A stretch of 38,669 bases of DNA, taken from NCBI GenBank assembly GCA_017454625.1, contig JAFTCP010000063.1:1-38669 (forward strand). Direction: 5' to 3'. Below the pieces are notes generated by a model, which ran no database searches, had not been told where the DNA came from, and saw only the letters and a list, made by a program, of their open reading frames with translations. Positions 1 to 38,669 of the stretch are shown here, piece by piece. Position 1 is the first letter of the stretch. Each line of letters opens with the position of its first letter. Source of the stretch: Synergistaceae bacterium. Its GTDB lineage: Bacteria > Synergistota > Synergistia > Synergistales > Aminobacteriaceae. The translations under genes and the position numbers were made by a program.

Positions 1-115
1 CGTCGGAGAGTGAAGATGCGCCGTGTAGGTTTCTCAATGACATTAAGAAGCCCTCCCCCTTTTGAATAAGTTGCGTTAATTATACAGCACGTGAAAAAAT
101 TAATGGATAAATATC

Positions 116-143
116 TTGACAAGCTCATAATGACTTATAATGT
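116..143 (+). promoter_or_regulatory. Probable sigma-70 promoter of the GDP-fucose synthase gene
   Basis: A perfect -35 hexamer TTGACA lies at 116-121. TATAAT lies at 136-141 (14-nt spacer) and the overlapping TAATGT at 138-143 (16-nt spacer), which fits better. The gene's TTG start follows at 177, preceded by a GAGGAGAG ribosome binding site. Nothing else recognisable lies in 1-115. Confidence 0.6.
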
Positions 144-176
144 GTGAATAAAATTAGATGAGGAGAGTGAATTATC

Positions 177-1109
177 TTGCAAGCTAACTCAAAAATTTAC
201 GTAGCAGGTCATAAAGGCATGGTAGGTTCTGCGATTATCAGGGAACTTCAGAGAAAAGGTTACACGAATATTATTACTCGGTCGCATTCTGAGCTTGATT
301 TAACGCGTCAAGTTGAAGTCGAGAAATTTTTTGCTGATGAGAAACCCGAATATGTTTTTTTGGCGGCGGCTAAAGTTGGAGGGATTGCGGCGAACTCTGC
401 GGCTCTGGCGGATTTTATGTTCTTTAACATGATGATTGAGATGAACGTAATTAATTCTGCGTGGAAAAATGGTTGTAAAAAGCTGGAATTTCTCGGCTCA
501 TCATGTATTTATCCCCGCATGTGTCCTCAGCCAATCAAGGAAGAATATTTATTATCCGGTTATCTCGAGAAGACTAACGAAGCCTACGCCCTCGCGAAAA
601 TATCAGGCCTGAAATACTGCGAATATCTCAACACTCAATACGGAACTGATTACATCTCCGTGATGCCCTGCAATCTTTACGGACCGAATGACAATTATCA
701 TCCTGAGCACAGCCACGTGTTGCCGGCGTTAATCCGAAGATTTCACGAAGCAAAAGTTAATAATCTCGAAAACGTAACATGCTGGGGAGACGGTACACCT
801 TTACGCGAATTCCTTTACGTCGACGATTTAGCCGAACTTTGCGTGTTCCTGATGAATAATTATTCTGGCAATGAAACAGTGAATGCCGGAACTGGTCAGG
901 AGATTACGATTAAGGGATTGACTGAGTTAGTCGCTGAAGTTGTCGGTTACAACGGCAAAATCTTATGGGATAAGTCCAAACCGAACGGAACGCCTCGAAA
1001 AGTTCTTGACGTGAGCAAAGCTGAAAAATTAGGCTGGAAGTATAAGACGAGTTTACGTGAAGGCATAAAAATGGCGTATGCTGATTATCTCACGAAAACC
1101 CACGATTAA
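177..1109 (+). CDS. fcl: GDP-L-fucose synthase (GDP-4-keto-6-deoxymannose 3,5-epimerase/4-reductase)
   Basis: An extended short-chain dehydrogenase of 310 residues, the usual size for this family. It converts GDP-4-keto-6-deoxy-D-mannose to GDP-L-fucose with NADPH in the cytoplasm, feeding fucose into surface polysaccharide. The N-terminal nucleotide-binding glycine motif reads GHKGMVG (about residues 11-17). The catalytic Tyr-Lys pair is in YALAK (about residue 136), with SSCIYP just before it, as in WcaG/Fcl. The start is TTG at 177 behind GAGGAGAG; no better ATG lies upstream. The partner GDP-mannose dehydratase is not in the window. The gene ends opposite convergent rlmN, with a hairpin between them. 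A glycosyltransferase near the right end of the window could use nucleotide sugars but is not linked to this gene. Confidence 0.9.
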   Translation: MQANSKIYVAGHKGMVGSAIIRELQRKGYTNIITRSHSELDLTRQVEVEKFFADEKPEYVFLAAAKVGGIAANSAALADFMFFNMMIEMNVINSAWKNGCKKLEFLGSSCIYPRMCPQPIKEEYLLSGYLEKTNEAYALAKISGLKYCEYLNTQYGTDYISVMPCNLYGPNDNYHPEHSHVLPALIRRFHEAKVNNLENVTCWGDGTPLREFLYVDDLAELCVFLMNNYSGNETVNAGTGQEITIKGLTELVAEVVGYNGKILWDKSKPNGTPRKVLDVSKAEKLGWKYKTSLREGIKMAYADYLTKTHD

Positions 1110-1120
1110 CGAACACAAAA

Positions 1121-1198
1121 GCCCTCACTATGCGGGGTGGGCGGGGCAATGACACTTAATGTGTTATTGCGCGTAGCCGGAGGGAGCATAGCGAGGGC
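1121..1198. terminator. Bidirectional terminator-like double hairpin between convergent genes; copy 1 of a dispersed element
   Basis: An outer 13-bp stem is formed by GCCCTCACTATGC (1121-1133) and GCATAGCGAGGGC (1186-1198). An inner stem is formed by CAATGACAC (1147-1155) and GTGTTATTG (1161-1169). T-rich tracts follow on both strands (ATTTTTATTT on plus, TTTTG on minus), so it could end both fcl and rlmN transcripts. The inner part, from about 1134 to 1180, recurs inverted at 37528-37576. Confidence 0.6.
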
Positions 1199-1267
1199 GT
1201 AATTTTTATTTACTTATCCACAACAGCAAAAATTAATCGAAAAATATAACATGTTCTATTTTATCGT

Positions 1268-2299
1268 TCATTTATTCCCGGCCAATTGTCCGCATGCCGC
1301 CATAATGTCCCCGCCTCGTTCTTTACGAAGCTCAAACTCTATATGCAACTCCGTCAATGCACGGCAAAATTCCTTCACTCTCGAATTATCCGAACGCTTA
1401 AGCTCAGGCTTTGACGGTATCGGGTTAAACGGGATTATGTTAATGTAAGGCTCTAATCCATCAAGAAGCGCGGCCGTCTCGTAAGCATATTCCGGAGCGT
1501 CATTCACGTGGTCGATTAAAGCGTATTCGATCGTGATGCGTTCACCGGTTCGGTCTCGATAGCGTTTTAAGGCAGCAACTAACTTTTGCAATGGGTAAGT
1601 TTTGTTCACAGGCATAATCTTTGAGCGTAAATTGTCGTTCGGAGCATGAAGCGATAATGATAATCTTAACGGGATTTCAAAGTCCGCTAAGTCCTCAATT
1701 CCCGGAACAATCCCAGAAGTCGAAATTGTTATATGCCTTGCGCCCAAATTTCTCATGTCCTTATCGTTAAGCGAGCGGATTGCTGAGAAAACGTTTGCTT
1801 CGTTCAACAAAGGCTCTCCCATTCCCATGAAGACGATATTATGAATATCAGCTCCGTTGAGTTTTTCCATCGTTAAGAATTGGCCGAGAATTTCTCCGCG
1901 TGTTAAGTTTCGTATAAATCCGTTCGCTCCAGTCTCACAGAACGCACACGCTAACGGACATCCAGCCTGGCTTGAAATACATGCAGTCTTGTAGCTCCCG
2001 TGATTAAGTAATACGCTCTCAATTCTAGCTCCATCGGATAACTGCCATAAAAACTTTTTCGTGCCGTCTCGTGAGTTCTGTTGACGAATTAGAACGGGAA
2101 GGCTCATCAAAATATTATCGCTGAGTTTTTCGCGTAAAGTCTTAGAGAGATTACTCATGTCGTGATAGTTAAAAACTTTCTTAGCGTAAATCCATTGACA
2201 GACTTGCGCCGCACGGAATTTCTGTTCTCCCCACTCAGCGAACAAAATCTGCCAGTCATTAAGTGAGAGTTCTAATGCATCATAAATTTTTTCGTCCAT
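1268..2299 (-). CDS. rlmN: Dual-specificity 23S rRNA/tRNA adenosine C2 methyltransferase RlmN
   Basis: A radical SAM enzyme of 343 residues that methylates C2 of A2503 in 23S rRNA and of A37 in some tRNAs. The 4Fe-4S motif CPLACAFC gives Cys114, Cys118 and Cys121. The C-terminal MAACGQL holds the conserved mechanistic Cys336, which pairs with a second methyl-carrying cysteine in this family. GEPLLN, a SAM-contact motif, is also present. I place the start at the ATG at 2299 because a clear GGAGGG site lies about 10 nt upstream; the reading frame stays open for 14 more codons but without such a site. It stands alone on the minus strand, divergent from ftsH and convergent with fcl. Confidence 0.93.
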   Translation of the reverse strand: MDEKIYDALELSLNDWQILFAEWGEQKFRAAQVCQWIYAKKVFNYHDMSNLSKTLREKLSDNILMSLPVLIRQQNSRDGTKKFLWQLSDGARIESVLLNHGSYKTACISSQAGCPLACAFCETGANGFIRNLTRGEILGQFLTMEKLNGADIHNIVFMGMGEPLLNEANVFSAIRSLNDKDMRNLGARHITISTSGIVPGIEDLADFEIPLRLSLSLHAPNDNLRSKIMPVNKTYPLQKLVAALKRYRDRTGERITIEYALIDHVNDAPEYAYETAALLDGLEPYINIIPFNPIPSKPELKRSDNSRVKEFCRALTELHIEFELRKERGGDIMAACGQLAGNK

Positions 2300-2499
2300 A
2301 AAAATTTTTCCCTCCTGAATTTTCATGATGGATTTTAACACGTCGTGATAGCTAAAACTTTTTCAGATATGCATAAAAGTGTTGTTATGATGAAATTTTT
2401 ACATGATGCGACAATCTAAAATCATGCGAAATTTTATAAGGCTCTGTTATAATCGTTGCATCTTTACTTACATTAACAAAATCGGAGGCAGTTTTTATC

Positions 2500-4434
2500 T
2501 TGGGAAAAGTCGTAAAAAACTTAGGGCTTTATCTAGTGTTGATACTTGTAGTCGTCAGCATGGTCAACATGTTCTTAACGCCCGAAGAAGTCCAGAAACA
2601 ATATGACGAAATCAGCTACAGCCAATTCTTGAAGGATTTAGACGCTGGGAAAATCCGAATACTTCAAATCCGTAACAACACAACTCCCGGCGAATCGAGT
2701 TCAGCGGTCATTCAGGGAGAAACTCACGACGGACAAAGATTTTTGACGTACGGGCTTGACGTTTCGGGAATTGCTGACAAGGCGGCAGAAAAAGGAATTA
2801 TCGTAACGATCGAGGCTCCGCAAAAAAATACTTGGCTAATGTCATTAATGACTTCGTTATTCCCGACGTTATTATTAATCGGCGTGTGGATTTATTTTCT
2901 CTACAACATGCAGGGCGGCGGCGGAAGAATTATGTCATTCGGAAAGAGCCACGCAAAATTATTTCTTGACAACAAACCCAAAGTTACGTTTAATGATGTA
3001 GCGGGTTGTGAGGAATCCAAAGAGGAGCTTCAAGAAGTAATTCACTTTCTCAAAGATCCCGAAAAGTTCAGAAAGTTAGGCGCTCGTGTTCCTAAAGGCG
3101 TGTTGCTCGTCGGCCCTCCTGGAACTGGAAAAACTCTTTTAGCGAGAGCGGCGGCTGGTGAAGCTGATGTGCCGTTTTTCAGCGTCTCAGGTTCGGACTT
3201 CGTTGAAATGTTCGTAGGAGTTGGAGCGGCAAGAGTTCGTGATTTATTCGAGCAGTCGAAAAAGTATCAACCCTGCATAATCTTCATCGACGAGATGGAC
3301 GCAGTAGGACGACACAGAGGAGCGGGCTTAGGCGGAGGACATGACGAGCGTGAACAAACGTTAAATCAATTGCTCGTTGAACTTGACGGCTTCGATGACA
3401 GCAGCTCGACGATATTAATTGCCGCAACAAACAGGCCGGATATTCTTGACCCAGCTTTATTGAGGCCGGGAAGATTTGACAGGCATATCACGGTTGACCG
3501 TCCGGACGTTAAGGGACGCGAGGAAATTTTGAAAGTTCACATGAAGAATAAAACTTTTGCGGATGACGTAGACACCGGAATTTTAGCGCGAAGAACTCCG
3601 GGCTTCGTCGGTGCTGACCTCGAAAACCTCGTGAATGAAGCGGCATTACTCGCGGCACGTCATGACAAGGACAAAATTGGAATGGACGAACTCGAAGAGG
3701 GAATTGAACGTGTAATGGCCGGCCCTGAGAGAAAAAGCAGGTTGATTAACGACCACGAGAAGAAAATTATCGCCTATCACGAGACAGGACACGCGATTGT
3801 CGCAAAAATTCTGCCGGGTTCAGACCCCGTTCACAAGATTTCAATCATTCCACGAGGACACGCGGCACTCGGTTACACTTTGCAATTGCCGGAGGAGGAC
3901 AGATTTTTAATCTCACGCTCGGAACTCCTAAACAGAATTTCGGTGTTATTAAGCGGACGAGTTGCGGAGGAGATTATGTTCAACGACGTAACCAGCGGTG
4001 CGGCCAATGACTTGGAACGAGCAACACAAACAGCCCGCCAAATGGTTACGCAATTGGGAATGAGTGAGACGCTCGGACTTGTGAAACTTGGGAATAAACG
4101 CGAAGAAATTTTCTTAGGACGCGACATTTCGGAGGACAGGAATTACAGCGAGGAGATTGCATACGCCATCGACAAGGAAGTAAAATCTATCATCGATTCG
4201 TGCTACGAACGCGCAAAAGAAATTCTCACCCAGCGACGGCCCTTAATGGACAAAATTGCGGCTGTCTTGCTTGAAAAAGAAGTTATTGACGCTGAGGAGT
4301 TCGATAAACTCATGGCCGATGACACCAAGCCCGAAGCTAAAGAGAATAAGGAAGAGAACGAAAATCTTTTGCCGGAGCTTCCCGAAGTCAGGATTGATAA
4401 ATTGCCGAATAATAATCATGACTTTCTTGCTTAG
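2500..4434 (+). CDS. ftsH: ATP-dependent zinc metalloprotease FtsH
   Basis: A membrane-anchored AAA+ protease of 644 residues that degrades misfolded membrane proteins and regulatory proteins. Two transmembrane segments (about 8-26 and 112-136) flank the small extracytoplasmic domain. The AAA domain has Walker A GPPGTGKT (205-212), Walker [12 protein letters not shown] (about 260-270) and the second region of homology around [19 protein letters not shown]. The zinc protease motif is HETGH (427-431). Length and domain order are typical. The TTG start at 2500 is supported by GGAGG about 12 nt upstream and by the hydrophobic N-terminus beginning at once. The acidic C-terminal tail (about 610-640) is variable in the family. 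tRNA-Gln follows 28 bp after the stop. Confidence 0.97.
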
Positions 4435-4462
4435 CGTGATATAATACTTCGTGTTTTGCGTT

Positions 4463-4536
4463 TGGGGTGTAGTCCAATGGCAGGACGCAGGACTTTGGAT
4501 CCTAAAATGATGGTTCGAATCCATCCACCCCAGCCA
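4463..4536 (+). tRNA. tRNA-Gln (anticodon TTG)
   Basis: A complete cloverleaf: acceptor TGGGGTG (4463-4469) pairs with CACCCCA (4526-4532), followed by discriminator G and an encoded CCA (4534-4536). The anticodon stem AGGA/TCCT encloses loop CTTTGGA, anticodon TTG at 4495-4497. The T arm carries GGTTCGAATCC. It lies between ftsH and glmU on the same strand. Confidence 0.95.
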
Positions 4537-4563
4537 CACGAACTTTCAGAGGTGATGAATATC

Positions 4564-5955
4564 ATGAATAATCTTTGCGTTCTCATCATGGCCGCCGGTA
4601 AAGGTACACGAATGAAGAGCGCAGCCCCTAAAGTTTTACACAAAGTTTTAGACCGTCCAATTATCGATTATGTTATTCGCAATGTCTTATCCGTAGGAAT
4701 TAATCCTGAGAATATCGGCGTACTTGTCGGCTCAGGAGGAGAATTAGTTCAAGCTCATTTACAACAAGAATTTCCAGACGTAAAAATTTTATGGCAGCAT
4801 GAACAATTAGGAACAGGCCACGCCGTAAAGTCAGCGTTTGAATGGTGGCAGAGTTACGAGAATTTAATTGTTCTCAACGGAGATTTGCCATTGATGACAT
4901 CGGAAAGTCTCAAAGAATTAATCTCATGCGTTGATAAGAATGATTGCACGGTAATTACGTTTGAGGCGAAAAATCCAGCGGCTTACGGAAGAATTATACG
5001 GAAAAAAAATTCTGTCAGCATTGTAGAATTTAAGGACGCTTCACCGGAACAAAGGGAAATTCACGAGGTCAACGCAGGCTGTTACGCTTTCAAGGTAAAA
5101 TCACTCTCACAAGTCATAAACTCAATCACAAATAATAACTCTCAGCACGAATATTACATCACTGACGCTTTAGCCCTGATGAACGAGAAAAATTTTGCAA
5201 CAGGTGCGTTCATTATGCCTGAAGAGGAGATGCAGGGAGTTAATACTCAGTCGGAACTTGCAGAAGTCTCACGAGTTATGAGAGAAAAGATTTTGTCTCA
5301 CTGGCTCGCTGAAGGTGTGAATATTCTTGCTCCTGAAAGTGTTTATATCGGCGTTGATGTTGAGCTTGCTCCTGATGTAATTATTATGCCGAACGTTCAG
5401 ATTTGGGGACAAAGCAAAGTCGGCGAAGGAAGCGTAATCGGTTCAGGCTCAATCTTGACAAACGCGAAAATTGGCCGAAACGTAAAAATTATCGCTTATG
5501 CCGTAATCGAGAACAGCGAGCTTAAGGATAACTCGAAAGCCGGGCCGTTCTGTTATATTCGTGAACATTCATGCTTAGAGAGCCGGGCATTTGCAGGAAA
5601 ATTCGTTGAGCTGAAAAATTCACGTATCGGCGAAAACTCGAAAGTCCCTCATCTTTCATACATGGGAGACGCAACACTCGGCCACGACGTAAATATCGGC
5701 GCTGGAAGCATAACATGCAATTACGACGGCGAACACAAGAATAAAACTTTCATCGGCAACAATTGCTTTATCGGTTCAGATACAATGTTCGTTGCTCCCG
5801 TTGAACTTGAGGACGGTGCGGCGACTGCGGCAGGTTCCGTAATAACTCAGGCTGTCCCGGCCAATTCGCTTGGAGTTGGACGTGCTCGGCAAAAGAATAT
5901 TGCGGACTGGTCATTAAGAAATCATAATCTTCATCACCACAAGGAGGAAAAATAA
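4564..5955 (+). CDS. glmU: Bifunctional UDP-N-acetylglucosamine pyrophosphorylase / glucosamine-1-phosphate N-acetyltransferase
   Basis: Makes UDP-GlcNAc for peptidoglycan and surface glycans: the C-terminal half acetylates glucosamine-1-phosphate and the N-terminal half uridylylates it. The pyrophosphorylase signature LIMAAGKGTRMKS is at residues 7-19. The C-terminal part is a left-handed beta-helix of hexapeptide repeats (about 250-440), with the conserved acetyltransferase tract GNNCFIGSDTMFVAPVE. The length of 463 residues is normal. The reading frame is open back through the tRNA, but the start is placed at ATG 4564 because AGAGGTG sits 9-11 nt upstream; ATG 4555 would be too close to it. 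prs starts 3 nt after the stop, so the two are co-transcribed. Confidence 0.95.
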   Translation: MNNLCVLIMAAGKGTRMKSAAPKVLHKVLDRPIIDYVIRNVLSVGINPENIGVLVGSGGELVQAHLQQEFPDVKILWQHEQLGTGHAVKSAFEWWQSYENLIVLNGDLPLMTSESLKELISCVDKNDCTVITFEAKNPAAYGRIIRKKNSVSIVEFKDASPEQREIHEVNAGCYAFKVKSLSQVINSITNNNSQHEYYITDALALMNEKNFATGAFIMPEEEMQGVNTQSELAEVSRVMREKILSHWLAEGVNILAPESVYIGVDVELAPDVIIMPNVQIWGQSKVGEGSVIGSGSILTNAKIGRNVKIIAYAVIENSELKDNSKAGPFCYIREHSCLESRAFAGKFVELKNSRIGENSKVPHLSYMGDATLGHDVNIGAGSITCNYDGEHKNKTFIGNNCFIGSDTMFVAPVELEDGAATAAGSVITQAVPANSLGVGRARQKNIADWSLRNHNLHHHKEEK

Positions 5956-5957
5956 TC

Positions 5958-6923
5958 TTGTCCAGAGGAAACGGCATCAAAATATTTTCCGGCGAAGCTC
6001 ACCCAGAATTTGCAGAGATAATCAGCGAGAAACTCGGCCAGCCCTTATCGAAGGTCAAGCACTACAGATTTTCTGACGGGGAACTCGGAGTTTCACTCGA
6101 AGAGAGCGTGCGAGGTTCGGACGTTTATATTGTTCAGCCAACGTGTTATCCTGTCAACGAAAACTTAATGCAGTTGTTAATCATGGCTGATGCTATGCGC
6201 CGGGATTCTGCTCACTACGTCAACGCTGTAATTCCGTATTTCGGATATGCGCGTCAGGACAGGAAGGCCAGACCACGAGAGCCGATTACAGCAAAACTTG
6301 TTGCGAATATTTTAGCTCACGAGGGAATTAACCGGGTTATCACGGCGGATTTACACGCTGGACAAATTCAGGGCTTCTTCGATATTCCGGTTGACCATTT
6401 GACGGGAATGAAATTACTTGCTGAACACTTCAAGGACATTCTTGCTGATGAGATAAAAGCCGGAAGGGTTGTTGTTGTTTCTCCTGATGTCGGAGGAGTT
6501 GCGCGTGCCCGAAAATTTGCGGTTATGCTCGGCACTGACATTGCGATTGTCGACAAGAGACGATTGCATGACAAACAAAATATATCCGAAGTTATGGACA
6601 TCGTCGGGAATATTCAGGGAAGAACAGCAATTCTCGTTGATGATATTATCGACACAGCCGGGACAATCTGCCATGCTGCGGACGGCCTGAAGGAACGCGG
6701 AAGCTCAAGAGTTTTTGCGTGTGCGACACATGCGGTGCTTTCCGGGCCTGCGCTTGAGAGGATAAATAAGTCGGCGATTGAGAAGTTAATGTTTACTGAC
6801 ACGATACCAATTCCGGAGACTAAACGCTCGGAGAAGATTATGCAGTTGTCGATTGCTCCGTTGTTTGCTGAGGCTATAAAGCGAGTTCATGAGGAATTGC
6901 CGATTAGCGATATGTTCGATTAA
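5958..6923 (+). CDS. prs: Ribose-phosphate pyrophosphokinase (PRPP synthase)
   Basis: Transfers pyrophosphate from ATP to ribose-5-phosphate, giving PRPP for nucleotide, His, Trp and NAD synthesis. The 321-residue length is typical of class I enzymes. Visible motifs: the catalytic region YARQDRKARPREP (97-109), DLHAGQIQGFF (131-141), and the PRPP-binding loop DDIIDTAGT (228-236). The TTG start at 5958 follows AAGGAGGA within the glmU stop region, so the pair is translationally close. A stem-loop ends the transcript right after the stop codon. The downstream nicotinate phosphoribosyltransferase (37906 onward) uses its product but is not linked. Confidence 0.97.
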   Translation: MSRGNGIKIFSGEAHPEFAEIISEKLGQPLSKVKHYRFSDGELGVSLEESVRGSDVYIVQPTCYPVNENLMQLLIMADAMRRDSAHYVNAVIPYFGYARQDRKARPREPITAKLVANILAHEGINRVITADLHAGQIQGFFDIPVDHLTGMKLLAEHFKDILADEIKAGRVVVVSPDVGGVARARKFAVMLGTDIAIVDKRRLHDKQNISEVMDIVGNIQGRTAILVDDIIDTAGTICHAADGLKERGSSRVFACATHAVLSGPALERINKSAIEKLMFTDTIPIPETKRSEKIMQLSIAPLFAEAIKRVHEELPISDMFD

Positions 6924-6935
6924 GGATAAAAAATG

Positions 6936-6958
6936 CCCCCTTTGACTTTACAAGGGGG
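6936..6958. terminator. Rho-independent terminator between prs and the RiPP operon
   Basis: CCCCCTTTG (6936-6944) pairs with CAAGGGGG (6951-6958). On the minus strand the stem is followed by CATTTTTTATCC, a good terminator for the RiPP operon that ends at 6967. On the plus strand it lies 12 nt after the prs stop with only a weak T tract, so it probably serves both convergent units. Confidence 0.8.
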
Positions 6959-6966
6959 TAAAATCT

Positions 6967-7914
6967 TTATGTTTGTTGTCTTAGTTCATCAGCTTTAAGT
7001 CTCACGTCGTTTTCAAGTTTATGCATTAAGTCAGGGTTGCAGAATATCAATCTACAGCACTCGCACGGACAAGGAACTAACTCAGGAAAAACGAAGCCGA
7101 ACTCCTCAGCCTTATTCAAGAACCATTCAAAGCCGATATTCAGCATGATGAAGAACCAATCATCCGAGATTACATAATCTGACAACTCAGCGAGTGAATT
7201 TTGTGAGATTGTCCCGATTTTCAGTCTTGGGATTTCGTTGAAGTATACAGAACAGCACATATAGTAATTCCCGTTGCAATGCATCAGTAACATTTTATCG
7301 AAGTAGCACAGGCTCTTTTTTGCTTGAAAAATATTCAGGAGTTTATCACGGTTAATTTTCCCCTTTGCTCGTCCAGCTGGAAGAAGAGGCCACCAGCCAG
7401 ATTTCGACTTGTCTAGTTCATTCTTGAAAAGTTCTTTGACCCAATGAACATTATTAGTTTCTCGCGTTTCCATGATGGAGATTTCGGATTTCATACCGGC
7501 TTCATTAACAGCATGGACCGCACGTAAGACATTCTCAGCCGGGATCCATTCTTGATGGTAATTGTCAACCGAGAAATGCACCATTCCTACACCAGAATTT
7601 TTCAAGTCTGAAGCAACGCGGGCCGCTTCTTGTTCCGAAGTTCCCCAAAAGCCATTAGTGTAAACAGAAATCTGAAGTCCTCTATCTCTTGCATAAGCTG
7701 AACACTCCAAAACTTGATCATAATATAACAAGGCTTCTCCGCCGGTGAAAAGTATCTGCTTAATTTCAGGAAAGCCCGCCGCTTCATCAATGACGTTCTT
7801 TATGGTCTGAGTATCAAGATGTAAAGTATTTTGCGGGGAACAAGATAAACAGCACATATCACAGCATGCATTACATTTATCAGTCAGAAGTATTGAGATC
7901 TTATCAAATATCAT
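6967..7914 (-). CDS. Radical SAM enzyme with SPASM/twitch-like C-terminus, last gene of the RiPP operon
   Basis: A 315-residue radical SAM protein. The canonical CxxxCxxC gives Cys14, Cys18 and Cys21, followed by FTGGEALLY (SAM-binding GGE) and YTNGFWG. The motif LLPAGRAKG in mid-protein is common in peptide-acting radical SAM enzymes. The C-terminal third has further Cys groups (HCNGNYYMCC, then CPCECC), as expected for an auxiliary Fe-S cluster. The start at 7914 overlaps the stop of a short relic frame. Family members in RiPP clusters epimerise, crosslink or oxidise the precursor; sactionine formation is unlikely here because the candidate core has no Cys. There is no B12-binding domain, so PoyB/PoyC-type methylation is not expected. 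The exact reaction cannot be read from sequence. Confidence 0.85.
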   Translation of the reverse strand: MIFDKISILLTDKCNACCDMCCLSCSPQNTLHLDTQTIKNVIDEAAGFPEIKQILFTGGEALLYYDQVLECSAYARDRGLQISVYTNGFWGTSEQEAARVASDLKNSGVGMVHFSVDNYHQEWIPAENVLRAVHAVNEAGMKSEISIMETRETNNVHWVKELFKNELDKSKSGWWPLLPAGRAKGKINRDKLLNIFQAKKSLCYFDKMLLMHCNGNYYMCCSVYFNEIPRLKIGTISQNSLAELSDYVISDDWFFIMLNIGFEWFLNKAEEFGFVFPELVPCPCECCRLIFCNPDLMHKLENDVRLKADELRQQT

Positions 7915-8037
7915 TGTTGAACCCCTTTTTCAAAACGTCGGCCATCACAGCAGGAGTTATATTTATCGAGATTGCATCGAATATCATTGCTGGTTTCTTT
8001 TGGGATTACAGCTAACTTTACACTTATCAAATATCAT
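7904..8037 (-). pseudogene. Collapsed duplicate of the flavoprotein/radical SAM gene junction (two relic micro-frames)
   Basis: Three successive stop/start overlaps of the type AATGATATTTGA lie at 8037, 7987 and 7914. The first opens a 17-codon frame reading MIFDKCKVSCNPKRNQQ (8037-7984). The second opens a 27-codon frame (7987-7904) that begins MIFDAISINIT, like the radical SAM N-terminus (MIFDKISILLT), and ends MADVLKKGFNNDI, like the flavoprotein C-terminus (IDVMKRGFRNDI). The third is the real radical SAM start. The simplest reading is a former tandem duplication of the flavoprotein and radical SAM genes, later deleted down to its junctions. The micro-frames may still pass ribosomes along to the last gene. 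Confidence 0.6.
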
Positions 8038-8806
8038 TTCTAAATCCCCTCTTCATTACATCAATCTTAAAATCTTTGAAGCTCGCATAATCTCCTATTC
8101 CTCGTGCTAAGCTGATGTTTACGTCATATTCATCTAATGGAAGTTCTAATGTTTCATATACTTTCTGTGAACGCAAATATGAATTTTTGCTGCTTATGAA
8201 GCTGGCTTCTTGCAATGGAGTAATAAACTTTGTGGGATTTTTTACGGCTTCGAGTAACAGGCTGCTGATTTCTTCATATTCCGGCTGAATTTCGGCCTCA
8301 AGATGTAAATTAGGCTTAGCACAATTGAACGCGTAAGCACTCTTGACTACGATTAATCCCATATGCCTCAAAAGGTCCGTAAGATTTTTAGAAACTTCGA
8401 TTGCCTTGCTGGTGTCCGTTACGGCATAAACTACGCCAATTTTCCCGGTGAGTTCAAAAGTGTGCGACCAATAAGCTATTCTGTCAATGACGCACTTTGT
8501 TATCCCTGACATTTCCCAGATATATACAGGAGTTCCGAAGAAAATTATATCGCTGTCGAGAAAATCCTTTTTCAACTGCGCCATATCATCAAGAGAATCC
8601 AGAGGACAAACTCCCTTCATGAAGCATGACGCACATGATTTGCAGAATTTTATATCAAGCTGACTGCCGACAGCCTTCTTGTAAATCACTTCTTCGCCGA
8701 TTTCAGCCGCTTTTTTCGTGAAAACCTCAGCGAGTGAGTCAGAATATTTCAGTGTGCTTGAATTTTTTTCCGCGCATGAACCAACAAACGAGAATACTTT
8801 TATCAT
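8027..8806 (-). CDS. Flavodoxin-fold NAD(P)H-dependent FMN oxidoreductase with Fe-S-like Cys motif, RiPP operon
   Basis: A 259-residue protein of the NADPH-dependent FMN reductase / multimeric flavodoxin superfamily. The N-terminus has the phosphate-binding loop region FSFVGSCAEKNSSTLK. A Cys cluster CKSCASCFMKGVC (Cys55, 58, 61, 67) matches iron-sulfur flavoproteins. FFGTPVYIWEMSG follows the flavin-loop pattern GTPVYxxxxSG. The frame starts with TTG at 8818, overlapping the LanM stop, but ATG 8806 with AAGGG about 12 nt upstream is preferred. In a pathway that dehydrates Thr/Ser, a flavin reductase could hydrogenate dehydrobutyrine or dehydroalanine to D-Abu or D-Ala, as LanJ enzymes do. 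That role is an inference from context; it could also supply electrons to the radical SAM enzyme. Confidence 0.85.
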   Translation of the reverse strand: MIKVFSFVGSCAEKNSSTLKYSDSLAEVFTKKAAEIGEEVIYKKAVGSQLDIKFCKSCASCFMKGVCPLDSLDDMAQLKKDFLDSDIIFFGTPVYIWEMSGITKCVIDRIAYWSHTFELTGKIGVVYAVTDTSKAIEVSKNLTDLLRHMGLIVVKSAYAFNCAKPNLHLEAEIQPEYEEISSLLLEAVKNPTKFITPLQEASFISSKNSYLRSQKVYETLELPLDEYDVNISLARGIGDYASFKDFKIDVMKRGFRNDI

Positions 8807-8814
8807 AATTGAAG

Positions 8815-11406
8815 TCAACCCTTTTGATTTAAGAATAATGCTAAAACTCGGCCAATTCCCAGCGTCCCATAAAAGAACGAAGGATCAAAGCAGCTGTTAA
8901 TTCCTTCCGGCATAATAATAAAAGTCTTGCTCTGGTAATATCTTTCAAGCATCGATGATATTATCTGTTCAGCTTTCTCCAGGTAATAAGGCCGTGAAAA
9001 TTTCTCGTGAGCTTTCAATAGTGATAAAACACTTGCTGAATTCCCCCTGTAGATTGAATCACGATACAACAGATTTTCATTGACACATATGCTTTTGAGT
9101 GCGAGTTCGGCGACATCATTAATAACCTGAGAATTGCTCATGCTGTCTAAAGCCTCAATAGAATAATACGCAATACAACCTGAAAGCGGAGATTTTTTAG
9201 CCAGCCACAAGATTTTTCCATCAGGCCAGCCCGTTAAACTCTCAGAATAACTTTCTTTAAGCGCGCCGAATATTTTCTCGGACTTGACGGCGAACTTTTT
9301 CTCTCCTGTCAGACGATAAATTTTTGCGAGGGCAGCTCCGAGTTTTGTGATTACGTCAAATTGCTGTGAAGAATTATCTATATTCTGCTGATATATTTTC
9401 TCGGAACCATATGCAATTAACTCATCAAGAAGTCTTGAACTGTAAATAGCTTTATCCTTCATCATCAACATTGGCATAATTAAGTCCGCAATATTAAATC
9501 TCTTTGTGTCTAAAAGTTTCTTGTCAGAGATTAAGTGTAAGAATTTCTCCAATGAAACTTTAGAAGACGACAACGCCAAAGCTAAGGCAACTCCGCCAAG
9601 TCCAGCATAAAGGCTCATGGGGATTTTGTTTTGCAATCTCTCAGCGTTGATATTCTGCCAATGATTAATTTGCATATCAAGAGCCTTCAAGCATGTATCA
9701 TAAAGTTTTTCGGCATCATGAAACTCTGTGAAATCCTCGCAACCCTTCAAAGCCGAACAGAACAGAACGACACCGGCCCATGAAGTATAAGATTGGCTTT
9801 TCTCGAAATCCTCGATAATCAGCGCGGGAGAATGCCATAAAGGAAGATTATCCGTTCCGTGAATGACGTGTTCGTTGAGATTGGCCCAGATATTTTTTAT
9901 TGCATCCAGAATATTTTGCTGACTAATTATATTCCCCAAAATCTTGAAGCTGCCCGGAGTTTCAGCATCAAACGTGAGCTGAGAAAATATACTCTTTATG
10001 CAGTCCCTTTCAAAGCGATATTCTTTTTCGGATAATCTATTCAGCCGCATTTTCAGGACATCAAGGGGACTTTGTGAGAAATAATCAGCATTAACAATTT
10101 CGGAAGTGTCGGAGCCGTAAAGAGATTTTTCACCGAGTTTCACGCAAAAATAAGGAATATCCAACTCCGTGAGACATTTGCTTTCATAGTTCACGATATT
10201 TTCAGCGTCAGCTTCTCTTTCATTGGGATCTATGCCGAGATAAAGTTTGTTCAAGACTTGCATTTTAGCATAATTTGAGAGCATTGATGAAGGCTGTAAC
10301 AGTGCTTGCATAATCACAAAATAATACACGGAGGAGTTCATGATATGCCTGACGGGTAAATCTTCATGAAGCCCGCAAATCCTCATGATGTCCTCGCGAT
10401 GTTCAAGCATTCGTTTATATCCTTCAGAAAAGCCGTTGAGAAAATATTCTTCTCTGCCTTCAATAGTGAAAAAAATAACGCCTTCTTTATGTTCAAGCAT
10501 CCTTCTATAACTTTCATCAACAGTTTGAGCAATAACCTCGTCTCGATGTTTTATACAACCTTCAGAAAAGCTATCTTTGCCCTCAACAGTGAAAAAATTC
10601 TCGTCGCGACAATACGGAAGATGCTCTGTGCCGTGAAGAGTAATATACAATGGACTTGATACAGATCTCAGGTAATAATGAACCGGCATTATTGAAGTCC
10701 TTACGACGGAATAATAATAATCGTTGTTCAGCGTCAAAGTTCTTTCGTCAAAATCTCTTGCAGGTGTCTCACCTCGTAAAAATACTTCAGTGTCCACGAT
10801 AACCGGGAATTTTCCGCACGGCATAATATTTGCACACGTAACGTCGCCAATCCCAAGCCCAAGACAAAGAGCCGTAAGAACTCCGAAATTGTAAAAATAA
10901 TCTTCAGCCTCTTTATCTGATGAGAGAGCGTGAGGGATAATTTCTGACATGAAGGCATATTCACTTTCAGCCGTAAGTTTCGGGGTTAACGTGCAGTCAG
11001 AAAAATATCTTGCAACAATTTCACCGTAAAGTAAATCAACGTCGCAGTTATGAGGCTTGTAGTAAAAATTTCCGGCGTTGGTCTCAAGTTTCATCACAGT
11101 TTGCCCGTGTCTTATTGGTTTACTCTTGACTATAAGGCGCTCAACTTTCGTAATTTCCTTGCCGTCTAATAAATCTCTGGATATTCGCTCACGAGATGCT
11201 AAGAAACGTTCAAGAAATTTTGTGATTGCGTCAACAAAATTAATCTCGAGGCGTTTTCTGTAATCTTCAAGCAGGGGATATTTTGTGTCGTCGATTTCAA
11301 TAATATTCAGGCGTTCAAGATAACTCGAACATACATCATCTAAAGCCGTCTGTGAGAATAATTCACGATGATCTGAGAAAATCGCCGTAACTTTATCTAC
11401 ACTCAT
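8815..11406 (-). CDS. Second LanM-like type II lanthipeptide synthetase, zinc site lost and kinase motifs altered
   Basis: An 863-residue LanM-like protein in the usual LanM size range. The N-terminal half is a kinase-like dehydratase: FYYKPHNCDVD (about 114-124), GDVTCANI (about 187-194) and PVIVDTEVFL (about 201-210). The His of the usual DxHxxN loop is replaced by Thr190, and the elimination-site pattern RxIxRxTxxY reads RHIMNSSVYY (353-362). The C-terminal half is a LanC-like toroid (YAGLGGVALALA), but the zinc tracts WCxG and CHG read WLAKKS (734-739) and YRG (786-788). It is a tandem paralogue of the upstream LanM. The start is ATG 11406, with GGAGGT 7 nt upstream, overlapping the upstream stop by 14 nt. 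It may be a weakened enzyme, a specialised partner of the first LanM, or a substrate-binding scaffold. Confidence 0.88.
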   Translation of the reverse strand: MSVDKVTAIFSDHRELFSQTALDDVCSSYLERLNIIEIDDTKYPLLEDYRKRLEINFVDAITKFLERFLASRERISRDLLDGKEITKVERLIVKSKPIRHGQTVMKLETNAGNFYYKPHNCDVDLLYGEIVARYFSDCTLTPKLTAESEYAFMSEIIPHALSSDKEAEDYFYNFGVLTALCLGLGIGDVTCANIMPCGKFPVIVDTEVFLRGETPARDFDERTLTLNNDYYYSVVRTSIMPVHYYLRSVSSPLYITLHGTEHLPYCRDENFFTVEGKDSFSEGCIKHRDEVIAQTVDESYRRMLEHKEGVIFFTIEGREEYFLNGFSEGYKRMLEHREDIMRICGLHEDLPVRHIMNSSVYYFVIMQALLQPSSMLSNYAKMQVLNKLYLGIDPNEREADAENIVNYESKCLTELDIPYFCVKLGEKSLYGSDTSEIVNADYFSQSPLDVLKMRLNRLSEKEYRFERDCIKSIFSQLTFDAETPGSFKILGNIISQQNILDAIKNIWANLNEHVIHGTDNLPLWHSPALIIEDFEKSQSYTSWAGVVLFCSALKGCEDFTEFHDAEKLYDTCLKALDMQINHWQNINAERLQNKIPMSLYAGLGGVALALALSSSKVSLEKFLHLISDKKLLDTKRFNIADLIMPMLMMKDKAIYSSRLLDELIAYGSEKIYQQNIDNSSQQFDVITKLGAALAKIYRLTGEKKFAVKSEKIFGALKESYSESLTGWPDGKILWLAKKSPLSGCIAYYSIEALDSMSNSQVINDVAELALKSICVNENLLYRDSIYRGNSASVLSLLKAHEKFSRPYYLEKAEQIISSMLERYYQSKTFIIMPEGINSCFDPSFFYGTLGIGRVLALFLNQKG

Positions 11407-14119
11407 TCCCGACCTCCGAAATATATTCAAGAATAGCATATCCAATTCCCGGAGTTCCGAAATAAAATGACGAGTCAAAGAAGCTGTTTATTCCGTCAGG
11501 AGTTACGTTGAATGTCCCGTGCTGATTATATTTCTCAAGCATTCCTGAGAGAATTTGCCCGGCCTTCTCAAGACACGAATTATCTTTAAGCTGTCTGTAA
11601 GTCCTGAGCAGAGCCGTGACCGATAAAGCGTTGCCGTTGAAGATTGAATCCCTCGTGAATAAATTCTCTCCTTTAAGCATACTGTCAACAGCCAAGCTCA
11701 AAACTTCATGAACTATTTCTGAGCCCCTGAGAATTTCTGAGGCTGTGAGAGCGCTGTGAAGAACTCCGGCAGACCATGCGGATTTTTTTGCAAGCCATCT
11801 AAATTTTGCGTTATTATCCGGCCATCCCTTCAAGTCTTCGGAGTAATCATCTCTAAGTTTCCTGAAGATATTTATTGACTGCTCAGAAAATTTCTCGTTA
11901 CCCGTGTATGAATATAATACAGCCAACGCCGCAGCTATTCCGTCAAGGCCGTCTTCCCCCGTTAATTTCTCAGGCAAAGTTTTTTCGCTGATATGACCGG
12001 CCAATTTGCTCATGATTTCGTTTATTAAATCCTGAGAATGTCCCTTTTTCTTGACTTCATGTAAAGCCAGAATTAAGCCAGACAGACCATAGCAAACGCC
12101 TAAATCCTCATCGTTATAATTGAGCTTCTCACTCGTCAGCTTCAAGAGCCTGTTGATTATCGCGTCAACTCCGTCAAAGTTTTCATGAGCAATTTCGCCA
12201 AGAGCCGAGAACACTCCGCCTAGACCGGAAAATAATCCTGTTGATATTTTGAGTTTTTCTTCGCGTTCGAATATATCGAATTGGGCCGTAATATGTCTTA
12301 AGCATTCAATCACAATTTTCGAAGCCGGCTCATAAAATCTTGAAAGTTTTGCGCAATATCGTGCTATTCCGGCTTGATTTGTAATAAAAGTTTCGGACGG
12401 CTTAGTTGACCCCAAAGATGACGCGCTCGACAGCCACATTACAAAGCCGTTAGTCATGTGAATTTGAGCGTTTATTATGTCGTCAAAAATTTTCATGGCA
12501 ATATCCCGGCATTCCTGAATTTTTATTTTACGTGAAGGAATTGTAATTATCTGCTTTTCGTACTCTTCGTAATCACTTGGAACTTGCCTGAAAATATCCC
12601 TGATAACGTCCTCTTCAAATCTGAGTTCTTTTTCCGAGAGAATATCAAGATTTTTATACATGGCTTCTTTCGGGCTTTGAGTGAAGTAATCTTTATACAG
12701 GACATCGCTTGTGTTTTCGCCGCAAACATCATGCCCGGACGAGTAAATGCAGTAATACGGAATATCGCCCTGAATTAAAGCAGACTGTTCATAAGCTACG
12801 AAACTTTCACGACCCTTTTGATTATTGTAAAAATCATACGGAATATACAACTTTTTCAGGACTTCGGCTTGGGCTTCCCTTGAGGTCATAGCTTCGGACG
12901 CGTACAAATAGCCCTGCATGTATGAATAATAATCCGTGTTCCTCATGATGAAGCGGACGCAGATATTTTCATGACTTTCAAACATGAGCTTTATATCGTC
13001 CCTGAACTTAAGAACTCGTGAATATCCCTCTTTGAAGCCGGCAATAAATTCTTCTTCGTGTCCTTCGATATTAAAATTTCTGCCGTCATATACAGGAGTG
13101 TTATGATTTTTTTCGCTGATACAATGTAACGCGCTGATCATAGGCCCGTTATGCACACGCAAAGGAAATACACAGGTCTGTTTTACCCAGTGAGAGAAGT
13201 CCTGATAAATAAATTTTCGTTCGATTCTGCTTGAAGTTTCTCTAGCTTTGATTATCGTCTCGATGTCCGCAGCAGACGGCTTAACTCCGCAGGCAATAAT
13301 ATTTTCCTCGTGCATGTCCGCACTTCCAAGCCCATGAAAAACAGCCGTAAGTGCCCCGAAGTTATAATAATATTTCCCGATTTCTTGAATATTATTGACT
13401 TCTTCATAGACAAGTTCAGACACAAAGGCGTAACCTTGACCCTCAACAACTTTTGCGGCACAAGTGAACTCCGAGAAATATTTTGAGATAAGCTCGTAAT
13501 AAAACGAATCTAATCCGCAGTCATGAGGCTTGTAAAAGAAATTCCCCGCGTCAGTCCCAACTTTCATAACTATTCGGCCATGCCTGTGAGTGTCCGCAGA
13601 ATTTCCAGAAAGATATAATATTTTCGTAATCTCCCTGCCGTCTAGGAGCTGTTCAGAAATTTCGCGGGTTGAAAGCGATAATCTCAGGAGAAATTCATTC
13701 ATGCTGTCCGTAAAATTCTTCCTGACGTTCCCATCATATTCGCCTAACACGGGAGAATATTTATCACGGAAATATTGACTTGAAAAGCCGCCCGTAATTT
13801 CCCTCGCGCGGTTTAATGCCTTGTTCAAGCTCTCTTTGTTTTCTTCCGGGAAGATTACAGCTTCATCCGCGTTATTTTCTTTCAGGATTTCCCGGATCTC
13901 AGCAATAATTATATTTGAGTATAACAGCTTCATTCTTGCCATATAATTCTTGACCATACAGCTTTTAGCTTCGTCGGTGAACTGGGGCAAAGAAGACGGG
14001 ACATTGGCGAAAATCCCGCGAACTAAATCTTCAGCTTCGGACATAATATTATCGAAACATCCTGACTCATCAAGAAAATTTTTCCAGAAGTTAACCACCT
14101 GTTCTTGTCTTGACGGCAT
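11393..14119 (-). CDS. LanM-like type II lanthipeptide synthetase with intact dehydratase motifs but no cyclase zinc site
   Basis: A 908-residue LanM-family protein. The dehydratase half looks competent: FFYKPHDCGLD (194-204), SADMHEENI (266-274), SAADIETII (282-290), and the phosphate-elimination pattern RFIMRNTDYY (389-398). These phosphorylate Ser/Thr and eliminate phosphate to give Dha/Dhb. The C-terminal LanC-like half keeps its toroid repeats (FSGLGGVFSALG, CYGLSGLILALH, FYFGTPGIGY). However, the zinc tract WCxG reads WLAKKS (775-780) and CHG reads FNG (827-829), so no Cys/Cys/His ligand set remains. It should dehydrate but not catalyse zinc-assisted thioether formation, which matches the Cys-free core of the putative precursor. 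The start at 14119 follows AGGAGAT, immediately after the methyltransferase stop. Confidence 0.92.
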   Translation of the reverse strand: MPSRQEQVVNFWKNFLDESGCFDNIMSEAEDLVRGIFANVPSSLPQFTDEAKSCMVKNYMARMKLLYSNIIIAEIREILKENNADEAVIFPEENKESLNKALNRAREITGGFSSQYFRDKYSPVLGEYDGNVRKNFTDSMNEFLLRLSLSTREISEQLLDGREITKILYLSGNSADTHRHGRIVMKVGTDAGNFFYKPHDCGLDSFYYELISKYFSEFTCAAKVVEGQGYAFVSELVYEEVNNIQEIGKYYYNFGALTAVFHGLGSADMHEENIIACGVKPSAADIETIIKARETSSRIERKFIYQDFSHWVKQTCVFPLRVHNGPMISALHCISEKNHNTPVYDGRNFNIEGHEEEFIAGFKEGYSRVLKFRDDIKLMFESHENICVRFIMRNTDYYSYMQGYLYASEAMTSREAQAEVLKKLYIPYDFYNNQKGRESFVAYEQSALIQGDIPYYCIYSSGHDVCGENTSDVLYKDYFTQSPKEAMYKNLDILSEKELRFEEDVIRDIFRQVPSDYEEYEKQIITIPSRKIKIQECRDIAMKIFDDIINAQIHMTNGFVMWLSSASSLGSTKPSETFITNQAGIARYCAKLSRFYEPASKIVIECLRHITAQFDIFEREEKLKISTGLFSGLGGVFSALGEIAHENFDGVDAIINRLLKLTSEKLNYNDEDLGVCYGLSGLILALHEVKKKGHSQDLINEIMSKLAGHISEKTLPEKLTGEDGLDGIAAALAVLYSYTGNEKFSEQSINIFRKLRDDYSEDLKGWPDNNAKFRWLAKKSAWSAGVLHSALTASEILRGSEIVHEVLSLAVDSMLKGENLFTRDSIFNGNALSVTALLRTYRQLKDNSCLEKAGQILSGMLEKYNQHGTFNVTPDGINSFFDSSFYFGTPGIGYAILEYISEVGNECR

Positions 14120-14120
14120 G

Positions 14121-15029
14121 TTAAATATCTCCTGTAACTAAAATATTCGTATAGCCGTTCATTTCCCAGATTTCGTTTTCGTTGGGATTGGCCCGGTAAT
14201 ATTCACATTTCATCCTCAAAAGTTCCCTGAAACGTTCAGCGTCTTCCTCAGTAAAAAACTCTTTCATCTCTTGAAGCTTCATGAATGTCTCTAATTTCTT
14301 CAGCTCTGAAGTCTCGTAAAGTTCAAGCCAGCGTTTTTTAATCTCAATGGGAGTTGCAGCGTTCGAGAACGAGAATACTTTACCGAGTGGATAAGCACAT
14401 ACGTTTTTCAGGCCGTGTGTCGCAAAGAAATTCGGAATAGCGGAGGGCTTTAATTCTGAGACATATTCTGAGCGAGGGTTGATTTTATCGTAAGCTGCTT
14501 CAAGTTTTGCACTCAGCACGAAAAAATCTTTAGCCCAAGCCACAAAACATCCAGGCGGGTAATTCCCATAACGCATCGTTTCCGGCCAATTCACCGACAT
14601 ACCCGTAATCGAAGCAACTCGGCCTCCAGGACGTAAAACCCGTTTCATCTCAGCTAAAACTTTTTCGGGCTCAGGCGCACTCGTAAAGAACGTATGACTT
14701 GCGACAACATCAAACGAGGCATCATCAAAAGGGAGACTTCGAGCATCTCCCATTACGAAGTCTATATCGAGATTTTCACGTTCGGCAAAAACTTTAGCGC
14801 TTGAGATAAAATTTTCGTCGAGGTCAAAACCTGTTACGCTGACATTTGGCCCTGCATGCTTAAGAAATCTGCTGAAGAAACCGCTTCCGCAAGCAACATC
14901 AAGAATTTTGCTGTCGTCTTTAACTCCACACCATTTGTAAATCAACGGGGCATAATCCGGGACAACAAGCTCTAAACGGGAACGCTCAAGAAATTCCGGG
15001 TTCTGAAAATATACAGACCATTGAAGCAT
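14121..15029 (-). CDS. Class I SAM-dependent methyltransferase in the RiPP operon
   Basis: A 302-residue UbiE/Methyltransf_11-type enzyme. SAM motif I is LDVACGSGFF (43-52). Motif II is the acidic FDLDE (about 70). Motif III-like tracts FVMGDARSLPFDDASFDVV and VLRPGGRV are present. The first residues (MLQWSVYFQNPEFLERSRLELVV, with a break before the fold) show no extra domain. It lies 3 nt after the YcaO stop and 1-2 nt before the first LanM, so it belongs to the operon. The ribosome site CGGAGAG supports ATG 15029. Possible targets are the N-terminal amine, a side chain or a thioamide/thiol of the modified peptide; sequence alone does not choose. Confidence 0.88.
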   Translation of the reverse strand: MLQWSVYFQNPEFLERSRLELVVPDYAPLIYKWCGVKDDSKILDVACGSGFFSRFLKHAGPNVSVTGFDLDENFISSAKVFAERENLDIDFVMGDARSLPFDDASFDVVASHTFFTSAPEPEKVLAEMKRVLRPGGRVASITGMSVNWPETMRYGNYPPGCFVAWAKDFFVLSAKLEAAYDKINPRSEYVSELKPSAIPNFFATHGLKNVCAYPLGKVFSFSNAATPIEIKKRWLELYETSELKKLETFMKLQEMKEFFTEEDAERFRELLRMKCEYYRANPNENEIWEMNGYTNILVTGDI

Positions 15030-15032
15030 AAT

Positions 15033-16889
15033 TTATCTCTCCGGCATAAGCTCACGCAGCATAGCTAACATACTTTCCTGCGATACGTTATCTTTGTTCA
15101 TGGCCCTAATGATTTTTCCGTACATTTCCCGCTCGAATTTGTGAATGCATTCTTTACCGGCCAATTCGCAATTGTCGCAGTCAAAGCAGTTCATGTGAGG
15201 GAAATTCAGCTCCATAATCCTTGATAAATCCTTAGTCTCGTTGATTATCCGGCTGACTGTCTCGCCGTCATAAAGCGTTATTAAAAGTTTGTGGGCCTCT
15301 TCGCTTGAAAGTCCATTCTTAAGACCTCTGACATACGCAATCATAGCCCTGAGATAGCATATCTCTCTTGCATCTGCCTCAGCTCTAAGCATCTTCGTGA
15401 AAAAATGTTCTGACGTATCATAATCACCGAGCTTCAACGCGAGAAAAGCCCCGATATTGTTTGACTTCATTCTCTTTCCTCTGAATGGGCGTGCTAAGAA
15501 AAATGCGATCTCATTGCCAATTTCAGACTCCTCACAGAAGCGAATATATCTCAGGAGCTTTCTCGCGTCTTGTTCTGAAAGATACGGGAATTTATCACAC
15601 TCAGGCATCAAATCCAGAAGAGTAATCATTGAACGCAGACGAATATCGGCATTCATTCCTTGTTCAGCTTCATCATGAAATTCGTCATGGTTAACTTCAC
15701 TCATTCCCGGAACCAGAATATAGCATGCAGGGAAACCCAAGAATGAAACATCACGCACTAATATAGAAAATCCTTCACGACGCAATAATCCCAGCATATT
15801 TTGTAGAAGCTCTTTGTTGCTGGACTTATCCGAAAATCCCCAAGGGACGAACTCCCAATCAGGCTTTCTTGTTATCAAGTCATAGGGATATATTCCCCGC
15901 CCGTCTTTCAGTGTGTTTGTCTCATTATGGAAAGAATTGGTCTGAGCTTTTGAGCCGATTTTGCAGAACTTAGTGAAGTATTCAATTTTTACTGCGCTCT
16001 GTACGGATTCAGTGAGAGTTCTCTCTACAGCAATTGCAAACGATGGATGACTTCCCAATTTTACGCACAAATATCCTGTCTCCTGATCCATTATCAACGA
16101 AGCGGCAACAGGAATTCCGCGCCCTAATGAGCAGTCGCGCACTGAGACTTTATAGCGTCCGCTTCTCTCGAAGTCTTGTATCAGTTTATAAATCGAAAAT
16201 TGCTTAAGATAATCTCTCGGCACTTCAGGCGGAACAACTTTACCGCTTAAGACCATAGAGTTAACCCAGCGTTCAAATATTTCCGACAGACCTTGAACCA
16301 TAGCTTCTTCGAGCGTATTTCCTGCTGCCATTCCGTTTGAGGCGTATACAATAGTTATAAATCTGAAGGGGAGCCATTTAATTTGTCCGCTTAAGGGATC
16401 TGCAAAAGGAACTGCCGGGATTTTATCATCATCAACGCCGCTCAGGCTTTTATGAATTTTCAGGATGAGTGCTTTTTGCTTTAATCTTTCAGTTATTCCG
16501 AACTGCTTGAAGATAATATTAAAAAATTCGCTGTCCTGATCTAATATCTCATCAACAGTCATGAGCTTTTCATCCGGGAAGAAATTAAATCCTGTTTTGC
16601 TTATCTCGTCCCGACACGTGTACTCAGGGAATATCCACAGAAGATTATTCTGCATTCTTTCAGCGAGTTCGGCAAAAGCACTGGCGGCGGCATATCGTTT
16701 GTCCGTTCCTTTCCCGTTAGTCCCGACATTTGTAGGATATAAAGTTACGCGGTTGCTTACGGCTCCTTCAAAGTCGTTATTCATCCATTGGAGAACCGGA
16801 AAAAGTCCTGTGTTGTGCATAATGCTTTGAATTTTGAAAATTGTAGCTTCTGGTGAGTTATCTTTATGTTTTGAGTAGTTATCTGACAT
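15033..16889 (-). CDS. YcaO-domain protein with C-terminal helical region and Cys cluster
   Basis: A 618-residue YcaO-family protein, first enzyme gene after the precursor. The ATP/Mg-binding YcaO motifs are visible: SAFAELAER (70-78, Sx3ExxER), EAMVQGLSEIFER (195-207) and ERTLTESVQ (289-297, ExxxxExxQ type). YcaO enzymes activate backbone amides for azoline, thioamide or amidine formation. The C-terminal third resembles E. coli YcaO in being helical and TPR-like (about 475-560). It adds a Cys group, Cys568, 571, 574 and 581, that could bind metal. There is no C-terminal PxPxP and no E1-like, ocin-ThiF or TfuA partner in the window, so cyclodehydration is not assured. AAGGA lies about 10 nt before ATG 16889. 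Confidence 0.85.
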   Translation of the reverse strand: MSDNYSKHKDNSPEATIFKIQSIMHNTGLFPVLQWMNNDFEGAVSNRVTLYPTNVGTNGKGTDKRYAAASAFAELAERMQNNLLWIFPEYTCRDEISKTGFNFFPDEKLMTVDEILDQDSEFFNIIFKQFGITERLKQKALILKIHKSLSGVDDDKIPAVPFADPLSGQIKWLPFRFITIVYASNGMAAGNTLEEAMVQGLSEIFERWVNSMVLSGKVVPPEVPRDYLKQFSIYKLIQDFERSGRYKVSVRDCSLGRGIPVAASLIMDQETGYLCVKLGSHPSFAIAVERTLTESVQSAVKIEYFTKFCKIGSKAQTNSFHNETNTLKDGRGIYPYDLITRKPDWEFVPWGFSDKSSNKELLQNMLGLLRREGFSILVRDVSFLGFPACYILVPGMSEVNHDEFHDEAEQGMNADIRLRSMITLLDLMPECDKFPYLSEQDARKLLRYIRFCEESEIGNEIAFFLARPFRGKRMKSNNIGAFLALKLGDYDTSEHFFTKMLRAEADAREICYLRAMIAYVRGLKNGLSSEEAHKLLITLYDGETVSRIINETKDLSRIMELNFPHMNCFDCDNCELAGKECIHKFEREMYGKIIRAMNKDNVSQESMLAMLRELMPER

Positions 16890-16918
16890 TGTGAATTTCC
16901 TTAATAATTTTGGTGAAT

Positions 16919-16970
16919 AAAAATTGCTGAGGAACCGTTACCGAAAAAACACGCCAGCTTCCCCAGCAAT
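16919..16970 (-). terminator. Terminator-like hairpin between precursor and modification genes
   Basis: On the minus strand ATTGCTGGGGAA (16970-16959) pairs with TTCCTCAGCAAT (16934-16923), a 12-bp stem with one G-T wobble, followed by ATTTTTATTC. It sits after the precursor stop and before the YcaO start. A leaky terminator here would give more precursor mRNA than enzyme mRNA, a known arrangement in RiPP operons. Confidence 0.75.
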
Positions 16971-17031
16971 CATAAAGTTTAACTGCTTACGAAATAGATT
17001 TTGCGCTTACGAGATCTATTATGCCTTGAGC

Positions 17032-17199
17032 TTAGATCATCTGTGTAGCAGTCTGGATCGTCGTAACAAGCGACTGGACTGTCTTCGTAATAGTCTCAAT
17101 AACTGTATCGACACCTGTGCCGCCTGCAACCTTCGCGAGGTCTCCGTTGTTAAGTTCGCCGAATGTGTTCAGAGCGTCTGCAACCTTAGCAACTGCCAT
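17032..17199 (-). CDS. Putative RiPP precursor peptide, double-glycine leader, Thr-rich Cys-free core
   Basis: A 55-residue frame from ATG 17199. The leader (residues 1-27) is helical, starts MAVAKVADALNTF and ends GELNNGDLAKVAGG, a typical ELxxxxLxxVAGG cleavage region for type II lanthipeptides and Nif11/NHLP-like leaders. The core (28-55) starts TGVDTVIET and ends TIQTATQMI; it has 9 Thr, 1 Ser, no Cys, one Lys, one Asp and one Glu. ATG 17199 has GAAGGA (17215-17210) 10 nt upstream and a possible promoter just before. The frame stays open upstream (FTKDEF precedes the Met and looks leader-like) but lacks a normal start there; ATG 17240 would reach it only with one extra base in an A run. 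It is the first gene of the operon. No homologue search was possible, so the assignment rests on motif and position. Confidence 0.72.
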   Translation of the reverse strand: MAVAKVADALNTFGELNNGDLAKVAGGTGVDTVIETITKTVQSLVTTIQTATQMI

Positions 17200-17230
17200 C
17201 GCAAACTCGTCCTTCGTGAAGCCTGACTGT

Positions 17231-17258
17231 ATTTTAACATATATTTTACATAATGCAA
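17231..17258 (-). promoter_or_regulatory. Possible promoter of the RiPP operon
   Basis: On the minus strand TTGCAT (17258-17253) and TAAAAT (17236-17231) are 16 nt apart. Transcription would start near 17224, giving a short leader with GAAGGA before ATG 17199. The -35 match is weak, so this is only a candidate. Confidence 0.4.
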
Positions 17259-17292
17259 GCGCAAATTAACAATTTCATGTAAAATTTTTGAG

Positions 17293-17460
17293 GAAGTGTA
17301 TACGCTTCTTCATGTATTGCACAGTGAAGACGCAATCAGCAAGCATTAGTCAAGTCTCGCGCCTCTTCATGAATTGCACAGTCAAGACGCAATCAGCAAG
17401 CATTAATCAAGCCTCGCGCCTCTTCATGTATTGCACCGTAAAGACAAAGCCGACGAGCAT
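17293..17460 (-). repeat. Three tandem copies of the TRAP permease 3' end (57-bp period)
   Basis: Copy 1 (17460-17407) is the true gene end, coding MLVGFVFTVQYMKRREA and stop. Copy 2 (17406-17350) codes LMLADCVLTVQFMKRRET and stop. Copy 3 (17349-17293) codes LMLADCVFTVQYMKKR and runs on. The period is exactly 19 codons, so reading frame and stop position are kept. Copies 2 and 3 are closer to each other than to copy 1. Confidence 0.9.
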
Positions 17461-19461
17461 TAACCCTATCAAGTCGCTCACAAGACCGGGAACTAACATG
17501 CTCAAGCCTCCAGCGCAGATTATCACTCGCAGAGTTATATTCATTGGACTGTAAAGATAACCGTTCAACGCCGCCGCAACCCCGAAAATTCCCAGTAAAG
17601 CTGTAGCGCATATTAAGATTATCTGACAGGCGATTAAAATTTGTGTAAGAATTGGCCCGGCATTAGCAATCTCAATTATCGGCTGGACGTTCTCAAATAA
17701 CATTGCCGGAGTAAACGCGAAAATATACGGAACAATGAAAGCTCCTATCGCAAGTTTCGTAGCGTTAAAAGCCGTCTTCATCGGAGGAGCCTTAGCAATT
17801 GCACTCCCAGCATACGCGGCCAATGCAACCGGAGGCGTAATATCCGCGACAATTCCGAAGTAAAACACGAAGAAGTGAGCGCATAATTTTTCAATCCCGA
17901 TTGCCGGAGCCATCAAGATTGGTGCGCAGGTTGCCGCCATTATGCAATAGTTCGCGGTCGTCGGAACTCCCATTCCAAGAATTATACAGCAAATCATTGT
18001 GAGAATTAATGCGATAAACGCATGACCTCCGGAAACGTTTACAACCATCGTGATTAACTCGCTCGCAAGCCCCGTTGAAGTTATGCATCCAGCTACAAGC
18101 CCGGCCATAGCGCACGCAACAGCTACGGTTATTGTCCCTCGTCCGCCAGCCTCGAGAGCATCAATAATCTTCTTGGGTGTAATTCGCTCGTCGGAGTTGA
18201 ATAGTCCTACGAAGATTGCGAAGCCTATTGCTATTGCCGCCGAGAATTGCATAGTGTAAATGTTCAACGAGACCATTACAACAAGAATTATTAACGGAAG
18301 CAATAAATAAATTTTCGGCAGAAGTGAGATTATTCGCGGGAGCTCCTCTTTGGGAATTCCCTTCAAGCCCAACTTCTTAGCCTCAAGATGAACGGCAATG
18401 TAAATTCCCGTGAAATATAACACTGCCGGCAAAATCGCTTTCAACGCAACCTGAGAATAAGGAATTCCCATGTATTCGGCCATCAAGAACGCAGCAGCTC
18501 CCATTATCGGCGGCATAATCTGTCCTCCTGTTGATGCGGCGGCCTCGACAGCTCCGGCAAATTCAGGCTTGTAACCCGTTCGCTTCATCATCGGAATTGT
18601 TACGCTCCCAGTCGTTACGGTATTCCCAACGCTTGAACCTGAAACCATCCCGCACAAAGCTGATGAAATTACGGCAACTTTCGCGGGGCCTCCTGCTGAT
18701 GCTCCGGCTATGGCGTTCGCTAAGTTGATGAAAAATGTCGATATTCCCGTTCGTTCGAGAAACGCTCCAAAGATTATGAACACGACAATATATTTCGCGC
18801 ATACTTCAATCGGCGTGCTCCTAAGTCCGTCGCCGGTCGAGTAATACAAATCGTAAATAACTTTTCCAAATCTCACAGTTGAAAACGCATAGACCATCAG
18901 CGCACCGACCACACACAAAATCGGAATTCCTACACACCTTCGGCAAAGTTCCATCGTTGAAAGTATCGCGAGGACAGCCATAGCAATCATAATGTGATAG
19001 TTCGGATTTCGCGGGCTTGTTACTCTCAGTGCAAGTTTGATTATGCTCTCAGCGTTGGCCGCAAAATAGAAGAATGGGATTGCTCCGGCCAGCATTATTA
19101 TAACGTCGTAAAATGGAATTGAATTTACTCGCGGTGTCGTGTCAAGCGTCAAAGGAATTGAAAGCGAATCACTCAATCCAGGCTTAATTTCCCCGTGAGC
19201 TTTCCTGATTGGATAATGCAGATAGCCTATGATTAATATCAATCCCAGAAAAATATTTAATCTTATTTCAGGCATCGCCGTACTGAAAAGTGTTACATAA
19301 ATGCAATACACTGAGAATAAGGCCGACACCCAACGAACTATTAAAGCGGGTGTTCCTTCCCAAATTCGCACGTTCGACTCACGGTCATATTTCTTCATTA
19401 CGGCTTCAACGTCTGCTTCAATGTTCTCAATATCTTGATGCGTCAATTTTTCTTCACTCAT
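17407..19461 (-). CDS. TAXI-type TRAP transporter fused 4TM/12TM permease
   Basis: A 684-residue membrane protein in which the small (DctQ-like) and large (DctM-like) permease parts are fused, as is usual in the TAXI subgroup. It works with the extracytoplasmic TAXI receptor encoded just upstream and uses an ion gradient to import carboxylates or amino acids. Many hydrophobic segments are present. Typical DctM tracts include SGSSVGNTVTTGSVTIPMMK, GGQIMPPIMGAAAFLMAEY and GMGVPTTANY. I choose ATG 19461 (MSEEKLTHQD) because AGGAGG is 7 nt upstream; the open frame begins 14 codons earlier. The substrate cannot be told. The 3' end is duplicated downstream. Confidence 0.93.
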   Translation of the reverse strand: MSEEKLTHQDIENIEADVEAVMKKYDRESNVRIWEGTPALIVRWVSALFSVYCIYVTLFSTAMPEIRLNIFLGLILIIGYLHYPIRKAHGEIKPGLSDSLSIPLTLDTTPRVNSIPFYDVIIMLAGAIPFFYFAANAESIIKLALRVTSPRNPNYHIMIAMAVLAILSTMELCRRCVGIPILCVVGALMVYAFSTVRFGKVIYDLYYSTGDGLRSTPIEVCAKYIVVFIIFGAFLERTGISTFFINLANAIAGASAGGPAKVAVISSALCGMVSGSSVGNTVTTGSVTIPMMKRTGYKPEFAGAVEAAASTGGQIMPPIMGAAAFLMAEYMGIPYSQVALKAILPAVLYFTGIYIAVHLEAKKLGLKGIPKEELPRIISLLPKIYLLLPLIILVVMVSLNIYTMQFSAAIAIGFAIFVGLFNSDERITPKKIIDALEAGGRGTITVAVACAMAGLVAGCITSTGLASELITMVVNVSGGHAFIALILTMICCIILGMGVPTTANYCIMAATCAPILMAPAIGIEKLCAHFFVFYFGIVADITPPVALAAYAGSAIAKAPPMKTAFNATKLAIGAFIVPYIFAFTPAMLFENVQPIIEIANAGPILTQILIACQIILICATALLGIFGVAAALNGYLYSPMNITLRVIICAGGLSMLVPGLVSDLIGLMLVGFVFTVQYMKRREA

Positions 19462-19591
19462 TAACATTCCTCCTGACAAAAAAGCGGCCATAGTTTTTAA
19501 CACTACAGCCGCCCTGAAAAATTATCAATGCATGATTTTACAGTGTTAAGGACATATAATTTTCCCGGCAAAAAATATTCCTCCTGCAAAG

Positions 19592-19618
19592 TTCTCGGTA
19601 AAATATTTCATCAGCCGC
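19592..19618 (-). repeat. Degenerate copy of the TAXI receptor 3' end
   Basis: The plus-strand tract TTCTCGGTAAAATATTTCA followed by TCAGCC (from 19592) matches TTCTCAGCAAAATATTTCA followed by CAGCC inside the TAXI gene end (from 19681), with one inserted base. On the minus strand the copy reads MKYFTENF where the gene reads VKYFAEKG. It lies in the gap between receptor and permease genes. Confidence 0.6.
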
Positions 19619-19655
19619 CGTAAAAACTATCAGCCCATGAATATCACAGTAAAAA

Positions 19656-20624
19656 TTATTTACCAAGAACCTTAATTCCCTTCTCAGCAAAATATTTCAC
19701 AGCCCCTTTATGATAAGGAACAGCCGAGTACGAAGCCGCAAACTTCAAATCAAGTTCGCCGCCCTTAGCATGAGCCGCCGTAATCTCTTCGACGTTCTCG
19801 AAAATTCCATAAAGGAAGTTATACACGTCAGCTTCTGCAACATCATCACGAGCGATTACAACCGCACCGACTGCAACCGTCGTAACGTCCTCTTCAGTTC
19901 CGTAAACGCTCTCTTTGATTACATTGACGCTGTAATACGGGGATAACGCGCTGAGCAATAAGACGTGTTCATCATCGAAGCCGACAAGATAAACTTTTCG
20001 TGTTGCCGCAAGTGAAGTTACGGCCGTTGTGGGGGCACCTGCAACGATGAATGCCGCATCAATTTTTCCATCTTGAAGAGCTTCTACGCTGTCGCCGAAT
20101 GACTGATAAGTCGGCTTAATGTCCTTGTCGATGTCAAGCCCGTAAACGTTCAGAACGTCAACAGCATTAAAATACACGCCTGAACCCGCCGCACCAACTG
20201 AGACGTTTTTACCTTTGAGGTCCTCGACTGTCTTAATTTCCGGATTAAGCGTTACAATCTGGACTTGTTCCATGTAAAGATTTGCGACCGTCGAGAAATT
20301 ATCAATCTTGTCGTCGAATAAACGAGTTCCCCTGTAAGCGTAAGCCCCAACGTCGGACTGAACAAATCCAATCTGAGCGTCGCCGTCGTCCATCGCTTCA
20401 ATGTTAGCTTTTGAGCCGCCAGATGTAATCGCCGTTACTGTCGTTGAAGTTTTCTCGCCGACTTTTCCCGCAAGTACTCCGCCGAAACCGTAATACGTTC
20501 CCTGAGCTCCGCCGGTTGTGAAGATTAATTTTGTCCCGCCAGGCATTCCGCCCTTATCGTCAGCAAATGCACAGCATGTTAACGTCATGGCAAGAACTAA
20601 AGCGAGTGAAATAACTTTCTTCAT
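19656..20624 (-). CDS. TAXI family TRAP transporter solute-binding protein
   Basis: A 322-residue extracytoplasmic receptor that captures solute for the adjacent TRAP permease. A signal peptide is clear: MKKVISLALVLAMTLTCCAFA, with a break after residue 20 or so at the A-D junction. The mature protein starts with the TAXI hallmark LIFTTGGAQGTYYGFGGVLA, followed by TAITSGGSKANIEAMDDGDAQIGFVQSD, both strongly conserved in this family. The Cys pair near residues 17-18 might allow a lipoprotein reading, but the classical cleavage is as likely. ATG 20624 is preceded by GGGAGGG. It is transcribed with the permease; the 195-bp gap between them holds a partial copy of this gene's own 3' end. Confidence 0.95.
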   Translation of the reverse strand: MKKVISLALVLAMTLTCCAFADDKGGMPGGTKLIFTTGGAQGTYYGFGGVLAGKVGEKTSTTVTAITSGGSKANIEAMDDGDAQIGFVQSDVGAYAYRGTRLFDDKIDNFSTVANLYMEQVQIVTLNPEIKTVEDLKGKNVSVGAAGSGVYFNAVDVLNVYGLDIDKDIKPTYQSFGDSVEALQDGKIDAAFIVAGAPTTAVTSLAATRKVYLVGFDDEHVLLLSALSPYYSVNVIKESVYGTEEDVTTVAVGAVVIARDDVAEADVYNFLYGIFENVEEITAAHAKGGELDLKFAASYSAVPYHKGAVKYFAEKGIKVLGK

Positions 20625-20766
20625 GAGTAAAACCCTCCCGTTAAATTTTTAATAAGTGCGAATATTTTATCATGATAATTAAGTGTTTTCGTCATGATTA
20701 AGTCTCTATGAAAATTTCTCACAATTGACATCATAATAGTAAACTTCATGTGTTTATCAAGTCTCT

Positions 20767-23004
20767 TCACGCATTAGCCTCATTATTCGCCTCGTCTTGA
20801 TTAACGATATGAATAACCCTTTGAGGATAAGGAATGTCAATCCCTTCACGCTTAAACACTGCCGCAATATGGTGTCTCATGTCGCTTGAAACTTTTATTC
20901 CCGCAGTCTTTCTAAGTTCGATCCAGTAATAAATCTCGAACTCTAAGCCGTCATCGCCAAAATTCTTGAAGATTACGGAAGGAGCAGGATTTTTCAAGAC
21001 TCCGGAATGTTCACTGACAATATCAAGCAAAATTTTTTCAACTTCGCGGCTGTCGGAGTCATATGATACGCTGACTTTCAGAACTTCGCGCTTTCGTAAG
21101 TCTGACTTTGTCCAGTTTGTTACGCTGTTCTCAAGAAAATATCTATTCGGCAAAACTACGTCGAAGCCGTCCCAAGTTTTTATTGTCGTTGAACGTGAGC
21201 CGATGTCCTCAACAACTCCTTGAACTCCCGCAACGTCGACAATGTCATTAACTTTGAACGGACGCGAGAAAATTACGATGAAGCCGCTGATTAAGTTATT
21301 GAAGATGTTCTGCATTCCGAAGCCGAGACCGACCGCAATCGCACCGCCCATGAAAGCAAACGCAGTCAACGGAATTTTCACGATGTTTAACGCGATTAAA
21401 GCGAACGCTACCCATAAGATATAGAACGTTATTCGTTGAACAGCATTCGCCGCCGTAACACTCGCTTTGAACCTGTTAATCATTCGGCGTTTAATCCAAT
21501 GGCTGCCCCAAGAACTCAAGAAGAAACTTGACAGGAAAACGAGAATTGCAACCGTCAACTTCCAAACCGTAACGGAATATCCTTCACCTTGCCAAAGTTC
21601 CGTATTCAAAAAAGCTACAACCGTCTCTTTGCTGAATGAGCTTACTTTTTCGGCCAATCTCAAAGCTCCGAGATTATCATTAGCTTCATTGTTCAATCTC
21701 TGCTCTAAAAATATCGCGTTGGGAATTAGTGATTCGTAGCGATTAAAGATGTCCGATATTGTTTTGCGCTGATTGTCGGCGGCCTGAGTTATGCTCTGCT
21801 GAATTGTTGATGAAATTCCTTCTGTGTTGGCTTTGGCTTGTGTCGTCTCAATCTGCTTCAGAATTTCGCTTTCCATCGTTCGAACGCCTTCAAGCTGTCT
21901 TTGCAATTCCTGAATGCGAGTTTGTGAGTCGTCGCGTAATTTCCAGATTTCCTCACCCGAAGCCTGATCATGGAAGAGTTTATACCTATTACGCCAAATT
22001 TCTTGAGCTTCCCGGTTTAAAGCAATCTCATCATCGATCAACGAAACCATATGCTCCCAGTAATTTACTCTCGCACTTCGTGCCATGAAAGTAGCTGATG
22101 CCGCCGTGAGAATATTTACATCGGCTGAGCCTAAAGTTGTTCGGGATCTCATCAATGAGGCATTCGCAGAGTCAAGAGATTTACGGGTATTATTCATCTC
22201 TTCGGTGAGTTCGTTTAATCTCGTCTGGATTTTATCAAGATTTGCATCAAGAACTTCTTGCGGGAATGTTAATTTTTCCTGCATGTCAGTAAGTCTTCGC
22301 CGTAATCTCTGAATAGCCGTAACATTCGCGTCAAAAGCTCGTTTTTGTGCCCGGACTTGAAGACGTGAAAGAGCAACGTTCATTCTCGCACTCTCAAGCT
22401 CAAGCACGTTTGTTCTCGGAAGTTCTAAAGCCTCGCCGCCCTCCTGAGCCTCTTTCAACTTTTTCTGGAGATTGGCCGCCTCCGCTAAATCTAAACGTAA
22501 CTTGCTAATTCGGGATTGCAAATAGAAAACTTGAACGTCAAGCCCTCGTGAAACTTTAGAAATTTCCTGACGTAATGCATCGCTAGTATTAATATCAGGT
22601 GAAGCGACATTGCCGAGCGATGAAATATCAAGTGAAACTGTAGCTTGAGTTGTTCCCGAAGCGTTGACTAAAGCACTGTACGCCGCATAAGCAACGCTCA
22701 ACTCCGATAAAACTCGCGTATGAATTTCCCTTTGCTCAGGAGTATATCCCCAAGCTGACATGTCATCAGAACTTTTTGCCGTAAGTTCAGTAAGCTCATT
22801 AATTCGTTGTCTCACATCGGAACTTGTGAGTTTCATATCAGCTAATTCATTTTCTATTGATGTCCTGAGTTTTCCGATATCCGAGCTTATCTCGTTTTGT
22901 ATGCGTGTAACGTAATCCGTAGCCAGCTCCTGAGTTTCTGCGCTGAAAGATAATGCCGGAATTAATAGGAGTAAAAATATTGTGTACAAAAATTTCTTGA
23001 ACAA
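20767..23004 (-). CDS. Large MscS-family mechanosensitive channel with extracytoplasmic coiled-coil region
   Basis: A 745-residue protein. An N-terminal signal sequence (about 1-21, ending SFSAE) is followed by a long, charged helical region with coiled-coil character (about 25-430), then transmembrane segments near 475-497, 515-540 and 545-580. The pore helix and beta domain match MscS: FMGGAIAVGLGFGMQNIFNNLISGF, then RPFKVNDIVDVAGVQGVVEDIGSRSTTI. This build resembles MscK/MscM-type channels, which release solutes under membrane tension, but is shorter. The TTG start at 23004 has GGGAGGT 9 nt upstream. It is divergent from the flavoprotein reductase, with about 145 bp between the starts. Confidence 0.9.
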   Translation of the reverse strand: MFKKFLYTIFLLLLIPALSFSAETQELATDYVTRIQNEISSDIGKLRTSIENELADMKLTSSDVRQRINELTELTAKSSDDMSAWGYTPEQREIHTRVLSELSVAYAAYSALVNASGTTQATVSLDISSLGNVASPDINTSDALRQEISKVSRGLDVQVFYLQSRISKLRLDLAEAANLQKKLKEAQEGGEALELPRTNVLELESARMNVALSRLQVRAQKRAFDANVTAIQRLRRRLTDMQEKLTFPQEVLDANLDKIQTRLNELTEEMNNTRKSLDSANASLMRSRTTLGSADVNILTAASATFMARSARVNYWEHMVSLIDDEIALNREAQEIWRNRYKLFHDQASGEEIWKLRDDSQTRIQELQRQLEGVRTMESEILKQIETTQAKANTEGISSTIQQSITQAADNQRKTISDIFNRYESLIPNAIFLEQRLNNEANDNLGALRLAEKVSSFSKETVVAFLNTELWQGEGYSVTVWKLTVAILVFLSSFFLSSWGSHWIKRRMINRFKASVTAANAVQRITFYILWVAFALIALNIVKIPLTAFAFMGGAIAVGLGFGMQNIFNNLISGFIVIFSRPFKVNDIVDVAGVQGVVEDIGSRSTTIKTWDGFDVVLPNRYFLENSVTNWTKSDLRKREVLKVSVSYDSDSREVEKILLDIVSEHSGVLKNPAPSVIFKNFGDDGLEFEIYYWIELRKTAGIKVSSDMRHHIAAVFKREGIDIPYPQRVIHIVNQDEANNEANA

Positions 23005-23150
23005 GTTAAATGACCTCCCTTAAAATTTGTCGAGAAAATATAACACGTTATATTTTGATGACGATGAAAAATTTTTCTTGTGATTATAACGCTGATTATG
23101 TTATATACTTATTAATTCCATATAAAAATTTTGAGGAGGAATATTTTGCT

Positions 23151-25022
23151 ATGAAGAAACGTATATTTATTCTCGTCTCCATCATCGCAATCGCCCTTAT
23201 CGTATCGTTCACTCCAAAAGAGAGCGCGCCTGTTACGGGTTCAGCAACAGCTGACGGCTTCGGAGGGAAGGACGCAATCACAGTAACGGTTTCAGTTCGG
23301 GACAACAAGATTATTGCTGTTGACGCTCAAGGTCCGAAAGAGACTGTCGGGATTGGTTCGGTTGCGCTTGAGAAACTTCCGGCACAAATGGTCGAGACTA
23401 ATAACATTCAGCTTGACGCGATAACCGGTGCAACTTACAGCTCAAACGGAGTATTGCAGGGAGTAGAAGCCGCGTTGAAAGCCGCAGGACTTAACCCCGA
23501 AGATTTCAAGAAGGCTCAAGTTGTGAAAGCAGCTGAAGAGAAAACGATTGATACTGACATTGTTATAGTCGGCGCGGGCGGTGCCGGAATGGTCGCGGCT
23601 ATTGTTGCGGCGGATGCTGGGAAAAATGTCGTTCTCGTTGAAAAACAGGCGATTGTCGGGGGAAACTCAGCACGTGCAACCGGAGGAATGAACGCTACAC
23701 ATACTCCGGAGCAGGACAAGAACGAGTTCACTGAAAACGCCGGAGTTGAGAAAACGCTGAAAGCCGCTGAAAATTTCGCGGACAACGAAATAATCTCAAA
23801 ATTGGCCGAGACCGTAAAATCTCAATGGGAAGCGTACAAAACAGACCCCAAAGGCTATTTTGATTCGGTTGAACTCATGCAGTTGGATTCACTTATCGGC
23901 GGGCACGGAATTAACAACGCTGAACTCGTGAAAACTTTTGCTGAGAACGCGGCAGGAGCTATTGAATGGCTCAAGACAATTAACATTGATTTAACCTCAG
24001 TAGGCCAATTCGGCGGAGCTTCGGTTAAGCGTATTCACAGGCCGTTAAACGAGGATAAAAAAGTTGTCTCCGTTGGAGCTTACATGATACCGAGACTTGA
24101 AGCGGCATGCACAGCACGCAAGAATATCACGATATTAATTCAGACGACAGCGCAGAAAATTTTGACGGATGAAAATAAAAACGTCTCAGGAATTTTCGCG
24201 GTAAACTCTGACGGCGACAAGCTCACGATTAATGCAAAGGCTGTAATTCTCGCGGCTGGAGGCTTCGGAGCAAATTTGAAGATGGTAGCTTTGCTCAAAC
24301 CTGAACTTGACGGCTTCATGACTACGAACGCACCGGGAATTGACGGCGAAGGTATCGTTATGGCTCAGGAACTCGGCGCTGCTGTGGTTGACATGAAACA
24401 AATTCAAATTCATCCGACTGTTCAGGCTGATACTTCGGCTTTAATCACGGAAGGTTTACGCGGCGACGGAGCAATCCTCGTGAATAAAGAGGGAAAACGT
24501 TTCATCGATGAGACAAGCACGCGCGACGTTGTGAGTGCGGCTGAGATTGCACAAACAGGCTCATTCTCATGGCTTGTTGTTGACCAGAAAATGGCGGATG
24601 CTTCAAGCGTAATTAAAGGCTACATTTCACGCGGCTATACTCTTGAAGGCAATACTTACGAAGAACTCGCAAGGGTTATTGATGTTCCTGCTGACGAGTT
24701 CACAAAGACTATGAACGCCTGGAACAAATACGTAGTTGAACGAAACGATAAAGATTTTGGACGCACTAGCTTCGCAAAGCCTCTTGATTCGCCTCCTTTC
24801 TATGCAATCAAAGTTACGGCAGGCATTCATCACACGATGGGCGGCTTGAAGATTGACAAGGATGCTCACGTTCTCAGGGGCGACGGCTCAATAATTCCGG
24901 GACTTTTCGCTGCGGGAGAAATCACGGGAGGAGTTCACGGAGGAAACAGACTCGGCGGAAACGCTGTAGCCGACTTCGTAATCTTCGGAAGGATTGCAGG
25001 ACAGAACGCCGCTAAATTCTAA
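23151..25022 (+). CDS. FMN-binding and FAD-binding fumarate-reductase-like flavoprotein, membrane-anchored or exported
   Basis: A 623-residue protein. The N-terminus (MKKRIFILVSIIAIALIVSF) is a signal or anchor segment. Next comes an FMN-binding domain (about 37-112) with DAITGATYSS (89-98), the site where ApbE usually attaches FMN through Thr95. The rest is a flavocytochrome-c-type FAD reductase: IVIVGAGGAGMVAA (137-150), GGNSARATGGMNA, EGLRGDGAILVNKEGKRF, and IHHTMGGLKID. No CxxCH heme motif is present, so electrons must come through FMN. Such enzymes reduce fumarate, urocanate, acrylate-type or similar substrates extracytoplasmically; which one is unknown. ATG 23151 is chosen over the longer open frame because GAGGAGGA lies 10 nt upstream. 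A divergent copy of the gene end follows the stop. Confidence 0.9.
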   Translation: MKKRIFILVSIIAIALIVSFTPKESAPVTGSATADGFGGKDAITVTVSVRDNKIIAVDAQGPKETVGIGSVALEKLPAQMVETNNIQLDAITGATYSSNGVLQGVEAALKAAGLNPEDFKKAQVVKAAEEKTIDTDIVIVGAGGAGMVAAIVAADAGKNVVLVEKQAIVGGNSARATGGMNATHTPEQDKNEFTENAGVEKTLKAAENFADNEIISKLAETVKSQWEAYKTDPKGYFDSVELMQLDSLIGGHGINNAELVKTFAENAAGAIEWLKTINIDLTSVGQFGGASVKRIHRPLNEDKKVVSVGAYMIPRLEAACTARKNITILIQTTAQKILTDENKNVSGIFAVNSDGDKLTINAKAVILAAGGFGANLKMVALLKPELDGFMTTNAPGIDGEGIVMAQELGAAVVDMKQIQIHPTVQADTSALITEGLRGDGAILVNKEGKRFIDETSTRDVVSAAEIAQTGSFSWLVVDQKMADASSVIKGYISRGYTLEGNTYEELARVIDVPADEFTKTMNAWNKYVVERNDKDFGRTSFAKPLDSPPFYAIKVTAGIHHTMGGLKIDKDAHVLRGDGSIIPGLFAAGEITGGVHGGNRLGGNAVADFVIFGRIAGQNAAKF

Positions 25023-25037
25023 ACTGAGAATAATTTT

Positions 25038-25104
25038 GCCGGAAATCTTGTATCTGACTTAGTAATTTTTGTGAAGATTGCAGGACAAAACGCCGCAAAA
25101 AATT
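25038..25104 (+). repeat. Degenerate tandem copy of the preceding gene's 3' end (84-bp period)
   Basis: From 25038 the sequence reads AGNLVSDLVIFVKIAGQNAA in frame. The true gene end from 24954 reads GGNAVADFVIFGRIAGQNAA. The offset is 84 bp (28 codons). The copy lies after the stop codon, has no start of its own, and runs straight into a terminator. Confidence 0.85.
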
Positions 25105-25114
25105 TATTCATTGG

Positions 25115-25145
25115 CCGGAGCTTCGTAATGGAGCTTCGGTTTTTT
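25115..25145 (+). terminator. Rho-independent terminator of the flavoprotein reductase gene
   Basis: CCGGAGCTTC (25115-25124) and GGAGCTTCGG (25130-25139) form a 10-bp stem with G-T wobbles and a 5-nt loop, followed by six T. TATAAT at 25148-25153 just after it may be the -10 element of the next gene; no convincing -35 was found. Confidence 0.85.
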
Positions 25146-25182
25146 GTTATAATCATCACAAAAACTCAAGGGGGATAAAATT

Positions 25183-26427
25183 ATGCCGTTACACATTCTC
25201 AATGAAGCCGAACGCTGTTTACAATGCAAGAAGCCTTTATGTCAGCAGGGATGTCCGGTTCATACGCCAATTCCGCAGGTCATTCAACTTTTCAAGGAAC
25301 ATAAACTCATGGAAGCCGGCGAAATTTTATTTGAGAATAACCCGTTATCGTTAATCTGCTCGATAGTCTGCAACCACGCTAAACAATGCGCAGGAAACTG
25401 CATCAGAGGCCGAAAAGACAGCCCCGTTCACTTCTCCAGCATCGAGACGTATATATCCGACATGTATTTAGACAGAATGCACGCGTCAGTCCCATTAAAG
25501 CGCGTTGACAAAAAAGTTGCTGTAATCGGCGCGGGCCCGGCAGGAATAACCGTAGCTGTAATCCTCGCGTCAAAAGGTTATCACGTTACAATTTTCGAGT
25601 GGAAGAGCAAAATCGGCGGAGTTATGCAGTACGGCATTCCAGAGTTCAGACTGACAAAGACAATCCTTGACCGTTACGAAAAAAGGCTCGAGGAGATGGG
25701 AATTCAAATCAGGCTCAACGCAACAATCGGAAGCGTCTTAGTGATTGATAATTTGTTCCGCGACGGTTATAACTCAATTTTCATCGGAACAGGGGCAGAA
25801 CGTCCGCGAAGTTTGGGCATTAAGGGAGAAAGTTTCGGCAACGTTCACTTTGCTATGAATTATCTTGCTAACCCGAAAGCTCATCACTTAGGCAACAAAG
25901 TAGCGATTATCGGCGTGGGAAATGCGGCAATGGACGTAGCACGAACAGCCTTACGAAACGGGACGCATGAGGTTACGCTCTATGCTATGGGAAAAGAGAT
26001 TGCGGCGAGTTCAAGCGAGGTAGCTTATGCGAAACTTGACGGCGCGGAAATTGAGACGGGCATGCAAATTCAGGAGATTACAGAGGACGGCCCTGTGTTC
26101 TGCCGGACGATTTACGACGAGAACGATAACATTATCGGGCATGAAGACGAGCGTATTCAAGTTCACGCGGACTCAACGATAATATCAATCAGCCAAATCC
26201 CGCGAGCTAAACTTGTCCGAACAACTGACGGCTTAATGGCTGGTGATAACGGCTTGTTAATCGTCGATGAAAATTACATGACCACGAAAAAGGGCGTGTT
26301 TGCGGCCGGAGATGTCGTTACGGGAGCTAAGACGGTTGTTCACGCTGTTGAAGGAGCGAAGAAAGCGGCTGAAGCTATGATTAAGTACATGGAAGAGAAC
26401 GACAGCGAAGAGAACAATAACGAGTAG
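25183..26427 (+). CDS. GltD-like NAD(P)/FAD-dependent oxidoreductase (glutamate synthase small-subunit family)
   Basis: A 414-residue flavoprotein. The N-terminal Fe-S domain has CLQCKKPLCQQGCPV (about 12-26) and the second Cys set CSIVCNHAKQCAGNC. The FAD-binding motif is VAVIGAGPAG (about 112-121), and the NADP-binding motif is VAIIGVGNAAMDVART (about 240-255). VFAAGDVVTGAKTVVHAVEGAKKAA near the C-terminus is the FAD/NAD signature of this family. There is no GltA-like large subunit or NfnA-like partner beside it. It may therefore act as a stand-alone electron-transfer subunit (NfnB/PreT/SudA-like) rather than in true glutamate synthase. It is shorter than typical GltD (about 450-490). GGGGG lies before ATG 25183, and a terminator follows. 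Confidence 0.88.
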   Translation: MPLHILNEAERCLQCKKPLCQQGCPVHTPIPQVIQLFKEHKLMEAGEILFENNPLSLICSIVCNHAKQCAGNCIRGRKDSPVHFSSIETYISDMYLDRMHASVPLKRVDKKVAVIGAGPAGITVAVILASKGYHVTIFEWKSKIGGVMQYGIPEFRLTKTILDRYEKRLEEMGIQIRLNATIGSVLVIDNLFRDGYNSIFIGTGAERPRSLGIKGESFGNVHFAMNYLANPKAHHLGNKVAIIGVGNAAMDVARTALRNGTHEVTLYAMGKEIAASSSEVAYAKLDGAEIETGMQIQEITEDGPVFCRTIYDENDNIIGHEDERIQVHADSTIISISQIPRAKLVRTTDGLMAGDNGLLIVDENYMTTKKGVFAAGDVVTGAKTVVHAVEGAKKAAEAMIKYMEENDSEENNNE

Positions 26428-26438
26428 TAAAAATTAAT

Positions 26439-26469
26439 CCCCCCGTTTTGAAGCGAGGGGACTTTTTTT
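26439..26469. terminator. Terminator between convergent GltD-like and hydro-lyase genes
   Basis: CCCCCCG (26439-26445) pairs with CGAGGGG (26454-26460), apart from one C/A mismatch, followed by AC and seven T on the plus strand. The minus strand also has a T-rich tail, so it may end both units. Confidence 0.8.
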
Positions 26470-26478
26470 ATGCCTAAT

Positions 26479-27114
26479 TTACTTGATGAAGCCTACCTGC
26501 TTTGAAATCTCCGCAATCTGCTCATCTTTCTTCTTGTTGTATTCGACTTTTTTCTCCTCGAAGTAATTGCGTCCCTGAGCGTCAATCGAAACAATCAACG
26601 GTCCGAACTCCTTAACTCGGCAGTTCCAAAGTGTCTCCGGCATTCCCAAGTCGCGCCACTCGGCCTTTACAATCTCTTCAACGCAGACAGCCGCAACAAC
26701 AGCATTACCGGCAGGAATTACGCAGTGAATGCATCCGAAATCCTTGCAAGCATTGGCCGTGTTCTCCTTCATTCCGCCCTTGCCGACAATTACGCGGACT
26801 CCGGTAATCTTCACGAACTCATACTCGAACTTCTCCATTCGCATTGAAGTTGTCGGACCGACCGAGACCATCTCGAATTTGCCGTTATCCGGGTCAATCG
26901 GACGAATAATCGGGCCGGCATGTAATATCGCGTTGTTCCGAACATCAACGGGAATTTCGCGGCCTTCCTCAACAACTCTCCTGTGAGCTACGTCGCGGCA
27001 TGTCGTGAGGCTTCCTGAGAGATAAACGATGTCGCCAATCTTAATATCCTTCAGGTCTTCCGCGCTAATCGGCGTTACAAGAATTTTTTTGCCGTCTCTG
27101 ATTTCTACCGACAT
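26479..27114 (-). CDS. Fumarate hydratase class I / L(+)-tartrate dehydratase beta subunit
   Basis: A 211-residue C-terminal (swivelling) subunit of an Fe-S hydro-lyase. Recognisable tracts are IVYLSGSLTTCRDVAHRR, HAGPI, VSVGPTTSMRMEKFE, VGKGGM and the conserved end WNCRVKEFGPLIVSID. The overall sequence recalls TtdB strongly as well as the fumarase beta chain, so the substrate (malate/fumarate or L-tartrate) is not settled. The start ATG 27114 overlaps the alpha-subunit stop by one base (TAATG), with GGGGGTGA upstream, so the two chains are translationally coupled; the frame is open further upstream only inside the alpha gene. With the alpha chain it would interconvert a 2-hydroxyacid and an enoate or oxaloacetate in the cytoplasm. 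Confidence 0.92.
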   Translation of the reverse strand: MSVEIRDGKKILVTPISAEDLKDIKIGDIVYLSGSLTTCRDVAHRRVVEEGREIPVDVRNNAILHAGPIIRPIDPDNGKFEMVSVGPTTSMRMEKFEYEFVKITGVRVIVGKGGMKENTANACKDFGCIHCVIPAGNAVVAAVCVEEIVKAEWRDLGMPETLWNCRVKEFGPLIVSIDAQGRNYFEEKKVEYNKKKDEQIAEISKQVGFIK

Positions 27115-28004
27115 TATAACTTCACCCCCGAATGTGATAAAATCTCGTAATTCAAATCTTTGTCGAAGATTATATGTCCTCTGCGATGGCTCCAGCATCC
27201 GACGTTCACAGCTACTCCGATTGCTGAAGGATGACGCGCAGTGTTCTCAATGTTCACGCCCATAACGGCATATTTTCCGCCCATTCCCTGAGGCCCGATG
27301 CCGATCGCGTTAATTCCGTCCTCAAGAAGTTTTTCCATTTTGGCCGCTCTCTCATTGGGATTATGCGAACCGATTGGACGCATTAAAGCCTTCTTTGAGA
27401 GCAACGCCGCAGTCTCAACCGACGTAGCAACTCCGACACCAACCAGAAGCGGAGGGCAGGCGTTAAGTCCGTAAGTTGTCATTCTGTCGAGAACGAATTT
27501 AGTAACTCCCTCGTAGCCTTCGCCGGGCATTAATACCATCGCATGACCTGGAAGAGTGCATCCGCCGCCAGCCATGTACGTGTAAATCTCGCATTTATCC
27601 GAATGAGGCACGATGTCCCACCAAACTGTTGGAGTTCCCTTGCCGACGTTTTTACCCGTATTATACTCGTCGAACGTCTCAACCGAATTATGACGTAACG
27701 GAGTTTCAAACGTTGCTTTGATTACGGCCTCTTTCAATAACGCTTCGAGGTCATCGATTAACGGGAATTTTGTTCCGCACTTAACCCAGAATTGCAGAAC
27801 TCCGGTATCCTGACATGAAGGCCGGTTTAATTTTACTGCGAGTTCCTGATTTCTGAACATCGTATCATAAATTACTTTGGCCATCGGGCTGTCCTCTTTC
27901 TCGCGCAATTCCGAGAGCTTAGCGATGACATCATCAGGAAGTTTCTTTGCTGTGTGCCCTACGAACTTCGCGATCATGTCTGTCATTCTTTCGACCTGAT
28001 TCAT
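27114..28004 (-). CDS. Fumarate hydratase class I / L(+)-tartrate dehydratase alpha subunit
   Basis: A 296-residue Fe-S cluster-bearing chain. The three expected cluster cysteines are visible in PSCQDTG, MAGGGCTLPGHA and NVGCWSHRRG. Other family tracts are NACPPLLVGVGVATSVE, LMRPIGS and GPQGMGGKYAVMGV. The length matches stand-alone alpha subunits (TtdA about 300). The start ATG 28004 has AAGGGGGT upstream. An SLC13 dicarboxylate carrier is encoded 256 bp upstream on the same strand. This order is like the tartrate locus of E. coli, where TtdT belongs to the same transporter superfamily. Fumarate hydration feeding the fumarate-reductase-like flavoprotein is the alternative. The 28005-28260 gap holds no convincing gene. 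Confidence 0.92.
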   Translation of the reverse strand: MNQVERMTDMIAKFVGHTAKKLPDDVIAKLSELREKEDSPMAKVIYDTMFRNQELAVKLNRPSCQDTGVLQFWVKCGTKFPLIDDLEALLKEAVIKATFETPLRHNSVETFDEYNTGKNVGKGTPTVWWDIVPHSDKCEIYTYMAGGGCTLPGHAMVLMPGEGYEGVTKFVLDRMTTYGLNACPPLLVGVGVATSVETAALLSKKALMRPIGSHNPNERAAKMEKLLEDGINAIGIGPQGMGGKYAVMGVNIENTARHPSAIGVAVNVGCWSHRRGHIIFDKDLNYEILSHSGVKL

Positions 28005-28260
28005 AAAACTTTTACCCCCTTGATTTATATTTTATGCCGCTTTGAAGAAAGATAAGAAGCTGGCATTGATTTTTTGCCTGATTAAGTCCTGAGGAATTAT
28101 AATTTTCGCGTGAACGTCTTACTTTGTGAGCGTTGCCGTAATTTTATTCACCGTTAATCATAATTTCTCTCCAGACTTCATAGTTTCAGTGATATTGAAG
28201 CCTATTTTTCTCCTGCATAGTCAAGTTTTTCCGCTTCAAACTATGCTACTCACATTAACA

Positions 28261-29532
28261 TTAACCTGCTGGGAAGAACGGGAACGCTACAGGAAGAATG
28301 AACATGCTTATGATTGTAGCGATTACGATTAACGGCAAGCCGGATTTAACATAGTCCATGAACGTATAATCTCCTGCACCAACGACCATTGTATTAGCGG
28401 GCATTCCGATAGGTGTAGCATAAGCGCATGAGCCTCCGATTACGCAAGCCATCAAGACCGCGCGAGGGTCAGCGTTCATTCCCTGAGCGATTGAGAGACA
28501 AATCGGGGCCATTAAAGCTGTCGTAGCGGTGTTGCTCATGAAGTTTGTCATCACACAGCAGAGAATAAACACGACGAACGTAAACATTGTAGGTGAAGGA
28601 TTTTCGCCGAGTGCTCCGATAACTTTTTCGGCTATCATTCTTCCTGCTCCGGTTTTGTCAAGAGCCGCTGCGAGTGAGAGAGTTCCGCCGAATAAGAATA
28701 TTGTCTTGAGGTCAATTGATTTCAGTGCGTCATCTTCGGATATAACGTTGAAGAGTATTAAGAGGATTGCTCCGATACAGCCTGAGATGCTTAACTTGAT
28801 GCCGATCTGTTTCTCGAAAATCATAGCGAGTAACGTAGCAACGAGAATTACGAGCGATAAAGTTTTCTTCCACTGCGGAACCTGGCTAAAATCTTTCTGT
28901 ACATCGAATACGCCGTCGCCTTTCGGGTCATGATTAGGAAGGAGATAGAAGCCGAGTGTTGCGTAAAAAATTATTCCCACAAACAAAATCGGAAGTCCTA
29001 CGATAGCATACTCAAAGAAACCGAAGCTCAAGCCTAAGGGTGCAAGCGTACTTTGTGCTATCATATTGCCAGGAGCACCGATTAATGAAAGGTTGCCTCC
29101 CATTGCGGCCGCAAAGACTAAGGGCATGAGAAGCCTGGAACGCTTAAACCCCGACTTTGCGGCTATTCCTATCACAACGGGTATTAACACAGCGGCTGTC
29201 CCCGTATTCGAGAGAACTCCGCTCATTAATCCTACGATCGTCATAATCGCGACTATCAACATTCTTTCGGAACTTGCGAACTTCGTAACAATTCCGCCGA
29301 TTTCATTCGCCATTCCCGTCTCGAACAAAGCTCCTCCGACTATGAACATTGCTACGAAGAGAATTACATTGCCGTCAATAAATCCTGAGAATGCCGTCTT
29401 AATGTCAAGAACTCCCGTAACGACAAGGCCAATGCAGACGATCATTGACGTTAAGCCCAGAGGAATTTTTTCCGTAACAAACATGATGATAGCGAACGCG
29501 AGGAAACATAAAGTAATAACTGCCGGACTCAT
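28261..29532 (-). CDS. SLC13/DASS-family anion:sodium symporter
   Basis: A 423-residue integral membrane protein with about 11-12 hydrophobic segments. The two family SNT motifs, LSNTGTAAVLIPV and MSNTATTALMAPI, bind substrate and sodium in VcINDY-type carriers. GGNLSLIGAPGNMIA and CAYATPIGMPANTMV are the other conserved hairpin regions. Likely substrates are C4-dicarboxylates, tartrate, citrate or sulfate; the hydro-lyase genes downstream favour a dicarboxylate. The start is set at ATG 29532 with AGGGG about 13 nt upstream; TTG 29553 and GTG 29544 are alternatives in the same frame. Confidence 0.92.
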   Translation of the reverse strand: MSPAVITLCFLAFAIIMFVTEKIPLGLTSMIVCIGLVVTGVLDIKTAFSGFIDGNVILFVAMFIVGGALFETGMANEIGGIVTKFASSERMLIVAIMTIVGLMSGVLSNTGTAAVLIPVVIGIAAKSGFKRSRLLMPLVFAAAMGGNLSLIGAPGNMIAQSTLAPLGLSFGFFEYAIVGLPILFVGIIFYATLGFYLLPNHDPKGDGVFDVQKDFSQVPQWKKTLSLVILVATLLAMIFEKQIGIKLSISGCIGAILLILFNVISEDDALKSIDLKTIFLFGGTLSLAAALDKTGAGRMIAEKVIGALGENPSPTMFTFVVFILCCVMTNFMSNTATTALMAPICLSIAQGMNADPRAVLMACVIGGSCAYATPIGMPANTMVVGAGDYTFMDYVKSGLPLIVIATIISMFILPVAFPFFPAG

Positions 29533-29647
29533 GTGAACAATCACACCCCTCAAAAAATAAATTTATAATGTGAAATTTTGTATCCAATAGAAATTGTGAT
29601 AATAATAAACATAAAACTCTTAATTGTCAACGGGAAATTTTCACGAG

Positions 29648-29680
29648 AAAAAAGGCTCTCCCGCCGCAACAGGAAAGCCC
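29648..29680 (-). terminator. Terminator of the RNHCP gene
   Basis: On the minus strand GGGCTTTCC (29680-29672) pairs with GGGAGAGCC (29662-29654) around a 9-nt loop and is followed by six T. It sits 6 nt beyond the stop of the RNHCP gene. Confidence 0.85.
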
Positions 29681-29685
29681 TAAAT

Positions 29686-30057
29686 TTATTGCATTGACTT
29701 CAACATTTCTTGAATATGTTCAATCGGAAACGGAGGACACGCTAAAGGATGCAACGCGATTGATATTAGCTTCAACGGATTATCATCTGGAGCCGCATGA
29801 TTTGAGCTGAGATGTCCGCACCTTCTGCATCGGTGAATTATCGCCCATTCCCCGTTTTTCTTGACCCATACGCCGATCGGATCCATTATTCCGCCGCAGT
29901 TCGCTTCTCGGTCGCCAGGCTCGTTGTCCAAGTGAAGGCTCGCGAGGCAATGATTGCAATGATTTCTGTGATGTTCGCCGTAAAGCGGAGGATTAACAGG
30001 ATAACCGCATGACTTACACGTAAAACCGTCGCTGAATAACTTTTTGTTGTGCTTCAA
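29686..30057 (-). CDS. RNHCP domain protein (zinc-ribbon-like, function unknown)
   Basis: A 123-residue protein matching the RNHCP family, named for the tract seen here as RNHCNHCLASLH (about residues 31-42). Cys pairs CKSCG (14-18), CNHC (about 34-37) and CRRCG (about 77-81) plus several His suggest one or two zinc sites. GEWAIIHRCRRCGHLSSNH is the other conserved tract. The biochemical role is not known. TTG 30057 is the start, with CAGGAGG 9 nt upstream. That ribosome site lies in the 3' arm of a CCTCC/GGAGG hairpin, the last of a series of five upstream, so translation could depend on RNA folding. Confidence 0.85.
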   Translation of the reverse strand: MKHNKKLFSDGFTCKSCGYPVNPPLYGEHHRNHCNHCLASLHLDNEPGDREANCGGIMDPIGVWVKKNGEWAIIHRCRRCGHLSSNHAAPDDNPLKLISIALHPLACPPFPIEHIQEMLKSMQ

Positions 30058-30064
30058 ATTTATT

Positions 30065-30483
30065 AACCTCCTGTGATTTATCTTCGGAGGCTCATGAATT
30101 GCACGTATCGTGTATCAATTTCATAACCTCCTGTTTCGTGGAGGCTAGAGAGCGTGAAAATTTTTCTTGCATCAGAAGCTGAGTAAAAACTTTCACAAAT
30201 ATTAACCTCCTGTAAGATTTCGGAGGCCAGAAAGACTTACACATAAAAATTTTGCTGTCGTTAAGTGGAAGCTCGCGAAAAAATTTTTCATACATTAAGC
30301 CTTAACTTTCTTTCCAATTCCGAAGTCCTGAAAAACTTTCACATGTATCAATGCCAATTTTCATAGGCTGGTGAGCGCAAAATCTTTCTGTGTAATTACT
30401 ATTAACCTCCTGAAAGTGTGTGATTTTTTGGAGGCTGACGGAAAATTTTACAACCTCCTGAAAAATTTGCGTCTTTATGGAGG
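30065..30483 (-). repeat. Five CCTCC/GGAGG hairpin repeats upstream of the RNHCP gene
   Basis: Plus-strand arms CCTCC and GGAGG occur at 30067/30086, 30127/30140, 30206/30222, 30406/30430 and 30454/30479 (first bases). On the minus strand each unit reads roughly AAAATTTT, a short gap, CTAGCCTCC, a loop of 8-24 nt, then CAGGAGGTTA. The 3' arm is a perfect Shine-Dalgarno that the hairpin would hide. After one unit a 10-codon frame MKLIHDTCNS follows (30122-30090). The unit nearest the gene supplies the RNHCP ribosome site. No real gene is seen in 30058-30500. Confidence 0.8.
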
Positions 30484-30503
30484 TTAGAGAGAGTTTTCTT
30501 ATC

Positions 30504-30560
30504 TTACCTGCTCCAGACCTCCCAATCTAGAACAGTTCTCGTTAATGCTGAATTACTCAT
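30504..30560 (-). CDS. Possible 18-residue leader or orphan peptide
   Basis: ATG 30560 follows AGGAGAAAGATTTT, a strong ribosome site with good spacing, and opens the frame MSNSALTRTVLDWEVWSR before TAA. It lies at the head of the hairpin-repeat region that leads to the RNHCP gene. It could be a translated leader peptide, the stump of a lost gene, or chance. The composition (two Trp in the last five residues) is notable but no function is claimed. Confidence 0.3.
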   Translation of the reverse strand: MSNSALTRTVLDWEVWSR

Positions 30561-30576
30561 AAAATCTTTCTCCTGG

Positions 30577-30613
30577 TTAATATAAATTTCGTGCACGGTT
30601 ATAATATCATAAC
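30577..30613 (+). promoter_or_regulatory. FeoAB promoter with palindrome over the -10 element
   Basis: TATAAT (30600-30605) has a weak -35 TTAATA (30577-30582) 17 nt upstream. The -10 lies inside the imperfect palindrome GTTATAATATCATAAC (30598-30613; 14 of 16 positions symmetric). A repressor bound there would block transcription; an iron-responsive regulator is plausible for feoAB, but the sequence is not a canonical Fur box. Confidence 0.45.
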
Positions 30614-30647
30614 TATCAATCAAACATAAACGGGAGCGCGTTAAAAG

Positions 30648-33014
30648 TTGAACAGTCAAATCAATCTTAAGGAGTTAAAAATTAACGAGAGCGCAATTAT
30701 TGATGTTGTCGGAGGTTCCGGAAGCCTTCGCCAGCATTTGTTGGATATGGGGATTATTCCGGGAGCAAAAGTTAAGATGATACGTTCTGCACCAATGGGA
30801 GATCCCCTCGAAATTCGCATACATGATTACGAGCTGACTTTAAGAGCGAACGATGCCGAGAATATCACGATTAAGCCGGTAAGTGAAGATTTTCACGATA
30901 AGCAGGAGAACGAAGCATCACGAAAAAGTTTACACGTCGAGCATCCGGGACTTGGCGAGGAAGGAAAATATCACGTTCAGGGCGAGAGTGAAGCATTACC
31001 GGAAGGAACACAATTAACTTTTGCATTGGCCGGCAACCAGAACTCCGGAAAAACTACGCTATTCAATCAGCTTACTGGTTCAAACCAGAGAATTGGGAAT
31101 TTTCCGGGCGTTACGGTTGACAGAAAAGACGGAGTTATCAAGGGACATCCTGATACGTTGATTACGGATTTGCCGGGAATTTACTCAATGTCCCCTTACA
31201 GCGGCGAAGAAATAGTTTCGCGTAATTTCATCCTCGACGAAAAACCCAAAGCCATAATTAACATCGTCGACGCTACGAATATCGAACGAAATTTATACCT
31301 CACAATTCAGCTTCTAGAAATGCAAGTTCCTATCGTAATTGCTCTAAACATGATGGACGAACTCAGCGGCAACGGCGGAACAATCGACATTAACACTATG
31401 GAAGCATTATTAACCTGCCCGGTAATTCCGATTTCAGCGCTCAAGAATGAAGGAATTGAAGAGCTAGTTCATCATGCCGTCCATATCGCGAAATATCAGG
31501 AGAAGCCGACACGTTACGACTTCTGCGACGAAAACGACCACGACGGAGCAGTTCACAGATGCTTACACGCAATCTCTCACTTGATAAAAGATCATGCCGA
31601 ACGCGCGGGAATTCCATTAAGATTTGCGGCAAGTAAAGTAATTGAGAATGATAAACTTGTAATGAGCCGTCTCAAACTTGAACAGAATGAACTTGAAATG
31701 CTTGAACATATTATTTTGCAGATGGAAGCTGAACGCGGACTTGACCGAAATGCTGCGATGGCCGACATGAGATTTAATTTCATCGAAAAAGTTTGTGCTC
31801 AGTCAGTCGTTAAGCCCAAAGAAAGCAAGGAACATTTACGCTCTCAGAAGCTCGACAGAATTTTAGCGGGGAAATTTACGGCAATTCCTGTATTCATCGC
31901 GGTAATGATTGCAATCTTCTTCTTGACGTTTAACTTTATCGGCGCGTATTTTCAGGAAGTCTTAGAGGGATTAATTGAGAGTTTCACGGCCTCTGCTGAC
32001 GCTTTCATGACCTCAGCAGGAGTTAATGACGTTCTTCACGGATTAATAATCGACGGAATTTTTGCGGGAATTGGAAGCGTTTTATCATTCCTGCCGATAA
32101 TCATTACACTTTTCTTCTTCCTGTCAATTTTGGAGGACAGCGGATATACGGCGAGAGTTGCGTTTTTCATGGATAAGTTACTGCGAAAAATTGGCCTCTC
32201 AGGACGAAGCATTGTTCCCATGTTAATTGGCTTCGGATGTACCGTTCCTGCCGTAATGTCAACACGAACCCTTCCGAGTGAACGAGATAGACGCATGACG
32301 ATATTATTAACTCCGTTTATGAGCTGTACCGCGAAACTGCCGATTTACGCGTTCTTCGTCAATGCATTTTTCCCGAAACACGGAGGCTTGATAATGACGG
32401 GATTATATTTGCTGGGAATTTTCACGGGAATTCTCGTTGCGCTTCTTTACAAGGAGACGTTATTCAAGGGTGAAGCTGTCCCGTTCGTTATGGAACTTCC
32501 GAATTACAGGATGCCTGCCGCAAAAAATGTTCTAATGTTAATGTGGGAGAAAGCAAAAGATTTCATTCAACGAGCCTTTACGGTTATATTTTTAGCGACG
32601 GTTGTAATCTGGTTCCTTCAGAGCTTCGATTTTCACTTCGGGCTTGCTTCAAGTCCTGATGAGAGTATCTTAGCGGGAATTTCCGGCCTGTTAGTCCCGT
32701 TAATGCGGCCAATAGGATTAGGGGACTGGCGGATTTGTACGTCGTTAATCAGCGGATTTTTGGCCAAAGAAAGCGTTGTTTCAACTCTTGAAGTCCTTTT
32801 CGGCGAAAACGTAAGCTCCGTAATCTCGTCAGTGTCAGCGGCTTCATTGCTAGTCTTCAGCTTGCTTTATACTCCATGTGTTGCGGCTGTTGCTTCGATT
32901 AAGCGTGAACTCGGAGGAAAATGGGCATTCGGTGTTGTCGTCTGGCAATGCGTTTTGGCGTGGATTGCGGCGATGATTACGAGAATGATTATGATTGCTG
33001 TAATTGGAGGTTAA
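30648..33014 (+). CDS. feoB: Ferrous iron transporter FeoA-FeoB fusion
   Basis: A 788-residue protein joining an N-terminal FeoA SH3-like domain (about 1-78, [19 protein letters not shown]) to a full FeoB. The G domain has G1 GNQNSGKTT (129-137), the G2 region [10 protein letters not shown]3 [12 protein letters not shown] and G4 NMMD. The membrane part carries the Gate regions, with [17 protein letters not shown] and the second [17 protein letters not shown]. It imports Fe(II) across the cytoplasmic membrane under anoxic conditions. FeoA is usually a separate gene, but fusions are known in anaerobes. The start is TTG 30648 with CGGGAG upstream; the next gene starts 4 nt after the stop. Confidence 0.95.
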
Positions 33015-33018
33015 TATC

Positions 33019-33762
33019 ATGAAACAATTTCATATAGCACTTGATGAAAATGATGCCGGGCGTTACTGTATTCTTCCCGGAGATCCCGGACGCTGTGAGA
33101 AAATCGCTAAATATTTCGATAATCCCTATTTTGTCGCGTCTAAGCGTGAATTTACGACGTGGGCCGGAACTCTTGAAGGTGAAAAAGTTCTTGTTACGTC
33201 AACAGGAATTGGCGGGCCTTCTGCGGCTATTGCTATGGAGGAGTTAAGCGCGATCGGCGTAAATACTTTTATTCGTGTCGGGACTTGTGGAGGAATTAAC
33301 ATGAAGGTGAAGAGTTCTGACGTTATCATTCCGACCGGAGCAATCCGTTATGACGGCACGGGAAGGGAATACGCACCGATTGAGTTTCCTGCGGTTGCTG
33401 ATTTCGAGATTGTGAACGCGCTTGTTAAATCGGCTCAGGAACTCGGCGAGAATTATCATACGGGAATTGTCCAATGCAAGGATTCTTTCTACGGTCAGCA
33501 TACCCCTCAAAGAATGCCGGTATCTTACGAGCTGATTAACAAGTGGGAAGCCTGGAAAAAGTTAGGAGTTCTCGCCAGCGAAATGGAATCAGCTACGCTT
33601 TTTGTCGTTGCCAGCGCGCTTGGAGTTCGATGCGGAAGCGTCTTAAATGTAGTCTGGAACCAGGAAAGAAAAGCCGCAGGATATAATGAGCCTGATGATT
33701 TCGACACTGACAGGGGAATTCGAGTTGCGATTAAGGCTATGAAATCACTCATAAATCATTGA
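33019..33762 (+). CDS. udp: Uridine phosphorylase
   Basis: A 247-residue nucleoside phosphorylase of the PNP/UDP family that splits uridine with phosphate into uracil and ribose-1-phosphate. N-terminal [26 protein letters not shown] includes the phosphate-binding [13 protein letters not shown] (about 90-97) and SEMESATLF (about 190-198, ribose-binding Glu) are the other active-site tracts. Length agrees with E. coli Udp (253). ATG 33019 has GGAGG 8 nt upstream, which overlaps the feoB stop, so it is probably co-transcribed with feoB although the functions are unrelated. Confidence 0.93.
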
Positions 33763-33814
33763 CATAAAGCGTAAAATCTTAATTAATCATTCATTAAGGG
33801 GAGTAAAATTTTTA

Positions 33815-34627
33815 ATGGCATGTAATCATAACTGTGAAAGCTGTTCATCAAACTGCGGGGAACGTTCGGCGGCTCCGAAATTTCACACTGAAAGCGCAGT
33901 AAAAAATATAATCGGCATCGTCAGCGGTAAAGGAGGAGTTGGCAAGTCATTAACAACGTCGCTTCTTGCTGTCGAACTCAGGCGTAAGGGTTTCAGGACT
34001 TCGATACTCGACGCGGATATTACGGGGCCTTCAATTCCGAAGATGTTCGGGCTTCATGAGGGAGTTTTATCCGATGGACATTTGATTATGCCGGCAATCA
34101 GCAAGAACGGGACAAAAGTTATCTCGATGAATTTATGCCTTCAGAACGAGAATGAGCCTGTAGTCTGGCGTGGTCCTGTATTGGCCGGAGTTATTCAGCA
34201 ATTCTACGAAGAAGTAAACTGGGGAGTAACTGATTATATGTTCGTTGATATGCCTCCGGGAACCGGCGACGTGCCCTTGACAATCTTTCAATCTCTGCCG
34301 CTCAAAGGAATTATTATCGTAACGACACCGCAGGAACTCGTCAGCATGATCGTAGCTAAAGCCCTGAGAATGGCGGAATTGATGAATATTCCTGTGCTGG
34401 GAATTGTCGAGAATATGAGCTATTTTGAGTGCGATAACTGCGGGAAAAAGCATTATATCTTCGGACAAAGCAATATTGACCAGACCGCGAAAACTTACGG
34501 AATTAGCACGATTGCGAGACTTCCGATTGTTCCGGGACTTGCTGAGTTATGCGACGAAGGGAAAATTGAGGACTTCAACGCCGAAAAATATCTTGAGCCG
34601 CTAATCAACTCTCTATGTAACGAGTAA
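33815..34627 (+). CDS. Mrp/NBP35-family Fe-S carrier P-loop ATPase
   Basis: A 270-residue ATPase thought to hold and deliver Fe-S clusters to apoproteins. The deviant Walker A GKGGVGKS (38-45) defines the MinD/Mrp group. DADITGPSIPKMFG and VDMPPGTGD are diagnostic of Mrp/ApbC. An N-terminal Cys set (Cys3, 7, 10, 14) and the later CDNCGKKH CxxC supply cluster ligands as in NBP35-type proteins. ATG 33815 follows AAGGGGAG. The 3' end overlaps the convergent GntR gene by 23 bp. Confidence 0.93.
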   Translation: MACNHNCESCSSNCGERSAAPKFHTESAVKNIIGIVSGKGGVGKSLTTSLLAVELRRKGFRTSILDADITGPSIPKMFGLHEGVLSDGHLIMPAISKNGTKVISMNLCLQNENEPVVWRGPVLAGVIQQFYEEVNWGVTDYMFVDMPPGTGDVPLTIFQSLPLKGIIIVTTPQELVSMIVAKALRMAELMNIPVLGIVENMSYFECDNCGKKHYIFGQSNIDQTAKTYGISTIARLPIVPGLAELCDEGKIEDFNAEKYLEPLINSLCNE

Positions 34628-35243
34628 GCATATCATTCATGCTCCGGAGTATATGTGCCCTCATTGCTCCGGCAGCTTTTTCCGTGTTACGTGCCTTGAG
34701 TTCCGCAAAAATCTCCTCGTGCTCAGAACGTGAAACTTTCGCGTATTGATCCCTCGTTGTCCGAACTCCCATTGATAACCCGTTCCATAACTCACTAAGC
34801 ATATTCACAAGCCGCGAATTTCCCGAAGCAAGCCAGATATTATAATGAAACGATTGATTGAGGTCTGAATAGTTCTCAGCGTCATAGCTCACGAGATGAT
34901 TTACACACCGTTCAATCTCGCCTAAGTCAGCCTGTTTCTCACAGACTAAACGGCAAGCCTCAGCTTCCAAAGCCGCCCGAATTTCGTAATGCTCACGAAT
35001 ATTCTTAGCCGTCATTCCCAAAACAACAGCCCCGCGATTTTGTGCAAGCTCAATCAATCCGTCCCGTGCCAAAATTTGGAACGCTTCACGTACAGGAGTT
35101 GCCGAAATTCCGAGTGCTTTAGCCGTAGCTTCGAGCGCAAGAACTTCACCTTGCTTAATATTCTTCGTGATTATCGCTTCCCTGAGTGATGCCGCCGCCT
35201 GTTCTCTTACTGGCAGTAATTTTACCGGTCTAAGATTGAGCAT
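34605..35243 (-). CDS. GntR-family transcriptional regulator (FCD-type), downstream copy
   Basis: A 212-residue regulator. The N-terminal winged helix (about 10-75) has LREAIITKNIKQGEVL, then the recognition region TAKALGISATPVREAFQILARDGLIE and the wing RGAVV. The C-terminal helical domain (about 85-210) matches the FCD/FadR effector fold (IREHYEIRAALEAEACRLV, LNQSFHYNIWLASGN, SEHEEIFAELKARN). Such proteins usually repress catabolic genes for sugar acids or organic acids. AAGGGG lies before ATG 35243. It overlaps the upstream GntR gene by 14 bp and the convergent Mrp gene by 23 bp. The targets are not evident. Confidence 0.9.
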   Translation of the reverse strand: MLNLRPVKLLPVREQAAASLREAIITKNIKQGEVLALEATAKALGISATPVREAFQILARDGLIELAQNRGAVVLGMTAKNIREHYEIRAALEAEACRLVCEKQADLGEIERCVNHLVSYDAENYSDLNQSFHYNIWLASGNSRLVNMLSELWNGLSMGVRTTRDQYAKVSRSEHEEIFAELKARNTEKAAGAMRAHILRSMNDMLTRYIES

Positions 35244-35847
35244 GTAAAATTTTCCCCTTTCTAATCTGGATTAACTCACTCGCTAAAACTTCATCGTAAA
35301 CAGCGTAGCCCGCTCGGATAACTTCAAAATCGCATCTTAACGAGGCCCGTAAATCCCTGAAGACCTCGTTAATTTTCTCCAAGTTCCCCGAATTAGCAAG
35401 GACGAACGATAAATATATTCCTGTGAGCGTTTCAAGCATTCTGCGTCTGAAAGGGGATTTTATGTTCTTCGTGATTGCCGCGTGAAAATCAGCTTGAGTA
35501 TCACACTTTGACAGCATGATAATTTTCTCGTTCGTAAAACTTTTCAGCGTCTCAATCTCGATTAATCCCATATCAGAAAATATGCTCCTGATAAATTCCT
35601 CGTCAATCCTCACAACTTTAACATGCTGGCTCGGCAGTCTCTCGATTAAGCCCTGATATTCAAGCGCGATTAAAGCCTCACGCACGGGCATTCGAGAAAT
35701 TCCAAGCGATAAAGCCAGCTCGTTCTGAGTGAGTATAATTCCCTCTGGAACGTCGCCGGATAAAATTGCTTCTTGTAAAATCTCCAGCGCGCTCCCGGAT
35801 TTGTATTTTTTCCTGAGTTCTAACATAATGAGTAAAATTGTATCCAT
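35230..35847 (-). CDS. GntR-family transcriptional regulator, upstream copy
   Basis: A regulator of about 205 residues with the GntR winged helix (LEILQEAILSGDVPEGIILTQNELA, then SLGISRMPVREALIALEYQGLIERL). The C-terminal helical domain is more divergent than in its neighbour (DFHAAITKNIKSPFRRRMLETL is the FCD-like helix). The start is uncertain: ATG at 35892, 35868, 35847 and 35826 are in frame and none has a strong ribosome site; 35847 is a compromise. It forms a two-gene unit with the other GntR. The pair may act as a heteromer or represent an old duplication. tRNA-Gly lies divergently upstream. Confidence 0.85.
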   Translation of the reverse strand: MDTILLIMLELRKKYKSGSALEILQEAILSGDVPEGIILTQNELALSLGISRMPVREALIALEYQGLIERLPSQHVKVVRIDEEFIRSIFSDMGLIEIETLKSFTNEKIIMLSKCDTQADFHAAITKNIKSPFRRRMLETLTGIYLSFVLANSGNLEKINEVFRDLRASLRCDFEVIRAGYAVYDEVLASELIQIRKGKILHAQS

Positions 35848-35923
35848 TATTGCGGTTCTTGTAAATCTCATGAATGCTTGCGAAATAATCAATCATGCGT
35901 TAGAATTTCACACGTGAATTACT

Positions 35924-35998
<75 letters not shown>

Positions 35999-36221
35999 AG
36001 ATATTGTTAATGCTTCACTTGCAAATAATAAGGCTCAGCGAGAGTATTACAAAGTCTTTTTCTATAATTCCGCATAAAAAATTACTGTTATCGTTCATGG
36101 GGCAGCTGCGAATGATGAGAATGTTACGAGAGCTTTTTTCTTCGGCTGATATTCACAAAAAAAGTCTTGCTATAATAAAATTATTTCCATCGTAAAATTT
36201 TCACAAAAAGGAGTATCAACA

Positions 36222-37271
36222 ATGACAGAAGAACTCGCTAAAACGTCAGCAGTGAACAACTTACAACCTAATTTATGTCCTCTCATAAGCGTAGTTGTCC
36301 CAGTGTATAACGCCGAAAAATATTTATCCCAGTGTATTGAAAGCATAACTTCCCAGACATATAGAAATCTTGAAATAATTCTCGTCGATGACGGCTCAAC
36401 CGATAAAAGCGGGGCTATTTGTGATGATTATGCCGAGAAAGATAAACGCGTCAAAGTTATTCACAAAGTCAACGAAGGGAACAGCGCGGCTCGTAATACC
36501 GGGCTTGATCTTGCGAAGGGGGAAATTATCGCGACAGTTGACGACGACGATTTTCTTGCTCCTGAAATGTACGAAAAGTTATATAAATTGCTCGTCGAGA
36601 ATAACGCTGATATGAGCATGTGCGAGTTTATGTATTATCATGGAAGCGAAGATATAAACTCAGCAAGTGAAAAAACATATCCTGTAGAAATTATTAACGG
36701 CGAAGAATTTTTGTACAGGCTCGTGATGCCGGGATTTTCTGGAGCGTATCTCAGAATATGGAATAAATTATATAAGGCAGAATTATTCAAGAACGTACGC
36801 TTTCAGCCGGGTAATAAACATGATGACACATCAAGAATTCACAGGCTTGGAGGAGAATGCAGGAGAATAGCTCTAACTCAGGAAGTATTATATTTTAATC
36901 GCAGTCATGATGAAAGTGTTACAGGAAAAATTGACCTGAAGAAATTTAATCCCAGCGTTCACATGAAACACTTTAAGGATTCCAAAGATGCCTTTGACGA
37001 CAGAACAAAATATCTCAGAAGTAAAGGTATGAATGAGCTTGCGGAGTTCGCTGAACTTAGAAGCGGGGAATATGCAGTAATGGCCTTAATGCTACAGAGA
37101 TTGAATTACTTGCAGTATCGCCGCGAGGTGAAAGAGATAACAGGAACTACACCTTTGAAGCTGATAATCAAGTTAATCACGTCAAAGCATAGAGAGTTAA
37201 AAATGAGGGGGCTGAAACTTGGTATTATCTGGTTCAGAAGTTTTTTCAGGCCGTTCATAAAATCAAAGTGA
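36222..37271 (+). CDS. Family 2 glycosyltransferase
   Basis: A 349-residue GT-A fold enzyme for surface glycan synthesis. The N-terminal catalytic domain has ISVVVPVYNAEKYLSQCIESI (about 23-43), the nucleotide-sugar tract LVDDGSTDKSG (about 58-68), NEGNSAARNTGLDLAKGE, and the metal site ATVDDDDF (about 106-113). The C-terminal 120 residues are basic and helical (REVKEITGTTPLKLIIKLI), likely membrane-associated. There is no clear transmembrane helix. AAGGAG lies before ATG 36222. It stands alone, between tRNA-Gly and a repeat-rich gap. Donor and acceptor sugars are unknown. Confidence 0.9.
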   Translation: MTEELAKTSAVNNLQPNLCPLISVVVPVYNAEKYLSQCIESITSQTYRNLEIILVDDGSTDKSGAICDDYAEKDKRVKVIHKVNEGNSAARNTGLDLAKGEIIATVDDDDFLAPEMYEKLYKLLVENNADMSMCEFMYYHGSEDINSASEKTYPVEIINGEEFLYRLVMPGFSGAYLRIWNKLYKAELFKNVRFQPGNKHDDTSRIHRLGGECRRIALTQEVLYFNRSHDESVTGKIDLKKFNPSVHMKHFKDSKDAFDDRTKYLRSKGMNELAEFAELRSGEYAVMALMLQRLNYLQYRREVKEITGTTPLKLIIKLITSKHRELKMRGLKLGIIWFRSFFRPFIKSK

Positions 37272-37319
37272 GTGAGCAAGTATGAGAAGATTTTTTCTAG
37301 GTATTATGCGAGTAAAAAA

Positions 37320-37500
37320 GTCTATCCAGATAGCATGAGGGAAAAAATATATCTCTCGTTGAGCTTGCGAGGGAAAAAGCATATTGGGGTTGAGCTTGCG
37401 TGAAGATGAGGCAGCCTATTCGTTGAGCTTGCATGAGAAGGAGATAGTTTTACAGTATGAGAGAAAAAGTGTTTTTCTTGCGAGCCAACGTGAGAAGGGA
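37320..37500 (+). repeat. Degenerate short tandem repeats in the gap after the glycosyltransferase gene
   Basis: The tract GTTGAGCTTGC recurs at about 37358, 37389 and 37422, each followed by a G/A-rich run such as GAGGGAAAAAG or ATGAGAAGGAG; further weaker versions (GCATGAGGGAAAAA at about 37334, GTGAGAAGGGAAAAAG at about 37490) flank them. The period is near 31-35 bp. No gene is convincing in 37272-37658. The last unit abuts the dispersed palindromic element. Confidence 0.65.
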
Positions 37501-37527
37501 AAAAGTCCGACCTACAATCGGAACTCC

Positions 37528-37576
37528 CCAGCTACGCGCAACGACACATTCGGTGTCCTTGCCCCACCCGCCCCAA
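37528..37576 (-). repeat. Dispersed palindromic element, copy 2 (inverted relative to copy 1)
   Basis: The minus strand reads GGGGCGGGTGGGGCAAGGAC, then ACCGAATGTGTCG, then TTGCGCGTAGCTGG. It aligns with GGGGTGGGCGGGGCAATGAC, ACTTAATGTGTTA, TTGCGCGTAGCCGG at about 1134-1180. Both contain a 9-position stem around a 5-nt loop (here CAACGACAC at 37539-37547 with GTGTCCTTG at 37553-37561, one mismatch). The stem is kept although its bases vary. Confidence 0.7.
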
Positions 37577-37658
37577 AAAACATAATGCAAGTTTGTAAAA
37601 TCAGCCTTCATTGTTATATACTAATCCCCGCAATTTCTTAACAGGAGGAAAAATTTTT

Positions 37659-37880
37659 ATGCGTACGTTATTGTCAATCGTTCACATAATCGTCTCTATA
37701 ATCATGATCTGTGTAATTCTTCTTCAACAGCGTAAACAAGGCGGCTTCTCTGGTGTCTTCGGCGGAGGAACTCAGGCTGACTCCGGCCAATGGCAGAGAT
37801 TTTCACCGCTCACAAAACTCACAATCGTACTCGCAATTATCTTCATGATTACATCTTTCTTCATTGTCTTCCTGAATTAA
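37659..37880 (+). CDS. secG: Preprotein translocase subunit SecG
   Basis: A 73-residue two-helix membrane protein of the SecYEG channel. The first helix (about 3-22) is followed by the conserved QQRKQGGFSGVFGGGTQ loop (about 24-40), then a second helix (about 52-72). ATG 37659 has AGGAGG 10 nt upstream. The length and loop are characteristic. The next gene starts 25 nt after the stop, so the two are likely co-transcribed. Confidence 0.93.
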   Translation: MRTLLSIVHIIVSIIMICVILLQQRKQGGFSGVFGGGTQADSGQWQRFSPLTKLTIVLAIIFMITSFFIVFLN

Positions 37881-37905
37881 TTATTACATTAGGAGAAATC
37901 GAAAG

Positions 37906-38669
37906 TTGTTAAATTCACTTAAGGAAGTTACAAATCTCAAAGTTGACCCGAAAAGATTTTTCAGCGCAACTCACGAAGAAATAGCTTCAGGCAAGACGAC
38001 GGATATTTACTTCATCAACACTCGCGACGTTTTGAACAGCGTTGACATGCTCAATACTGAAGTTACCGCCGAAATTTTCACTCGCACAAACGGAATGTTC
38101 GCAGGACTTCAGGAAGTCTTAGAGTTATTGAAGGACGCTCCAGTCAAAATTGAAGCTCTGCCGGAAGGTGAATATTTCTCGCCTAAAGAAGTCGTGATGA
38201 GAATAAAGGGACCTTACGGGGCCTTCGGAATTTACGAGACTGTTTTATTGGGCATGTTATCAAGTTCATGCGCTTGGGCTACGGCCGCTCGTGAATGCGT
38301 TGAAGCCGCTAACGGTAAACCTGTCTTAGTCTTCGGTGCTCGTCATGTTCATCCTGCGATTGCTCCGGTCATGGAAGCTATGGCCGTGAAATTCGGGGGA
38401 TGTTCGGCAGCAAGTTGTGTACTCGGTGCGAAACTCTGCGGACGCGAACCATCGGGGACAGTTCCTCATGCCGCAATCTTAATCATGGGCGACACTCTGA
38501 AACTCGCTGAGGCTTACGATAAAGTTTTACCCGCTGAAATTGGCCGGACGTTCCTTGTTGATACGTTTCATGACGAATGCGAGGAAGCCTTGAGACTTGC
38601 GCGTGAAATGGGAGACAGGCTCGGAGCTGTTCGACTTGATACGCCCGGAGAACGCGGAGGAGTTACAGC
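37906..38669 (+). CDS. Nicotinate phosphoribosyltransferase (5' part, runs off the window)
   Basis: A frame open from TTG 37906 to the window edge (254 codons), with TAGGAG 11 nt upstream. The translation begins MLNSLKEVTNLKVDPKRF, and goes on with GKTTDIYFINTRDVL, IKGPYGAFGIYETVLLGMLS, VFGARHVHPAIAP and VDTFHDE. These tracts resemble the type II phosphoribosyltransferase fold of nicotinate phosphoribosyltransferases, notably the shorter archaeal/Synergistota/Firmicutes-type enzymes that salvage nicotinate to NaMN with PRPP. The catalytic His lies in ARHVHP. The C-terminal part is missing, so length and completeness cannot be judged. A quinolinate phosphoribosyltransferase-like alternative is less likely. 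Confidence 0.8.
   Translation, partial: MLNSLKEVTNLKVDPKRFFSATHEEIASGKTTDIYFINTRDVLNSVDMLNTEVTAEIFTRTNGMFAGLQEVLELLKDAPVKIEALPEGEYFSPKEVVMRIKGPYGAFGIYETVLLGMLSSSCAWATAARECVEAANGKPVLVFGARHVHPAIAPVMEAMAVKFGGCSAASCVLGAKLCGREPSGTVPHAAILIMGDTLKLAEAYDKVLPAEIGRTFLVDTFHDECEEALRLAREMGDRLGAVRLDTPGERGGVT

Follow-up and report, generated by a model that had tools for sequence, protein, structure and literature searches.

The window, meaning the whole 38,669-nucleotide stretch of DNA that was analysed, holds seven genes on the minus strand between positions 6967 and 17199, in the order precursor peptide, YcaO, methyltransferase, LanM1, LanM2, FMN_red flavoprotein and radical SAM protein. The first-pass annotation had described a compact minus-strand operon headed by a double-glycine peptide; all seven genes were in place, and their domains matched. 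The features are listed below in the direction of transcription.

17243 to 17272, minus strand: TTGTTA-18-TAAAAT, resembling a promoter, upstream of the precursor gene; 9 out of 12 positions match the consensus, a match about equally common in shuffled sequence.
17032 to 17199, minus strand: precursor peptide with leader MAVAKVADALNTFGELNNGDLAKVAGG and core TGVDTVIETITKTVQSLVTTIQTATQMI; sole double-glycine motif match in the window, Cys-free, C-terminal Ile.
16890 to 17031, minus strand: 142-nt gap between the precursor and YcaO genes, with a hairpin and then a U-run; possible attenuator between the precursor and the enzymes.
15033 to 16889, minus strand: YcaO, 618 aa; PF02624 at E 1e-52, 4Q84 (Escherichia coli YcaO) at E 2e-46.
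14121 to 15029, minus strand: LahSB-type carboxyl O-methyltransferase; 6UAK (LahSB) at E 1e-87 over residues 3-300.
11393 to 14119, minus strand: LanM1; all tested dehydratase residues kept, cyclase zinc site and catalytic His lost.
8815 to 11406, minus strand: LanM2, a paralogue of LanM1; zinc ligands and the equivalents of D252, H254 and H349 lost; start at ATG 11406 behind GGAGG.
8027 to 8806, minus strand: FMN_red flavoprotein, probably a dehydroamino-acid reductase of the LanJB type; start at either TTG 8818 or ATG 8806.
6967 to 7914, minus strand: radical SAM protein resembling YydG-type peptide epimerases; CX3CX2C motif and a Cys aligned with YydG C223.

All seven reading frames were intact and tightly packed, with plausible ribosome sites for most of them. 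Gaps of 1-3 nt separated the consecutive YcaO, methyltransferase and LanM1 genes, LanM2 overlapped LanM1 by 14 nt when started at ATG 11406, and about 110 nt separated the flavoprotein and radical SAM genes. The coordinates first assigned to the genes were sound overall, with the exception of the LanM2 start, for which ATG 11406 is likelier than TTG 11478. The hairpin in the 142-nt gap had an MFE of -28.6 kcal/mol (z -1.1), not clearly stronger than those of shuffled sequences. No protease or transporter gene was found within the operon. We consider it almost certain that this is a real RiPP operon; a sequencing or frame artefact was ruled out by the intact frames and the coding score.

The precursor has a 27-residue leader of the double-glycine type and a 28-residue core with nine Thr, one Ser and no Cys, in agreement with its earlier description as Cys-free and Thr-rich. 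For the unmodified core, the calculated [M+H]+ is 2992.61. The full double-glycine motif (L-12, L-7, V-4, A-3, G-2, G-1) occurred in one frame of the whole window, against an average of 0.05 matching frames in mononucleotide-shuffled windows. Using the codons of the flanking genes, the precursor scored 0.357, compared with 0.106 for the 95th percentile of wrong frames; the signal obtained with operon codons was weaker (0.149 versus 0.121). A second copy of the precursor was not found in its own genome. The C39 protease LahT150 reads leader positions V-4, L-7 and L-12 (PMC6363468), and the corresponding residues of this leader fit that recognition rule. The precursor lacks an NHLP leader, which rules out a proteusin.

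We aligned the two LanM proteins with nine other LanMs and compared their residues using CylM numbering. We take the CylM residues from D252 to T512 named here to be dehydratase residues, and C875, C911 and H912 to be the zinc ligands. The ligands are replaced in both proteins, as had been claimed for them, by S783, F827 and N828 in LanM1 and by S766, Y810 and R811 in LanM2 (numbered from the TTG start). All three were kept in 8 out of the 9 other LanMs, the exception being a Mesorhizobium protein with one ligand. This Mesorhizobium soli LanM (L008, 6392-9694) has A971, C1018 and S1019 at the ligand positions, of which only C1018 is a ligand-type Cys. LanM1 also has Asp at the position of the cyclase catalytic His. 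All nine dehydratase residues tested were kept in LanM1 (D176, H178, K197, D268, H270, N273, D285, R389 and T395, equivalent to D252, H254, K274, D347, H349, N352, D364, R506 and T512 of CylM). With its dehydratase residues kept and its zinc site lost, LanM1 can thus be a cyclase-dead dehydratase, and we predict with high confidence that it acts as a dehydratase.

LanM2 has lost the equivalents of D252, H254 (a gap) and H349 and has Ser in place of CylM T512. Both proteins matched LanM models, LanM2 with a score below the curated cut-off. They share 35% identity and were sisters in the tree with full support, the LanM2 branch being the longer (1.34 versus 0.57). Judged from these comparisons, LanM2 is a degenerate paralogue of LanM1, and it may leave the dehydratase system partly inactive. 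At 10399-10516, LanM2 contains an imperfect repeat of some 30 of its own residues that LanM1 lacks. The cyclase part of LanM1 scored 96 bits to LanM and 44 bits to LanKC, and canonical LanMs also scored 45-69 bits to LanKC; by score, the cyclase parts would be decayed class II domains, not visibly class III. Two hallmarks of class II lanthipeptides, a zinc-binding cyclase and core Cys, are both absent here, and the LanM dehydratase residues are present in LanM1. Because the core has no Cys and the LanMs have no zinc site, we are very confident that no lanthionine forms; an ordinary lantibiotic was ruled out on the same grounds.

The residues that we take to bind ATP and Mg are conserved between the YcaO protein and 4Q84. 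The operon encodes no E1-like, ocin-ThiF or TfuA partner for YcaO, and the missing TfuA rules out a thioamide pathway. Its genome has one YcaO, and no YcaO was found at E<=1e-20 in the other 187 of 188 genomes of the phylum set (probably Synergistota), which comprised apparently one order and about a dozen families. YcaO probably acts on the core peptide. A Cys cluster, CFDCDNCELAGKEC, lies near the C-terminus of this protein (15033-16889) and is a possible metal site. The methyltransferase was 47% identical to LahSB over 295 aligned residues, at full length. Peptides that end in Met, Ile or Val are methylated by LahSB at their terminal carboxylate, and the enzyme does not require the leader (PMC11285071; PMC10952241). 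The C-terminal Ile of the precursor is of a residue type accepted by LahSB, and we predict with good confidence that the product ends in a methyl ester.

Relatives of the flavoprotein were encoded beside or close to LanM genes on plasmids of P. sordellii, Macrococcoides, Priestia, S. aureus (two) and L. sakei (lactocin S), and one adjoined LanB/LanC on another P. sordellii plasmid (seven contexts examined in all). The clusters include lactocin S (LasM), lichenicidin-type and mersacidin-family examples; of the two weakest matches, the one examined lay in a generic setting. Identity to the LanM-associated relatives was about 28-35%, and the tree did not fix the place of the flavoprotein. A W-x-H segment is common to the flavoprotein and the LanM-linked group, and the generic relative does not have it. 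One Paraclostridium sordellii plasmid (L014, 9206-15945) carries a LanM, two lichenicidin-type peptides, a LanJ-like flavoprotein and a C39 transporter beside an agr-like quorum-sensing set. LanJB reductases belong to the NAD(P)H-FMN reductase family (PMC7268733; PMC10373908), and lactocin S contains Ser-derived D-Ala (PMC5808125). Class II lanthipeptides with such reductases (carnolysin, bicereucin and, by its flavoprotein, lactocin S) combine a LanM with an FMN_red-type reductase that converts Dha and Dhb to D-Ala and D-Abu. Their LanMs make lanthionine, unlike those of the window, where Cys and the zinc site are missing. Like them, the window has an FMN_red gene that adjoins the gene of a lanthipeptide dehydratase and has relatives in clusters of that sort, and Dhb reduction is the predicted activity.

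The flavoprotein might instead donate electrons to the radical SAM enzyme or YcaO, in which case the pathway would end at a dehydrated, epimerised peptide. FMN_red and flavodoxin-fold proteins can donate electrons and radical SAM enzymes need reduction, points that count for this reading, and the unsettled placement in the tree is compatible with it. However, relatives of the flavoprotein adjoin LanM genes at loci with no annotated radical SAM gene nearby, so electron donation to a radical SAM enzyme is unlikely to be their role there. We regard an electron-donor role as doubtful, and Dhb reduction by the flavoprotein as likely from the company its relatives keep.

The radical SAM protein scored 157 bits against TIGR04078, below the 300-bit cut-off, and matched YydG structures at E 3e-29. 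We number the hydrogen-donor Cys of YydG as C223, counting along the 8AI chains; in PMC5808125 it is given as Cys 233. A Met of the radical SAM protein aligns with YydG D210. YydG makes D-Val and D-allo-Ile (PMC10373908). Epimerisation of peptide residues is likewise a likely role for the enzyme, given its resemblance to YydG. The likeness to epipeptides (YydF/YydG) lies in this YydG-like enzyme with its hydrogen-donor Cys; the score is below the YydG family cut-off, and the yyd operon, as described in PMC5808125, has no dehydratase or YcaO. The gene roles first proposed were right as to domain kinds, but the flavoprotein had not been recognised as a LanJ-like reductase, the radical SAM protein as a YydG-like epimerase or the methyltransferase as acting on a carboxyl group, and the degenerate state of LanM2 was missed.

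It had also been claimed that no characterised class has this set of enzymes, which did not hold, since zinc-less LanMs beside a YcaO were published in 2020 (lah) and 2023 (dehydrazoles). A survey found 49 LanM+YcaO nodes in six networks, with every LanM lacking the zinc ligands (PMC10676384); one of the 49 nodes is a YcaO+LanM cluster that had been reported earlier, for which the survey refers to Huo 2020 (lah). The lah cluster of Lachnospiraceae bacterium C6A11 (LahM1/LahM2, LahSB, LahT) resembles the window at least in its two unusual LanMs, LahSB methyltransferase and double-glycine leaders, and, by the account in PMC10676384, in being a YcaO+LanM cluster with zinc-less LanMs. Its precursors number seven to nine and carry Nif11-type leaders, and it encodes a C39 transporter, LahT; in the window there is a single precursor, with a short leader, and the operon lacks a transporter. 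Npn of Nostoc punctiforme (NpnJA) has a Cys-free, Ser/Thr-rich precursor, a dehydratase and a reductase, and is thought to yield linear D-amino-acid peptides; its reductase, however, is of the LanJA type, and the accessible sections of PMC5808125 do not mention YcaO, radical SAM or LahSB proteins for it.

For carnazolamide (cca), a dehydrazole, the LanMbC, YcaO, dehydrogenase, radical SAM epimerase and methyltransferase were reconstituted (PMC10676384). Since the substrate in cca is rich in Cys, an enzyme set of this general make-up does not require a Cys-free precursor. The likeness to the window lies in a zinc-less LanM-type dehydratase (CcaM, a LanMbC), a YcaO, an oxidoreductase, a radical SAM epimerase and a SAM methyltransferase (PMC10676384). 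By contrast, cca has an NHLP leader, a Cys-rich core, an azoline dehydrogenase, a Cys S-methyltransferase, an S8 peptidase and one LanMbC, whose cyclase domain is called class III whereas that of the window scores as decayed class II. In the window the core is Cys-free and the leader short, there are two LanMs (one degenerate), a LanJ-like flavoprotein takes the place of the azoline dehydrogenase, and the phylum is a different one.

A dehydrazole-like route would have YcaO first make (methyl)oxazoles from Thr and Ser, the flavoprotein oxidise the azolines, and LanM1 dehydrate only pre-azole residues, as CcaM does. A zinc-less LanM, YcaO, flavoprotein, radical SAM protein and methyltransferase do stand together in the operon as in cca (PMC10676384), and the core has a Thr-Thr pair at residues 19-20. 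That pair is, however, the sole case of a core Thr or Ser directly ahead of another Thr or Ser. The flavoprotein is an FMN_red protein with LanM-linked relatives, for which an azoline dehydrogenase role is only putative; the operon has no E1-like or RRE cyclodehydratase partner and the core no Cys; and the leader is of the short double-glycine type, not nitrile-hydratase-like. We consider this route unlikely. Since lah and the dehydrazoles cover the general idea and the window differs in details, we regard the operon as a variant of a pathway type already described. What is new here is the gene combination, the degenerate LanM2 and the phylum.

We did not find a close homologue of the whole operon in the sets searched (genome_contigs, 188 phylum genomes, 392 relatives, 398 genomes of another phylum, probably Bacillota, and viral contigs). 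LanM1 matched only the distant Mesorhizobium LanM in genome_contigs, and in the 392 genomes the LanM profile picked up LanMs from two congeners, as well as a distant LanM in G378 with no other operon genes nearby. The methyltransferase had no match in the viral contigs, the 392 relatives or the 398 other-phylum genomes, the last of which shows little as that set had no positive control. Three congeners (loci L009, L010 and L011; genomes G034, G035 and G012) carry ordinary-looking class II LanM genes with Cys-bearing Nif11-like precursors; the zinc ligands are intact in both complete proteins, and a radical SAM/SPASM gene follows in L010.

The operon sits between prs and a TRAP gene. In congeners G022 and G031 the prs terminator adjoins the TRAP gene 3' end with nothing between (an empty site), and congener G094 has other DNA there, so the operon is a cassette at the prs-TRAP site. 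The simplest reading is that the cassette was gained at this site; loss in other congeners is the alternative. At the operon junction (17303-17473), the 3' end of the TRAP permease gene recurs past the stop codon as a 57-bp unit in 2.5-3 copies, which may mark cassette arrival or a rearrangement. The same genome has a second RiPP locus (L027, G000:C17:4000-16000), with a Nif11-like Cys-containing precursor, a radical SAM/SPASM protein and two ABC transporters, one of them of the C39 type; this C39 transporter could process the peptide in trans.

The lost dehydratase residues and long branch of LanM2, an operon devoid of transporter and protease genes and the absence of the insertion from congeners would all suit a decaying or non-functional cluster, with both LanMs degenerate and the operon recently imported without a transporter. 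Yet the seven frames are intact and tightly packed, most with plausible ribosome sites, the active-site residues of LanM1 and YcaO are kept, the methyltransferase is full length and the precursor has coding codon usage. Decay is therefore very improbable in our estimation.

The reading that we favour, with moderate confidence for the full proposed pathway, is a RiPP operon for one peptide, of the kind that unites zinc-less LanM, YcaO and LahSB proteins. From the gene content, residues, homology and neighbourhoods of relatives, we infer the chemical steps, their order, the export route and the biological function as follows. LanM1 would phosphorylate and dehydrate core Thr and Ser, perhaps aided by the degenerate LanM2. 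The LanJB-type flavoprotein would hydrogenate some Dhb to D-2-aminobutyrate, the YydG-like enzyme would invert at least one residue, with Val or Ile as the best guess, and YcaO would activate a backbone amide. The LahSB homologue would methylate the C-terminal Ile carboxylate, and a C39 transporter from another locus of the genome would cut the leader after GG. The likeliest product is linear, with no lanthionine, dehydrated Thr, some Dhb reduced to D-Abu, epimerised Val or Ile, a methyl ester and a YcaO-dependent change. The first-pass reading, in which neither the peptide nor its enzymes can support lanthionine formation and the product is a dehydrated, further processed linear peptide, is the best one, given the missing Cys and zinc ligands. 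The peptide is probably membrane-active or antimicrobial. A bolder proposal, which we hold to be rather improbable, is a subclass in which a cyclase-dead LanM and a degenerate LanM2 form an obligate pair, and dehydration, D-Abu reduction, epimerisation, a YcaO change and methylation on one linear Cys-free peptide would give a D,L-patterned membrane peptide outside the proteusins.

These findings add an uncommon type of RiPP pathway to a phylum in which this YcaO was absent from all other genomes searched, and combine the pathway with a reductase and an epimerase predicted to form D-amino acids. With one 28-residue core and six enzymes, the operon is a compact system for testing if a LanM without zinc ligands depends on a degenerate partner and how a YcaO acts without its usual partner beside a dehydratase.
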